A DNA stretch of 55,303 bases from Clostridia bacterium (lineage in GTDB: Bacteria; Bacillota; Clostridia; Oscillospirales; Acutalibacteraceae). The stretch spans positions 1 to 55,303 of the forward strand of contig JAGAPN010000057.1 of assembly GCA_017623235.1 (NCBI GenBank), written 5' to 3'. Under the pieces are notes generated by a model. That model was given only the letters and a program-made list of their open reading frames with translations. It searched no databases and had not been told where the DNA came from. Every line of letters begins with the position of its first letter. Position 1 is the first letter of the stretch. Made by a program: the position numbers and the translations under genes. Below are positions 1-55,303 of this stretch, piece by piece.

Positions 1-19
1 GGTGATTATTATAACGTAT

Positions 20-89
20 GTGCCACGGTTGCCACTTTGTTGGCGAGTGGCACGCGCCCTATATTTTTTAGCGTGATTTTTCACGCTAA
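20..89. repeat. Two hairpins at the window edge
   Basis: Two inverted repeats lie downstream of the minus-strand phosphatase gene. GTGCCAC (20-26) pairs with GTGGCAC (47-53), with an inner GCCA/TGGC pair. TTAGCGTGA (68-76) pairs with TCACGCTAA (81-89) around a TTTT loop. The second could help end the phosphatase transcript, but no T-run follows it on the minus strand. The sequence CGGTTGCC near position 25 also occurs in the dispersed repeats at 51.8 and 55.2 kb. Confidence 0.4.
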
Positions 90-94
90 CACCT

Positions 95-748
95 CTACAA
101 ATTACTTATTATTTCTAAAATCTGCTGCGGAGTGTGGACTATATGTCCGGCTCCGTTTTCTTTTAGCTCGGTTTCCTCTCTGAAGCCCCAGGTAACCCCT
201 ATACCCGGCACCCCTAAATTGCGGGCGGTAACCATATCCACCCCGGAATCACCGATAAATACGGTTTCCTCCCTTTGGGCGCCGAACCGCTTCATTATAT
301 CAAGGGACGAGGCAGGGTCGGGCTTTAAGGGATAAGCATCGCTTTGACCAATCACTATATCAAAAAGGCCGTGAAAAAGCTTATCCACAATAGTGGCCGC
401 CATAAAATGGGCCTTGTTGGTGCAGACCGCCAGGCCCACACCCTGCGCCTTAAGGCTTTGAAGAAGAGGAATTATACCCTCGTAGGGGGCAGAATAGTCG
501 GCATAATGCTCTTTATAATATGAAAGCATTATATCCTTTGCCTTCAGCACCTCTTCACTGCTTTTATGGCCATCGGGCAGGGACCTCTCCATAAGCTTAG
601 GGATACCGTTACCAACAAATATCTTATACTGCTCTACAGAATGGGTGGGATAGCCCAGCGCCGACATAGCGTGGTTGGTGGCAACGGCCAGGTCCTCTAT
701 AGTGTTACAGATTGTTCCGTCTAAATCAAATATCGCCAATTTAAGCAT
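95..748 (-). CDS. gph: HAD hydrolase, phosphoglycolate phosphatase-like
   Basis: A 217-residue haloacid-dehalogenase phosphatase. It opens with the nucleophile motif DLDGT (Asp8, Asp10), followed by a helical cap, a Thr in CTNKA (motif II), a Lys in LKPDP (motif III) and GDSGVDM (motif IV). This layout matches the Gph/PGP branch that dephosphorylates 2-phosphoglycolate or related small phosphates; the actual substrate cannot be told from sequence. The start at 748 is preferred over in-frame upstream codons up to 793 because AGGGGG precedes it and a promoter (771-799) overlaps the longer reading. It is transcribed alone, divergent from rpmB. Confidence 0.85.
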   Translation of the reverse strand: MLKLAIFDLDGTICNTIEDLAVATNHAMSALGYPTHSVEQYKIFVGNGIPKLMERSLPDGHKSSEEVLKAKDIMLSYYKEHYADYSAPYEGIIPLLQSLKAQGVGLAVCTNKAHFMAATIVDKLFHGLFDIVIGQSDAYPLKPDPASSLDIMKRFGAQREETVFIGDSGVDMVTARNLGVPGIGVTWGFREETELKENGAGHIVHTPQQILEIISNL

Positions 749-770
749 TTTTGCGCCCCCTGTTTTCGAC

Positions 771-799
771 ATTTTACCATAAATCAACCCCATTTACAA
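771..799 (-). promoter_or_regulatory. Predicted sigma-A promoter for gph
   Basis: On the minus strand, TTGTAA (794-799) and TAAAAT (771-776) are 17 bp apart. Transcription would begin near 764, which supports translation from 748. Confidence 0.55.
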
Positions 800-827
800 T
801 AAATATATAAATTTTTTTAAAAAATGC

Positions 828-856
828 TTGCAAATTTCCGTGATATCTGTTATTAT
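828..856 (+). promoter_or_regulatory. Predicted sigma-A promoter for rpmB
   Basis: TTGCAA (828-833) and TATTAT (851-856) are separated by 17 bp, about 40 bp ahead of rpmB. Confidence 0.7.
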
Positions 857-896
857 ATCATTTGCTATTGAATAAAGAAGAGGAGGTGCAGTGTCC

Positions 897-1085
897 ATGG
901 CAAAGTGTGATATCTGCAGCAAGGAAATTGCTTTCGGCATTAAGGTCTCCCATTCTCACAGAAGAACTAACAGAACCTGGAAGCCCAATGTTGTAAAGGT
1001 TAAGGCCATTGTAAACGGCACACCCCGTCGAATCAATGTCTGCACCCGTTGCCTGCGTTCCGGCAAGGTTGTACGCGCTATCTAA
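897..1085 (+). CDS. rpmB: 50S ribosomal protein L28
   Basis: A 62-residue L28 protein of the large ribosomal subunit. It has the family core VSHSHRRTNRTWKPN and two Cys pairs (CDIC near the N-terminus, CTRC near the C-terminus), so it is the zinc-ribbon (C+) paralogue type. ATG at 897 gives the usual MAKCDIC N-terminus and lies 10 nt after AGGAGG (881-886). A GTG at 891 is in frame but too close to that site. The gene is monocistronic, with its own promoter and a strong terminator. Confidence 0.95.
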   Translation: MAKCDICSKEIAFGIKVSHSHRRTNRTWKPNVVKVKAIVNGTPRRINVCTRCLRSGKVVRAI

Positions 1086-1110
1086 TAGACGGCAAGAGCA
1101 ATAACTTAAA

Positions 1111-1139
1111 ACCCGAAGACTTTAAGTCTTCGGGTTTTT
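1111..1139. terminator. Bidirectional terminator between rpmB and gpsA
   Basis: ACCCGAAGAC and GTCTTCGGGT form a perfect 10-bp stem around TTTAA. It is followed by T's on the plus strand and, through the upstream A's, by TTTT on the minus strand, so it can end both converging transcripts. Confidence 0.9.
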
Positions 1140-1144
1140 GCTTT

Positions 1145-2125
1145 TTATTCCTGTTTAAAGGGTCTTGTCATAAGGGTTGTGACAATATCCCTTACAGGGT
1201 AATTTTCATATAACAGCTGGTAGCATATCTCTATTATAGGAGTTTCTACCCCTGCTCTTTCGGCTAACTGTAGTGCGGTATCGCAGGCAAAGTAGCCCTC
1301 TACGGTGCCTACCTTATTAAGGGCCTCTTTCACAGACACACCTTTTCCCACCAGTTCACCAAAGCGGTGGTTGCGGCTGTGTACCGAGGTACAGGTAACA
1401 ATTAAATCACCCATACCCGTAAGGCCTGCAAAGGTGGCGGGATTTGCCCCCAGGGCCACACCCAGACGGGTCATTTCGGCCAGACCTCGGGTTATAAGGG
1501 CGGCCTTGGAATTATCTCCCAGGCCCATTCCGTCGCAGACGCCTGCCGCCACGGCAATTATATTCTTTAAGGCGCCACCCAGCTCTACCCCGATAAGGTC
1601 GGGGTTGGTGTACACCCTTAAATAGTCGTTGGAAAAAATTTGCTGTACTAATTTAAGGCTATCCTTGTTTGCTCCCGAAACGGTAAGCATAGTAGGAATG
1701 CCTCTGGCAACCTCCTCGGCGTGGGAGGGACCCGACAAAACAGCTATGTCGGCATCGGGCAGCTCCTGGGAGATGGCCTGGGAAAGGCGTAGCAGGCTCT
1801 CCTTCTCGAAGCCCTTGGCCACGTTTACCACAATTCCCCTGTTTCTAACGGCGGCCAGTCTTTCGGCCGTCTGCCTTACCGCAAAGGAAGGGGTGGCAAT
1901 TACCGTAACCACGCTGCCCTCGGCCAGGGAGATATCCGACGTGAAGGTCATATCACAGGGCAGTTCTACCCCGGGAAGCAGCCTTGGGCTGGTGTGGGTA
2001 GCCTCCAGCTGGGCCACCTCCTCCGTAAAGGGGGACCACACCGTAACCTTATGGGAATTTCTATGCAGGCTCAGAGCCAGGGCAAGACCCCAGCCGCCTG
2101 CGCCAAGTACAGTAATCCTTGCCAT
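1145..2125 (-). CDS. gpsA: NAD(P)H-dependent glycerol-3-phosphate dehydrogenase
   Basis: A 326-residue enzyme reducing dihydroxyacetone phosphate to sn-glycerol 3-phosphate, the backbone for phospholipids. An N-terminal Rossmann fold starts with VLGAGGWGLALA. The C-terminal all-helical domain holds the conserved catalytic Lys region (GGALKNIIAVAAG) and DNSKAALITRGLAE. Length matches the family. It is the last gene of a tight operon DUF512-der-plsY-gpsA, with one base between the plsY stop and its ATG. PlsY uses glycerol 3-phosphate, so the pairing is metabolically direct. Confidence 0.96.
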   Translation of the reverse strand: MARITVLGAGGWGLALALSLHRNSHKVTVWSPFTEEVAQLEATHTSPRLLPGVELPCDMTFTSDISLAEGSVVTVIATPSFAVRQTAERLAAVRNRGIVVNVAKGFEKESLLRLSQAISQELPDADIAVLSGPSHAEEVARGIPTMLTVSGANKDSLKLVQQIFSNDYLRVYTNPDLIGVELGGALKNIIAVAAGVCDGMGLGDNSKAALITRGLAEMTRLGVALGANPATFAGLTGMGDLIVTCTSVHSRNHRFGELVGKGVSVKEALNKVGTVEGYFACDTALQLAERAGVETPIIEICYQLLYENYPVRDIVTTLMTRPFKQE

Positions 2126-2126
2126 A

Positions 2127-2807
2127 TCAGCCCTCTTTTTTTAAGGAGAGCTTCTTTTCCTCACCCTTTGCCAGACGCTTTAGGTTCTCGGTATGCTTAA
2201 TAAATACTATAAAGCCTGCCAGCAGGGCCATTATCACCACAGGCCAAGGGCTGTAGGCCGTATTGGTGGCGATAAGAGCATCTGCCACCGAAACCCCTAC
2301 CACGATAACCGTAGCCAGCAAAGAGCTTAAGGAAACGATACGGGAGATAATAAAGCAGATAATAAAGCCCGTAAGGCCCAGAATTATAGCAATAGGGCAA
2401 CATACGGCAAAGGTGCCCACACTGCAGGCTACCGCCTTGCCTCCCTTAAAGCCGAAGAAGATGGGGAAAATGTGACCCACCATTACGGCAATACAGCAGA
2501 TATACGCCCCGTAAATGGGGGTAAAAAGGACCTGGGCGCCCTCGGGAGCGGCGAAAAGATATTCAAAAACCGTCTTTCCCGCAAAGCAGGCCACAAAGCC
2601 CTTAAGGGCATCGCACAGGAAGGTCAGCCCTGCAGGAAGCTTGCCCGCCATACGGAGCATATTGGTAGCCCCTGCGTTTCCGCTTCCCACCTGCCTTATA
2701 TCCTTGCCTGTAAACACCTTGGAAAAAATTACCGCAAAATTTAAGGAGCCTATAAGATAGGCGAAAACAATAACCCCTATAGCTATAATAATATTAACTG
2801 CGCTCAA
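2127..2807 (-). CDS. plsY: Acyl-phosphate:glycerol-3-phosphate acyltransferase
   Basis: A 226-residue polytopic membrane protein that acylates glycerol 3-phosphate from acyl-phosphate, the first membrane step of phospholipid synthesis. The three family motifs are visible: GSGNAGATN, GHIFPIFFGFKGGKAVA and KHTENLKRLAKGEE. The start is a TTG (2805-2807) directly after the der stop, with GAGGAG about 7 nt upstream, so translation is probably coupled to der. A slightly long hydrophilic C-tail contains the gpsA ribosome binding site. Confidence 0.94.
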   Translation of the reverse strand: MSAVNIIIAIGVIVFAYLIGSLNFAVIFSKVFTGKDIRQVGSGNAGATNMLRMAGKLPAGLTFLCDALKGFVACFAGKTVFEYLFAAPEGAQVLFTPIYGAYICCIAVMVGHIFPIFFGFKGGKAVACSVGTFAVCCPIAIILGLTGFIICFIISRIVSLSSLLATVIVVGVSVADALIATNTAYSPWPVVIMALLAGFIVFIKHTENLKRLAKGEEKKLSLKKEG

Positions 2808-4130
2808 CTATTTATCTCCTCTTTCTCTAATGACAAATCGTATGGGCGTTCCTTCCAGACCGAAGGTGGAACGTATTTGGTTTTCTAAATAACGCTGATA
2901 TGAAAAATGAAACAGGTCTGCCCTGTTGCAGAAGCAAACGAAGGTCGGGGGCTTGGTGGAGGCCTGGGTCATATAGAATATCTTCAGGCGCCTGCCCTTA
3001 TCCGAGGGGGGCTGAACACGGGCGGTGGCATCGGCCAGGATATCGTTAAGCTTACCTGTGGAGATGCGCATAGTGTTCTGCTCGTGAACGTATTTTATCA
3101 GCTCAAACAGACGGTCAAGGCGCTGACCCGTTTTTGCCGAAATAAATATAATGGGGGCGAAGGGCATAAAGGAGAAGTCCTTCATCAGGCTCTTGCGGTA
3201 GGAATCCATAGTCCTGCCGTCCTTTTCCACAATGTCCCACTTGTTAACTGCGATGATACAGGCCTTGCCCTGCTCCAACGCCAGGCCTGCCACCTTGGAG
3301 TCCTGCTCGGTAAAGCCGTCGGTGCCGTCCAGCATAATTACGCAGACGTCGCTGCGCTCAATAGCCATCTTGGCGCGAAGCACACTGTATTTTTCCAGCT
3401 TATCGTCTACCTTGCTCTTGCGGCGAAGACCTGCGGTATCAATGAAATTAAATTTGCCGTGGTCGGTTTCCACCAGAGAGTCTATGGCATCACGGGTGGT
3501 GCCCGCAATATCCGAAACGATAACCCTCTCCTCCCCTGCTATAGCGTTTACCAGGGAGGATTTACCTGCGTTGGGCTTACCGATAACGGCAACGTTTATA
3601 ATCTCGCTTTCATCCTCGGCCTCATCCTCCTCGGGGAGGTGTTTAACAACCTCATCCAGCAGGTCACCCGTACCGTGACCGTGTACCGAGGACACCGCCA
3701 CAGGGTCACCCAGACCCAGGTTATAAAACTCGTAAAACTCCAGGGGAATGTCACCGATTTGGTCACACTTGTTAACGCACAGCACCACGGGCTTGCCGCT
3801 TTTCTGCAGCATAGCCGCCACGTCGGAGTCGGCGGCGGTAACACCGCTTTTAATGTCAACCACAAATATAATGCAGTTGGCCATATCTATAGCCAGCTCG
3901 GCCTGACTTCTCATACCTGCCAGGATAACGTCGTCGGTGCCCTGCTCGATACCGCCTGTATCAATAAGCATCATTTTCCTGCCGCACCACTCGGCATCCC
4001 CGTATATTCTATCACGGGTAACGCCGGGAGTATCGTCGACTATTGACATTCTTTTTCCTATTATTTTGTTAAAAAGGGTCGATTTACCCACGTTTGGCCG
4101 ACCTACTACGGCCACTACGGGCTTTGCCAT
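2808..4130 (-). CDS. der: Ribosome biogenesis GTPase Der (EngA)
   Basis: A 440-residue double-GTPase acting in late 50S subunit assembly. The first G domain begins with GRPNVGKST near residue 10, the second with GKPNAGKSS near 190. Both have DTAG/DTGG and NKxD motifs (NKCD, NKWD), and a KH-like domain closes the protein. ATG at 4130 is preferred to an upstream GTG at 4154 because AGAGGTG precedes it at good spacing and the N-terminus then matches the family. The upstream gene stops 13 nt before. Confidence 0.96.
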   Translation of the reverse strand: MAKPVVAVVGRPNVGKSTLFNKIIGKRMSIVDDTPGVTRDRIYGDAEWCGRKMMLIDTGGIEQGTDDVILAGMRSQAELAIDMANCIIFVVDIKSGVTAADSDVAAMLQKSGKPVVLCVNKCDQIGDIPLEFYEFYNLGLGDPVAVSSVHGHGTGDLLDEVVKHLPEEDEAEDESEIINVAVIGKPNAGKSSLVNAIAGEERVIVSDIAGTTRDAIDSLVETDHGKFNFIDTAGLRRKSKVDDKLEKYSVLRAKMAIERSDVCVIMLDGTDGFTEQDSKVAGLALEQGKACIIAVNKWDIVEKDGRTMDSYRKSLMKDFSFMPFAPIIFISAKTGQRLDRLFELIKYVHEQNTMRISTGKLNDILADATARVQPPSDKGRRLKIFYMTQASTKPPTFVCFCNRADLFHFSYQRYLENQIRSTFGLEGTPIRFVIRERGDK

Positions 4131-4143
4131 AGTTTCACCTCTT

Positions 4144-5448
4144 TCACTCTTCACCTGCCAGGGCGGCTATAAAGGAATATCCGTCGGGCTCGATTATCCT
4201 GACGGTCACACCTAAAGCCTCCTCCAGTTCGGTGACGGAAACGTTGTCTAAAAACAAATCTCTCTCAAACCGTAGCATATTGGAGGGGATAAGCAACTCC
4301 TCCCCAAGAGGCTGATTTTTAAGGGCGGCAATTATATCTCCGCCTGTAACCAAGCCTGCAACGGTAATTTTTTCACCGAAGAAATTGTTTTTTATATCAT
4401 ATACCTTACACTCTAAATTATGCCATTTTGCCGCCGCCTTGTCAACAGTTGACTTTATAAGGGGTCCTGCGGCAACACCCGTCACACAGGTGACCCGTCT
4501 TTTGACCTCGGGGGCGGGAAAATCCTCCAGCGCCTCGGCCGATTCCTTTTCGAAGAGGGCCCACATACCGACACCGTTATCCAGCTGACGGAACTCGTCG
4601 TAGGTGACGGCGGCAGGAATGGGCCTTTCGGCCTTGAGATAAAACTCATCGGAGGCGTAAACCAGCCTGTAGCCCAACCTTTTCTCATTTTCGGCGCCGA
4701 TTTTATCGGTAATATCAATAACCGCGGCGGCGGTTTCCTTACTGAAAGGCTCTATTCCGGTAAGACCCTCTCTGAATTTTGTAAGGCCCACAGGCACCGA
4801 GGCTATGGAATGGGCATTTTTATAAAAAGATAAATCCCTCAAGCTCTTTTCAAGCTGGGCCCCGTCGTTGTAGCCCGGCACCAGCACCAGCTGAAAGTTC
4901 ATAGCAATGCCTGCATCGTCAAATATTTTTATAATATCCAGGGCATCCCCTGCAAAGCGGTTGTTCATCATTTTGCAGCGAAGCTTTGGGTCGGTGGTGT
5001 GTACCGAGATGTTTACGGGAGAAATATGCATTTTTATAATGCGGTCAATCTCATGCTCGGTAAGATTGGTCAGGGTGATATAATTGCCGAAAAGAAAGGA
5101 TAGTCGGGAGTCGTCATCCTTAAAATAAAGGGTATCACGAAGACCCCTTGGCAGTTGGTCGATAAAGCAGAAGATGCACTTATTCTTGCAGGAATGCTGG
5201 CTATCCATAAGATAGCTCCCGAAGGTAAGACCCAGCTCGCTATCCTCGGCCTTTTTGATTTTATAGGTCTTTTCCTTGCCCTTAGCCGTCAGGATTTCAA
5301 GGGTGAGCCTTTCCTCCCCCTGGTAAAAGCGGTAATCCAGCACGTCCACTATTTCGTTGCCGTTGATTTTAAGCAGGGTATCCCCCGCCTTAATACGGGC
5401 CCCGGCCGCAGGGCTGTGCTTTTCAACTCCTTCAATTTTTACCGACAC
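4144..5448 (-). CDS. PDZ / radical SAM / DUF512 protein
   Basis: About 434 residues with three parts: an N-terminal PDZ-like segment (HSPAAGARIKAGDTLLKING), a radical-SAM-like region with cluster-ligating cysteines in CKNKCIFCFIDQLPRG, and a C-terminal DUF512 domain ending VRIIEPDGYSFIAALAG. The protein is widespread in Clostridia next to der, and its reaction is not known to me. GTG at 5448 is chosen because GAGAGGTGAT lies just upstream; two further in-frame start codons (TTG 5451, GTG 5457) are possible. The only spacer to rpmF holds a terminator hairpin, so expression may depend on readthrough. Confidence 0.88.
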   Translation of the reverse strand: MSVKIEGVEKHSPAAGARIKAGDTLLKINGNEIVDVLDYRFYQGEERLTLEILTAKGKEKTYKIKKAEDSELGLTFGSYLMDSQHSCKNKCIFCFIDQLPRGLRDTLYFKDDDSRLSFLFGNYITLTNLTEHEIDRIIKMHISPVNISVHTTDPKLRCKMMNNRFAGDALDIIKIFDDAGIAMNFQLVLVPGYNDGAQLEKSLRDLSFYKNAHSIASVPVGLTKFREGLTGIEPFSKETAAAVIDITDKIGAENEKRLGYRLVYASDEFYLKAERPIPAAVTYDEFRQLDNGVGMWALFEKESAEALEDFPAPEVKRRVTCVTGVAAGPLIKSTVDKAAAKWHNLECKVYDIKNNFFGEKITVAGLVTGGDIIAALKNQPLGEELLIPSNMLRFERDLFLDNVSVTELEEALGVTVRIIEPDGYSFIAALAGEE

Positions 5449-5472
5449 CAATATCACCTCTCTTTTCGATAG

Positions 5473-5505
5473 TAAAAAAACAGAGAAGGACTTCTCCTCC
5501 TCTGT
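5473..5505 (-). terminator. Terminator after rpmF
   Basis: Minus-strand stem ACAGAGGAGGA / TCCTTCTCTGT (11 bp, one G-U) around GAAG, followed by seven T's. It ends within 25 nt of the DUF512 start, leaving no room for a separate promoter in between. Confidence 0.88.
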
Positions 5506-5517
5506 CTCGGCTTAGAA

Positions 5518-5700
5518 TTAGTCTTCTACTTTTACAACTTCACGTCCGTTGTAGGTTCCGCAAGCGGGGCAAAGTCTGTGGGGGCGCTTGTACTCGCCGC
5601 AACGCTCACACTTAACGAGGGTGGGAGCAGTAAGCTTCCATAAATTGTTACGTCTTTTGTCACGTCTTGCTTTGGATGTTTTTCTCTTCGGTACTGCCAT
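5518..5700 (-). CDS. rpmF: 50S ribosomal protein L32
   Basis: A 60-residue L32 protein, starting [17 protein letters not shown] as the family does. Two CxxC pairs (CERC, CPAC) form a zinc ribbon. AAGGAGGTG precedes the ATG. It follows yceD by 37 nt, the usual yceD-rpmF operon, and ends at a strong terminator. Confidence 0.96.
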
Positions 5701-5737
5701 TTCAGCACCTCCTTAAATTATTTTTGGTTGGTAGAGT

Positions 5738-6244
5738 TTAATCTTTAAGCAGTTCTGCCAATGCCGCAAGCCTGGGGTCAACCTCGGTACCTCCGCAGTT
5801 ACACTGCTTAAGGTTAAGGTCACAGCCACAGTCGGGGCAAATTCCCCTGCAATCATCCTTACACAAAACCTTTGTGGGCAGATTCATTACAATGTCGGCA
5901 TAACAGAAGTCTTCAAGGTCCAACTGCATATCGGGTACCACCGCAATATCATCGTTTTCTTCACTTTCCTCGTTTTCAAGGGAAATCACGATGGTGCGAT
6001 TGATATCGGTTGCATAGTCCAGCACCGTTTCCTTAAGGCAACGGTCGCAAAAACCGAAATATTGGGCCTTACAACTAAGCTGAGACTCAACTATACCTGC
6101 GCGGCTGACAATTTTTCCGTTAATTGCCACGGGAGCATGAAATGGTTTGACGCCAAGGAATTCAAATTCAGACAAATCCATCTCAAAATCTACCGACAGA
6201 AAATCTCTGCTGCCTGCGAACAGGGGCTTCAAATCAAGAAGCAT
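5738..6244 (-). CDS. yceD: YceD family (DUF177) protein
   Basis: 168 residues of the YceD/DUF177 family, found upstream of rpmF in most bacteria and linked to 23S rRNA accumulation in some. The acidic middle segment (ENEESEENDD) and C-terminal cysteines (CRGICPDCGCDLNLKQCNC) suggest metal binding. GAGGTGAG is placed well for ATG 6244, and a consensus promoter lies 28 nt further up. Its molecular role in this lineage is not established. Confidence 0.88.
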   Translation of the reverse strand: MLLDLKPLFAGSRDFLSVDFEMDLSEFEFLGVKPFHAPVAINGKIVSRAGIVESQLSCKAQYFGFCDRCLKETVLDYATDINRTIVISLENEESEENDDIAVVPDMQLDLEDFCYADIVMNLPTKVLCKDDCRGICPDCGCDLNLKQCNCGGTEVDPRLAALAELLKD

Positions 6245-6271
6245 AATCTCACCTCAATTGTCACAAAGAAC

Positions 6272-6300
6272 ATTATATATAATGCTTTTTGGTTTGTCAA
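6272..6300 (-). promoter_or_regulatory. Consensus promoter for yceD-rpmF
   Basis: Minus-strand TTGACA (6295-6300) and TATAAT (6272-6277), 17 bp apart: a perfect sigma-A match, fitting strong ribosomal-protein expression. Confidence 0.85.
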
Positions 6301-6314
6301 GTGTTTTTTAGAAG

Positions 6315-6342
6315 AAAAAACGGAGCAGAATAATCTGCTCCG
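6315..6342 (-). terminator. Terminator after the P-loop gene
   Basis: Minus-strand CGGAGCAGA / TCTGCTCCG stem (9 bp) with a 4-nt loop, followed by six T's. It isolates the P-loop gene from yceD. Confidence 0.9.
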
Positions 6343-6355
6343 CCTGTTTTACGAC

Positions 6356-6760
6356 TTAGATTTTCTCGGCGATTTTGGTAACTGCCTCGGGCAGGTCAGC
6401 CTCATCGCAGGATACGGTGAAGACGTACTCAATATCCTTGTTAGCATCAACACGAGCCAGGAACTTGTCAAGACCCTCAAGGCCGCCGCCGATTTTCTTG
6501 GTAGCGTCGCCGAAGATATGGGTAATGTCGTGGTTGCTTGCAGCTATTCCGCAGAGCATGGCATAATATTCATCATAACCGGAAATTCCGTAATTCTCAA
6601 CGTCAATAAGTCGAACCTCACGGGCTACGCTGAAGGTAAGGGTGTCGCCCTTTTCAACACAGACCACGTTACCGGGGCTGTTTTTAGCCGCAGTGTTAAC
6701 CAGATCGATGAGTTTCTTTGTTTTGCCTGAACCTTTGTTTCCGATAATAAGTTTAATCAT
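6356..6760 (-). CDS. Small P-loop NTPase, function unknown
   Basis: 134 residues opening with a clean Walker A motif, GNKGSGKT (residues 7-14). No kinase lid or substrate motif is recognised; a hydrophobic strand followed by HIFGDATKK near residue 85 could carry the Walker B acid. Similar small ATP-binding proteins occur in Clostridia as hypothetical proteins. It sits 62 nt after pgi, with its own ribosome binding site (AAAGGAGCGG), and ends at a terminator. It may be co-transcribed with pgi, as no terminator is seen between them on this strand. Confidence 0.7.
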   Translation of the reverse strand: MIKLIIGNKGSGKTKKLIDLVNTAAKNSPGNVVCVEKGDTLTFSVAREVRLIDVENYGISGYDEYYAMLCGIAASNHDITHIFGDATKKIGGGLEGLDKFLARVDANKDIEYVFTVSCDEADLPEAVTKIAEKI

Positions 6761-6822
6761 ATTATCCGCTCCTTTTCTATATATACACCGCTTTCGCGGT
6801 TGTTTTTTGGGGGTTGCTGAAA

Positions 6823-8163
6823 TTATTTTCCCAGGCGAGCCTCAAGCTCTGCCTTGGCGGCCTCATAGCCGGGCTTACCCAGAAGGGCAAACATATTCTT
6901 CTTGTAGCTTTCAACACCGGGCTGGTCGAAGGGGTTAACACCCAGCAGATAGCCCGAGATGCCGCAGGCCTTCTCGAAGAAGTAGATAAGGCGGCCGAGA
7001 TGCTCCTCATCAGCCTTATCAATATTAATTACAAGGTTGGGAACGGCGCCGTCGGTATGAGCCAGCACGGTGCCCTCAAAGGCCTTGGAATTTACAAAGG
7101 AAAGGGGCTTGCCTGCAAGGAAGTTGAGGCCGTCGCCGTCATCCTCTTCCTTTTCTATTACAACGTCGTTGCCGCACCGGCCGATGGTAACCACCGTTTC
7201 GAAAAGAATACGGCTACCGTCCTGTACGTACTGACCCATAGAATGAAGGTCGGTAGAGAATACAGCCGATGCGGGGAAGATACCCTTGTTATCCTTACCC
7301 TCACTCTCGCCGAAGAGCTGCTTAAACCACTCGGCCATCATAGTAAAGCGAGGCTCGTAGGAAACAAGCATCTCAACCGACTTACCCTTGCGGTAGAAGG
7401 CGTTGCGAAGGGCGGCGTAGGTATAGCAGGGGTTATTATCCATATCCTTAACCGCATACTCCTTAGCGGCAGCGGCAGCGCCCTGCATAATAGCGTCGAT
7501 GTCGGCGCCGCAAACTGCTATAGGCAGCAGGCCCACAGCGGTAAGCACCGAGAAACGGCCGCCTACGTCATCGGGAATAACGAAGCACTCGTAGCCCTTT
7601 TGGTCGGCCAACTGCTTTAAGGTACCTCTTGCCTTATCGGTGGTGCAGTAGATACGCTTTGCAGCCTCAGCCTCACCGTAACGCTCCTCCAGATACTTGC
7701 GGAGAACTCGGAAGGCGATAGCAGGCTCGGTAGTGGTGCCCGATTTGGAAACGATGTTAACCGAAACACGCTTGCCCTCGCAAATCTTAAGCAGGTCATC
7801 AAGGGCAGAGCCGCTGATGGTGTTGCCTGCAAAATAAATGTCGGGTGTGGACTTGGGCAGAGCGTTGTAGTTATTGGACTTTAAGAACTCAATAGCGGCA
7901 CGGGCGCCGAGATATGAGCCGCCGATACCGATAACAATGAAAACGTCGGTGTCGGAAATGATTTTGTCGGCTGCCTTCTTTATGCGGGCAAACTCCTCCT
8001 TATCGTAGGCAGAGGGAAGGTCTACCCAGCCGAGGAAATCGTTGCCCAGACCTGTTTTGTCGTGCAGCATATCGTGGGCCACAGCCACCTGTGCCTTAAG
8101 ACCCGTAAGGTCATTCTCCCGCAGGAAGGGGGCCGCAAATTTATGGTTAAGAGTAAGTGCCAT
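6823..8163 (-). CDS. pgi: Glucose-6-phosphate isomerase
   Basis: 446 residues, interconverting glucose 6-phosphate and fructose 6-phosphate in glycolysis. The sugar-phosphate isomerase motifs are present: [27 protein letters not shown] and the long conserved segment around [18 protein letters not shown]. Length matches the short Firmicute type (about 450) rather than the 550-residue E. coli type. AAAGGAG is about 12 nt before the ATG and a promoter lies 35-63 nt upstream. Confidence 0.96.
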
Positions 8164-8197
8164 AGTCTAAAAAAACTCCTTTGGTTTTATTATATAT

Positions 8198-8226
8198 ATG
8201 ATACACCAAAACGGCAATTTTTTCAA
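8198..8226 (-). promoter_or_regulatory. Predicted promoter for pgi
   Basis: Minus-strand TTGAAA (8221-8226), 17 bp, TATCAT (8198-8203). Confidence 0.6.
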
Positions 8227-8233
8227 CCATAAA

Positions 8234-9448
8234 TTACACAGAAAATAAACTTTTAATAAGTCGGGCCAGGCAAAGGCCAAAGGTCACCCTTTCAGAGCCG
8301 TTTTCGGCCACTATGGGTATTACCCCCAGCTCCTCGTCGGCGAGCCTTACCTTAACGTAGCCCACCGTATCCCCTGCCTTAACGGGAGCGGTAAGGAGGC
8401 TCTCCACCGTAAGCTCGGTGGTGATTTTACCCTCTTGCCCCTTTTGGAGCAGGGCCTTAAAGGTATCCTTAACCACGGGATAGACCTGCCTTACGGCCCC
8501 CTGCTTTACGGGAATGGGTCCAAGACCCGAGGTGTCGGCCTTGACCTCGGTATAGCTGTAATTAGCAAAGCCGTAATCCAGCAGCTTGGCGGTAGAGTTA
8601 AACCTATCCTTGCTGGAGGGGGCCCCCAGCACCACGGCAATAAGGGTCAGACCCTGTCTTTCGGCCACCGCCGACAGGCAGGAGCCTGCTCCCGAGGTGG
8701 TGCCCGTCTTAAGACCAAAGCAGCCGTCGTAATAGCGAATAAGCTTGTTGGTGTTAACCAGCTCGCTCTCCCCACCTCTGAGGGCATCCATTCTGACGGT
8801 GGAATATTCCCTTATAAGGGGGTGACGGATAAGCTCGGCCGACATTACCGCCACATCGTGGGCGGTAGTAAGGTGTCCCTGGGCATCCAGGCCGTAGCTG
8901 TTTATAAATTTGGTATCGTGGAGCCCCAACTTTTCGGCCTTTTCGTTCATCAGGGCCACAAAGCCCTCCTCGCTGCCTGCCACCGTTTCGGCCAGGGCCA
9001 CGGTGGCATCGTTGGCAGAGGCTATAACGGTAGCCCGCAGAAGCTCATCCACCGTCATTACCTCCCCAGGCTCCAGCCATATCTGGGAGCCACCCATAGA
9101 GGCGGCGTATTCCGAAGCTGTAACCCGGGTCTCCAGGGATATCCTGCCCTCCTCAATAGCCTCCATAACAAGTATTAAGGTCATAATCTTGGTAATTGAT
9201 GCAGGGGGAAGAGCCAGGTCGGGCTGATGCTCGTAAAGAACCTTGCCCGTATTATATTCCATAAGTATTGCGGATTTTGCGTTAATTTGTAAACTTTCTC
9301 CCACCCCTGCGGCGGCCTGGGTATTCTTTTCCAGGGGAATATCAAGGTCGTCGGCGGCATATTCCATACTCACCGTTGCCGCCCAAAGCGTCGGCGCAAA
9401 GGCCACCGTCAGGCATAAGGATAATATTACTGCAATAAATTTTTTCAT
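8234..9448 (-). CDS. D-alanyl-D-alanine carboxypeptidase (PBP5-like)
   Basis: 404 residues with a signal peptide (MKKFIAVILSLCLTVAFAPTLWA) and the S11 penicillin-binding fold. Active-site motifs are SITK (SxxK), SAN (SxN) and KTGTTSGAG (KTG); a C-terminal PBP5 beta domain follows. Such enzymes trim the terminal D-Ala of peptidoglycan stem peptides outside the membrane, controlling cross-linking. ATG 9448 gives a proper signal peptide. Its ribosome binding site (GTGGGGTG) lies inside a terminator-like hairpin that directly touches the start codon. Paralogue identity (dacA/dacB/dacF) cannot be assigned. No membrane-anchoring C-terminal helix is obvious. Confidence 0.92.
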   Translation of the reverse strand: MKKFIAVILSLCLTVAFAPTLWAATVSMEYAADDLDIPLEKNTQAAAGVGESLQINAKSAILMEYNTGKVLYEHQPDLALPPASITKIMTLILVMEAIEEGRISLETRVTASEYAASMGGSQIWLEPGEVMTVDELLRATVIASANDATVALAETVAGSEEGFVALMNEKAEKLGLHDTKFINSYGLDAQGHLTTAHDVAVMSAELIRHPLIREYSTVRMDALRGGESELVNTNKLIRYYDGCFGLKTGTTSGAGSCLSAVAERQGLTLIAVVLGAPSSKDRFNSTAKLLDYGFANYSYTEVKADTSGLGPIPVKQGAVRQVYPVVKDTFKALLQKGQEGKITTELTVESLLTAPVKAGDTVGYVKVRLADEELGVIPIVAENGSERVTFGLCLARLIKSLFSV

Positions 9449-9479
9449 AAAAAACACCCCACATAATTTATATGTGGGG
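9449..9479 (-). terminator. Terminator-like hairpin overlapping the carboxypeptidase RBS
   Basis: Minus-strand CCCCACATA / TATGTGGGG (9 bp perfect) around a 5-nt loop, then TG and six T's that run into the ATG at 9448. The 3' arm contains the only plausible Shine-Dalgarno sequence of the next gene. It can terminate mnmA-LUD transcripts and also hide the start of the carboxypeptidase. Confidence 0.75.
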
Positions 9480-9488
9480 CTTATATTT

Positions 9489-10121
9489 TTAATAACCTAA
9501 TTCTTCGGGACAAAGTATGACCTTTATGCGGCCCTTCTGTCGCTGGTAGCCGTGAACGGCGTAGTGGGCGCATAGCCTATCCGGCGAAAGACAGCCGTCG
9601 GCAGGACCCTTATCGGGGCAGATGCAATGGCCCAGGGTTCTGCAGGGGGTATTGGTGTTCAGACGAATAGCGTTCTTGGGGGCGGCCACCGTCTTTACAC
9701 GGCGGAAAGCGGCCTCGACGTCGGGCACTATTTTATTTGCTCCCACAATGCAGATAACCTGACGGGGCCCAAAGGTTACGGCGGCGACCCTGTTGCCGTT
9801 GCCGTCGACGTTTACAAGCTCACCCTTTTCGGTTACGGCATTGGCCGAGGTTAAAAAGGCATCGGCCGAGAAGGTTTTTCGGTAAATCTCCATTATCTCC
9901 TCACGGGTAAGGCCCTGAACCGAGCGGTCGAGGAAAATATAATCCCCGTTTTTCATTAAATCAAAAACACCGCACTCGTTAAGGGTCATACTACCTCCGC
10001 AGGAGATAACGTCACCCTTTTTTAGCAGGCTTTTAACAATGGGGACAATATCGGCCTTGGTATCTGCAACGTAGACCTCCATATTATTTTTTTCAAGGTT
10101 TTTTATAAGACTTTCAAACAT
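9489..10121 (-). CDS. LUD-domain protein
   Basis: 210 residues of the LUD (LutB/LutC, formerly DUF162) fold. Characteristic segments are GDVISCGGSMTLNECGVFDLM, TSANAVTEKGELVNVDGNGNRVAA and FGPRQVICIVGANKIV. C-terminal cysteines (CRTLGHCICPD, plus two or three more) may bind metal. LUD proteins include subunits of the lactate utilisation complex, but this is a stand-alone member without LutA/LutB partners here, so lactate oxidation should not be assumed. ATG 10121 is preferred to GTG 10130 because AAAGGGTGA is spaced for it. It starts one base after the mnmA stop. Confidence 0.8.
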   Translation of the reverse strand: MFESLIKNLEKNNMEVYVADTKADIVPIVKSLLKKGDVISCGGSMTLNECGVFDLMKNGDYIFLDRSVQGLTREEIMEIYRKTFSADAFLTSANAVTEKGELVNVDGNGNRVAAVTFGPRQVICIVGANKIVPDVEAAFRRVKTVAAPKNAIRLNTNTPCRTLGHCICPDKGPADGCLSPDRLCAHYAVHGYQRQKGRIKVILCPEELGY

Positions 10122-10122
10122 T

Positions 10123-11169
10123 TTATTCACCCTTTACTATTTTTCCGCCGCCCAGAAGTATATCGCCACGGTAAAATACCGCCGACTGTCCCGGCGAGGG
10201 GGCCCTTTGAGGACCTTCAAATTCCAGCACAGCCTCCCCTTCCCCAAGGGGGGTGAGAATGCAGGGGGCATCCTTTGCGCTGTAGCGCAGCTTTGCGGTG
10301 CAGGCTATGGGGGCGGTGGGATAGGCCTCGGCCTGGAAATTTACCTCATTTATATATATACGCTTTTTAAAAAGCAGCTCCTCATCACCCAGCACCACAC
10401 GGTTGGTGGCAGGGCACTTGGAAATAACAAACTGCGGCCTGCCCAGGGCTATACCCAGCCCCTTGCGCTGGCCGATGGTATACCGCTGATGACCCAGGTG
10501 GGGACCCAGCACCCGACCCTTCGGGTCGGTATATTCCCCTTTTTGGAAAGGAGCCCCTGCCCTGCCCTCTAAAAATGCGGCGTAATCGCCGTCGGGCACA
10601 AAGCAGATATCCTGGCTTTCCTTGGAGTGGGCCGAGGCAAAGCCGTAGCCCTCGGCAATTTCTCTTACCTTATCCTTGGTAAGCTCACCCAGGGGCATAA
10701 GAATATGGTCCAGCTGACGGGAGGTCAGCCGCCACAGCACGTAGGTCTGGTCCTTTTTGGCGTCGTTGGGGCGGTAGATGACCTGCCGCTCACCCAGCCT
10801 TCCTATACGGGAATAGTGACCCGTGGCAATATAGTCGCACCCCAGGGCCAGCGCCTCATCCAGCAGGGCGCCGAACTTTATATATTTGTTACACTCAATG
10901 CAGGGGTTGGGGGTCAGTCCCCTATCGTATTCCTCTGCAAAGGGGGCGATTACCTGCCTCTCAAACTCCTGCCGTTTATCGAAAACAAAATGGGGTATAC
11001 CCAGGGTCTTGCAGACCTGTGCCGCTCGGCCGACCTCGGGACCAATCTGACCCGAGGGCTCGTAAAGCCGCAGGGTGCCGCCGATTACCTCATACCCCTC
11101 TTGAAGCAGAAGGGCCGCCGCCACCGAGCTGTCTACTCCCCCGGACATTGCTACCATTACCTTTGCCAC
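10123..11169 (-). CDS. mnmA: tRNA 2-thiouridine(34) synthase MnmA
   Basis: 348 residues that thiolate U34 of Lys, Glu and Gln tRNAs. The PP-loop AMSGGVDSSVAA activates the uridine with ATP. Catalytic cysteines are in TPNPCIECN and SQDICFVPDGDY, and the central GHYSR segment is conserved. The C-terminal beta-barrel ends AVFYRGDILLGGGKIV. GTG at 11169 is preceded by AGGTGGTGA. It leads an operon with the LUD gene. The sulfur donor (IscS/NifS) is not in the window. Confidence 0.96.
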   Translation of the reverse strand: MAKVMVAMSGGVDSSVAAALLLQEGYEVIGGTLRLYEPSGQIGPEVGRAAQVCKTLGIPHFVFDKRQEFERQVIAPFAEEYDRGLTPNPCIECNKYIKFGALLDEALALGCDYIATGHYSRIGRLGERQVIYRPNDAKKDQTYVLWRLTSRQLDHILMPLGELTKDKVREIAEGYGFASAHSKESQDICFVPDGDYAAFLEGRAGAPFQKGEYTDPKGRVLGPHLGHQRYTIGQRKGLGIALGRPQFVISKCPATNRVVLGDEELLFKKRIYINEVNFQAEAYPTAPIACTAKLRYSAKDAPCILTPLGEGEAVLEFEGPQRAPSPGQSAVFYRGDILLGGGKIVKGE

Positions 11170-11220
11170 GCTATCACCACCTTTTTATAAATTATACTAT
11201 GCCCCTCTTCTTTTGGCAAG

Positions 11221-11252
11221 AAAAAAACCTGCTACATCGTAGCAGGTTTTTT
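11221..11252. terminator. Bidirectional terminator between permease and mnmA
   Basis: CCTGCTAC / GTAGCAGG with a 3-nt loop, flanked by seven A's and six T's. It ends the permease transcript just upstream of mnmA. Confidence 0.9.
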
Positions 11253-11258
11253 GGTTTT

Positions 11259-12665
11259 TTATTCAGCAGCAGGAGCCTCTTCTGCGGGGGCGGCCTCTAC
11301 GGGAGCCTCAGCGGGAGCTTCCTCTTCCTTTTCAAAGACAAAGTCCTTGCCGGGGAGGATAGCGTTGAGAACGATACCTGCGATAGATGCAACTGCAAGA
11401 GCAGAAAGAGCGATGGTAACGTTGCCGATGGTGAAGGTAGCGGCAGAGCCGAGGCCCAGGGCGCAAACCAGGATAACTGCGGCAACAATAAGGTTACGGC
11501 TCTTGGTAAAGTCAACCTTAGCCTCAACCACGTTTCTTACACCGATAGCGGAAATCATACCGTAAAGCACGAAGGAGATACCGCCGATAACTGCGGTGGG
11601 GATAGAGCTTACCAGCGCGGCAAACTTGGGGCTGAAGGAAAGCAGAGCGGCAATAACGGCGGCTATGCGGATAACACGGGGGTCATAAACCTTGGAAAGG
11701 GCAAGCACGCCTGTGTTCTCACCGTAGGTAGTATTGGCGGGACCGCCGAATACAGCCGAAATAGAGGTTGCCAGACCGTCACCGATAAGGGTACGATGGA
11801 GACCGGGGTCCTTAATGAAGTTCTTACCAACGGTAGCGCCGATGGCAGAGATGTCACCGATATGCTCCATCATAGTGGCAAGAGCGATGGGAACGATAGC
11901 AATAATAGCGCCGATGATGGTGCCTGTCTGGCTCCAGTCAATGCCCAGGATGGTAGAATTCTTATAAATGGGAAGTCCTATCCAGGCAGCTTCCTTAACG
12001 CCGGTAAAGTCGATAGCCCAGCTCTCTACACCGAAGCCGTTGCCCACGATAAGAGCAACCAGGTAGGAGCCTATAACGCCCAGAAGAATGGGAATGATTT
12101 TCAGCATACCCTTGCCCCAGATGTTGAACACGATAACTATAGCAAGAGCGATAAGGGCCAGAGGCCAATTGCTGGAGCAGTTATTAACTGCAGAGCCCGA
12201 AAGGCCAAGACCGATAGCTATGATAATGGGGCCTGTAACAACGGGCGGGAAGAATTTCATAACCTTGTTGATGCCAACCAGCTTGATAAGGCCTGCAAGC
12301 ACCAGATACACAAGACCTGCACAGGCAACACCGAGGCAGGCATAGGGCAGCATTTCCTTGTTGGGAATATCGCCGTTTTCACCCAGCATAGGTGCAACTG
12401 CAGCATATCCACCCAGGAATGCAAAGGAGGAACCTAAGAACGCAGGAACCTTGCCCTTGGAGATAAAGTGGAAGAAGAGCGTGCCAAGACCTGCCATAAG
12501 CAGAGTGGTAGCAACGTCAAGACCTGTAAGTAAGGGAACGAGAACGGTTGCGCCGAACATGGCGAACATGTGCTGGAAGCCCAGCACCAGCATACGGCCT
12601 GTGCCGAGTTTTCTCGCATCGGTTATGCCTTCATCACCGATAACGAACTTTTCTTTTTTGCTCAT
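11259..12665 (-). CDS. uraA: Uracil/xanthine permease (NCS2 family)
   Basis: 468 residues with about 14 hydrophobic segments, typical of nucleobase:proton symporters of the NCS2 (UraA/PyrP/PbuX) family. Conserved parts include GFQHMFAMFGATVLVPLLTG at the N-terminus and FGGPANTTYGENTGVLALSKVYDPRV, the substrate-site region of UraA-like members. A 25-residue Ala/Pro/Glu-rich acidic tail extends into the cytoplasm and is unusual. The gene has its own promoter and a leader of about 157 nt. Uracil is the likely substrate, but other nucleobases are possible. Confidence 0.88.
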   Translation of the reverse strand: MSKKEKFVIGDEGITDARKLGTGRMLVLGFQHMFAMFGATVLVPLLTGLDVATTLLMAGLGTLFFHFISKGKVPAFLGSSFAFLGGYAAVAPMLGENGDIPNKEMLPYACLGVACAGLVYLVLAGLIKLVGINKVMKFFPPVVTGPIIIAIGLGLSGSAVNNCSSNWPLALIALAIVIVFNIWGKGMLKIIPILLGVIGSYLVALIVGNGFGVESWAIDFTGVKEAAWIGLPIYKNSTILGIDWSQTGTIIGAIIAIVPIALATMMEHIGDISAIGATVGKNFIKDPGLHRTLIGDGLATSISAVFGGPANTTYGENTGVLALSKVYDPRVIRIAAVIAALLSFSPKFAALVSSIPTAVIGGISFVLYGMISAIGVRNVVEAKVDFTKSRNLIVAAVILVCALGLGSAATFTIGNVTIALSALAVASIAGIVLNAILPGKDFVFEKEEEAPAEAPVEAAPAEEAPAAE

Positions 12666-12828
12666 TTGAAGTAAACCCCCTGTTTTTTATTGTGACACAT
12701 ATTATATATATGTATCCGTCCGCCGGGCCCGTGTATTATTTTTTCCACCTTGGCATATAATTACTATAAAGCATAAAATATGCACCCGTGGGGTAAATTT
12801 AAAAATACAGGCCTCGGCACCGTTTGTT
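12666..12828 (-). promoter_or_regulatory. Unassigned structured leader of the permease gene
   Basis: A leader of about 157 nt. It holds GCATA / TATGC (12771-12783), a GC-rich stretch with GGGCCC, and a 9-bp hairpin GATACATAT / ATATGTGTC just before the AGGGGG ribosome binding site. No purine riboswitch core and no PyrR-like anti-antiterminator could be fitted. Confidence 0.4.
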
Positions 12829-12857
12829 ATTGTACCACACTATATTGTATTTGTAAA
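12829..12857 (-). promoter_or_regulatory. Predicted promoter for the permease gene
   Basis: Minus-strand TTTACA (12852-12857), 17 bp, TACAAT (12829-12834). The rest of the divergent 500-bp gap to 13165 holds no gene that I can support. Confidence 0.6.
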
Positions 12858-12984
12858 TTGTTTTCCTACAAAAAACCACAAAAAAAGGGATTTTATTCCG
12901 CTTTTCGGCCCTTCTACCCTAATCCCATTTGGATTTTTTGTAGTTTTGCACAAACAAAAAGCCAAAAATCAGCCCCAAAAAACG

Positions 12985-13040
12985 GTTACAACCTTGTAAC
13001 TTTTGTAATTTTCTTGTAATTTGTGTGCATTTTGCACAAA
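12985..13040. promoter_or_regulatory. Dyads and TTGTAA repeats upstream of the 3D-domain gene
   Basis: A perfect dyad GTTACAA-CC-TTGTAAC (12985-13000) is followed by TTGTAA at 13003 and 13014, roughly one helical turn apart, then TTTGTG / CACAAA (13020-13040). They end 20 bp before the -35 box of the next promoter, a plausible activator or repressor array. The binding protein is unknown. Confidence 0.35.
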
Positions 13041-13059
13041 TTCATAACCCCCCAGTAGT

Positions 13060-13088
13060 TTGACATATTCAATTTTTTTGATTATAAT
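13060..13088 (+). promoter_or_regulatory. Perfect consensus promoter for the 3D-domain gene
   Basis: TTGACA (13060-13065), 17 bp, TATAAT (13083-13088). A leader of about 75 nt follows, with the palindrome GGCTTTTAAAGCC. Confidence 0.85.
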
Positions 13089-13168
13089 ACCCGAGAACTG
13101 AAATTTTCCCCGAGTGAACACGGCTTTTAAAGCCCTACCTCTAAAAGGTATTAACAAAGGAGTTTATG

Positions 13169-14263
13169 ATGTTACAATATTTTAAAAAGCTTGCAGACAA
13201 GGTGCGCAGCATTACCCCCGATGCCCTTATTCAGCGTACACGCCCCCTGCTCTGCCTGATATTGGCCACAGCCTCGGTTATGCTGTCCCTTATCTACTCT
13301 ACCGACATCGTTATAGTAGACGACGGACAGACCACCGCCTCGGTTACCGTTTTCGGCGGTGATTATTTAAAGGCTACCGAAAAGCTGGCCCTTGAAGACT
13401 GTGAATTTGAGGTCGACAGCGTTAAACACGGCCTTTTCACCACCAACGTTAAAATTTCTTATATCGTACCCCTCACCATTAAGGTTGGCAACAACTCTTC
13501 CACCTACTCGGTAAGGGCAGGTCTGCTGGGTGATATTTTAGACACCCTGGGCATCACCCTTGGTCAGCACGATATAATCAGCCATCCCCTTTCGGGTTAT
13601 ATTAAGGAAAAGACCACCGTCGAGATTACCGACGTTGAGTACGTTACCGAAACCCGTTATGAAACCATCCCCTTCCAGAACAAAATCGAGTATTCCGATA
13701 AATACAGCGCTTCTACCCAGCAGTTAGTATCCACCGGAAAGGTAGGCTCTAAGGAGGTTACCTGTTCGGTTAAATATATAAACGGCGTAGCTGTAAGCTC
13801 CACCGTTTTAGACGAAAAAATTACCGAGTACGCCGTAGACCATACCACCGTTATCGGCACCTCTACCGTAGGTTATGCTTCGGGCAACAAGCCCGCCTCT
13901 CAGGTTGAGTCTATTTCTACCCTGACTCCTCCTGTCGACCTTATAGTAGATGCCAACGGCGTTCCCGTAAAATACACCTCTCAGAAGACCCTTCGCGCTA
14001 CCGCCTACACCTACACCGGCTACAACTGCTCCACAGGCGTTGCTCCCCAGCCCGGCTACGTTGCGGTAGACCCCAGGGAAATCCCCTACGGCACCAAGAT
14101 GTATATTATGTCTGCCGACGGCAGATACCACTATGGCTACGCCATTGCCGCTGACACAGGCGGATTCATCTACGGCAGCCGTACCGATATGGACCTCTTC
14201 CTTGAAACCGAAGAACAGTGCGTAAACTTCGGCAGAAGAAACATTATCGTATACTTCCTGTAA
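13169..14263 (+). CDS. YabE/Rpf-like wall protein with 3D domain
   Basis: 364 residues. A short basic N-terminus and one membrane segment (about 25-45) anchor the protein outside the cell. DUF348-like repeats follow (TIKVGNNSSTYSVRAGLLGDILDTLGI), then a G5-like stretch, then a C-terminal 3D domain (TAYTYTGYNCSTG...YGTKMYIMSADG...DTGG...DMDLF) carrying the three conserved Asp residues. The architecture is that of B. subtilis YabE and Sps/Rpf homologues, putative peptidoglycan-cleaving enzymes. ATG 13169 fits the AAAGGAG site better than ATG 13166. Perfect promoter and terminator make it monocistronic. In B. subtilis yabE is also near the origin. Confidence 0.85.
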   Translation: MLQYFKKLADKVRSITPDALIQRTRPLLCLILATASVMLSLIYSTDIVIVDDGQTTASVTVFGGDYLKATEKLALEDCEFEVDSVKHGLFTTNVKISYIVPLTIKVGNNSSTYSVRAGLLGDILDTLGITLGQHDIISHPLSGYIKEKTTVEITDVEYVTETRYETIPFQNKIEYSDKYSASTQQLVSTGKVGSKEVTCSVKYINGVAVSSTVLDEKITEYAVDHTTVIGTSTVGYASGNKPASQVESISTLTPPVDLIVDANGVPVKYTSQKTLRATAYTYTGYNCSTGVAPQPGYVAVDPREIPYGTKMYIMSADGRYHYGYAIAADTGGFIYGSRTDMDLFLETEEQCVNFGRRNIIVYFL

Positions 14264-14271
14264 AAAGCAAA

Positions 14272-14303
14272 AGACCCTTGAGCAAAGGCTCAAGGGTCTT
14301 TTT
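14272..14303. terminator. Bidirectional terminator
   Basis: AGACCCTTGAGC / GCTCAAGGGTCT (12 bp) around AAAG, followed by seven T's and preceded by A's. It ends the 3D-domain gene and trxB. Confidence 0.92.
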
Positions 14304-15206
14304 TTATTTTGCGTCTATGTAATCACAGGCGGCCAGGGCGGCTATAGCGCCGTCAGCGGCGGCGGTTGCCACCTGGCGGATACGCTTACTTCTGCAGTCA
14401 CCTGCCACGAATATGCCCTCAGAAGAGGTTTTGCAGTCCTCCCCTGCCTCTACGTAGCCCCAATTATTAAGGGCAATATGGTCGGAGAAGGGCTCGTTCT
14501 GGGGAACAAGGCCGATAGCCACAAACATTCCGTCAACAGTAAGGTCGGTAACCTCACCCTTGCCGCTTTCTACCTTTATGCCAACCAGCTCGGTTTCACC
14601 CAGCAGCTCCTTAACAACGGTGCCGAGAATGATTTCTACGTTATCCTTACCTCGAAGCTGCTCCTGCAGCTTTTCCTCGCCTGTTAAATAGTCGAGATTT
14701 TGAACAAGGTAAACCTTTTTGGCTAAATCCGAGAGGAGAATAGCCTCCTGCAGGGCAGAATTTCCGCCGCCGATAACGGCCACGGTTTTGCCCTCATAGA
14801 AGGCGCCGTCACAAACGGCGCAGAAGGAGATGCCCTCTCCTACAAACTGCTCCTCACGGTCAAGGCCCAGCATTCTGTGCTTGGCGCCTGTGGCGATAAT
14901 AACGGTTTTACCCTCAAAATCACCTCCGTCGGTATGCACGGTAAAGGTGTCGCCCTTGGTAATACCCGTAACCTCGCACATTTCAACCTCGGCGCCCTGC
15001 TCTAACACCTGCTCAATAAGCTTTTCGGCAAATTCGTTGCCCGAAAGTGATAAAAAGCCGGGAATATTCTCAACCTTGGGTGAATAGGTTATCTGTCCGC
15101 CGAAGGTGGCCTTTTCGATAACCAGTACGGATTTATTGGCCCTCTTAGCATAGAGGGCGGCGGTCAACCCCGCAGGGCCGCCGCCGATGATTATAATGTC
15201 ATACAT
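14304..15206 (-). CDS. trxB: Thioredoxin-disulfide reductase
   Basis: 300-residue flavoprotein that passes electrons from NADPH through FAD to a redox-active disulfide and then to thioredoxin-type proteins. FAD site GGGPAGLTAALYAKR at the N-terminus, NAD(P)H site GGGNSALQEA, active disulfide CAVC (SFCAVCDGAF), and C-terminal FAD motif GIFVAGDCR. It follows nrdD by 25 nt, so both are probably on one transcript. The redoxin domain at the end of NrdD is the obvious local substrate (inference). Confidence 0.95.
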   Translation of the reverse strand: MYDIIIIGGGPAGLTAALYAKRANKSVLVIEKATFGGQITYSPKVENIPGFLSLSGNEFAEKLIEQVLEQGAEVEMCEVTGITKGDTFTVHTDGGDFEGKTVIIATGAKHRMLGLDREEQFVGEGISFCAVCDGAFYEGKTVAVIGGGNSALQEAILLSDLAKKVYLVQNLDYLTGEEKLQEQLRGKDNVEIILGTVVKELLGETELVGIKVESGKGEVTDLTVDGMFVAIGLVPQNEPFSDHIALNNWGYVEAGEDCKTSSEGIFVAGDCRSKRIRQVATAAADGAIAALAACDYIDAK

Positions 15207-15231
15207 ATTAAAATGTCCCTTAATTTTTTTA

Positions 15232-17598
15232 TTAAACGTTCAGCATCTTCTTGATGTCGGAAACGCCTGCGAATTTGGAAACAACGCCATCCTTAATAAC
15301 TACAAGGGTGGGAGCCTGCTTTACACCGAATTCGGTTGCAAGGTCTGCATGCTCATTGGCAAGGAGCTTTTCATACTGGAAGCCTGCCTTATCAAGGAAG
15401 GAGCAAGCAATTTTGCAGTTGGGACAGGTTGCAGTGGTGAAGAGATAGCTTGCATCCTCGCTACCCTTAACCTCGGTGCAGGTATCACACTCCTCAGCTA
15501 TAACACCCTGGTGGGTCAGCTTGGAGTTCTCAATATCGTAAACCTTTCTGTCCTTATACTCCTGGGTCTTACCGTCGTTCCAGTTCTGAACGGGACGGTA
15601 GTAGCCTGTAATTCTGGAGTAAACCTCGGTCTTCTCGCCGCAGTCGGGGCAGGTATAAACCTCGCCTGCGATGTAGCCGTGATTCTTACATACAGAATAG
15701 GTGGGCGACAGGGTGTAGTAGGGCAGTCTGTAGTTTTCGGCTATCTTGCGTACCAGGGTAGCGGCAGCCTTCCAGTCGGGCAGCTTCTCGCCAAGGAAGG
15801 CGTGGAATACGGTACCCGAGGTGTAGAGGGTCTGAAGCTCATCCTGAACGTCCAGAGCCGTGAAGATATCTTCGGTATAGCCAACAGGCAGGTGAGAGGA
15901 GTTGGTGTAATAGGGGGTCTGACCCTTTTCTCTTCCTGCGGTGATGATGTCGGGATAATGCTTAAGGTCGTGCTTTGCAAGACGGAAAGCGGTAGACTCT
16001 GCAGGGGTAGCCTCCAGGTTATAAAGGTCGCCGTACTCTACCTGATAGTCGGACAGACGCTCTCTCATATGGTTGAGTACGTCCTTGGTGAAGGCCTGGG
16101 CCTCTTTATGGGTAAGGTCCTTCTTAAGCCACTTTGCGTTAAGGCAGGCTTCGTTCATACCAACAAGACCAATGGTGGAGAAGTGGTTGTTGAAGGTGCC
16201 GAGGTAACGCTTGGTGTAAGGATACAGACCTGCCTCTAACAGCTTGGTAATAACGGTACGCTTAACCTTAAGAGAACGGGCAGAAATGTCCATCATACGG
16301 TCGAGGCGCTCGTAGAACTCGGTCTCATTTGCAGAAAGATAGGCGATTCTGGGGATGTTAATGGTAACAACGCCTACAGAACCTGTGGACTCACCGCTTC
16401 CGAAGAAGCCGCCCGACTTCTTTCTGAGCTCACGAAGGTCAAGACGGAGTCTGCAGCACATAGAACGAACGTCCGAAGGCTCCATATCAGAGTTGATGTA
16501 GTTGGAGAAGTAGGGAGTACCGTACTTGGAGGTCATATCAAAGAGAAGCTTATTGTTCTCGGTTTCGGACCAGTCAAAGTTGCGGGTAATGGAATAGGTG
16601 GGGATGGGATACTGGAAGCCGCGGCCGTTGGCATCGCCCTCAATCATAATCTCGAGGAATGCCTTGTTAACCATATCCATTTCCTTCTGGCAGTCCTTAT
16701 ACTTGAAGTCTACCTCTTTACCGCCGATGATACAGTTAAGCTCTGCCAGGTCGTTAGGAACAACCCAGTCAAGGGTGATGTTGGTAAAGGGCGACTGTGT
16801 ACCCCAACGGGAGGGGGTATTTACACCGTAGATAAAGGACTCAATAGCCTTCTTAACCTGACCGTAGGAGAGGTTGTCTACCTTAACGAAGGGAGCAAGG
16901 TAGGTATCGAAGGAGGAGAAGGCCTGTGCGCCGGCCCACTCGTTCTGCATAATACCAAGGAAGTTAACCATCTGGTTGCAGAGGGAGGCCAGGTGCTTGG
17001 CAGGGGCAGAGGTAATCTTACCGGGAACGCCGCCGAGGCCCTCCTGGATAAGCTGCTTTAAGGACCAACCTGCGCAGTAGCCGGTAAGCATAGAAAGGTC
17101 GTGAATGTGGATGTCGGCATTTCTGTGGGCGTTGCCGATTTCATCGTCATATATCTCGGAAAGCCAGTAGTTAGCGGTAACGGCGCCCGAGTTGGAAAGG
17201 ATAAGACCTCCTACGGAGTATGTAACGGTAGAGTTCTCCTTAACACGCCAGTCGTTGATGTTAAGATAGTTGTCAACGATAGCCTTGTAGTCCACCATTG
17301 TGGCGTTAAGGTTACGAATCTTCTCTCTCTGGCGGCGGTAGATGATGTATGCCTTGGCAACGTCATCGTAGCCTGCCTTAATAAGAACAGACTCAACAGC
17401 GTCCTGAATGTGCTCAACGTCAATCTTACCGTCCTGAATTTTAGGCTCAAACTGGGCGGTAACCTTGAGGGCTAAAAAGTCGATAATATCCTGATTAAAC
17501 TGCTTTTGGCAAGCTTCAAATGCCTGGAAAATTGCGGTGCTGATCTTGGAAAGGTCAAATGCAACCAATTTTCCGTCACGTTTTACGACGTTATACAT
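15232..17598 (-). CDS. nrdD: Anaerobic ribonucleoside-triphosphate reductase fused to a redoxin
   Basis: 788 residues. An N-terminal ATP-cone (about 1-95) controls activity. The central catalytic barrel holds SMCCRLRLD (likely thiyl cysteine) and GVVTINIPRIA. The zinc site is CKNH..CPDC, and the glycyl radical loop SRITGYYRPV places Gly near residue 665. A linker with CDTC (704-707) leads into a thioredoxin/glutaredoxin-like domain (about 712-788) with active site CPNC and a cis-Pro in QAPTLVV. Ordinary NrdD ends soon after the glycyl loop, so about 80 residues are extra. NrdG, the activating enzyme, is encoded divergently; trxB follows. Promoter and NrdR-like sites lie upstream. Confidence 0.95.
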   Translation of the reverse strand: MYNVVKRDGKLVAFDLSKISTAIFQAFEACQKQFNQDIIDFLALKVTAQFEPKIQDGKIDVEHIQDAVESVLIKAGYDDVAKAYIIYRRQREKIRNLNATMVDYKAIVDNYLNINDWRVKENSTVTYSVGGLILSNSGAVTANYWLSEIYDDEIGNAHRNADIHIHDLSMLTGYCAGWSLKQLIQEGLGGVPGKITSAPAKHLASLCNQMVNFLGIMQNEWAGAQAFSSFDTYLAPFVKVDNLSYGQVKKAIESFIYGVNTPSRWGTQSPFTNITLDWVVPNDLAELNCIIGGKEVDFKYKDCQKEMDMVNKAFLEIMIEGDANGRGFQYPIPTYSITRNFDWSETENNKLLFDMTSKYGTPYFSNYINSDMEPSDVRSMCCRLRLDLRELRKKSGGFFGSGESTGSVGVVTINIPRIAYLSANETEFYERLDRMMDISARSLKVKRTVITKLLEAGLYPYTKRYLGTFNNHFSTIGLVGMNEACLNAKWLKKDLTHKEAQAFTKDVLNHMRERLSDYQVEYGDLYNLEATPAESTAFRLAKHDLKHYPDIITAGREKGQTPYYTNSSHLPVGYTEDIFTALDVQDELQTLYTSGTVFHAFLGEKLPDWKAAATLVRKIAENYRLPYYTLSPTYSVCKNHGYIAGEVYTCPDCGEKTEVYSRITGYYRPVQNWNDGKTQEYKDRKVYDIENSKLTHQGVIAEECDTCTEVKGSEDASYLFTTATCPNCKIACSFLDKAGFQYEKLLANEHADLATEFGVKQAPTLVVIKDGVVSKFAGVSDIKKMLNV

Positions 17599-17643
17599 AG
17601 TTTTTCTCCTCTTTTTTTCATTTTATTTTTTGAGTGCACACCC

Positions 17644-17672
17644 ATTATATACAACCTGGTAGTGCTTGTCAA
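17644..17672 (-). promoter_or_regulatory. Perfect consensus promoter for nrdD-trxB
   Basis: Minus-strand TTGACA (17667-17672), 17 bp, TATAAT (17644-17649). An NrdR-like box starts 9 bp upstream of the -35. Confidence 0.85.
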
Positions 17673-17680
17673 GGTCTAAA

Positions 17681-17696
17681 TTACAATATATTGTGT
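17681..17696. promoter_or_regulatory. NrdR-box-like site upstream of nrdD
   Basis: TTACAATATATTGTGT matches the NrdR consensus (acaCwAtATaTwGtgt) at all central positions. A weaker copy, ATCGCATATTTTGTGG (17713-17728), begins 32 bp away, about three helical turns, the tandem spacing typical of NrdR sites. NrdR is a zinc/ATP-cone repressor of ribonucleotide reductase genes; its gene is not in the window. Confidence 0.65.
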
Positions 17697-17812
17697 TTCA
17701 TTTTTTGTGCATATCGCATATTTTGTGGAACACATCATTCCGCTAAAGAGATAAAGAACCCCTGCTTTTATGCGGTTTTAGGGGAATTTCGGCCCTGTTT
17801 TGGTCCCCTTTC

Positions 17813-17841
17813 TTGACATTTATATAACTTTGGGGTAAAAT
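17813..17841 (+). promoter_or_regulatory. Predicted promoter for nrdG
   Basis: TTGACA (17813-17818), 17 bp, TAAAAT (17836-17841), about 42 bp before the nrdG start. Confidence 0.78.
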
Positions 17842-17845
17842 TTAA

Positions 17846-17861
17846 ACACAAAATATTGTAT
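17846..17861. promoter_or_regulatory. NrdR-box-like site over the nrdG transcription start
   Basis: ACACAAAATATTGTAT matches the NrdR consensus at 14 of 16 positions. It begins 4 bp after the -10 box, so a bound repressor would cover the start site. No clear second copy was found at helical spacing on this side. Confidence 0.6.
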
Positions 17862-17882
17862 ACTACATCTTGTGAGGACACT

Positions 17883-18572
17883 ATGATTTTTAACGGTTTT
17901 CAGAAAATGACCCTGCTGGATTTCCCCGGCAGAGTAGCCTGCACCCTTTTTGCGGGGGGCTGTAATTTCCGTTGTCCCTTCTGCCACAATGCAGGGCTGG
18001 TGCTGGGCGGTGTTACGGAAAGCTACAGCGAGGATGAGATTTTAGATTATCTCTCAAAACGCAAAGGTCTGCTGGACGGCGTTTGCATCACCGGGGGCGA
18101 GCCTCTGCTGCGGCCCGACCTTAAGGAATTTATAATTAAGGTAAGGGCTCTGGGCTACGCCGTAAAGCTGGACACCAACGGCAGCCTGCCCGAAAGGCTC
18201 TATGAGCTGATAAAGGAGGGCCTTATAGACTACGTGGCTATGGACGTTAAAAGCTCCTTAGCAGGCTACGGCAGAGCGGTTGGTATTGAAAACTTTGACA
18301 CCGCAGATATAGAGAAAAGCATCGACCTGCTGCTGGAGGATAGGGTGGATTACGAGTTTCGCACCACGGTGGCCCATCCCCTCCACTCGGCAGAGGATAT
18401 TGAGGCTCTCTGCCAAAGAATAAAGGGGGCCAAAAGGTACTTTATTCAAAATTTTGTGGACTCGGGCAACCTTATAGGCGAAGGGCTCTCCGCCCCGGAC
18501 CCCGAAATTATGCAGCAGATGCTGGAGATTGCAAAAAAATATATACCCGACACATCACTCAGAGGAATATAA
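17883..18572 (+). CDS. nrdG: Anaerobic ribonucleotide reductase activating protein
   Basis: 229-residue radical-SAM activase that installs the glycyl radical on NrdD. The cluster motif CNFRCPFC (CxxxCxxC) follows FAGG, and the Gly-rich TGGEPLLRPD binds SAM. ATG 17883 follows GAGGA with good spacing; an in-frame ATG further upstream lacks a ribosome binding site. At 229 residues it is longer than the classic E. coli NrdG (about 154) and belongs to the longer anaerobic-activase class; the divergent nrdD supports the assignment, although a pyruvate-formate-lyase-type activase cannot be excluded on sequence alone. Confidence 0.85.
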   Translation: MIFNGFQKMTLLDFPGRVACTLFAGGCNFRCPFCHNAGLVLGGVTESYSEDEILDYLSKRKGLLDGVCITGGEPLLRPDLKEFIIKVRALGYAVKLDTNGSLPERLYELIKEGLIDYVAMDVKSSLAGYGRAVGIENFDTADIEKSIDLLLEDRVDYEFRTTVAHPLHSAEDIEALCQRIKGAKRYFIQNFVDSGNLIGEGLSAPDPEIMQQMLEIAKKYIPDTSLRGI

Positions 18573-18586
18573 AAAAAGACCCTTCT

Positions 18587-18660
18587 TATAAGACGTATCG
18601 TTAAGGACAGTAAAAGAGCTGTGTAGAAAATTTCTACACAGCTCTTAATTTTGTCTTATA
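18587..18660. repeat. Nested inverted repeats after nrdG
   Basis: An outer pair TATAAGAC (18587-18594) / GTCTTATA (18653-18660) encloses a perfect 16-bp pair around one base (18614-18646, arms beginning AAGAGCTGTG). The inner stem may serve as a terminator between nrdG and the converging GH30 gene. The outer pair makes a 74-bp MITE-like unit at the edge of the AT-rich island. Confidence 0.55.
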
Positions 18661-18702
18661 CCATAACAAGCAGGGAAAATAGAGTGATAAACCCATAATT
18701 TT

Positions 18703-19956
18703 TTATAGGATAATAGTATTAAATGACATTGGTTTTAAAATAAAATTGTTGTTTTGAATTGTTAAAATCTTCTCTTTTTTGTAAGGATTTACTACGACTG
18801 CCGCTACACTGTCATCGGGGTTTTTGAATACTGCGGAATTTGTCGAGTGTGCGCCGGTTGTCTTGAGCATAACCGCGCCTTTTTTTACAAAATGTGAAAA
18901 ATGCTTAACACAGTAGTATTCGGGCATTTTTTCGTATTTCCCGTCCTTGACGGTAAATAATGAATTCTGATGCCAACCCCAAGTAGACAAGCCGCCCTCA
19001 TTAAGCACCATATTCCAATAAACATTTGCCCTTGCACCGCCCTTGCTTGAACGTCTGTAAAGTTCAAAAACATGCATAGCGTGTCCCCAAGTATTTTTAC
19101 CGTCGCCACATTCACATTCGGTGTGAACGGCGTTTTTATCGGGGTAATCCTCGCAGAACAACTGTATTTCCTCGGTTGCGCTCCATTGAAAGCCTGCGCC
19201 CTTAACCTGTTTTCTTATCTTTTCATTTTGCATTATGGTGTTATAAACGGAAGTATAGTTATCTCTCCAGCAGTTAGTGCCGAGCCATATTTCGCATAAA
19301 TCACCGATTTCGTCAATAAGATAGTTCGCCATAAAGTTTTCCATTTCTTCGGCGCTGTATTGGCAGGAAGGGAATTTGTGGTCACATAAAAATTCGTTTT
19401 GAGGATGCAGGTGAGAGATTTTAATGCCTTCCTTTGCATATTCCTCAATAAATTTTCGCAAATAAAGCGCGTAGGCCTTTAAGTTTTCCTCAGTTTGAAC
19501 TAACCTGCCGTAATTACACGCCTGCGGATATTTCATCCACGTAGGCGGGCTCCAAGGCGAGGCAAAAAACGCCATATCAGGGCAACGCTTCTGCGCCTGC
19601 TTAATGGCAGGAATAATATATTCCCTATCCCTATTTATCGAGAAGTTTTTCATCTCGTAGTCGCCCTTTGTGTCATTATAACTATACCAATCCTCCGCAA
19701 AATCATTAGCAGCAATTGATATTCTGTTATAACAAAAGTTAAGTCCGTCAGGCGAAAACAGTTCGTCATATATTTCGTCTTGCTTGTCGGTGGGCAAGGA
19801 TGCTATTGCCTTCATTCCTATTTCATTAAAGCAGGCACCAAATCCATATATTTCCTTGCCAAAAGGGGCGCCGATTTTCAGTTCTTCACCTTTTTCTTTT
19901 GAAAAGGTATTTGATTCGCTCCATTTTTCATTCTCGGTTGTTGAAATCCATTTCAT
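18703..19956 (-). CDS. Glycoside hydrolase family 30 enzyme
   Basis: 417 residues of the GH30 (beta/alpha)8 fold with trailing beta strands. Motifs: GFGACFNE (36-45 region), SPWSPPTWMK (about 133-142), acid/base Glu188 in HPQNEF, probable nucleophile Glu280 in VHTECECG. Members cleave beta-glucosides, beta-1,6-glucans, xylosides or glucuronoxylan; the subfamily cannot be fixed here. There is no signal peptide, so it likely acts on imported oligosaccharides. GAGGTGG precedes the ATG. Base composition is clearly AT-richer than flanking genes, and a divergent AraC regulator adjoins it, suggesting horizontal acquisition as a pair. Confidence 0.88.
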   Translation of the reverse strand: MKWISTTENEKWSESNTFSKEKGEELKIGAPFGKEIYGFGACFNEIGMKAIASLPTDKQDEIYDELFSPDGLNFCYNRISIAANDFAEDWYSYNDTKGDYEMKNFSINRDREYIIPAIKQAQKRCPDMAFFASPWSPPTWMKYPQACNYGRLVQTEENLKAYALYLRKFIEEYAKEGIKISHLHPQNEFLCDHKFPSCQYSAEEMENFMANYLIDEIGDLCEIWLGTNCWRDNYTSVYNTIMQNEKIRKQVKGAGFQWSATEEIQLFCEDYPDKNAVHTECECGDGKNTWGHAMHVFELYRRSSKGGARANVYWNMVLNEGGLSTWGWHQNSLFTVKDGKYEKMPEYYCVKHFSHFVKKGAVMLKTTGAHSTNSAVFKNPDDSVAAVVVNPYKKEKILTIQNNNFILKPMSFNTIIL

Positions 19957-19991
19957 AAAACCACCTCATTGGCATTATAATATACTATACT

Positions 19992-20020
19992 TTGACTTTT
20001 CTTGCCATAAGTTGTATAAT
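19992..20020 (+). promoter_or_regulatory. Predicted promoter for the AraC regulator
   Basis: TTGACT (19992-19997), 17 bp, TATAAT (20015-20020). The GH30 promoter must lie in the same 96-bp divergent gap; TATAAT on the minus strand is present there, but without a clear -35, as expected for an activator-dependent promoter. Confidence 0.7.
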
Positions 20021-20052
20021 AAACAGACATAATTTTACTTTTGGTGATTTAT

Positions 20053-20820
20053 ATGATTTATGAACTTGCACATTTAAGCTGTGCTGACTATTTTGAAAAA
20101 ATATATTGTGAAAATTTTTCTTTCCCGCCGCATATGCATAACTGCTTTGAATTTGTTGTATGCTTGTCAGGTAAGACATATATAACGATAGATGAAAAAA
20201 CTTACGAATTAAAAACAGGGGAATCGGTACTTATATTCCCGCATCAACTCCATTCATTTACCTACAGCGAAAGCCGTCATATGATTTGCATATTCTCGCC
20301 CAAAACAGTATCTGCATATTTTAACCCTCTTTCAACACAGAAGCCTAAAAGTAACAAGTTTGTACTTGATGGTGCGCTTATTACCGCACTTGACAAATAT
20401 AAATGTGATTCACAGAGGCTTTTTGAAAAAGGTATTCTTTATCTGATATGTAATGAGTTTGACAGCATAGCAGAATATGAGGAAAATATAAATAAAGGTC
20501 TGTTAGACAAGATATTTCTGTTTATAAATGAAAACTTTGCCGCAAACTGCTCGTTGACCACTATTGCTAAGCATATCGGATACAACGCATCATATATCTC
20601 AAGATACTTTAAAAGTTGTGTCGGTATCAGTCTTTGCGATTATGTAAATATAGTAAGGCTTGGTAACGTTTGCTACCTTCTTGAAAATTCAAATGACACA
20701 ATTCTTAATTGTGCACTTAACAGCGGTTTTGATTCTCTTCGCACATTTAACCGCAATTTTAAAAAGTTCTATGGCGTTTCTCCTAAGGAATATTTTAATG
20801 CAAAAAAACAGCACAGATAA
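20053..20820 (+). CDS. AraC-family transcriptional regulator
   Basis: 255 residues. An N-terminal cupin-type sensor domain (HMHNCFEFVVCLSGKTYITIDEKTYELKTGESVLIFPHQLHSF) is followed by a C-terminal double helix-turn-helix (about 155-250) ending in the family signature FNRNFKKFYGVSPKEYF. ATG 20053 has GGTGAT upstream; a TTG at 20041 is less likely. It is divergent from GH30, shares its low GC, and most likely activates it in response to a sugar (inference). Confidence 0.9.
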   Translation: MIYELAHLSCADYFEKIYCENFSFPPHMHNCFEFVVCLSGKTYITIDEKTYELKTGESVLIFPHQLHSFTYSESRHMICIFSPKTVSAYFNPLSTQKPKSNKFVLDGALITALDKYKCDSQRLFEKGILYLICNEFDSIAEYEENINKGLLDKIFLFINENFAANCSLTTIAKHIGYNASYISRYFKSCVGISLCDYVNIVRLGNVCYLLENSNDTILNCALNSGFDSLRTFNRNFKKFYGVSPKEYFNAKKQHR

Positions 20821-20846
20821 TCTTTTGCGATATTTACTAAAACTCC

Positions 20847-20898
20847 GGTGTCTGCGACGCATTTATATCGTGCGGCTTTGCCGCACACTTTTTTTATT
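20847..20898 (+). terminator. Repeat-derived terminator after the AraC gene
   Basis: GTGCGGC / GCCGCAC (20870-20886) with a TTT loop, then ACTTTTTTT: a sound plus-strand terminator. It is part of the dispersed repeat family: GGTGTCTGCGACGCATTTATA (20847-20867) recurs inverted at 34.1 kb, and the same GCC hairpin recurs at 38478-38494. Confidence 0.75.
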
Positions 20899-20900
20899 CT

Positions 20901-21422
20901 TTATTCTTTAACAGCCCTTCGGAGCAGGTGGGTAAGGGGTGGAATGAGGACAAGCTGGAGGATAATGCCCGGAATGGCATTAACAAATCCCTCCGCCAGG
21001 AAGAAGGAAAGGGTGAAGGCCTGTCCGCCGAAGAGGGTCAGCGCCATTCTGACCACCGCCCATACTACCCTGCCTCCCAGCATTGCGGCTATAAGGGATA
21101 TATATGTATAGGGCATCCTTTTGGGCAGGGCCGATATCAGCAGGCCTGCGATTATAGCGTAGGTCATAAGCTCAAAGGCCATAGCAATACCTGTGGGGAA
21201 AATCATAGGGCGGCCGAATATCACGAAGCGAAGCAGAGGAGCAATAAAGCCCACCGCACCGCCCCACAGAGGGCCGTAGAGCATACCGCAAAGCAGCACC
21301 GGCAGGTGCATCGGCAGCAGCATATTTCCGATTTCGGGAATCTGACCCGTAAAGAGGGGCAGTACCAAACAGAGGGCCAGAAAAAGGCCCGAGCCAACAG
21401 TTTTTTTAAGATTTGCGTTCAT
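20901..21422 (-). CDS. ECF transporter S component, substrate unknown
   Basis: 173 residues with about five or six hydrophobic segments and the ECF S-component signature near LLPMHLPVLLCGMLYGPLWGGAVGFIAPLLRF. Such proteins bind a vitamin or related micronutrient and dock on a shared EcfAA'T energising module, not encoded here. The sequence resembles the broad group annotated as HmpT/ThiW/PanT-like, but the ligand cannot be assigned. The leader between the DUF4340 gene and this one contains two mutually exclusive hairpins. Confidence 0.75.
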   Translation of the reverse strand: MNANLKKTVGSGLFLALCLVLPLFTGQIPEIGNMLLPMHLPVLLCGMLYGPLWGGAVGFIAPLLRFVIFGRPMIFPTGIAMAFELMTYAIIAGLLISALPKRMPYTYISLIAAMLGGRVVWAVVRMALTLFGGQAFTLSFFLAEGFVNAIPGIILQLVLIPPLTHLLRRAVKE

Positions 21423-21441
21423 ATTATTTCTCCTTTCTTAT

Positions 21442-21498
21442 CACCTGTTCTCAAGAAAAGAAAACAGGTGTCCTTGCCCCTGGGGAGCAAAGACACCT
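21442..21498 (-). promoter_or_regulatory. Two overlapping, mutually exclusive hairpins ahead of the ECF gene
   Basis: The first (21466-21498, AGGTGTC / GACACCT with inner TTGC / GCAA) is followed by a T-rich tract on the minus strand and ends the DUF4340 operon. The second (CACCTGTT 21442-21449 / AACAGGTG 21463-21470) uses part of the same arm. Only one can form at a time, as in an attenuator. No known aptamer (TPP, THF, FMN) was recognised. Confidence 0.5.
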
Positions 21499-21509
21499 TC
21501 ATAGCGTCG

Positions 21510-23120
21510 TTATTTTGCGTTATAGGTTTTACCCTCAGCCACGTTCTTTGCATATTTCATAACGTAGCCGTGGTTTGACGAGCTTATAAGGCCCATCTGC
21601 ACGCCGTCCACAGTAACCGCGTATCTGGAGGCCGAGGCCTTGTAATACTCAATTACCGTATCGGGAGTGCCGTCCTTATGGGAAACGGTAAGCACCGTTT
21701 CGGGGGTAAGGCCCGAAATATCGGCGATGTCATAGGACACGGCGGATATACCCAGCAGGAACTGATAATAGTTCTGGAAATTTTTAAGAGTGACCTCTTT
21801 GCCGTCAACCTTTACTGCGGTAAGGTTTTCGGAATCGTTATCCTCACTATATTCGGTGAAAACGTCAAACTTGATGCTCTCACCGCCCGACTGCACCTTA
21901 ACGGATGAGGCCGAGATAATATTTTCAATAAAGAGGAAGGAATTATAGATGTCCTTCTTGGTGTAGCTTGCCGCAACCAGAGAGCCTGCATCTACCTTCA
22001 GGATAGTCTTATTGTCGGGACAGTATACAGCATAACTGCCGTCGTCCTGCAGGGTGGCATAAACGGTTTTAACTACCTTTTCCACATATATTGTAGCAGT
22101 AAAATCGGGCTTGTCAAGGCCGAATTTCTTCATATCATAATCCGAGGTGGTGTAAGAATAACAGCCCGAGCTGCTAAGGCCTGAGGAGAAAATTGCCAGC
22201 ACGTTGGCCATCTTCTCGTCACTGGCGGGGCGTACCACGGGGTCGATAATATGATAACCGTTAAAAATTTTAACGTTATCGGGCTCCTTTTGCACAAAGG
22301 TATAGGTGCCGCCCAGGCTCTTGCTGTAAACCACCATTTTATCGAAGCCGATAAGGTTGCCCTTGTTGAAATAATTGTTTTCGGTTTCGGCATCGGCGGT
22401 GATGGCGTCAACAGAATCTGCATCGGCAAAATCCAGCTCGGTCATTTCCAGGTCACCAAACTGTAGAGTGGGAGCAAAATAAACCTTTTCACTGCCCGAA
22501 TAGCTAACGTAATATCCGCTGTATTCGGGAGAACGGCCACCGATAAGCAGGGTGGTTGCCTTTTCCTCACCCTTATAAAATTCTATTTTATAGGTGGGTT
22601 TATCAAAGCCGTAATCGTTGCCGTCGTTTTTATCCTCGCTTATCTCACGGGTGTAATAAAGCTGCTGCATAGTTTCCACAGCCCCCTTCACCAGGGCAGA
22701 GCTTGTAAGGGAGGGGTCTACGGTGGACAGCTTCCACTCGGTGGAGGTTTCGGTGGTTTCCTTGCCGTCCGCATCGGTGGTGGTTTTCTCGGTCTGATAG
22801 GACAAGAAGGTTAAGCTGTCATCCTTACGGGTAAGCACCACCTTGTTTACATCCTTTAGTACCTCCTCGCCCAGAAGCTTTATTTCGGGGTCGTCGGAGG
22901 AGGTGTCGTCACCATCGTTGATTTTGGGCAGAGTGAGGGCAACGGTAAGGGTAATGGCGGCCACCACTACCAGGGCGATGGCGGCCATAATAATATTTTT
23001 AAGTCGGGCAGGCTTTTTCACCTTATCCTCGTGGGCCGCAGGGGCCGAGAATATGGTAGATTCCTCTTCGGGCAGGCCTGCCTCGTGGGTGGTAGAGGTA
23101 TCCTTTTCCTCAAAACTCAT
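21510..23120 (-). CDS. DUF4340 domain protein, membrane-anchored
   Basis: 536 residues. An acidic cytosolic N-terminus is followed by one membrane helix (about 45-68) and a long extracytoplasmic part with repeated beta-rich units (EEVLKDVNKVVLTRKDDSLTFL; LGEEVLK; YYISYSGS-like), the DUF4340 fold. ATG 23120 overlaps the preceding stop (ATGA) and follows AAGGAGGT. It is the last gene of an operon with a Gld-like ABC exporter. DUF4340 proteins are typically found in this context in Clostridia and other phyla; their function is unknown. Confidence 0.82.
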   Translation of the reverse strand: MSFEEKDTSTTHEAGLPEEESTIFSAPAAHEDKVKKPARLKNIIMAAIALVVVAAITLTVALTLPKINDGDDTSSDDPEIKLLGEEVLKDVNKVVLTRKDDSLTFLSYQTEKTTTDADGKETTETSTEWKLSTVDPSLTSSALVKGAVETMQQLYYTREISEDKNDGNDYGFDKPTYKIEFYKGEEKATTLLIGGRSPEYSGYYVSYSGSEKVYFAPTLQFGDLEMTELDFADADSVDAITADAETENNYFNKGNLIGFDKMVVYSKSLGGTYTFVQKEPDNVKIFNGYHIIDPVVRPASDEKMANVLAIFSSGLSSSGCYSYTTSDYDMKKFGLDKPDFTATIYVEKVVKTVYATLQDDGSYAVYCPDNKTILKVDAGSLVAASYTKKDIYNSFLFIENIISASSVKVQSGGESIKFDVFTEYSEDNDSENLTAVKVDGKEVTLKNFQNYYQFLLGISAVSYDIADISGLTPETVLTVSHKDGTPDTVIEYYKASASRYAVTVDGVQMGLISSSNHGYVMKYAKNVAEGKTYNAK

Positions 23121-24733
23121 CGACGGGACCTCCTTACAAAGACAATCACGCCGGCGGCAATAAGAAGCACAGGGACAGCCCACTGGAATATAACGGTGAT
23201 AACCGTTGCCGCAGAGGCGGATACGGTGCTGTCAAAGGTTTCGGCATCCCGGCTCTTCATTTTGAATACCAGGCCGTCGTCCTCGGCGCCGCTTATTACC
23301 TTGGCGGTGGTCATCATAAGGTCGTTATTGATATTGTAGGTGGAAAGCCAGTTCTCGCTGATAAAATCATAGCTGGAGAAGGCGGCCAGGTAGCTGGTGC
23401 ACAGCTCGTTATCCACGTACTCGGCCTCGGTGGCAACGATAAGACCGGGATAAGAGCCCTTTTCATAAGAGGCATCGGGGGTCCAGTCGGAGGCGGTGCC
23501 TACGGGGGCCTTGACTACGGTATCCCCTGCCGTCATAAGTACAGGATAGGTGGAACGGTAGCCGTCGTTTTCAAAGGTGGTGTACATAGGCAGGTTTCCG
23601 CCTGCGGCGGCAGCCTTTGTAGACTCAAGAATGTTTTCAATGCTGGGGAATTCCTCATTTTTAGAGGTCATATCGGTATCTGTGGCGAAGATAACGCTCA
23701 TAGGGTCGCCCGTCAGGTAGTTGCTCTTATTGGTTTCAAAGAGCACACCTGTATCCATACCTATACCCCACTCCTCCAGGAAGGAGTAAAGCACAGGCAG
23801 GTTGGGAGAGGAAACCGAAGCCAGGAAGATAAGTCCCTTGCCACGCTGGCCTCCGTTATAGAGCCATTCGTCGATAATATCCAGCTCCTCGGCCATAAAA
23901 TCCTCTTCGGGGGCGGCGATAATAACCATATCAACGTCGCTGCTGATATCGGTAACCACGTTGCCCGACTGCTCGGTAACCTCAAAGTTATTAAGCTCAA
24001 GGGCGGCGGCGTAGGTATCTACCAAAGCAGGATTACAATGGGTGCCGATAACCACGGCCTGCTTGGTTTCGGCCGAGGTAACCTTATAGATAGCGCTGGT
24101 GAGGGCGGTTTCAATTCGACAACCGCTGACGGTATAGTAGCCGTAGCCCATAGCGGCGTAACCGCTGTCGTCGGTAAGATAATAAACGTCCTCATATTTA
24201 ATAATGGTGCTTCTCTTGGTATCCTTGCCGTCTACCTGATGTGTGGCCTCAACTATAATGTCACCCATAGCAAGGCTGTTGCCGTACTCAGCGGTAACGG
24301 CGGTGAAGGAGGGGTCATAAGGGTCGGCAAACTCAACCGATATTTTATCGGAATATACCGAATAAAGCTTCATAAGGGTAAGGGCCTGCTCGTAGTAGGC
24401 GCCTTTAGCGTCGGAGGCACCGTAATAGTTCTGAGCAACGTAGTCCAGAGTACCGTTGGTATAGTCGTCCTCGGTGCTGCAGACGATGACCTTTACATCT
24501 CTGTCAACCTCTTTGATAAATTCAATATTCTCCTGGGTCAGGGTGTTGTCACCCGAAAGGGAGATATCAAGGTCAAGATTTACCCTCTGGGCAAGAACCG
24601 CAAACAAAACGTTTACACCCACAGCCACAGCCACGATAACTGCGGTGATTGCCAGGGCATAGCCGCCGTGCTTAAAGGCGGCCTTGTTGCGGAGCCTGGG
24701 GGCAGAGCCTTCTTTTTTTGCGAATAATTTCAT
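23117..24733 (-). CDS. GldG-like ABC-associated protein
   Basis: 538 residues with an N-terminal membrane helix (about 25-48), an extracellular domain and a C-terminal helix before RRSRR. The extracytoplasmic region (DIDLSGDNTLTQENIEFIKEVDRDVKVIVCS... and DMVIIAAPEEDFMAEELDIIDEWLYNGGQRGKGLIFLA) is the GldG / DUF7088-type substrate-handling domain. GGGAGG precedes ATG 24733. Partners are the permease and ATPase upstream and the DUF4340 protein downstream. In Bacteroidetes, GldA/F/G supports gliding; in Firmicutes the cargo is unknown and gliding should not be inferred. Confidence 0.8.
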   Translation of the reverse strand: MKLFAKKEGSAPRLRNKAAFKHGGYALAITAVIVAVAVGVNVLFAVLAQRVNLDLDISLSGDNTLTQENIEFIKEVDRDVKVIVCSTEDDYTNGTLDYVAQNYYGASDAKGAYYEQALTLMKLYSVYSDKISVEFADPYDPSFTAVTAEYGNSLAMGDIIVEATHQVDGKDTKRSTIIKYEDVYYLTDDSGYAAMGYGYYTVSGCRIETALTSAIYKVTSAETKQAVVIGTHCNPALVDTYAAALELNNFEVTEQSGNVVTDISSDVDMVIIAAPEEDFMAEELDIIDEWLYNGGQRGKGLIFLASVSSPNLPVLYSFLEEWGIGMDTGVLFETNKSNYLTGDPMSVIFATDTDMTSKNEEFPSIENILESTKAAAAGGNLPMYTTFENDGYRSTYPVLMTAGDTVVKAPVGTASDWTPDASYEKGSYPGLIVATEAEYVDNELCTSYLAAFSSYDFISENWLSTYNINNDLMMTTAKVISGAEDDGLVFKMKSRDAETFDSTVSASAATVITVIFQWAVPVLLIAAGVIVFVRRSRR

Positions 24734-24750
24734 AATATCTGCCTCCCTTC

Positions 24751-25452
24751 TTATGCCCATCTGCGCTTCTCAACGGCGCGTACCGATAAGAATACGAATA
24801 CAGCCGCTACCGAGAGCAGATAGATAACGTCAACAATATGGAAAACCGACTCGCTGAAGCTGGCAAACAGACTGATAAAGGCTATCTTCTGGGCGGCGGC
24901 CTGTATCCAGCTAACCCCTGTAAGGGAGGCCAGATTGGGCAGCACCAGCAGCAACAGGAAGCTGATAAGGGTAAGTATGCAGGAAATAATGGGACTCTCT
25001 GTCAGGGAGGAAATAAACATTCCTATAGAGATAAGGGCGGCGCCGATAAGCAGGGCGCCCAGCAGAGCGTTAAGGTAAACCAGCCAGTTAACCGAAGCCA
25101 AAAAGGTAACGATAAGCTGGAACAGGAAGGTGGGGGCAAAGGCCAGGGCATACACCGCAAAGGCGGCCAGCATTTTACCCATTACGATGCCGGTAACGCT
25201 TACCGGGGCGGTAAGCAGGGCCTGGTCAACCTTCTGACGGCGGTCTTCCGACAGCAGTCGCATGGTAAGCACGGGGGTAACGATTACCACCACGGTAGAA
25301 ACCGAGCCGAATATAACCTCTACGTTGGGCATACCGTAGCCGAAAAGGGCCGAAAAGTACATACCCTCAAAAAAGAGGAATATTGCAAGATAAACGTATC
25401 CCAGGGGGGACGTGAAGTATGAGCGGAACTCACGCTTGAATATAGCTGACAT
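24751..25452 (-). CDS. ABC-2 type permease (GldF-like)
   Basis: 233 residues with six hydrophobic helices. The N-terminal FKREFRSYFTSPLGYVYLAIF and the loop TMRLLSEDRRQKVDQALLTAPVS are hallmarks of the short ABC-2/GldF permeases. It begins two bases after the ATPase stop and would form the membrane channel of the exporter, presumably as a dimer. Confidence 0.9.
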   Translation of the reverse strand: MSAIFKREFRSYFTSPLGYVYLAIFLFFEGMYFSALFGYGMPNVEVIFGSVSTVVVIVTPVLTMRLLSEDRRQKVDQALLTAPVSVTGIVMGKMLAAFAVYALAFAPTFLFQLIVTFLASVNWLVYLNALLGALLIGAALISIGMFISSLTESPIISCILTLISFLLLLVLPNLASLTGVSWIQAAAQKIAFISLFASFSESVFHIVDVIYLLSVAAVFVFLSVRAVEKRRWA

Positions 25453-25454
25453 CT

Positions 25455-26516
25455 TTATTCCTCCTCGTTATTTTCTTCGGCAGAGGTTTCTTCCTCAAGG
25501 GTGGCCACGCCCATATCAAGGTCAAAGCTGATTTTGGGCATATCGGCAAGCTCGGCCTTCTCTTCAAAATAGAGGGTGCCGTTGTCGGCGGCCTCGGTAA
25601 GGCGGAGGAATATCTGCTCAAGTGTCATTTCATTGGAATGCAGGGATAAAAGGGTCTTTTTTCTTTCGGCCAGGCGCTCGCTGACGGCGGCACGGATATC
25701 AAAGCCGGGCTTGGGCTCAATAATGAAATCCACGCTGCCCTTTTCCTTAACGCCCAGGGAGGTCAGAGCCTTAATGCCCGGAACGGAGGCCAGAATCTTC
25801 TGCAGCTCGGCCTCGGTGCCCATCACACGCAGGGCTAAAGAATGGTCTTTGGACAGGTTTTTGGAAAGGTTATCGGGGGTATCGTCGGCGATGATTTTAC
25901 CCTTATTTATAATGATTATACGCTCGCAAACCTCCTGAATTTCGGAAAGGATGTGGGAGGAGAGGATAACGGTATGATTTTTACCCAGACGGGCAATAAG
26001 ATTGCGAATTTCAATAATCTGCTTGGGGTCAAGACCAACCGTGGGCTCGTCCAGGATAAGCAGGTCGGGGTTGCCGATAAGGGCCTGGGCAATACCTACA
26101 CGTTGACGATAACCTTTGGAAAGGTTCTTTATAAGGCGGTCAAAAACGTTTTCGATTTTAACCAGCTTTACAATCTCCTCAACGTGGGGCTTTTTGGGAA
26201 ACCTAACCTTTTTAAGGTCACACATAAAGTAAAGATATTCCCTTACCGTCATATCGGTGTAGAGAGGGGGCAGCTCGGGCAGGTAGCCGATGCGCTTTTT
26301 AGCCTCCTCGGGCTGCTCTACCACGTCAAAGCCGTCTATGCTGACGCTGCCTGCCGTTAAGGACAGGTAGCCCGTCATAATATTCATAATTGTTGACTTA
26401 CCTGCGCCGTTGGGGCCAAGGAAGCCTACAACCTCACCCTTTTGAATGCTAAAGCTGACATTGTCAACAGCCAGGTGATTTCCGTATCTCTTGGAAAGTG
26501 AGGAAACCTCTATCAT
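25455..26516 (-). CDS. ABC transporter ATP-binding protein
   Basis: 353 residues. The ATPase domain (1-220) has Walker A GPNGAGKST (34-42), signature LSKGYRQRVG, Walker B LLILDEPTVGLDP and H-loop SSHIL. A C-terminal extension of about 130 residues ends in an acidic tail (EEETSAEENNEEE). It energises the ABC-2 permease encoded next and is the first gene of the four-gene operon. GGGAG lies about 10 nt before the ATG. It resembles GldA and other drug/exopolymer exporters. Confidence 0.92.
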   Translation of the reverse strand: MIEVSSLSKRYGNHLAVDNVSFSIQKGEVVGFLGPNGAGKSTIMNIMTGYLSLTAGSVSIDGFDVVEQPEEAKKRIGYLPELPPLYTDMTVREYLYFMCDLKKVRFPKKPHVEEIVKLVKIENVFDRLIKNLSKGYRQRVGIAQALIGNPDLLILDEPTVGLDPKQIIEIRNLIARLGKNHTVILSSHILSEIQEVCERIIIINKGKIIADDTPDNLSKNLSKDHSLALRVMGTEAELQKILASVPGIKALTSLGVKEKGSVDFIIEPKPGFDIRAAVSERLAERKKTLLSLHSNEMTLEQIFLRLTEAADNGTLYFEEKAELADMPKISFDLDMGVATLEEETSAEENNEEE

Positions 26517-26633
26517 AAGCTTTTTCTCCCTTTGAAGAATTTTTTACTAAACTATAATACCAAACAAATTTACTCTATTTGTAAACTGTTCATTAACAAA
26601 AGCGATTATACTATAAATTACCTCAAAAATCAA

Positions 26634-28673
26634 CTATTGCATAGCTTTAAAGTAGTTGACCACACCTTCTGCCAGGGCCTTGGCGCAAAGGGCGGTTTTT
26701 TGGTCGTCCAGCATATTGTTGTAGTCCTCGACGTTTGAAACAAAGCCGTTTTCGGTAAGCACCACAGGGCAGGCCGTCACCCTGGAAAGGAAGAAGACGT
26801 GCCACTTCTCCATAGGTGACTGGGGCACTCTGTATACCCCCGTTTTAAGGGAGGCCTCCAGCAGGTGCCGTGCGGCGTCTACCGTAAAGGGGTTAAAGTG
26901 GTAGGCGTCGAAGCCGTTGGCCGAGGTGCGATTAGCGGCGTTGCGGTGAACCGATATGGCAATATCCGCTCCGCTGTTTACCACGGTGTTTATACGCTGT
27001 AGGGCGGTGGGGTTGACGTCCTCGGTACGGGTCATAACAACCGTAGCCCCAAGGGCGGTAAGCTCACGCTCCAGCTCCAGAGCCAGCTTTAGATTAAGCT
27101 GGGCCTCGTGGATGCCCTCGGTAAAGCCCAAAGCGCCCATATCCTTGCCTCCGTGACCTGCGTCTACCGCCACGGTTATACCCTCCAGGCTGTAGCCGTA
27201 CTCATTGTCGGCCTCCTTAAGGGTGGCAGGGTTAAGAAAGCTGAATTCCAGCTGACCCTCATCGTTATACTCACTCCACCAGCCGTAAAAGGCCCCCTTC
27301 TTTTTAAGGTGAAGCCTCAGCACCCTGTCGTAATCCCCTTCTATTACCTCGGCTCGGGAGAAAACGGGATTGTCCTCCAGGGTGTCGGCAAGCTCCAGGG
27401 TGTCGGCATAGCAGAAGGTGATGTCAATATACTCAAAGGTAACCTCTTTTACCGAATAATCCCGCTTGGAGGCGGAGGTATTGCGGTAGGCCTGGGGCAG
27501 AATATCAAACTTAAAGGGCGCCTTCCAGTCCACGTCGAAGGTCATAACCGTTTTGTTTCCCCGAATCTCCAGAGCCGCCAGGGCGACCTTGTTGGTATCG
27601 GGCAGACTACCTTCATAGACCTTGGTGTTTACCCCCGAGTTTATCGTCTGCTTATAAAGCTGCTTGCCGTAACGCAGGGTAAAAAGCTCCAGGCTCTGAC
27701 CCGAGCCCGTAAAGGTCTTGGTATAGGGGGAGCAATAATCTACCGTGCCCTTGGGCAGATAGCAGTTGGTGGGACGGGAAAGGTCGGTGGCATCGTCGCC
27801 GTTAAAGGTTTCGGCGGTATCACTTATGACCTCTATAACGTAGGTGGAGCCTACGTTAAGGTAGCCGCAGCCCTGTGGGTAGCCGTTGCCGCCGTCAAAT
27901 TTTGCGGGGTCAAATTTATTTACCGTAACGGCGCCTCCCGTTTTACTTCCGCTGCCGTAGGGGGAGGAGGCGGTAAAGCTTACCTTGCCGTAGCTTTTGG
28001 CCGCGCCCGTATTGGTGGGGGCGGTAAAGCCGCCCAGATAGGTCTGGTACTCCCCCTCGGTAGCGCCGCCCTCGTTATCGTCGGGATAGAGGGTCACGGT
28101 CTGTCCGTTCCAGGTGGCGGTTACCGTGCTGTCCCTCAGAGCGGTACAGGATACCGCAAACTGGGCCAGGGACTCAACCCTTAAGGCCGAGGCTGGGGAA
28201 ACCGATTTTATAACCACCTTTTTATACCGTATAACAAAGCTGACAGTTTTATCCTTATGGGTAACGGTGTAGTAGTTAGGGCCTGCCGCCAGCTCAACGC
28301 TGTAGGCCAGAAGGCCCGAACCGTCGGTGGTCAGCTCCACTCCGTTAATAGTTATGGGGTAGGCAGGGTCATAGCTGCCCTTTATGGTATAATAGGGGGT
28401 GTTTACCGTAATATCGGTAGAGGCAGGCACGGTAACGGCCAGCTCTATTTCGGGCTCCTCAGGCAGGGAGGAGGTTAAATCCTCGCTGCTGCTCTCCTCC
28501 TCTGACGAGGACTCTTCACTAACCTCGGAGGACGAGGAGGGCGCCGAGGAGGAAACCTCCTCTACAGGGGCCCAAGGCTTTATAACCAGCAGCACCGCTA
28601 CCGCCACCGCCAGGGTCAGGACGGTCACCGTTATGGGGAGGATTACCCCTAAATGAGATTTAATAAAATTCAT
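26634..28673 (-). CDS. N-acetylmuramoyl-L-alanine amidase with long N-terminal region
   Basis: 679 residues. An N-terminal signal-anchor helix is followed by a Ser/Glu-rich spacer (about 40-75), then about 400 residues of beta-rich sequence with an Ig-like or big-domain look (ELTVTVPASTDITVNTPYYTIKGS) that I do not recognise. The C-terminal amidase_3 domain (about 500-679) has zinc ligands in DAGHGG, GIHEAQLNL and SVHRNA, and a catalytic Glu in LTENGFVSN. It cleaves the MurNAc-L-Ala bond of peptidoglycan at the cell surface. It follows the PrsA-like gene, and a hairpin sits just before its start. Confidence 0.9.
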   Translation of the reverse strand: MNFIKSHLGVILPITVTVLTLAVAVAVLLVIKPWAPVEEVSSSAPSSSSEVSEESSSEEESSSEDLTSSLPEEPEIELAVTVPASTDITVNTPYYTIKGSYDPAYPITINGVELTTDGSGLLAYSVELAAGPNYYTVTHKDKTVSFVIRYKKVVIKSVSPASALRVESLAQFAVSCTALRDSTVTATWNGQTVTLYPDDNEGGATEGEYQTYLGGFTAPTNTGAAKSYGKVSFTASSPYGSGSKTGGAVTVNKFDPAKFDGGNGYPQGCGYLNVGSTYVIEVISDTAETFNGDDATDLSRPTNCYLPKGTVDYCSPYTKTFTGSGQSLELFTLRYGKQLYKQTINSGVNTKVYEGSLPDTNKVALAALEIRGNKTVMTFDVDWKAPFKFDILPQAYRNTSASKRDYSVKEVTFEYIDITFCYADTLELADTLEDNPVFSRAEVIEGDYDRVLRLHLKKKGAFYGWWSEYNDEGQLEFSFLNPATLKEADNEYGYSLEGITVAVDAGHGGKDMGALGFTEGIHEAQLNLKLALELERELTALGATVVMTRTEDVNPTALQRINTVVNSGADIAISVHRNAANRTSANGFDAYHFNPFTVDAARHLLEASLKTGVYRVPQSPMEKWHVFFLSRVTACPVVLTENGFVSNVEDYNNMLDDQKTALCAKALAEGVVNYFKAMQ

Positions 28674-28689
28674 ATTTTACCTTTCAAAG

Positions 28690-28717
28690 AAGCCTCGGCA
28701 CTAACGTGCCGAGGCTT
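28690..28717 (-). terminator. Strong hairpin between prsA-like and amidase genes
   Basis: AAGCCTCGGCAC / GTGCCGAGGCTT, 12 bp perfect with a 4-nt loop. Only a broken T-rich stretch (CTTCTTTG) follows on the minus strand before the amidase ribosome binding site, so termination may be partial. Confidence 0.7.
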
Positions 28718-28731
28718 GCTTGTGTTGTTTA

Positions 28732-29844
28732 TTAGGCCTGAGTGCCGTCGTTTATCTTCTTAACCTTGAACTGGTTAATTGCAAAATCAGAAACGCTGTA
28801 GTCAAGCTTGCCTGCATAGTCGGCGATGTCCTTCTCGTACTCGTCACCCTTCAGCAGGTAGAGAATATCAGACTTAAGATACTCATCTCTGTAATAGGTA
28901 TCAGCGTTGATGTCCTTCTTAACGATGAAATAAATAACCTTTTTATCAGTGTCGGAAATGATTGCGGTAGCGCCGATTTCCATCTTCTTTACCTCATCAA
29001 ACTTATCAAAGGCAACACCTGTATCTGCAGAGCCTAAGATAGAGATGTTCTCATCCTGGGGTGCAGGCTCGGCCTCGGAGGAGGTAGTACCTGAAGAGGT
29101 TTCCTCAGAAGAGGTAGAGGTGGTAGAGGAGCTGGTATCGGTGGTCTTGTTGTACTCCTTGGAGAGGGCGGCAAAATCCTCACCGGCCTCATAACGGGTC
29201 TTATACTTTTCAAGCTCGGCCTTCAATGCGTCAACGTCGGGCTTTTCTTCAGAGGAATAATCCTTGGTGAGCATATAAACAGCGGCATAGTTATCATCAA
29301 GGGTCTTCTGAATGTCGGCGGCAGATACAGCCTTGGAGCCGTCCTTATCATAGAGGTGCTTAAAGTAAAGGTCGGCCAGGTTAGAGTTGAGCATAAGCTT
29401 CTCATAGGTGGCGTAGCTTACGCCGTTGGCCTCAAAGATAGAGCCGTAGCCGTAGTAGTACCAGTAATAGTAAGCCTGCTGCTGAGCGGCGGCCTTGGCC
29501 TCGTCGGTGAGGGTAAGCTTATTCTCATCGCAAAGTTTCTGATAAGCGATGTGCTTCAGGCAATTTTCCAGAGCCAGGTCCTTAACGTACTGCTCAAAGG
29601 TTTTATCCCCAATCTTCTGCTTATAGTAGCTGAAGCCCTTTTTGGTGGTGTCGATATCCTTGTCTTCTCCAATAATACCCTTTGCCTCGGAATCGGCCAT
29701 AACAAGGTAGTAGGAATACATAGCCGAGGTGATTTCATAATCTCCCGAGCTTACAGCAACCTCATCCTTAGTGTGGCAGGCGGCCAGGGTGAACACAAGT
29801 GCAACCGCAAGGATAAGTGCGGCGGCCTTTTTAAACATTTTCAT
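28732..29844 (-). CDS. PrsA/SurA-like lipoprotein foldase
   Basis: 370 residues. A lipoprotein signal ends with lipobox LAAC, so the mature protein starts at Cys and is anchored on the outer face of the membrane. A helical N-lobe (EQYVKDLALENCLKHIAYQKL) resembles SurA_N/trigger-factor folds. The C-terminal part (VKKMEIGATAIISDTDKKVIYFIVKK) resembles the end of a parvulin domain. Between them is a Ser/Thr/Glu low-complexity insert (about 235-270). ATG 29844 follows GGAGG. Peptidyl-prolyl isomerase activity is doubtful because no full parvulin core is visible. It is the first gene before the amidase. Confidence 0.75.
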   Translation of the reverse strand: MKMFKKAAALILAVALVFTLAACHTKDEVAVSSGDYEITSAMYSYYLVMADSEAKGIIGEDKDIDTTKKGFSYYKQKIGDKTFEQYVKDLALENCLKHIAYQKLCDENKLTLTDEAKAAAQQQAYYYWYYYGYGSIFEANGVSYATYEKLMLNSNLADLYFKHLYDKDGSKAVSAADIQKTLDDNYAAVYMLTKDYSSEEKPDVDALKAELEKYKTRYEAGEDFAALSKEYNKTTDTSSSTTSTSSEETSSGTTSSEAEPAPQDENISILGSADTGVAFDKFDEVKKMEIGATAIISDTDKKVIYFIVKKDINADTYYRDEYLKSDILYLLKGDEYEKDIADYAGKLDYSVSDFAINQFKVKKINDGTQA

Positions 29845-29878
29845 TCTAAATAACCTCCAAAGGTAAATTAACATATCT

Positions 29879-29907
29879 ATTATATAACAAAAGTTTCAAA
29901 TTGTCTA
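29879..29907 (-). promoter_or_regulatory. Predicted promoter for the foldase-amidase pair
   Basis: Minus-strand TAGACA (29902-29907), 17 bp, TATAAT (29879-29884). Confidence 0.7.
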
Positions 29908-29938
29908 CAAATAATTATAGTTTTTAACCCTTATGCTT

Positions 29939-32900
29939 TTACAGCAGCTCTGCTATGGCCTTAAGCAGGTCGGTGGCCGATTCTCCCGGCTGCATTTTCA
30001 GCACGTAATAGGGCTTTTCTGCAACCTTTAAGAAGATACGGCCCTTCATACCGTCACAAAGGCGAGCCATCTGCTCCTCCTTAATTTCGGTAACCTTAAT
30101 ATTAAGGGTAGAGCCTGCCTGGGTAATCTCGTAAATACCGTTTTTAACCGCCTTGGCTCTGAAGAGGGCTATATCAATAAGCCCCAGCACCGATTTGGGC
30201 GGGTCGCCGAAACGGTCGCAAAGCTCGTCGATAACGTCGCTTGCATCCTCGTTATTCTTGATTTCCGCAATACGGCGGTAGATGCCCAGCCTTGCAGGCA
30301 GGCTTTCGATATACCCCTCGGGAATGTGGGCGGGAATGTTAAGGTCTACCAGGCACTCGGCATCGGCCTCCGCCTCGGTGGCCTCACCCTTTTCCTCCTG
30401 CATAGCCTGATTTAAAAGCTTCAGGTACATATCGTAGCCTACCGCTTCCATCTGGCCGTGCTGCTCACCGCCTAAAATACTGCCGGCTCCCCTTATCTCC
30501 AGGTCACGCATGGCAATCTTAAAGCCCGAGCCAAACTCGGTGTACTCTCTGATGGCGTCCAGCCTTTTAACCGCAATTTCCGAAAGTCCCTTACCCTGCC
30601 TGTAGCAGAAATAGGCGTAGGCCCTTCTCGGGGAACGGCCCACCCTGCCACGCAGCTGGTGAAGCTGGGAAAGGCCGAAACGGTCGGCGTCCTCTATAAT
30701 AAGGGTGTTGGCGTTGGGCACGTCCACCCCTGTTTCAATAATGGTGGTGCAAACCAGCAGGTCAATCTCCTGGTCAATCAGCCGCTTCCACACGTCGGAA
30801 AGCTCCTCTTCCCCCATTTTGCCGTGGGCAACGGCTACCCTGGCCTCGGGCAGGGCCTCCTTAAGACGGAGGGCAACCCTTTCAATGGTATCTACCCTGT
30901 TGTGGAGATAATAGACCTGGCCGCCACGGCGAAGCTCCTTACGGATAGCCTCTAAAAGCAGGGTGTTATTCTGCTCCAGCACGTAGGTCTGGACGGGGTG
31001 ACGGTCGCCGGGAGCCTCGTCTATGGAGGACAAATCACGCAGACCCGAAAGGGCCATATTAAGGGTGCGGGGTATGGGGGTGGCCGACAGGGTCAGCACG
31101 TCCACCGCAGGATAGGCCTCCTTAAGCTTTTCCTTTTGGGCAACGCCGAAGCGCTGCTCCTCATCTATAATCACCAGACCCAGGTCCTTAAAGGTAACGT
31201 CCTTGGAGATAAGACGGTGGGTGCCCACTACCATATCCACGTTGCCTCGGCGCAGACCCGCCAGCACCTTCTGCTGGGCAGAGGGGGTAACGAAACGGGA
31301 AAGCATTTTAACCTCAACGGGCAGCTCCCCAAATCTTTTAAGTATGGTGTTATAGTGCTGCCAGGCCAAAATTGTGGTAGGCACCAGCAGGGCGCACTGC
31401 TTGCCCTCGCTTATACACTTAAAGGCGGCCCGCAAGGCAACCTCGGTTTTACCGAAGCCCACGTCACCGCAGAGCAGGCGGTCCATAGGCACCCCGCGCT
31501 CCATATCGTTCTTTATCTCGTTTATACAGCGGAGCTGGTCCTCGGTTTCGTCATATTCAAACCTGCGCTCGAAATCGCTTTGCAGGTCGGTATCCGGGCT
31601 GAAGGCGTGACCCTTCACCGACATACGCTTGGCGTAGAGGGCGGTCAGCTGCTTGGCCATATTTTTTACCGAGGCCTTTACCCTGCTTCTGGTTTTGTGC
31701 CACTCGGCAGAGCCTAAACGGTGAAGCTTGATGTTTCCATCCTCACCGCCGCCGATATACTTTGACACCAAATCAAGCTGGGTCACGGGCACGTATAGGA
31801 TATCACCCTTGGCGTACCTTATCTTTATATAATCCTTGGTGACACCCCCTGCTGTAATACGGTTGATACCGTCAAAGATGCCGATACCGTGAGAGGCGTG
31901 TACTACGGGGTCGCCTTGGCGCAGCTCCTCCAAAGAGTTGTAGGCGTTTTTGTTCCGTTTGGCGGGGCGGGGCTGTTTATCCCCCGTAATGTGACGGTGG
32001 GTGATAAACTGGAATTTGCTTTCGGGTATCTCAAAGCCCGAGGAGAGAGCGCCCAGGGTAACCACAGCGCCACGCTGAGGCAGACCCTTTACCTCCTTCA
32101 GGAACATGGCGTGTATACCGAAAGAGGCAAGGTCGGAGCAGAGAATGTCCGCCGCCTTTTCACTTCCCACGGCAATTACCACAAGTCCCCCACAGGAGAG
32201 GGTGTAATGAATATCCTCTCTGAGAACGGTGACGTCACCGCCCCAGGGAGAGTTGCGTTTAAAATCAAAATTAACCGTTTCCTTAAGGCCGAAGGGCAGG
32301 GATGAAGGCATAAAGCTGTCCAACAAAATTCCCCTTGAAACATAGTCCAGCAGGTGGGTTTCATCCAGAAAAAGGTCTGCGGTGGCATAGGAGATAAGAC
32401 CCTCCTCCAGCCAGGCCTTAATATCCTCCTGCCGCTGAAGGTCAAGCCCCTTCATTCTGTCCCGAAGGGTTACCGCCTCGCTGGTGAAAATAACAGGGTC
32501 CTCCAGGTAATCGAAAACCCTGCTGTCACCGTATATCAGAGGCAGGTAGCGGTCAAGAGGGACCAAAACCTCGGCCTTAAGGGCATCCAGGTCACGCTCT
32601 ATGCTTCGGCGCTGTCCGTCGGTGAGCTTTTTCCCTGAAACAAGCAAAGCCCTCAGCTTTTCTGTCAGCTCCTCCTTCGGACAAAGCACCTCACAGGCAG
32701 GGGGTATAAATACGCTGTCCAGGCTATCGGTGCGGCGCTGGGTAAAGGGGTCGAAGGCCGACAGGGAATCCACCTCATCTCCCCAGAATTCAATACGGCA
32801 GGGGGCGGTCATAGAGGCGGCGAAAAGGTCTATAATACCGCCACGTTGGGCAAACTGACCCACACCCTCTACCAGTTCGGTACGGCTGTAGCCTGCCGCC

Positions 32901-33367
32901 ACCAATGCGGCGGTCAGATCACGGGGCTTTATGGTATCCCCCACCGAAAGAGAAAGGGTGTTTTCCCTTAAAACTTCGGGAGGAATAGTGTGCTGGGTAG
33001 CCGCCTCGCAGGAAATGCAGAGCAGGTCAAAAGCCCCATCCAGAAGACCGGATAGGGTGTCTATACGCTTATGCTCATACTCTTTTGAGTGTGCTGTGAC
33101 GTTGCCTATAAACAGGTCACGGGCAGGAAAATGGAGGGTGCGAAGTCCCAGGGCCTCGGTATCCTCGGCCAGTCTTACGGCCTCGGCCTCATCGGGGGTG
33201 ATAAGCACCGCCTTTTTTCCGCTTTCTCGGCACAGGGCCGAAATTATCAGGGCCTTGTGTACCGAGGACAGCCCGCTGGCCTCCATAGGCAAGCGTTGGG
33301 CCATTAAGCCGTTCAGCAGGGCTTTATAGCCCCGAGTACGGCCAACAACCGCATTTAAAAATTCCAT
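29939..33367 (-). CDS. mfd: Transcription-repair coupling factor
   Basis: 1142 residues. Mfd displaces stalled RNA polymerase and recruits UvrA. Parts in order: UvrB-like N-terminal modules (1-450); the RNA-polymerase-interacting CarD-like domain (about 490-560, [17 protein letters not shown]); the RecG-like translocase with Walker [15 protein letters not shown] box and SATPIPRTL; the motif [14 protein letters not shown]; and a C-terminal TRCF domain. Length fits the family (about 1150). It starts 17 nt after pth, the same neighbour as in Bacillus. Confidence 0.97.
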
Positions 33368-33384
33368 ATATCCTCCCTCGGGAG

Positions 33385-33987
33385 TTATTTTGAATACTTG
33401 TTCATTGCCGAGTCAATTCCACGGGCAAGAATTTCTTTAACCGCCTTTACGGTGGTGGCAAGGGCATCCTTTACCTTGTCCTTTTCGTCGCCTCTGAATT
33501 TACCCAGCACCCAATCCTTAAGGTCGTAATCGGGGTGGGGCTTGGCGCCGACGCCGATTTTTATTCTGGGGAAATCCTCGCTGCCCAGCACCGCAATAAT
33601 GTCCTTAATGCCGTTGTGTCCTCCTGCGCTGCCCTTGCGGCGGAGACGGATAACACCGGGCTCTAACGAAATATCGTCAAACATCACCAGAATATTCTGG
33701 GGAGGAATTTTATAAAACCTGGCGGCGGCCCCTACGGCCTGTCCCGAATTATTCATATAGGTAAGGGGCTTCATCAGCAGTACACGCTTGCCGCCGATAA
33801 CCGTATCACCGATATAGGCGTCAAATTTCATTTTGCCGCACTTTGCCCCCGTATCCTCGCAGAGGGCATCCATAGCGGCAAAGCCCACGTTGTGGCGGCT
33901 ACCGTCATATTCCAGCCCGGGATTACCCAGGCCTACAATCATCATATCAAAATTTGAAGAAAAGCTCTTCTTTATTTTACCAAACAT
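33385..33987 (-). CDS. pth: Peptidyl-tRNA hydrolase
   Basis: 200 residues. Releases peptides from prematurely dropped peptidyl-tRNA. Family motifs: VGLGNPGLEYDGSRHNVGFAAMD with the catalytic His, KPLTYMNNSGQAV, and DDISLEPGVIRLRRKGSAGGHNGIKDI. A 14-residue N-terminal extension is retained because GGTGAT precedes ATG 33987 and no site precedes the inner ATG at 33945. It heads a pth-mfd operon. Confidence 0.95.
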   Translation of the reverse strand: MFGKIKKSFSSNFDMMIVGLGNPGLEYDGSRHNVGFAAMDALCEDTGAKCGKMKFDAYIGDTVIGGKRVLLMKPLTYMNNSGQAVGAAARFYKIPPQNILVMFDDISLEPGVIRLRRKGSAGGHNGIKDIIAVLGSEDFPRIKIGVGAKPHPDYDLKDWVLGKFRGDEKDKVKDALATTVKAVKEILARGIDSAMNKYSK

Positions 33988-34065
33988 TCTATCACCAAAG
34001 TAATATTAGCACACCTGCGTTATTTATTCAAGAAATTTTACTCACGCACCTATTGGCAACGGTCG

Positions 34066-34127
34066 GTAGGGACGCGTGCGCGTGCGTCCGTTATATAAAT
34101 GCGTCGCAGACACCGAAATTTTGCATT
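34066..34127. repeat. Modular intergenic repeat, copy at 34 kb
   Basis: A TAGGG start leads into a GGACGC / GCGTCC hairpin (34070-34089). Then comes TTATATAAAT, a GCGTCGC-centred dyad (inverse of the sequence at 20847-20867), and AATTTTGCATT. The order of modules is the same as at 38.5, 52.8 and 55.2 kb. GGCAACGG just upstream is shared, inverted, with other copies. Confidence 0.7.
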
Positions 34128-34153
34128 AAAAAAAGCCCCGAAGGGCTTTTTTT
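34128..34153. terminator. Bidirectional terminator after the GH42 gene
   Basis: GCCC / GGGC with a CGAA loop, extended by seven A/T pairs on both sides. The GH42 stop codon overlaps its right edge. Confidence 0.8.
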
Positions 34154-36185
34154 ATTTCTTAATAATAACCGTCTTGTGGGGCGCAAGGGTTATGGTGCCG
34201 CAAAGCTTTTCGCCGCTTTCCACGTCGGTCCAGCAAAGGGCGGTAGAAAGGGTCTGCTCCGAGGCGGTGAAGTTTTCCAGGAAGAGGTAGGTAGTATCTC
34301 CGTCGGTACGGCTGTGGGCGGTAACACCCTGGGGCAGGGCGCCGTCAAAGGCAGAGGCGATATTTTTCTCCGCAAGCAGCCTTTCCACCATCATATCGGT
34401 AAAGTCGCCCTTATCACGGAAGGCCAGGTAATAGGCCTTACCCGAGCCGTAGCTGTTAACGGTGGCGGCAGGCATACCCTTATAAAACTCTCCGTCATAG
34501 GTGGCCAGCACCTCGGCGCCTCTGGCGTGGATAACCTCGCAGTAGTCTACGGCAGTATAGGTCTTCCCGTCGGCGGTAACGGGAACGGTATCCTCGGGGT
34601 AGAGGGTATCAATTTCCTCATTCCAGATGCCGAAAACCTCCTTAAGGCCTGCCCCGGGGAAGCCCCCAAGGTGGCAAAGGTCGTTTTCATCTACCATAGC
34701 GGTCATATAGGTGCAAAGCAGGGTGCCGCCGTTTTTAACGTAGTTCTTCAGCTTTTCGCCCAACTCCTCGCTTACGGTGTAAAGCATTGGAGCAATTATT
34801 ACCGAGTAGGGGGAGAAATCATCCTCAAAGCCGATAACGTCGGTATCAATTCCCCTCTTCCACAGAGGCTTATAGAAAGATTCAAGGGTGGGAATAACCC
34901 TTTTATCTCCTTTCTGGAAGCCCTGGGCCTCGTCAATGGCCCACTTGTTTGACCAATCGTGAACGAGGGCGATTTTGGCATCCGCCATAGTGCCTACAAT
35001 CTCGTCAAGGGCGGCCAGGCGCTTGCCCACCTGCTGAACCTCCCTAAAAAGACGAGGAGTTTCATCACCTACGTGGTCAACCACCGCACCGTGGAACTTT
35101 TCGGCGCTGCCACGACTCTTTCTGAACTGGAAATACTGGGCCGAATCGGCTCCGTGGGCCACCGCCTGCAGGGAGGCCTGCTCCAGCACGCCGGGGCGCA
35201 TCAGCTTGTTGTATTGGAACCAGTTTACAAGGCCGGGGGCGCTTTCCATAAGCAGGAAGGGTTTATGCTTAAAGCATCTGGCGGTATCGTACTGCAGGGC
35301 CGCATACATAGCCACGTTAGCATCGTCGGGGTCCCTGCCCTTCCACTGGGGATACATATCCTGGGAGGCAAAATCAACATTTTTGTTCAGCCTGCGATAA
35401 TCCACCGCATTGTAAAAGCCGGGAATCATATTAGTGGTAACGGGAATATCGGGGGTAATAGCCTTAACGGTGGCTATCTCGGACTCCATAAAATCAGCCG
35501 TCTGATGGGAAACAAAGCGCCTCCAATCAATCCTTAATGCGTGCACCGAGGTTTCTCCCATAGGAGAGGGAGGCAAAATCTGATTCCAATCGGTGTAGGT
35601 GTGAGCCCAGAAGGTGCTCCACCAGCTATGATTAAGGTTATCAAGGGTACCGTATTTTTCCTTAAGCCAATCCCTGAAGGCCTGACAGCACAGGGGGCAG
35701 TAGCACTCTCCCGACAGCTCGTTGGAAATGTGCCAAGCAATAAGGGCGGGGTGGTCCTTGTATCTTTCGGCCAGCTTGGTGTTTATGATAGCGGTTTTCT
35801 CCCTGTATGCGGGGGAGGTGTAGCAATGGTTGTGACGGCGGCCGAAGCTCATACGCTCAAAACGTTCGTTACAGCGCAGCACCTCGGGATATTTCTCGGC
35901 CAGCCATTGAGGCCTTGCAGCAGAGGGTGTAGCAAGAATTACCCTGCCCCCTGCCTTATAAATATCGTCCATAGCCTTGTCCATAAAGGAAAAATCAAAT
36001 TTCCCCTCCTCGGGCTCCAGGGCGGCCCAGGCAAAAATGCCCAGGGACATTTCGTTGCAGTTAGCAAGCTTAAAAAGTCGCATATCCTCCTCTAAAACCT
36101 CGGGATATGCCTGCCATTGGTCGGGATTATAATCACCGCCGTGAAGCATATGCTTAAATTTCGGAATTATGTATTTTTTCTCCAT
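34152..36185 (-). CDS. Beta-galactosidase, glycoside hydrolase family 42
   Basis: 677 residues. GH42 enzymes release terminal beta-galactose, or alpha-L-arabinopyranose in some members, from oligosaccharides. An N-terminal TIM barrel has acid/base Glu156 in WHISNE and nucleophile Glu314 in LLMESAPG. Four cysteines (121, 161, 163, 166) match the zinc-binding cluster of this family. The trimerisation/DUF4159-like and C-terminal beta domains follow. No signal peptide, so it is cytoplasmic. GGAGG lies just before the ATG. It is the third gene of an operon with two esterases, suggesting stepwise breakdown of acylated plant side chains. Confidence 0.93.
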   Translation of the reverse strand: MEKKYIIPKFKHMLHGGDYNPDQWQAYPEVLEEDMRLFKLANCNEMSLGIFAWAALEPEEGKFDFSFMDKAMDDIYKAGGRVILATPSAARPQWLAEKYPEVLRCNERFERMSFGRRHNHCYTSPAYREKTAIINTKLAERYKDHPALIAWHISNELSGECYCPLCCQAFRDWLKEKYGTLDNLNHSWWSTFWAHTYTDWNQILPPSPMGETSVHALRIDWRRFVSHQTADFMESEIATVKAITPDIPVTTNMIPGFYNAVDYRRLNKNVDFASQDMYPQWKGRDPDDANVAMYAALQYDTARCFKHKPFLLMESAPGLVNWFQYNKLMRPGVLEQASLQAVAHGADSAQYFQFRKSRGSAEKFHGAVVDHVGDETPRLFREVQQVGKRLAALDEIVGTMADAKIALVHDWSNKWAIDEAQGFQKGDKRVIPTLESFYKPLWKRGIDTDVIGFEDDFSPYSVIIAPMLYTVSEELGEKLKNYVKNGGTLLCTYMTAMVDENDLCHLGGFPGAGLKEVFGIWNEEIDTLYPEDTVPVTADGKTYTAVDYCEVIHARGAEVLATYDGEFYKGMPAATVNSYGSGKAYYLAFRDKGDFTDMMVERLLAEKNIASAFDGALPQGVTAHSRTDGDTTYLFLENFTASEQTLSTALCWTDVESGEKLCGTITLAPHKTVIIKK

Positions 36186-36197
36186 AATATGGACCTC

Positions 36198-37214
36198 CTA
36201 AAAGCCAAGCTTTTTAATTTCTTCGACTAAATTTTTACCGTAATGGGCAAAGCCCTCGTTATTGGGGTGAAGTCGCAGGTCACCGAACATATCCTCCCTT
36301 TGGGGGATAAGGGGCATACCCTCTATAACGTAGAGGTTGCCGACCCCCTTGGTGGCCCTCTTTATAATATCCGCAACCCCCTCAAAGCTACCGGCTTTTC
36401 TCTCCGGCTCCTTATCCTTTCGCCATACGGGGGTAATGACGAAAATGGGAGCGTCGGGGTAATTTTTTCGAAGATTTTCGGCAAAGCCCCTGCAGGCCTT
36501 TTCGATGTTCTCGGCGCTCCAGCCCGAGCCCCAGTCGTTAGTTCCGTAGGCCACCGTTATATAATCTGGGGTGTAGTCGTCACCCAGAGCGGCCAGCCCC
36601 GAGCGGAAAATTTCCCCCGAGATAGCCTTGCAAAGCTCCTCTGCCTCAAGGTAATCGCAAAGGGCTTTGGGGTATCTGGCCGTGGGAGAGGTTGAATAAT
36701 AGCCGTGGGTTATAGAATCGCCCCAGGTCATCAGCTTTTTCTCTTTTTTTACGGGGGTAAAGGCGGCCCCCTCCGAGAGGGAAAGCTCGCACAGGTTGGT
36801 TATCTGGTTATAGGGCAGGTATATCTCCACCTGCTTCTCCCCTGCTCCCAGCTCCACCTCTTTGGAAAAGCGGCCAAGGGGGTATTTGACCCCGTCATAA
36901 TCTCCCTTTTCCTCGGGGAGCATATTGGTAACCTCGCCCACAGGATGTCGGTTAGACAGAATCTCCATAGAAAAGCCTGTGCCCGTGCTACCCTGCTCAA
37001 TATATACCTCAACAAACAACCTCTCGCTGTCGGTGACAAAGCGAAGCACCACCCCTGCCGAGCATAAGGCTCGGGGGATATACCTCTCCAGGTCGCCGCT
37101 ATAAAAATCAAGCTGCTCCTGCGTAAAACGGTAGAGCTTCAGCCCAAACTCCGTTTCCTCAAACCTTACGGCGCCTGTGGTAACGGATTTGAGCTGCTCT
37201 GTGTTAAGCTTCAT
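36198..37214 (-). CDS. SGNH/GDSL esterase with N-terminal beta domain
   Basis: 338 residues. An N-terminal jelly-roll-like part (about 1-150) precedes an SGNH hydrolase domain with catalytic Ser167 in GDSITHG, GTNDW, and the terminal DxxH-type motif in DLRLHPNNEGFAHYG. This two-domain layout is that of carbohydrate esterase family 2 and relatives, which remove acetyl groups from glycans. ATG 37214 overlaps the upstream esterase by 11 nt and follows GGAGG. No signal peptide. Deacetylation of imported oligosaccharides is inferred from context. Confidence 0.82.
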   Translation of the reverse strand: MKLNTEQLKSVTTGAVRFEETEFGLKLYRFTQEQLDFYSGDLERYIPRALCSAGVVLRFVTDSERLFVEVYIEQGSTGTGFSMEILSNRHPVGEVTNMLPEEKGDYDGVKYPLGRFSKEVELGAGEKQVEIYLPYNQITNLCELSLSEGAAFTPVKKEKKLMTWGDSITHGYYSTSPTARYPKALCDYLEAEELCKAISGEIFRSGLAALGDDYTPDYITVAYGTNDWGSGWSAENIEKACRGFAENLRKNYPDAPIFVITPVWRKDKEPERKAGSFEGVADIIKRATKGVGNLYVIEGMPLIPQREDMFGDLRLHPNNEGFAHYGKNLVEEIKKLGF

Positions 37215-38358
37215 TTTCGGGAGCCCTCCAATCAAATATCGGCTCGGGCTTTTTAAAGGGGGTCTTAAAGAACTCCTCTGACAGGGGCGAGCCCGTTTGC
37301 TTGTACTTTATCAGGTTTACCAGCATCCTGACGTCCTCTATCTCGTGGTAGTGATAGCCTCTGCGAAAATACCAATATATGCCCTGCTCATCCCCCAGCA
37401 TTTTGTAAACCTCGTTGGAGGCGGTGGTGGTCATCCAGGAGCCTACGGGATTGGCCCATATATCGCTGGCCGACTCGGAAACAAAGAGGGTGCGAGGGGC
37501 TACAAGAGCCTTTAAAAAATGGGAGTCAAAGGGAAGCTCGGCCTCCCTGCCGCAGTATTCCCCTAATTCCTCATTAAACCACAGACCGAACTTGTTGTAG
37601 ATATCGTCAAGGGTTTCGCTGACCCTTTCCTCGCCGTCCTCGGTAATAGCCTTAAGGTGAATACGGTAGCAGCCACAGCCACCTGCGCAGGTGGAATTGG
37701 GGTTCACTATAGCCGCGCGCTCATCCAGCACGCCCGCCAGCATTGCGGTTTTACCGCCACGGGAATGGCCCGTAAAGGTAATAAGCTCGGTATCAACGTA
37801 GGGCAGGGTCATAAGGGCGTCCACACAGCGGGAATAGCCCCAGGCCCAGGCCATAAGAGCCCCGAAATTATACTCCGGGTACACCTCATACAAGGCGCCC
37901 TGACGGCGGCCCTCCTTCCTTATATCGTGGGCCAGCTCGGTGCGGTCAAAGAGGGCGAAAACCAGTCCGTTTTTGGTAAAGGCGCCGTGAAAATCCTTAT
38001 CATAGGCGTAATCAAAGCAGCCGTCACCGTCGATTACCACAGGAAATTTACCCTGCGTTTCGGGGCGGAAGACCTTCATTCTGAAGGAAGCCTGCTTTTC
38101 CTTGGTGCCTGCAATAATCTTATAAATATTGCTTCTGCCCGGCATACCGTAATAGAGGGGCTCCACCCTGAAGACCTCGGGCTCTGGCAGTATATCGCCG
38201 TACTGAAGCTTTACGGTGTTTTCCAAAAGGGTAGCTCTGTGGGACCTCCATTTATCTGGGGTGTCGGCAATGCCGCCGTCCTTCATAATAAAGGGGTCGG
38301 GCAGCTGACCCAGCACCTCGTATCCGGTAATTTTAATAAGATTTTCGTGTATATTCAT
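37204..38358 (-). CDS. CE15-like glucuronoyl esterase / alpha-beta hydrolase
   Basis: 384 residues of alpha/beta hydrolase fold. The nucleophile motif is GHSRGGK with Ser199, followed by LDERAAIVNPNSTCAGG, a pattern typical of carbohydrate esterase family 15 (glucuronoyl methylesterases), which cleave esters between glucuronic acid and lignin or methyl groups. A catalytic His probably lies in RRGYHYHEIED. There is no export signal, unlike many fungal CE15 enzymes. AGAGGTG precedes the ATG, and a promoter lies upstream. First gene of the carbohydrate operon. A related xylan esterase is the main alternative. Confidence 0.75.
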   Translation of the reverse strand: MNIHENLIKITGYEVLGQLPDPFIMKDGGIADTPDKWRSHRATLLENTVKLQYGDILPEPEVFRVEPLYYGMPGRSNIYKIIAGTKEKQASFRMKVFRPETQGKFPVVIDGDGCFDYAYDKDFHGAFTKNGLVFALFDRTELAHDIRKEGRRQGALYEVYPEYNFGALMAWAWGYSRCVDALMTLPYVDTELITFTGHSRGGKTAMLAGVLDERAAIVNPNSTCAGGCGCYRIHLKAITEDGEERVSETLDDIYNKFGLWFNEELGEYCGREAELPFDSHFLKALVAPRTLFVSESASDIWANPVGSWMTTTASNEVYKMLGDEQGIYWYFRRGYHYHEIEDVRMLVNLIKYKQTGSPLSEEFFKTPFKKPEPIFDWRAPENEA

Positions 38359-38392
38359 ATCGCACCTCTTCGATCCGTTATTATACGGTCAA

Positions 38393-38421
38393 ATCATAAC
38401 ACACCCCGGCTTTAATTTCAA
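38393..38421 (-). promoter_or_regulatory. Predicted promoter for the carbohydrate operon
   Basis: Minus-strand TTGAAA (38416-38421), 17 bp, TATGAT (38393-38398), about 35 bp before the CE15-like gene. Confidence 0.6.
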
Positions 38422-38440
38422 GAACCGCCGACAAAAACGA

Positions 38441-38609
38441 TAAATAATAAAGAATAAAGAACAAATAATAAAAAAGTGTGCGGCAAAGCCGCACGATATA
38501 TAAATATTTCCGTTAACCCTTGTAGGGCGCATCCGTCCTCGGTGCGCCGCTATAAATGTGACGGAGTCACACCTTAATTCTGCACTTTGCATTTTGCATT
38601 CTGCATTTA
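38441..38609. repeat. Modular intergenic repeat, copy at 38.5 kb
   Basis: Fills the 334-bp gap between the divergent CE15-like and spoVB genes. In order: AATAAAGAATAAAGAA tail; hairpin GTGCGGC / GCCGCAC (38478-38494); TGTAGGGCGC hairpin unit (38521-38550); GTGAC / GTCAC dyad (38558-38570); then AATTCTGCAC and tandem TTTGCATT / TCTGCATT units. No gene is visible. Confidence 0.7.
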
Positions 38610-38692
38610 ATCTCCGACCCCTGCACCACTCACTAACATCTTTTTTATGAATATAAGGACCGGCTGTCACAATATATTTTATTGGTGATATA

Positions 38693-40207
38693 ATGCGAAC
38701 GTCCAAGGTAATATTTATAAAAAACGCCCTGCTCCTTACCGTAACGGGGCTTATAATACGTTTTCTCGGTATGCTTTTCAGGGTGTGGCTGGCCTCCGCC
38801 ATAGGCGCCGAGGGTATTGGGCTCTACAATCAGATATTTTCTTTTTATATGCTGGCCTCGGCCTTTGCCTCCACAGGAATAAACACCGCCGTTACCCGTA
38901 TGGTATCTGAGGAGCTGGCCCGAAACAACGGCAAAGGGGTACAAATGGTCCTTACCCGCTGTGTTGCGGTGACCTTAGTTATCGCCCTGGCCTCGGCGGC
39001 GGTAATCTTCTTCGGAGCAGGGTTTATCTCCTCTGTGCTTATAGGGGATGCCAGGGCGGTCTATGCCCTTCGCACCCTGCCTCTCTCCCTGCCTTTTATG
39101 GGACTTTCCTCGTGTCTTAAGGGGTATTTTATTGCCCGTAAACGGTCGGGACCTGCATCTTCCTCCCAGATTTTCGAGCAGCTGGCCCGCATTGGTCTTA
39201 TATTCTTCCTTTTAAACCGCTGTAAGGGCCAGGGCATCGGGGCAGCCTGCAGGGCGGTAATTACGGGGGATTGCGCCGCTGAGGTATGCTCGTTTATCTA
39301 TATCTATATTTCATATCTGATAGATAAATCACATCATCTTGTGGTTGCAGATGGTGGTAGGCCACAATATTCTGTATTATTAAAGCTTCAGCATATTGCT
39401 CTGCCCATAACGGCAGGCAGGTATTTAAACACCCTGCTGCGCACAGCCGAAAATTTGCTGGTTCCAAGGCAGCTGGTGCGTTTTGGAATGAAAAACAGCG
39501 AGGCCCTATCCTCCTTCGGGGTAATCAAGGGTATGGCCCTGCCCCTGATATTCTTTCCTGCCTCCTTTTTAAATGCCCTCTCCACCCTGCTGATACCCGA
39601 AATGAGTGAGGCCGCCGCCTCGGGCCGAGGACTAAAGGTGCGGCTTACCGCCCAACGGTGCATACATATAACCCTTATCTCGGCTCTTCCCGTTTCGGTA
39701 ATTTTCTTTTTCGGCTCGGGACCTATCGGACGGCTGGTTTACGGGGAGCCCTCCTCCTGCGAGATGATACGTCTTTTAGCCCCTATAATACCCCTTATGT
39801 ATATGGATTCGGTTTGTGACGGCCTGCTAAAAGGTCTCGACCAGCAGTTCTCTCTTTTCAGAAACGCTATGCTGGATTCTCTGGCCAGGCTGGGACTGAT
39901 TCTGCTTATACTACCCCGGTTTGGCCTCTACGGCTTTGTAGGTATTATGTATCTCTCAAACTGCTTTACCTGTCTTATGAATTTATTCCGTCTTAAAAAA
40001 ATATCGGGGGCCGAGATAAAATGGGGCCGTTGGCTGGTGGCGCCGGGGGTATTTTCCCTTATATATGGTACTGTTTTCTCAAATTTAGCACAACATATAG
40101 CCACGGGAGATTTAGCCTTTACCCTTGTTTTTACCCTTTCCACCGCCGCATTTTACCTTCTGTCGGTGGTGCTGACAGGTTGCATTACACTTGATGATAT
40201 AAGATAA
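38693..40207 (+). CDS. spoVB: SpoVB-family lipid/polysaccharide flippase
   Basis: 504 residues with about 14 membrane helices, of the MOP superfamily (MurJ/SpoVB/Wzx). The N-terminus (KNALLLTVTGLIIRFLGMLFRVWLASAIGAEGIGLYNQI) and the central KGMALPLIFFPASFLNALSTLLIPEMSEA are typical of SpoVB, which moves lipid-linked precursors during spore cortex formation. GGTGAT precedes ATG 38693. It is one of the few lagging-strand genes here. A GAATATA element 50 nt upstream loosely resembles a SigE -35, but the -10 is poor. A vegetative flippase paralogue is the alternative. Confidence 0.82.
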   Translation: MRTSKVIFIKNALLLTVTGLIIRFLGMLFRVWLASAIGAEGIGLYNQIFSFYMLASAFASTGINTAVTRMVSEELARNNGKGVQMVLTRCVAVTLVIALASAAVIFFGAGFISSVLIGDARAVYALRTLPLSLPFMGLSSCLKGYFIARKRSGPASSSQIFEQLARIGLIFFLLNRCKGQGIGAACRAVITGDCAAEVCSFIYIYISYLIDKSHHLVVADGGRPQYSVLLKLQHIALPITAGRYLNTLLRTAENLLVPRQLVRFGMKNSEALSSFGVIKGMALPLIFFPASFLNALSTLLIPEMSEAAASGRGLKVRLTAQRCIHITLISALPVSVIFFFGSGPIGRLVYGEPSSCEMIRLLAPIIPLMYMDSVCDGLLKGLDQQFSLFRNAMLDSLARLGLILLILPRFGLYGFVGIMYLSNCFTCLMNLFRLKKISGAEIKWGRWLVAPGVFSLIYGTVFSNLAQHIATGDLAFTLVFTLSTAAFYLLSVVLTGCITLDDIR

Positions 40208-40216
40208 AACAGTCGA

Positions 40217-40232
40217 TGTTTCACGTGAAACG
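40217..40232. promoter_or_regulatory. parS site (ParB/Spo0J binding), left
   Basis: TGTTTCACGTGAAACG matches the Bacillus parS consensus TGTTNCACGTGAAACA at 15 of 16 positions. It lies 10 nt after the spoVB stop and about 10 kb from the origin region, where such sites cluster. parA/parB are not in the window. Confidence 0.92.
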
Positions 40233-40299
40233 TCGAGAAGCTCGACACCCACACAATATATCCTTCATATAATCCGCAGCCTGCAGACCCGACCAAAAG
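40217..40299 (+). repeat. Left arm of parS-containing inverted repeat
   Basis: About 83 bp: parS; hairpin GTCGAG / CTCGAC (40232-40246); ACACCCACAC; CATATAATcc; CCTGCAGACCCGACCAAAAG. An inverted copy of all these parts occupies 40843-40930 on the other side of tadA. Confidence 0.88.
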
Positions 40300-40330
40300 C
40301 CCTTTCTTGCGGTGGATGATGTTATATAAC

Positions 40331-40354
40331 GGACGCTTCGTGAAGCGTCCCTAC
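40331..40354. repeat. REP-like hairpin next to the tadA terminator
   Basis: GGACGCTTC / GAAGCGTCC with a 2-nt loop, followed by CTAC (inverse GTAGGGACGC...). A single hairpin module of the dispersed repeat family; a very similar one lies at 55253-55280. Confidence 0.6.
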
Positions 40355-40363
40355 CAGTCACTA

Positions 40364-40390
40364 AAAAAAGACCCTGTCAGGGTCTTTTTT
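40364..40390. terminator. Bidirectional terminator of tadA
   Basis: GACCCT / AGGGTC around GTC, flanked by A and T runs. The tadA stop codon lies inside the hairpin. Confidence 0.85.
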
Positions 40391-40826
40391 CTTTAAAGAA
40401 TTCAGTTAATATTTCGGCGCATTCCCTTTCGCAGATGCCGCCGTACACCTGGGGCCTATGGTTATAGGGTAATGAAAACAGGTCCACTACCGATTCCTTT
40501 GAGGCCGAGCCTGCCTTAAGGTCGTATGCTCCAAAAACAACGGTATCTATCCTGGAGTTGATTATTGCCCCTGCGCACATAGGGCAGGGCTCCAGGGTCA
40601 CGTAGAGCTGACAGCCATCCAGCCGCCAGCTGCCCAGCCTTTCGGCGGCCTGCCTTATGGCCACCACCTCGGCGTGGGCGGTAGGGTCGGAGGTTTCCTC
40701 CCTTTTATTGTACCCTTCCCCTATTATTTCGCCATCCTTGACAACAATGGCTCCAACGGGAACGTCGGTATTTTCCTTTGCTTTCTCGGCCAGCTTTAAG
40801 GCCCGAAGCATAAATTCCTTGTTCAT
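40377..40826 (-). CDS. tadA: tRNA adenosine(34) deaminase
   Basis: 149 residues. Converts A34 to inosine in the tRNA-Arg(ACG) anticodon. Zinc and catalytic motifs HAEVVAIRQA (His, Glu) and PCPMCAGAI (two Cys) are complete, and the C-terminal basic helix is present. ATG 40826 is used: AAAGG precedes it and the N-terminus fits TadA. The frame is open up to 40931, where parS would read as MFHVKR, but that extension is repeat sequence and unlikely to be translated. The gene is enclosed by the two arms of a parS inverted repeat. Confidence 0.93.
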   Translation of the reverse strand: MNKEFMLRALKLAEKAKENTDVPVGAIVVKDGEIIGEGYNKREETSDPTAHAEVVAIRQAAERLGSWRLDGCQLYVTLEPCPMCAGAIINSRIDTVVFGAYDLKAGSASKESVVDLFSLPYNHRPQVYGGICERECAEILTEFFKEKRP

Positions 40827-40842
40827 ATCTTTTTCCTTTTCA

Positions 40843-40930
40843 CTTTTGGTCGGGTCTGCAGGCCGTGAATTATATAAAAAACATATTCCCCGTGTGGGTG
40901 TCGAGGCTCTCGACCGTTTCACGTGAAACA
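40843..40930 (-). repeat. Right arm of parS-containing inverted repeat
   Basis: About 88 bp, inverted relative to 40217-40299, with the same order read inward: parS, GTCGAG / CTCGAC hairpin with a different loop (AGC instead of AAG), ACACCCACAC, TATATAAT, CCTGCAGACCCGACCAAAAG. Differences lie mainly in loops and in the AT-rich centre. It ends about 10 nt before the tadA ribosome binding site. Confidence 0.88.
40915..40930. promoter_or_regulatory. parS site, right
   Basis: CGTTTCACGTGAAACA, 15 of 16 matches to parS. It directly abuts the stop codon of the CPBP protease gene (TAA at 40931-40933). Confidence 0.92.
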
Positions 40931-41938
40931 TTACATATTCATTTCAATTATACCCAGCACCAGGGTGACAACAATAGAAATAATAATTATCGGTGAGGAG
41001 AAAAAGGCCGAAACCCTTTCCTTTACGGTCATTACCATATCTGCATTTTCCAGGGCGTAGTCTTCTTTTTTCTTGTTTCTCATAAGGTAAAGTCCTATAA
41101 AGAAGCACAGGAAGCAGAGAACAAAATAAATTGCGGTGATGCCCGACTGCAGATAAACCGAGTCAATCTGTCGAAACAGCAGGTCCAGACCTACCGAAAT
41201 AAAGTTATTAATAAAGTGAATAATCACTCCGGTCCACAGGGAGCCTGTTTTAATAACGGCGTAGCCCAGGGCAATACCCACCACAAAGCCAAAGGGTATC
41301 TGCACGAAGTTTCTGTGCATCAGACCGAACATAGCCGCCGATATACCTATAGCAACCCCGTCACCGTACTTGCGAAGGACACCCATAACGGCGCCTCGCA
41401 TAGCAAACTCCTCCACCAGGGCGGGGGTAAAGGCGGTAGCCATTATAGCCAGCAGGGCGCCGAAAACGCCGCCCGGTATCTCCAGCTCGGGGGCCGAATA
41501 CTCAATTCCAAAGCCTGCAAATATATCTGCAATACTGCTCGTTGCAATATTTGCAAAGGCGCAAAAGCCGATACTGATAAGAATCAGCGGCAGAATCATA
41601 CCCTTATTGGGCTTGCCCAGGGGTATGAGATTTCTCATTTTTTGGGGGGAGTTTGCCACCACTATAAGATAGGGCGGCACAAACATCAGAATAGACACCA
41701 CTATCTGAATTATCTGCATTATGGCAGGGTCCTCTGTGATAGCTATTATCTCGGCCTGGGAAAAGCCCAGACCCTGCAACACCGCCATAAAAGGAAGGCT
41801 CCAGAAAAAGGCCACCGCCATCATAACAAGGTAGGCAAGGCCGATATGGGCCGCAACGCTTCTGATGCCTCTCTTCTCCTGTCTTTTTACTATACTTTTT
41901 TCAGTTTCAAAAACCCCGTAGTTTGGATAATTGTACAA
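40931..41938 (-). CDS. CPBP-family intramembrane metalloprotease
   Basis: 335 residues, about eight membrane helices. The Abi/CAAX protease motifs are in order: EEFAMRGAVMGVLRKYG (EExxxR), FGLMHRNFVQ (FxxxH) and HFINNF. Members cleave within the membrane and serve in bacteriocin self-immunity, peptide maturation or unknown roles; no partner is nearby to decide. The start is TTG at 41938, strongly supported by GGGAGG seven bases upstream. A disordered charged N-terminus precedes the first helix. Confidence 0.86.
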   Translation of the reverse strand: MYNYPNYGVFETEKSIVKRQEKRGIRSVAAHIGLAYLVMMAVAFFWSLPFMAVLQGLGFSQAEIIAITEDPAIMQIIQIVVSILMFVPPYLIVVANSPQKMRNLIPLGKPNKGMILPLILISIGFCAFANIATSSIADIFAGFGIEYSAPELEIPGGVFGALLAIMATAFTPALVEEFAMRGAVMGVLRKYGDGVAIGISAAMFGLMHRNFVQIPFGFVVGIALGYAVIKTGSLWTGVIIHFINNFISVGLDLLFRQIDSVYLQSGITAIYFVLCFLCFFIGLYLMRNKKKEDYALENADMVMTVKERVSAFFSSPIIIISIVVTLVLGIIEMNM

Positions 41939-42112
41939 AGATTTTCCTCCCGTAATTTAGCCGTAATTATCGGCTTTTTCGGTTATATTTTAATTTATCT
42001 GCGTTTTTCTCGTGTTTTTATCGATTTTAAACGGTTTTACTCTGTTTTTCTCTTTTACCATTCATTTGATTATAAAGAACTCAACAGCTGATTACTCGAC
42101 AAGAAAAAACTG

Positions 42113-42150
42113 AAAAAGGGGCAATTTTTATGATAAAATGCCCCTTTTTT
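42113..42150. terminator. Bidirectional terminator after gyrA
   Basis: GGGGCA / TGCCCC with inner TTTT / AAAA pairing, flanked by A's and six T's. It closes the replication operon. The rest of the 219-bp gap to the CPBP gene is T-rich on this strand, with nothing else recognised. Confidence 0.85.
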
Positions 42151-42157
42151 CATTATT

Positions 42158-44734
42158 TTATTCTTCGGTTTCCTCGGCGGGGGTTTCCTCCTCGGGCTCC
42201 TCCGGCTCGTCAGCGTCGGCGGCCGAATCGGCATCGGGGGCGTCGGCAACGTCGGTTACCTCATCCTCATCGTGGGGGGTGGCCGAAGCAGAAAGAACAA
42301 TAGCGTCGCTGCTCTTTCCGAACTTCATTACCCTTACACCCTTGGAGGGACGGGCAAACTTGGAAATTCCCTCAACCGCAATTCGGATGATAACACCGTC
42401 GGAGGAAATCATAATAATATCCTCATCCTCGGTGACGGTAAGCACAGCGGCCACGTCGCCGTACTTTTCAACCTTGTAGTTGGTGATACCCTTACCGCCA
42501 CGGGACTGTAGCCTGTAGTCGGTAACGTCGCTTCGTCTGCCGTAGCCGGTTTCGCTGATGGTGAGAATTACCGCATCCTCATCGCAGGCGGCCATAGCCA
42601 CAACCTCGTCGTCGGGGCGGAGCTTAATGGAACGAACACCTCTGGCGGTACGGCCCATAGGACGAACGTCACTCTCGGCAAAGCGGATGGCCTTACCCTT
42701 CTTGGTGGCAACCAGCAGAGATTTACTGCCGTCTGACAGGGCAACAAAGCGCAGCTCGTCACCCTCGTCCAGCTCAAGGGCGATAATACCCGTTTTGCGG
42801 ACGTTTTTGAAGGCCTCCAGGGCGGTACGCTTGATAACGCCGTTCTTGGTGCCCATTATGATATACTGCTGGTCGTCAATATCCCTGCAGGGCAGAATCA
42901 TAGAAACCTTTTCCTCGGGCTGGAGGGGTATTATGTTAACCAAATTCATACCCTTGCCCTGGCGGCTGCCCTCGGGAATTTCATAGGCCTTCAATTTATA
43001 CATACGGCCGAAGGTGGTAAACATCATAATATAATCGTGGGAGTTGCAGACAAACATACTCTCCACAAAATCGTCCTCACGGGTAGACATACCCATAATT
43101 CCCCTACCGCCTCTGTTCTGTACGGAGTAGGTGTCGGTGGGAAGACGCTTGATGTAGCCGCCGGTGGTCTTGGTAACCACGCACATCTCCTCGGGGATAA
43201 GGTCCTCAATATCAACCTCACCCGAAACGGCGGAGATTTCCGTTCTGCGCTCGTCGGCATACTTGTCACGAAGATTAAGAGCCTCGGTCTTTACAATGTC
43301 AAGAATACGGGCGTGGGAGCCGAGAATTTCCATACATTCCTTGATAAATGCAAGCTTTTCGGCCAGCTCCTCCTCTATCTTCTGCTTTTCCATACCTGCC
43401 AGCTTACCAAGCTGCATCTGAACGATAGCGGTGGTCTGAATATCGTCAAGACCAAAGCGCTCGGACAGTCTTTCCTTGGATTCGGGTATGGTTTTAGAGG
43501 AACGGATTATGGCAATAACCTCGTCAATAAAGTCAAGAGCTATCTTTAAGCCCTCTAAAATATGGGCACGCTCCTGGGCCTTACGCATATCGTATGCGGT
43601 GCGGCGGCGGATAATATCACACTGGAAGTCGATGCAGTTCTGCAGCATCTCCTTAAGGGTCAGAATCTGGGGCTTTCCGTTAACGATAGCCAGCAGAATT
43701 GCGCCGAAGGTAGACTGCAGGGCGGTGTAGGAATAAAGCTTATTAAGTACAACCTGGGGGTTGGCATCCCTTTTAAGGTCAACCACTACACGGATACCGC
43801 CGTCACGGGCAGAGGAGTAGTCAACAACGTCGTCAATACCCTCAATCTTCTTATCTGATGCCAGGTCGTAGATGTGCTTAACCAGGTCCTTCTTTCTTAC
43901 CTTATAAGGAATTTCGGTGATAACTATGCGGAACTTGCCGTTATTTGTTTCTTCAATTTCGGCCTTACCGCGAACTATAATCTTACCACGGCCGGTAGCG
44001 TAGGCGGCACGGATGCCTGCCCTGCCCATAATAATGCCGCCGGTGGGGAAATCGGGTCCCTTAATATGCTCGCAGATTTCCTGCAGCTCGGCCTCGGGGT
44101 TGTCAATAAGACAGCACATACCGTCAATGACCTCACCAAGATTGTGAGGGGGAATTTCGGTAGCCATACCGACCGCAATACCCGAGGAGCCGTTAACCAG
44201 CAGCTGGGGGAAGCGGACGGGAAGAACCTCAGGCTCCTTAAGACGGTCATCGTAGTTGGCAACGAAATCTACTGTTTCCTTCTCAATATCGTCAAGCATC
44301 GAGTAGGAAAGACGGTTCATCTTACTCTCGGTATAACGGTAGGCGGCGGCAGGGTAACCGTCGATATTACCGAAGTTACCGTGACCGTCTATAAGGGGAT
44401 AACGCAGAGAGAAATCCTGGGCCATACGTACCATAGCATCGTAAACGCTGGCGTCACCGTGGGGGTGGTAACGACCCAGCACCGAACCTACGGTATCGGC
44501 GCACTTACGGTAGGCCTTTTCGGGGGTAAGGCCGTTTTCATACATAGTATAAAGTATTCTTCTGTGAACGGGCTTTAGGCCGTCACGCACGTCGGGTAAT
44601 GCTCGTCCTACAAGCACCGACATGGCGTACTGGAGCATACTTGATTTGACTTCGTCGGTTATTTCAACGGGAACTATATTGGTTTCAGTTGATTCAGGCC
44701 AACGTCTTTCTTCGGGTTTTCTGTTTTTAGCCAT
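42158..44734 (-). CDS. gyrA: DNA gyrase subunit A
   Basis: 858 residues, forming with GyrB the supercoiling topoisomerase. Catalytic Tyr134 is in AAAYRYTE. The quinolone-region helix reads HPHGDASVYDAMVRMAQDFS, so the position equal to E. coli Ser83 is Ala95, while the Asp87 equivalent is Asp99. The C-terminal pinwheel contains the GyrA box QNRGGRGI/QSRGGKGI repeats. A final tail of about 40 Asp/Glu/Ala/Pro residues is longer than usual. It follows gyrB by 20 nt and ends the operon. Confidence 0.97.
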   Translation of the reverse strand: MAKNRKPEERRWPESTETNIVPVEITDEVKSSMLQYAMSVLVGRALPDVRDGLKPVHRRILYTMYENGLTPEKAYRKCADTVGSVLGRYHPHGDASVYDAMVRMAQDFSLRYPLIDGHGNFGNIDGYPAAAYRYTESKMNRLSYSMLDDIEKETVDFVANYDDRLKEPEVLPVRFPQLLVNGSSGIAVGMATEIPPHNLGEVIDGMCCLIDNPEAELQEICEHIKGPDFPTGGIIMGRAGIRAAYATGRGKIIVRGKAEIEETNNGKFRIVITEIPYKVRKKDLVKHIYDLASDKKIEGIDDVVDYSSARDGGIRVVVDLKRDANPQVVLNKLYSYTALQSTFGAILLAIVNGKPQILTLKEMLQNCIDFQCDIIRRRTAYDMRKAQERAHILEGLKIALDFIDEVIAIIRSSKTIPESKERLSERFGLDDIQTTAIVQMQLGKLAGMEKQKIEEELAEKLAFIKECMEILGSHARILDIVKTEALNLRDKYADERRTEISAVSGEVDIEDLIPEEMCVVTKTTGGYIKRLPTDTYSVQNRGGRGIMGMSTREDDFVESMFVCNSHDYIMMFTTFGRMYKLKAYEIPEGSRQGKGMNLVNIIPLQPEEKVSMILPCRDIDDQQYIIMGTKNGVIKRTALEAFKNVRKTGIIALELDEGDELRFVALSDGSKSLLVATKKGKAIRFAESDVRPMGRTARGVRSIKLRPDDEVVAMAACDEDAVILTISETGYGRRSDVTDYRLQSRGGKGITNYKVEKYGDVAAVLTVTEDEDIIMISSDGVIIRIAVEGISKFARPSKGVRVMKFGKSSDAIVLSASATPHDEDEVTDVADAPDADSAADADEPEEPEEETPAEETEE

Positions 44735-44754
44735 TTTTAAATATACTCCTTTCT

Positions 44755-46698
44755 TTAAATATCCAGGTCAGTTGCGAACTGAGCGTTTTCTTCAATAAAC
44801 TGACGGCGAGGCTCAACCTCGTCACCCATAAGCATTGTAAAGGTTTCATCGGCCAGAATAGCATCGGCCATAGTAACACGGAGGAAGGTCCTGCGCTCGG
44901 GGTCCAGGGTGGTTTCCCAAAGCTGCTCGGGGTCCATCTCACCAAGACCCTTATAACGCTGAACGTCGGCTGTGCCGCCAAGGCTTTCAATTACCTCGGT
45001 CTTTTCCTCATCGGTAAAGACGTCAAAATGCTGCTTACCCTTGGAAATGCGGTAAAGGGGAGGCTGGGCCAGGTAAATATGGCCCGTTTCAATAAGCTGG
45101 GGCATATAGCGGAAGAAGAAGGTCAGAAGCAGGGTTCTGATGTGGGAACCGTCAACGTCGGCATCGGCCATAATAACTATTTTATCGTAACGGAGCTTTT
45201 CAATATCGAAATTTTCGCCGATTCCCGTACCCAGGGCCACGATAACGGGGGTCAGCTTGTCGTTGCCGTAAACCTTATCATCTCTGGCCTTTTCAACGTT
45301 AAGCATTTTACCCCAAAGCGGCAGAATTGCCTGGTAGGTAGAGTTTCTTCCCTCTACCGCAGAGCCGCCTGCAGAATCTCCCTCGACGATGTAAATCTCG
45401 GTCTTGGTGGGGTCATCTGAAATACAGTCGGTAAGCTTTTCGGGCATTCTTGTCTTGCCGCCGATACCCGATTTACTGCGGGAGGCCTCTCTGGCCTTCT
45501 GGGCGGCCTCACGGGCATTGGAGGAGGCGATGGATTTTTCAATAATAATCTTGGCATCCTGGGGATTTTCCTCAAGAAAACGGTAGAGCTTTTCGTTAAC
45601 CAGGTCACGAACAACCCTGCCTATAGAGGTGTTACCCAGCTTTGCCTTGGTCTGGGACTCAAACTGCGCATCGGAGAGCTTAACCGATACAACGGCAACC
45701 AGACCCTCCATAATATCCTCTCCCTTAAGACGGGCGTTACCCTCCTTAAGGTGCTTGAAATCAAAGGCGTATTTATTTACGGTGTTGGCAAGAGCCTGGC
45801 GAAAGCCCTGCTCGTGGGTACCACCGTCTATGGTGTAAAGGGTGTTGGCAAAGGACATAATCTTGCTGTCATAAGCAGTGGACCAAAGCAGAGCAATTTC
45901 GGCGGTCTGGTCCTCTACCATTGTGTTAAGGTAGATAACGTCCTTATGAAGCCTGTCCTTCTTGATACCCTCAAGTAAAAATTCTACGTAGGATTTAATA
46001 CCGCCCTCATAGTAAAACTCCTCGGTCTGGGGCTCATAAACGTCGGAACGGCTGTCCCTTAGTTCAATGCGGATACCTGCATTAAGGAAGGCCTGCTCAC
46101 GAAGACGCTTCTTTAAGGTTTCATAATCGTAAACGGTGGTATCGGTGAAAATGGTGGGGTCGGGCTTGAAGGTAACGGTGGTACCTGTTTCATTGGTATC
46201 GCCTATAACCTCAAGGTCGGTTACAATATTGCCCTTCTCATATCTCTGTTTATGGATATGCTTGCCGTCCTTAACCTCAACCTCCAGCCAGGTAGAAAGA
46301 GCGTTAACAACAGAGGCGCCCACACCGTGCAGACCGCCCGAAACCTTATATCCGTTTCCGCCAAACTTACCGCCTGCGTGGAGTATTGTGAAAACAACTG
46401 TAACGGTAGGAATACCCTTCTGGGGGTTTATACCCACAGGGATACCACGTCCGTTATCTATAACACGTACCAGACCGTCATCCAGCAGCTCAACGATAAT
46501 CTTATCGCAGTAGCCTGCCAGGGCCTCGTCGATAGAGTTGTCCACAATTTCATAGACCAGGTGGTGAAGACCACGCTCACCTGTAGAGCCTATGTACATA
46601 CCGGGACGCTTTCTTACCGCCTCAAGGCCTTCCAGCACCTGTATGGAATTTTCGTCATAGCTTCCCGTTACGGGAATATTTGTGTTTTCTATTTCCAT
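44755..46698 (-). CDS. gyrB: DNA gyrase subunit B
   Basis: 647 residues. ATPase domain with VDNSIDEALAG, DNGRGIPVG and GLHGVGASVVNALS; transducer with the catalytic Lys in QTKAKLGN; TOPRIM domain with EGDSAGGSA and DADVDGSHI; C-terminal MDPEQLWETT. Length matches Gram-positive GyrB. AAGGAGAAG precedes the ATG. Normally remB adjoins gyrB; here a transposase gene of 483 bp intervenes. Confidence 0.97.
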   Translation of the reverse strand: MEIENTNIPVTGSYDENSIQVLEGLEAVRKRPGMYIGSTGERGLHHLVYEIVDNSIDEALAGYCDKIIVELLDDGLVRVIDNGRGIPVGINPQKGIPTVTVVFTILHAGGKFGGNGYKVSGGLHGVGASVVNALSTWLEVEVKDGKHIHKQRYEKGNIVTDLEVIGDTNETGTTVTFKPDPTIFTDTTVYDYETLKKRLREQAFLNAGIRIELRDSRSDVYEPQTEEFYYEGGIKSYVEFLLEGIKKDRLHKDVIYLNTMVEDQTAEIALLWSTAYDSKIMSFANTLYTIDGGTHEQGFRQALANTVNKYAFDFKHLKEGNARLKGEDIMEGLVAVVSVKLSDAQFESQTKAKLGNTSIGRVVRDLVNEKLYRFLEENPQDAKIIIEKSIASSNAREAAQKAREASRSKSGIGGKTRMPEKLTDCISDDPTKTEIYIVEGDSAGGSAVEGRNSTYQAILPLWGKMLNVEKARDDKVYGNDKLTPVIVALGTGIGENFDIEKLRYDKIVIMADADVDGSHIRTLLLTFFFRYMPQLIETGHIYLAQPPLYRISKGKQHFDVFTDEEKTEVIESLGGTADVQRYKGLGEMDPEQLWETTLDPERRTFLRVTMADAILADETFTMLMGDEVEPRRQFIEENAQFATDLDI

Positions 46699-46717
46699 TT
46701 TCTTCTCCTTAGAAAAA

Positions 46718-47200
46718 TTATTTGTTATCGTTAACCCACATTATGGGATTTTCTTCAATATACCTGTAATGCTCTAAATAGTCCTTTTCTCCCCTAATAA
46801 TATGGTCGGCAAAGGACCTCTGCCAAATGGGCTTTCCAATTTCTTTATTACACAACCTTTTAAACCCCGATATTGTTCTTGATAACACAGAATTTGTAGG
46901 GGACGGCGTCCCCGACGTCCCATCAAGATTATCTATAAATAATAATAAATGAATATGGTCAGGCATAATAACGTACTTTTCTACCGTGACTTTTTCTGCA
47001 TTATTTATAGAAAGGATATGTTTTTCTACTTTTTTCCCTGTTTCTGTGAGTTCGGTAATCGGGGCGTCGAGGACGCCGCCCCCTACAATTTTACAAAGAA
47101 TTTTTTCTCTTTTCTTAACACATATAGTCACAAAATATAATCCGTTACTGCTGTAGTCGAATTCTTTTTTGCGCAGGGGTTTTCTGGATTTTATTTCCAT
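46718..47200 (-). CDS. REP-associated tyrosine transposase (RAYT)
   Basis: 160 residues of the Y1 transposase / TnpA_REP family. The HUH motif is HIH (82-84) in VIMPDHIHLLLF, with the probable nucleophilic Tyr in HYRYIEENP (145-147) and the family segment WQRSFADHIIRGEKDYLEHYRYI. It is a stand-alone gene lacking IS ends. Its ATG shares a base with the remB stop (TAATG), and it ends 20 nt before gyrB, so it is transcribed with the replication operon. Two variable loops (residues about 38-47 and 93-103) are encoded by GC-rich hairpins resembling the intergenic repeats. Confidence 0.9.
   Translation of the reverse strand: MEIKSRKPLRKKEFDYSSNGLYFVTICVKKREKILCKIVGGGVLDAPITELTETGKKVEKHILSINNAEKVTVEKYVIMPDHIHLLLFIDNLDGTSGTPSPTNSVLSRTISGFKRLCNKEIGKPIWQRSFADHIIRGEKDYLEHYRYIEENPIMWVNDNK
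46893..46924. repeat. REP-like hairpin inside the transposase gene, copy 1
   Basis: TTGTAGGGGACGGCGTCCCC with a GGGGAC / GTCCCC stem (46899-46913). It opens with the same TTGTAGGGG as the intergenic copies and stays in frame, encoding the loop DGTSGTPSPTN. Confidence 0.65.
47061..47090. repeat. REP-like hairpin inside the transposase gene, copy 2
   Basis: A GGGGCG / CGCCCC stem with an inner GGCGTC / GACGCC alternative, ending CCCTACAATT, the inverse of AATTGTAGGG. It encodes the glycine-rich loop KIVGGGVLDA in frame. Orientation is opposite to copy 1. Confidence 0.65.
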
Positions 47201-47469
47201 TATTTATATCCCAAAAATGTTTTTGACCTGTTTTCCAGGGTTGTGCTGGAGAGCTGGGATATATAAACGGTATTTTCTTTTTCTTCCTTACCCTTGCAAA
47301 CAACGAAGGATTTCGGTAATTCAAAGGAAACCGTCACCGTTCTTTTCTCCTTTTCGGCCTTATTTATAAAGGTGCGGGAGGCCTTCATAACGGTGGTAGT
47401 ATCCAAATCGAAAATACCGATTATATCCTTGGTTTTTACAATGGTATCCTCACCTAAATGTAAATACAT
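47200..47469 (-). CDS. remB: RemB/YaaB-like regulator (DUF370)
   Basis: 89 residues of the DUF370 extracellular-matrix regulator family (RemA/RemB). The N-terminus MYLHLGEDTIVKTKDIIGIFDLDTTT is diagnostic. In B. subtilis the same gene (yaaB, remB) sits between recF and gyrB and affects biofilm matrix expression; here the order is the same apart from the transposase. It starts 18 nt after recF. Confidence 0.9.
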   Translation of the reverse strand: MYLHLGEDTIVKTKDIIGIFDLDTTTVMKASRTFINKAEKEKRTVTVSFELPKSFVVCKGKEEKENTVYISQLSSTTLENRSKTFLGYK

Positions 47470-47487
47470 ATATCTTTACCCTTTTCT

Positions 47488-48555
47488 TTATTCCTTAATT
47501 TTTCCTCCCACAACGGTAAAAACCTTTCCCTCTTTAAGGGGCTTTACGTTGGTGGGGTCGCAGCAGGTAATAAAAACCTGCCAATCCTTTATATGATTAA
47601 GAATAAATGCCTGTCGGTCGGGGTCTAATTCGCTCATAACGTCGTCAAGTATGGCAACCGGCTGTTCCCCTGTTATTTCTTTTAGCGTCCTGGCCTCTGC
47701 CAGCTTCATAGCAAGGGCTACGCTTCTCTGCTGACCCTGGCTGCCGAAGGTGCGGGCCGAAATGCCGTTAATCTTGAAATCCATATCGTCCCTGTGGGGA
47801 CCCACCGAGGTGGAGCAGGAATAAATATCGGTGTTTCTTGCCTTATAAAGCCTTTCCTCCAGCTCCTCGGGCCTGCAGGAGGGGATATATACCACCTCAA
47901 GCTCCTCTCGAAGGGAGGATAAATCTCTATATATGCCTGCCGCATTTTCGGTTACCTTTTTACAGTAATCAATGCGGTATTCTGTAATTTTGCGGCCGTC
48001 CCTTGCAATTTCACCCTCGAAAATATCCAGCATTTCGTTTGGTGATAGTCTACCCTCCATATTTTTCAGCAGAATATTTCTCTGACTTACCGCCCTGGAA
48101 TAACTTTTTATAAGCTCAACGTAGGCAGGATAAAGCTGACCTATTGCCAGGTCTAAAAATCTGCGCCTGAGGGCTGGGCCCTCCTTAACGGTGGAAATAT
48201 CCTCGGGAGAAAAAACCGTAGCGCAAAAATTGCCTGCCAGATATGAGGCCGCCTTCAGCTTTTTTCCGTCCAGCTCGGCCGAGCGTCTTTTTGCTATATT
48301 AATTACCGCTTCTCTCTCAACGCCGCCGCTGACAAAGTTAAGCCCCAGCTGGGCCGACTCCATACCAAAGGCCACCATTTCCTGGTCCTTGGCTCCACGA
48401 AAGCTTTTTGCCCCCGTAAAAAGCCAGATGGCCTCAATAATATTTGTTTTGCCCTGGGCATTGTCGCCGTAGATGACGTTCATACCGCTGCAAAACTCAA
48501 CCTCACTTGGCAAAAGATTTCTGAAATTTGCCACAGAGAGCTTTTTAACTTCCAT
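47488..48555 (-). CDS. recF: DNA replication and repair protein RecF
   Basis: 355 residues, SMC-like ATPase that helps load RecA at gaps. Walker A GDNAQGKTN near residue 32, signature GSQGQQRSVALAMKLAEA, Walker B AILDDVMSELD. It overlaps yaaA by 11 nt and belongs to the dnaA operon. Length is normal. Confidence 0.96.
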   Translation of the reverse strand: MEVKKLSVANFRNLLPSEVEFCSGMNVIYGDNAQGKTNIIEAIWLFTGAKSFRGAKDQEMVAFGMESAQLGLNFVSGGVEREAVINIAKRRSAELDGKKLKAASYLAGNFCATVFSPEDISTVKEGPALRRRFLDLAIGQLYPAYVELIKSYSRAVSQRNILLKNMEGRLSPNEMLDIFEGEIARDGRKITEYRIDYCKKVTENAAGIYRDLSSLREELEVVYIPSCRPEELEERLYKARNTDIYSCSTSVGPHRDDMDFKINGISARTFGSQGQQRSVALAMKLAEARTLKEITGEQPVAILDDVMSELDPDRQAFILNHIKDWQVFITCCDPTNVKPLKEGKVFTVVGGKIKE

Positions 48556-48760
48556 AATCTACAACCAGGGACATACCGTCAAACTCGGCTGTATCCCCTT
48601 TTTTCAGTTTTTTTCCGCGCATTTGGCAGACCTCGCCGTTAACCTTAACCTCTCCACCCTGGATAACCACCTTTGCGTGGCCTCCTGTGGAAACGTAGCC
48701 TGCCAGCTTCAGCGCCGCATCCAAACGGATAAAATCTTCTTTGATAAATATTTTTTTCAT
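48545..48760 (-). CDS. yaaA: S4-domain RNA-binding protein YaaA (RlbA)
   Basis: 71 residues, almost entirely an S4 RNA-binding domain (RLDAALKLAGYVSTGGHAKVVIQGGEVKVNGEVCQMRGKKLKKGD). The gene is conserved between dnaN and recF in Firmicutes. A ribosome-associated role is suspected; none is shown by sequence. Confidence 0.92.
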   Translation of the reverse strand: MKKIFIKEDFIRLDAALKLAGYVSTGGHAKVVIQGGEVKVNGEVCQMRGKKLKKGDTAEFDGMSLVVDYGS

Positions 48761-48782
48761 TATATTAAATATCCTTCTTTAG

Positions 48783-48875
48783 GAATAAGTGGCTCGTAAA
48801 CGAGCAGGGGAAACTTCGTTTCAGGGGCTTCGCAGTATACTGTGCCGCAAGGCACCCCTGTTTGCGTTAGCAAAC
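48783..48875. repeat. Array of short hairpins between dnaN and yaaA
   Basis: Five dyads in 93 bp: GCTCGT / ACGAGC (48792-48805), GAAAC / GTTTC (48810-48822), the palindrome CAGTATACTG (48833-48842), GTGCC / GGCAC (48842-48855), GTTTGC / GCAAAC (48860-48875). AGGGG follows the first two and CCCCT precedes or follows the last two, so the whole block is itself roughly symmetric. It lies inside the replication operon. Confidence 0.7.
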
Positions 48876-48892
48876 CCCTAATTTCTTATCCC

Positions 48893-49990
48893 TTATTTAA
48901 TTCTCATAGGCATAATCATATAAAGGAAGCTGTCGCCTTCGGTAGGCTCAATAAGAAAGCCCTCGTTGCCACCCTTAAAGCTCATAACAACCTCGTCAGA
49001 TTCGGTTGCACGCAGGGCATCAAGAAGATACTGGGCGTTTATACCAATTTCAAACTCGGGACCCTGAAGGTCGGTTTCATAGGTATCGGTAGCACAGCCC
49101 AGGGCAGAAATACATTTAAAGGTAGAAACAGGATTTCCGATAGAGCAACGAACAGGTGTGGTAAGTCTGTCGTTAACCACAAGGGAAATTCTTTCTACAA
49201 TATCTATAATATCCCTGGTTTTTACCTGCATCTTCTGATAAAACTCTTTAGGAATAGCCTTTTCGTAGTTTACAAACTCGCCCTCCAGCAAACGGGAAAC
49301 CAGGGTGTAGCCGTTTACTATAAAGGAAACCAGTTTTTTGGTGATGTAGATTTCAACCTCCTCATCGTCAGAGGCAATAATTTTAACCGCCTCGCCGATG
49401 GCCTTGCCGGAAATTACAAAATTGCAGTCAACCGAGCAGTTGATATTTTCTTTTCTTATACCCATTCTTCTGCCGTCAATACCAATAAATCTGGCAACAC
49501 CGCCCTCAATATTAATATTAAGGCCGGTAAGAATGGGGCGGCTGCCCTCAATCTGAGCAACGGCAAAAAGGGTACCTCTTACCATTTCCTTTAAAAGGCC
49601 GCCGGGAATAGCCACCTTTTCGGTTTCGGGAACAGAGGGGGTTTCGGGGAAATCCTCTGCGCTCATTCCCATAATATCAAAAACTGCGTTACCCGAACGG
49701 ATGTGGCACATAAGGCGCTCGTCGGCCTCGATAGTTACCTGAATACCGTCGCTGCGGCGGAGAATCTCGGTAAGAAGCTTTGCCGAGATAACAATATCTC
49801 CCTCAACCTCGCAGGAGGCGTATATCTCCTTTTTCATACTCATCTCTAAATTGTAGCTTATAAGGGTAATCTTTCCCTTTTCGGCCGAAATAAGTATACC
49901 CTCAAGGACGGGAAGAGAGGTTTTTGTAACAATTCTTGAAAGATTTTGTACTGCTTCCAGCAGTTCGCTTCTTTGGGTAGTAAAAAGCAT
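48893..49990 (-). CDS. dnaN: DNA polymerase III beta subunit (sliding clamp)
   Basis: 365 residues, three repeated clamp domains; closes as a dimeric ring around DNA and tethers the polymerase. N-terminal MLFTTQRSELLEAVQNLSRIV and C-terminal GGNEGFLIEPTEGDSFLYMIMPMRIK are typical. AAAGGAG is about 8 nt before the ATG. It follows dnaA across the origin region. Confidence 0.97.
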   Translation of the reverse strand: MLFTTQRSELLEAVQNLSRIVTKTSLPVLEGILISAEKGKITLISYNLEMSMKKEIYASCEVEGDIVISAKLLTEILRRSDGIQVTIEADERLMCHIRSGNAVFDIMGMSAEDFPETPSVPETEKVAIPGGLLKEMVRGTLFAVAQIEGSRPILTGLNINIEGGVARFIGIDGRRMGIRKENINCSVDCNFVISGKAIGEAVKIIASDDEEVEIYITKKLVSFIVNGYTLVSRLLEGEFVNYEKAIPKEFYQKMQVKTRDIIDIVERISLVVNDRLTTPVRCSIGNPVSTFKCISALGCATDTYETDLQGPEFEIGINAQYLLDALRATESDEVVMSFKGGNEGFLIEPTEGDSFLYMIMPMRIK

Positions 49991-50032
49991 AGCAATTTCT
50001 CCTTTGGGCTTTGCCCCTTTTTTTGAAAAAAG

Positions 50033-50204
50033 GCAAAAATTAATTAATTAAACATTTAAAACAGCAGCAGTAGTAGGGGGTGTGAAAAAGACTAAAAACA
50101 TTGTTTTAGCCAATATTAACCAGGGTTTTAGATGTTTAAAATTTTTGTTAATGGGTGTGAATAAAAATCTGTCGAAAAAGGGTTATTAAGGTCGATGTGG
50201 ATAA
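50033..50204 (-). other. oriC: Predicted chromosomal origin element (oriC, dnaA-dnaN gap)
   Basis: Read on the minus strand: DnaA box TTATCCACA (50196-50204, perfect), TTATTCACA (50156-50164, one mismatch), TTTTTCACA (50081-50089, two mismatches), then CCCCC (50076-50080), CTACTACTGCTGCTG (50062-50076; five trinucleotides with central A on the other strand) and an AT-rich stretch (50033-50061). This is the box / GC cluster / DnaA-trio / unwinding-element order described for the B. subtilis basal origin. All boxes share one orientation. Confidence 0.75.
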
Positions 50205-50258
50205 CTTCAATTTAATTAACAGGAATAACTTGAAAAGTCCACGGGCAAATTAAAGCCA

Positions 50259-51572
50259 TTATTCTGTTTTAAGATTTTTTATAATATCGTCAATAAGCTC
50301 TTTTTCGTGGGGATTTTCTTTTAGGTGGGCCTCAATCTTCTTTACGGCGTAAAGGACGGTGGTGTGGTCCTTGCCGAAGGCCTCGCCTATAGGCTTATAG
50401 CCCAGCTCGGTGGTTTCCTTGGCAATATACATTGCAATCTGCCTTGCCTTTGCCAGCTCAGCCGTCTTTCTCTTGGAGATAATCTCCTTCTCGGATACGT
50501 CGTAGGACCTGGCCACCTCGGTAATAATCTGCTCAATCTTAATAGGCTCGGGCTTGGTGTCATTGACCACCTCACGAACGATAGACTGAACTATAACCAG
50601 GGTGGGGGTGTGGTTCTGTATCTGAATATAGGCCTGGAGCTTTTTAACAACACCCTCAAGCTGACGGGTATTCATCTTAATATGCTCGGCAATATAGTAA
50701 ACGATATTTTCGTCCAGGGTGATGCCCAGGCTTTCGGCCTTCTTCTTGATAATACCAACCCTGGTTTCGTAGTCGGGGGGAGTAATATCGGCCAGCAGGG
50801 ACATTTCCAGACGGTTTCTGATGCGGTCATCCAGGGTCTTAACGTCCTTGGGAGGCCTGTCCATAGTAAATACCAGCTGCTTGTCACCCTGGTGAAGGGC
50901 GTTGAAGGTGTTGAAGAATTCCTCCTGGGTCTGCTCCTTACCGGCGATAAACTGAATATCGTCAATAAGAAGAACGTCCAGATTTCTGAACTTGTTTCTA
51001 AAGAGGTCGGCAGTACCTGTATGTATAGCCTCGATGAGCTGATTCATAAAATCCTCACAGCGGATATACTCGATAATCTTCTCGGGGAACTTCTGCTTTA
51101 TACGGTTTCTTATAGCCAGCAAAAGATGGGTTTTACCAACACCCGAGGGACCGTAGATAACCAGGGGGTTATATACGATTTTCGGACTGTCGGCCACCGC
51201 CATAGATGCGGCGTGGGCAAAACGGTTACAGGAGCCCATAATAAAGTTATCAAAGGTAAAGCTGTCCTCAAAGGAGCTGTTGGCGGGGGAAACCTTGTTT
51301 TGAAGGATTTTTCCGTTTTCATCCTCCACCACGATTTTTATATCAATATCAATGCCCATAATCTCCTTAAAGGAGGGAACGATAATGTGCATATAGTTGG
51401 ACTCAATAATCTGCTTTTTATAGTCGGAATAAATTCCCAGTATAATTTCGCCGTTGCGCACCTCTAAAAGATGCAGGTCTTTAAACCAGACGTTAAAGGA
51501 AATTTCGGTCATTCTTGATTTAAGCTCGGCGCAGACGGCCTCCCAGATATCGGTAAGGGACTCGATAGGCAT
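50259..51572 (-). CDS. dnaA: Chromosomal replication initiator DnaA
   Basis: 437 residues. Domain I (1-90) for partner binding; a short linker; AAA+ domain III with Walker A GPSGVGKTHLL and Walker B VLLIDDIQF; DNA-binding domain IV with the signature GKDHTTVLYAVKKIE. Binds DnaA boxes and melts the origin. GGAG-type site before ATG 51572. It heads the operon dnaA-dnaN-yaaA-recF-remB-RAYT-gyrB-gyrA, although separate promoters are likely further down. Confidence 0.97.
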   Translation of the reverse strand: MPIESLTDIWEAVCAELKSRMTEISFNVWFKDLHLLEVRNGEIILGIYSDYKKQIIESNYMHIIVPSFKEIMGIDIDIKIVVEDENGKILQNKVSPANSSFEDSFTFDNFIMGSCNRFAHAASMAVADSPKIVYNPLVIYGPSGVGKTHLLLAIRNRIKQKFPEKIIEYIRCEDFMNQLIEAIHTGTADLFRNKFRNLDVLLIDDIQFIAGKEQTQEEFFNTFNALHQGDKQLVFTMDRPPKDVKTLDDRIRNRLEMSLLADITPPDYETRVGIIKKKAESLGITLDENIVYYIAEHIKMNTRQLEGVVKKLQAYIQIQNHTPTLVIVQSIVREVVNDTKPEPIKIEQIITEVARSYDVSEKEIISKRKTAELAKARQIAMYIAKETTELGYKPIGEAFGKDHTTVLYAVKKIEAHLKENPHEKELIDDIIKNLKTE

Positions 51573-51677
51573 ATTTCTTCTCCTTTATAAGTTTATTTTA
51601 AACCTGGAAAGAGGGTCACACAAGGACAGAATAGGGGAAAAAAGGACATCTTTTCAGGGTCGTTATCATACAGGGTA

Positions 51678-51706
51678 ATTATACCACAGTTATCCACATT
51701 TTTCAA
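51678..51706 (-). promoter_or_regulatory. dnaA promoter with DnaA box in the spacer
   Basis: Minus-strand TTGAAA (51701-51706), 17 bp, TATAAT (51678-51683). A perfect DnaA box (TTATCCACA on the plus strand, 51690-51698) occupies the spacer, so DnaA binding would block polymerase: direct autorepression is inferred. An AT-only tract (51707-51750) adjoins it. Confidence 0.8.
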
Positions 51707-51752
51707 TGATATATTTAATAAATATTATATATATAATATATAGATATTTGAC

Positions 51753-51787
51753 AAAAACCCGACCTCTTGTTATGAGGTCGGGTTTTT
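51753..51787. terminator. Bidirectional terminator upstream of dnaA
   Basis: AACCCGACCTC / GAGGTCGGGTT, 11 bp with a 7-nt loop, flanked by A's and T's. It ends the queuosine-transporter transcript and shields the dnaA promoter. Confidence 0.9.
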
Positions 51788-51879
51788 AATGCAAAATTAA
51801 TGAGTGACATCGTCACATTTATAAAACGGTTGCCGTAAATGTTTATATATCCGTGCCGCAGGCACACCATTTTTATTCT
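51788..51879. repeat. Modular intergenic repeat, copy at 51.8 kb
   Basis: AATGCAAAATTAATGA; dyad GTGAC / GTCAC (51814-51826); ATTTATAAAACGGTTGCCG; hairpin GTGCC / GGCAC (51853-51865); then ATTCTTTATTCTTTATT, which runs into the 3' end of the transporter gene. This fills the gap between the terminator and that gene. Confidence 0.68.
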
Positions 51880-52572
51880 TTATTCTTTATTATTTTTCAT
51901 TTTTCTGGCCAGGTAGATAAACGGGGTATCAAGCAGGGAGGAAATAACATAAATTATATAGCTCGAAACTATAATAGATAAAAGGGTGGGTCGGTCATAT
52001 ACCCCGAAAAAGGCGACAAAATTGAAGATTACGGTATTTATCAGCTGGGAAATCAAGGTGGAGCCGTTATTTCTCAGCCACAGCATAGCCTTTTTGTTTC
52101 CCCTTTTCTTCTCGCTGAAGGCCCACCATTTATGGTAAAGGAAAACGTCCAGCTTCTGGGATAGGAAATAGCCTAGAAAGCTGGCAAAAAGCAGACGGGG
52201 AGCAAAGGCAAAAATCTCTCTGATGTGGGGGGAGGCCCAATCGGAGGCCGAGGGGGTGTAAAGCAGCCAGCTTTGGGTGATAATAACCATAGCCGCTACC
52301 GTAAAGATACCCATATTAACCGCCTTGTTGGCCGCCTTTTTGCCCTCGTTTTCGCTTAAAATGTCGGTAATAAGGTAGGTGGAGGCAAAAAGCAGGTTAC
52401 CCAGGGTCTGTTCTACCCCGAAGGCTCTGACTAAAATCAGCACCTCGATATTGGCCAGCACCGTGACCACCGAGTTTAAAATATAAAGGCCGCTTTTGCC
52501 AAAAAGACGATAGGCCAGCAGTACCCCGCCGTAGATTACAAAAACCGATGCAATTAGTAAAAGTTCGTTCAT
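51880..52572 (-). CDS. Queuosine precursor transporter (VUT/QPTR family)
   Basis: 230 residues with six or so membrane helices, of the YhhQ/COG1738 family that imports 7-cyano/7-aminomethyl-deazaguanine for queuosine tRNA modification. Conserved spots: FASTYLITDILSENEGKKAANKAV, the intramembrane LFASFLGYFLSQKLDVFLYH and RNNGSTLISQLINTVIFNFVAF. ATG 52572 has AAAGGA upstream. The leader carries a terminator-like hairpin, so uptake may be controlled by attenuation. A dispersed repeat tail overlaps its last codons. Confidence 0.88.
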   Translation of the reverse strand: MNELLLIASVFVIYGGVLLAYRLFGKSGLYILNSVVTVLANIEVLILVRAFGVEQTLGNLLFASTYLITDILSENEGKKAANKAVNMGIFTVAAMVIITQSWLLYTPSASDWASPHIREIFAFAPRLLFASFLGYFLSQKLDVFLYHKWWAFSEKKRGNKKAMLWLRNNGSTLISQLINTVIFNFVAFFGVYDRPTLLSIIVSSYIIYVISSLLDTPFIYLARKMKNNKE

Positions 52573-52756
52573 ATTGGTCCTTTCCGGAAATAAAAAAAGC
52601 GCCCTACGGCGCAATGGTATAATAAGTAGGGCGGGGGTTCACTCCCGCCGTGTACTTTAACCAACATTTCCCGTAGTTTTGATTTATCCTGACGGATGGG
52701 TAGGATGGTTACGAACTGCCCTGCCGCTATTTTACCACCAATCCCGCTCCCCGTCA
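52573..52756 (-). promoter_or_regulatory. Leader of the transporter gene with terminator-like hairpin
   Basis: GCGCC / GGCGC (52599-52612) with a 4-nt loop is followed on the minus strand by seven T's (52592-52598), just before the ribosome binding site. Upstream lie the GGCGGG / CCCGCC repeat hairpin (52630-52649) and a conserved-looking stretch around 52665-52720 (AGGATAAATCAAAACTACGG). This is an attenuator-like layout; I could not fit a known preQ1 riboswitch class. Confidence 0.45.
52626..52651. repeat. REP-like TAGGG hairpin in the transporter leader
   Basis: GTAGGGCGGGGGTTCACTCC with GGCGGG / CCCGCC arms. It has the same GTAGGG opening as the other copies but a different stem sequence. 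Confidence 0.55.
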
Positions 52757-52846
52757 AGTAGGGACGCTTGCGCGTGCGTCCGTTTTATAAAGGTGACGAA
52801 GTCACTCATTAATTCTGCATTCTGCATTCTGCATTTTGCATTTAAA
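52757..52846. repeat. Modular intergenic repeat, copy at 52.8 kb
   Basis: The cleanest copy: GTAGGGACGC hairpin (GGACGC 52762-52767 / GCGTCC 52776-52781), TTTTATAAAG, dyad GTGAC-GAA-GTCAC (52793-52805), TCATTAATTC, then four tandem TCTGCATT/TTTGCATT octamers to 52846. It lies in the 440-bp gap before the glutamine synthetase gene; the remaining 100 bp hold that gene's promoter. Confidence 0.75.
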
Positions 52847-52948
52847 AAATTAAGCGCTTTGCCCTGCAAAAAGCCACGGTTATGGGTCAAAAACTAATTT
52901 TTTAAGGTAAAGGTCGTATTTAAATTTCTTTTATTTTGTCGTTTAGAC

Positions 52949-52977
52949 TTGATGAAGGCTTTGATTTATGATAAAAT
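52949..52977 (+). promoter_or_regulatory. Predicted promoter for glutamine synthetase III
   Basis: TTGATG (52949-52954), 17 bp, TAAAAT (52972-52977), giving a leader of about 32 nt to ATG 53016. Confidence 0.6.
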
Positions 52978-53015
52978 CAAATAATATTAATAATTTGCTG
53001 TATAAGGAGATTTTT

Positions 53016-55112
53016 ATGGCAAGAGTTACAGAATATTTCGGCGAAAACGTCTTCAACGAAAGTATAATGAAGGCTCGTCTGCCCAAGGAAACCTATAATC
53101 TGGTACAAAGGGCCATACACAATAATAAAAGACTTGATTCCGCTACCGCCGCCGTGGTGGCTAACGCTATGAAGGATTGGGCCATTGAAAAGGGGGCCAC
53201 CCACTATACACATTGGTTCCAGCCTATGACGGGTATCACCGCCGAAAAACACGACAGCTTTATCAGCCCCGTGCAAAACGGTAAAATAATAATGGATTTT
53301 TCGGGTAAGGAGCTTATTCAGGGCGAAACCGATGCCTCCTCCTTCCCCTCCGGCGGCCTTCGTGCCACCTTCGAGGCCAGGGGCTACACCGCCTGGGACC
53401 CCACCTCCTTTGCCTTCATTAAGGAGGGCGTGCTTTGCATACCTACCGCCTTCTGCTCATACGGAGGAGAGGCGCTGGATAAAAAGACCCCTCTGCTTCG
53501 CAGTATGGAGGCCATAAATAAGCAGGCCCTTCGTGTACTGAAGCTTTTCGGTAACGAGGAGGTTACCGCCGTTAAGACCACCGTCGGTCCCGAGCAGGAG
53601 TATTTTCTTATAGATAAGAAATACTACCTTGAAAGAAAGGACCTTATATATACCGGCCGGACCCTTTTCGGTGCAATGCCCCCCAAGGGTCAGGAGCTGG
53701 ACGACCACTATTTCGGCACTATAAAGTCCCGTGTCAAGGCCTTTATGACCGAGGTGGATGAGGAGCTGTGGAAGCTGGGTGTTCTTTCTAAAACCGAGCA
53801 TAACGAGGCTGCTCCTGCCCAGCACGAGCTGGCTCCCTTCTTTGCCACTACAAATATTGCGGTAGACCATAACCAGATAACTATGGAGCTGCTGCAGAGA
53901 ATTGCCAAAAAGCACGACCTTATCTGTCTGCTCCACGAGAAGCCCTTCGACGGAGTTAACGGCTCGGGTAAGCATAATAACTGGTCTATTTCCACAAATA
54001 CGGGGGTTAACCTGCTGAATCCCGGTGAAACACCCTATGAAAACGCACAGTTCCTCCTCTTCCTCTGCGCCGTTATCAAGGCGGTGGATGAGTATCAGGA
54101 CCTGCTTCGTATCTCGGTGGCTACCGCAGGCAACGACCACCGTCTGGGCGCTCTGGAGGCTCCCCCTGCCGTGGTTTCTATGTTCCTGGGTGACGAGCTT
54201 TCCGAGATTTTAGAGGCCATTGAGGCCGATGCCCCCTACGGCGCCAAGGAGAAGGAAAATCTTAAGGTTGGCGTTCACGTTCTGCCCAAGTTCCCCAAGG
54301 ACACCACCGACCGCAACCGTACAGCGCCCTTTGCCTTTACGGGTAACAAGTTCGAGTTCCGTATGCTGGGCTCCTCCGACTCGGTGGCCGAGCCCAACGT
54401 GGTGCTTAATACCGCCGTGGCCGAGTCTTTGCGCTGCTTTGCCGATGAGCTTGAAGGGGCCGAGAATTTCGAAACCGCCCTCCACGACCTTATTCAGAAC
54501 ACCATAAAGCGCCACAAGCGCATAATCTTTAACGGCAACTGCTATGATGAAAGCTGGACTCTGGAGGCCGAAAAGCGTGGTCTGCTGAATCTGGCTACCA
54601 CCCCCGATGCCCTGGGCCGTCTGCTTTGCAAGAAGAATATTGAGCTTTACGCCACCCATAAAATTTATACCGAAACCGAGCTTCGCTCACGTCTGGAGAT
54701 ATTAACCGAGAATTATTGTAAGATAATCAATATCGAGGCCAACACAATGGTAGATATGGCGGTTAAGGATATTCTGCCTGCGGTAGGTCAGTATATAAGC
54801 CTGCTGGCCGAGGCTATTGACGACGTATCCGACGTCTTTGAGGTGGATATGAAGAAGAGCTTCGAGTATGAAACGGGTAAAAAGCTTATTGCCCTTAAAG
54901 GAGAGGCATATTCTGCAATAAAGAGGCTGAAAAGGGAAACGGCGAAGGCCGCCGCCATAGCCGACTATACCGAAAGGTCGGTATATTATAAGGATAAGGT
55001 GCTTCCCGTAATGGAGAAGCTCCGTGCCGCAGTAGACGGTATGGAGGCCCTAACCGCCGCCGAATACTGGCCGATACCCACCTACGGCGACCTGCTGTTT
55101 GGAGTGATTTAA
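53016..55112 (+). CDS. glnN: Glutamine synthetase type III
   Basis: 698 residues, much longer than type I (about 450), as expected for the GSIII family found in anaerobes and cyanobacteria. It makes glutamine from glutamate, ammonia and ATP. Motifs: WFQPMTG..AEKHDSF near the N-terminus, [11 protein letters not shown] (metal ligands), [14 protein letters not shown], the ATP site [16 protein letters not shown] and [23 protein letters not shown] 53016 has AAGGAGA upstream; the in-frame extension to 52968 overlaps the promoter and is rejected. Monocistronic with a strong terminator. It is the first leading-strand gene on the right side of the origin. Confidence 0.95.
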
Positions 55113-55147
55113 AAAAAACAACCCTTCGAGAGAAGGGTTGTTTTTTA
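55111..55147 (+). terminator. Terminator after glutamine synthetase
   Basis: ACAACCCTTC / GAAGGGTTGT, 10 bp with a GAGA loop, followed by T's and preceded by A's. Confidence 0.92.
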
Positions 55148-55303
55148 ATGCAAAGTGCAGAATGCAAAATTTTGGTGTGACTTCGTCACATATATAACGG
55201 CGCATCGGGGACGCTGCGCCCTACAATGGTTGCCGAAAAGCATTATGGAAATGTTGTAGGGGCGCTTCACGAAGCGTCCGTGTAAAAGAATAAAGAATAA
55301 AGA
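55147..55303. repeat. Two modular intergenic repeats running off the window
   Basis: Inverted full copy: AATGCAAAGTGCAGAATGCA; dyad GTGAC / GTCAC (55177-55189); ATATATAACGG; GGCGCA / TGCGCC hairpin unit ending CCCTACAATGG (55199-55227); GGTTGCCG. A second TTGTAGGGGCGC hairpin follows (55254-55280), then AAAGAATAAAGAATAAAGA to the window end. Confidence 0.72.

Follow-up and report, generated by a model that had tools for sequence, protein, structure and literature searches.

The closest described counterparts of the locus reported here are the chromosomal parS sites of ParABS systems, integron attC sites, MITEs, and REP elements with their RAYT transposases. Integron attC sites carry a hairpin of variable sequence that is kept by structure, and in this they resemble the repeat family described below, whose hairpin is likewise variable and kept by structure. 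With MITEs, the repeat shares a small size, a noncoding nature, and dispersal, and a minority of its copies have flanking direct repeats. It is also short, dispersed, and headed by a palindrome, as REP elements are; however, no GTAG/CGTC foot was seen by eye in its aligned copies and their upstream flanks, its stem sequence is free (six of six pairs have changed on both sides), whereas that of REP elements is conserved, and it is low in copy number, with a long nonpalindromic box and tail. The REP dimers of some species are reported to be inserted within palindromes (PMC3733652).

The window, by which we mean the whole 55,303-nucleotide stretch of clostridial DNA analyzed here, carries two sites that resemble chromosomal parS in being palindromic, in lying close to oriC, and in belonging to a genome that encodes ParB. 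They differ from it in an extra 70-bp flank, which is absent at most parS sites of the genus. Among the literature matches listed for parS and for REP and RAYT elements, neither this arrangement nor the repeat is described in a title or in the opening lines of an abstract. We propose that the extra DNA is most likely a dispersed repeat with a hairpin head that came to rest beside the parS sites and does not belong to parS itself. The repeat family is the more novel part of the locus, the parS pair the less so, and it holds a warning: a conserved-looking cassette at a centromere site can be a palindrome-preferring repeat.

The parS pair around tadA

The origin region in the window comprises dnaA (positions 50259-51572, 9 to 11 kb from the parS sites), dnaN, recF, a RAYT-like gene, gyrB, gyrA, and the genes for a CAAX protease, the deaminase TadA, and a MurJ/MATE flippase; gyrA and gyrB were named by eye from the sequence. 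The tadA gene occupies 40377..40826 on the minus strand, with its start at the ATG of MNKEFML; a longer open reading frame, extending to 40931, would begin with MFHVK within parS. Upstream on the same strand lies the gene for the CAAX (Rce1-like) protease (40931..41938), and the MurJ/MATE-type flippase gene (38693..40207, plus strand) is convergent with tadA. A terminator-like 13-bp inverted repeat with A/T runs is found at the tadA 3' end (40364..40390), and the tadA-murJ gap also holds a GTAG-tagged REP palindrome (GTAGGGACGCTTCACGAAGCGTCC; 40331..40354, minus strand).

Both parS sites, recognized by sequence match and genus conservation, agree at 15 of 16 positions with the palindromic 16-bp parS consensus. 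They lie on the plus strand at 40217..40232 (murJ side) and 40915..40930 (CAAX side), 698 bp apart from start to start. A search of the window with the 16-mer, allowing up to three mismatches, returned these two sites, compared with a mean of 0.13 sites over 100 shuffles, of which one reached 2. In the 1.61-Mb assembly, which is 71% complete, exact parS 14-mers and TTTCACGTGAAA 12-mers occur only at the two window sites.

The arms that contain them, 40216-40299 and 40843-40931, bracket tadA in inverted orientation and are 84% alike; with the left arm as the query against the whole assembly, the right arm was recovered at 84% over 40843-40931 (E of 7e-21). Identity is 100% between 40216-40232 and 40915-40931, 91% between 40232-40254 and 40892-40914, and 84% between 40255-40299 and 40843-40887. 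Common to both arms are the stem GTCGAG/CTCGAC, ACACCCACAC, a TATAAT core, CCTGCAGACCCGACCAAAAG, and an identical tail of 20 nt; the hairpin loops differ (AAG versus AGC). On the left, the repeat copy (40232..40299, plus strand) opens with GTCGAG-AAG-CTCGAC straight after the parS 14-mer; on the right (40843..40914, minus strand), GTCGAG-AGC-CTCGAC lies 1 nt past it. The original prediction of paired inverted arms with 15/16 parS sites, a hairpin, and a TATAAT core therefore holds, as does its spacing of about 700 bp. Its description of the sites as facing each other is true of the flanks and not of parS itself; because parS is palindromic, the facing orientation is carried by the flank.

Exact 14-mer parS sites occur in 8 of the 10 genomes of the genus, and the 12-mer gives the same 8. 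In seven of them, each of the two gaps flanking tadA, toward the CAAX gene and toward murJ, holds one parS; the pair around tadA is thus conserved in the genus. In the eighth, G006, both sites are on the CAAX side, 26 bp apart (this locus is present on two similar contigs and was counted once), and G001 has two further parS 12-mers elsewhere, with imperfect ends. G002 (93% complete and encoding ParB) has no exact site but two one-mismatch sites, on two other contigs, and no match to tadA, the CAAX gene, or gyrA was found within the 20 kb fetched around its murJ. G008 (68% complete) has neither exact nor one-mismatch sites. In the regions fetched from other genera, usually 18 to 20 kb, parS is not placed around tadA; those of G019 and G026 contain tadA and a CAAX gene, separated from parS by more than 1 kb. 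All 10 genomes of the genus encode ParB, and a parA-parB-serS cluster was recognized by eye. On this comparison of sequences, the oriC-proximal parS pair around tadA is an old, maintained feature of the genus, with a predicted ordinary parS function.

A second ParB-family protein is encoded beside an rsmG-like gene in 9 of the 10 genomes (genes named by eye). This is the usual place of Noc, and we take the protein to be Noc-like by position. In the window's own genome, this gene (G000:C77:19904-20134) adjoins rsmG-like and mnmG-like genes.

A dispersed repeat with a hairpin head

The flank belongs to a repeat that measures 68 to 72 nt as modeled and consists of a hairpin head of free sequence (a 6-bp stem and a 3-nt loop), an AAACG-type box, and a CCCGACC tail. 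Seven copies were aligned, and covariance models R1, R2, and R3 were then used for searches. R1 gave at least 24 matches with an E value no higher than 0.01, spread over 5 of the 10 genus genomes (at least 4 in the window's genome, G000, 2 in G001, 6 in G003, 2 in G005, and 10 in G007), and separate searches found a 25th copy, beside parS in G003. R3, built with copies from G019, G098, G113, and G165, gave at least 54 matches in 10 of 32 chosen genomes. At least 29 of these are within the genus (at least 4 in G000, 2 in G001, 7 in G003, 2 in G005, and 14 in G007); outside it, there are at least 18 in G165, at least 3 in G113, at least 2 in G098, at least 1 in G019, and one marginal match in G029 (E of 0.0099). 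The R1 and R3 counts are lower bounds because at most 150 first-look candidates per genome were scored. Among the candidates scored, the five other genus genomes have no R1 or R3 match; these match-free genomes are partly incomplete MAGs (G004, 79%; G006, 55%; G008, 68%), and G009 is 97% complete. Under stricter filters, R2 found a match in 5 of 150 family genomes, the window's genome among them. A search with an 18-mer of the tail, from which own-genome records were possibly excluded, returned three records, two in unrelated organisms and the third apparently G005.

Most copies lie away from parS; those on contigs C57 and C14 of the window's genome have no parS in their 3-kb loci. Two tandem copies occupy the dnaA-dnaN gap of G003 (L067:19394-19552).

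The expectation that the hairpin is kept as structure as its sequence changes proved correct. In 29 rows, including four weak matches, 95.6% of hairpin cells are paired, compared with 63.0% after shuffling and 31.9 to 51.9% after sliding, in an alignment fitted to the structure, which favors pairing. All six stem pairs covary, and RNAalifold, applied to a fitted alignment of 25 copies, predicted five of the six by itself. A consensus second stem was considered as well, and RNAalifold retained the head hairpin only. Copies remote from parS retain the hairpin as well.

Such a structure could be that of a functional RNA or a leader that affects the tadA or murJ transcripts, and the right arm does fall in the tadA leader. 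We regard this explanation as very improbable: the window arms fold modestly (z of -1.6 and -2.6), although two longer versions in G165 fold better than shuffles (z of -4.2 and -3.4), and copies occur in varied contexts, on either side of parS. Nor does Rfam place any family on the window at gathering scores; near the arms, matches are subthreshold, the best being STnc420 (32.6 bits versus 70) on the terminator-like repeat. In 13 loci with family-level copies, five tRNAs and one 6S RNA scored above gathering, none on the repeat.

By eye, many G165 copies are longer, about 130 to 150 nt, with a second terminal hairpin (GGCGGTTCGCCGCC-like) and thus a hairpin near each end, and several of them come after a partial GTAG-type REP.

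Placement of copies beside parS, terminators, and tRNA genes

Positions were surveyed for 51 of the 54 R3 copies, with three partial G007 matches left out, and the expected adjacency was derived from feature density in the same loci. In 6 of 51 copies, the hairpin end has an intact parS no more than 2 nt away (0.013 expected); 2 copies have a terminator T-run that close (0.06 expected), and 2 have an ARAGORN tRNA end (0.004 expected). The parS-abutting copies, two in the window, two in G005, and one each in G001 and G003, are nonindependent events, with a P value inflated by relatedness, and the terminator and tRNA classes are small. A recognized parS, terminator, or tRNA end is at the hairpin boundary in only 10 of the 51. 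By eye, the L134 copy follows a T-run, and the L153, L160, and L187 copies come after CCA-type ends without an ARAGORN call. At L150:1572-1648 and L163:1407-1500, the repeat starts at the base after the tRNA-Met and tRNA-Ser genes, and another TCCACCA is found 21 to 22 nt past its tail.

Because the hairpin end lies against parS far above chance, and against some terminators and tRNAs, insertion beside palindromic or hairpin DNA best fits the cassette. We infer a mobile repeat with a target preference: its hairpin would tend to end up next to palindromes and hairpin-forming DNA, most of all parS, with a few terminators and tRNA 3' ends. Each window parS has one copy of this small, noncoding, dispersed element beside it, and the inverted arrangement around tadA would follow from both copies lying between their parS and tadA. 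Should the target preference be real, small mobile repeats would use parS as a landing site.

The adjacency and the kept structure could also mark a functional extended parS, the hairpin and tail serving to dock a partner of ParB or to aid loading. The original prediction had entertained such a standing part of parS, which we now consider highly unlikely. The 8 parS-bearing genomes of the genus have 16 sites in all; a model-detected copy directly abuts 6 of these, on either side of the palindrome, and the other 10 have none abutting. The parS-bearing G004, G006, and G009 have no R1 or R3 match, either genome-wide (at most 150 first-look candidates scored) or at their parS loci. Across 32 parS-region loci (4 from these three genomes, 26 from other genera, and 2 from other G001 contigs), R3 found nothing up to an E of 1, and R2 found one weak match (E of 0.25); in G165, G113, and G098, no model match adjoins parS. 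Other parS sites thus largely lack the flank, as had been anticipated for a duplication without function, though the flank recurs as a dispersed repeat.

In G004, 18 nt separate parS from the tadA ATG, a stretch in which the window has a 72-nt copy. By eye, a GTAG REP and a degenerate tail accompany the CAAX-side parS of G003; the CAAX-side parS of G009 has a different hairpin 2 nt away, present as a single copy across six G009 loci. The G007 hairpin directly adjoins half a parS (TGTTTCACGTG), and 12 nt past the tail an intact parS begins.

A hairpin family with free stem sequence would call for a mover that reads DNA shape. Somewhat speculatively, and at well under even probability, the family may be an undescribed class of mobile repeat, its hairpin recognized by shape and not by sequence, that inserts at the edges of palindromic DNA such as parS, terminators, and tRNA 3' ends. 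If so, the G007 parS would have been split, with the intact copy left by target duplication, and insertions of this kind could raise the number of parS sites or shift their positions.

Probable copying between parS sites and a candidate mover

Outside the hairpin, the two window copies are 81% alike, as are the two G005 copies. Compared with parS-linked copies of other genomes, those of the window and G005 are 51 to 68% alike: window copies are 65 to 68% like those of G005, 61 to 67% like that of G001, and 52 to 58% like those beside parS in G003 and G007. They are 72 to 75% like the C57 copy of their own genome, which lies away from parS. Of the copies compared, the two in the window resemble each other most, which makes it probable that one derives from the other. 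The likeness of arms suggests that, in each lineage, the flank of one parS site was copied to the other or that gene conversion took place between them. On the insertion reading, the second window copy would have been made from the first by transposition or parS-anchored gene conversion.

The same likeness within G000 and G005 is what a segmental inverted duplication would leave, with the whole parS-plus-flank unit copied across tadA and the arms kept alike by later gene conversion, and the shared stem and ACACCCACAC of the window arms agree with it. The second window copy may have arisen in this way; as an account of the locus, however, duplication seems unlikely. The parS pairs of G004 and G009 have no flank, and in G001 the models detect a copy beside just one of the two sites. 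The copy in the tadA-murJ gap lies between parS and tadA in G000 and G005 but between parS and murJ in G001 and G003. The G005 hairpins differ from each other in stem sequence, and parS-free copies exist. As for the earlier suggestion of a duplicated unit, the flank is more than a local duplication: it is a dispersed repeat.

In a tree of the 10 genus genomes, built from joined alignments of the ParA, ParB, and SerS proteins, the match-free G009 and G008 fall among repeat carriers, which implies loss or repeated gain if the absences are real. Several node supports are 0.69 to 0.85, and the position of G007 rests on ParA and SerS, its ParB part being 11 amino acids.

Direct repeats scoring at least 11 flank 5 of the 51 copies; when flanks were mispaired, 22 of the first 1500 reached that score. 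One G007 flank sequence is common to three of the five, which are therefore not independent; a fourth is the G007 parS copy. No clear target duplication surrounds the window copies, their best direct-repeat scores being 7 and 5.

A weak candidate for the mover is the RAYT-like Y1 transposase gene between gyrB and recF (46718..47200, minus strand), which scores 71.9 bits with NCBIfam REP_Tyr_transpos, below the cutoff of 80. Y1_Tnp matches occur in 4 of 5 genus carriers and in 1 of 5 genus genomes without a copy. This distribution fits RAYT poorly as the mover: G165, with at least 18 copies, and G005, also with copies, have no Y1_Tnp match, and G009 has two matches and no copy. The RAYT-like reading frame itself contains two oppositely oriented REP-like palindromes, at about 46896-46921 and 47061-47085 (by eye).
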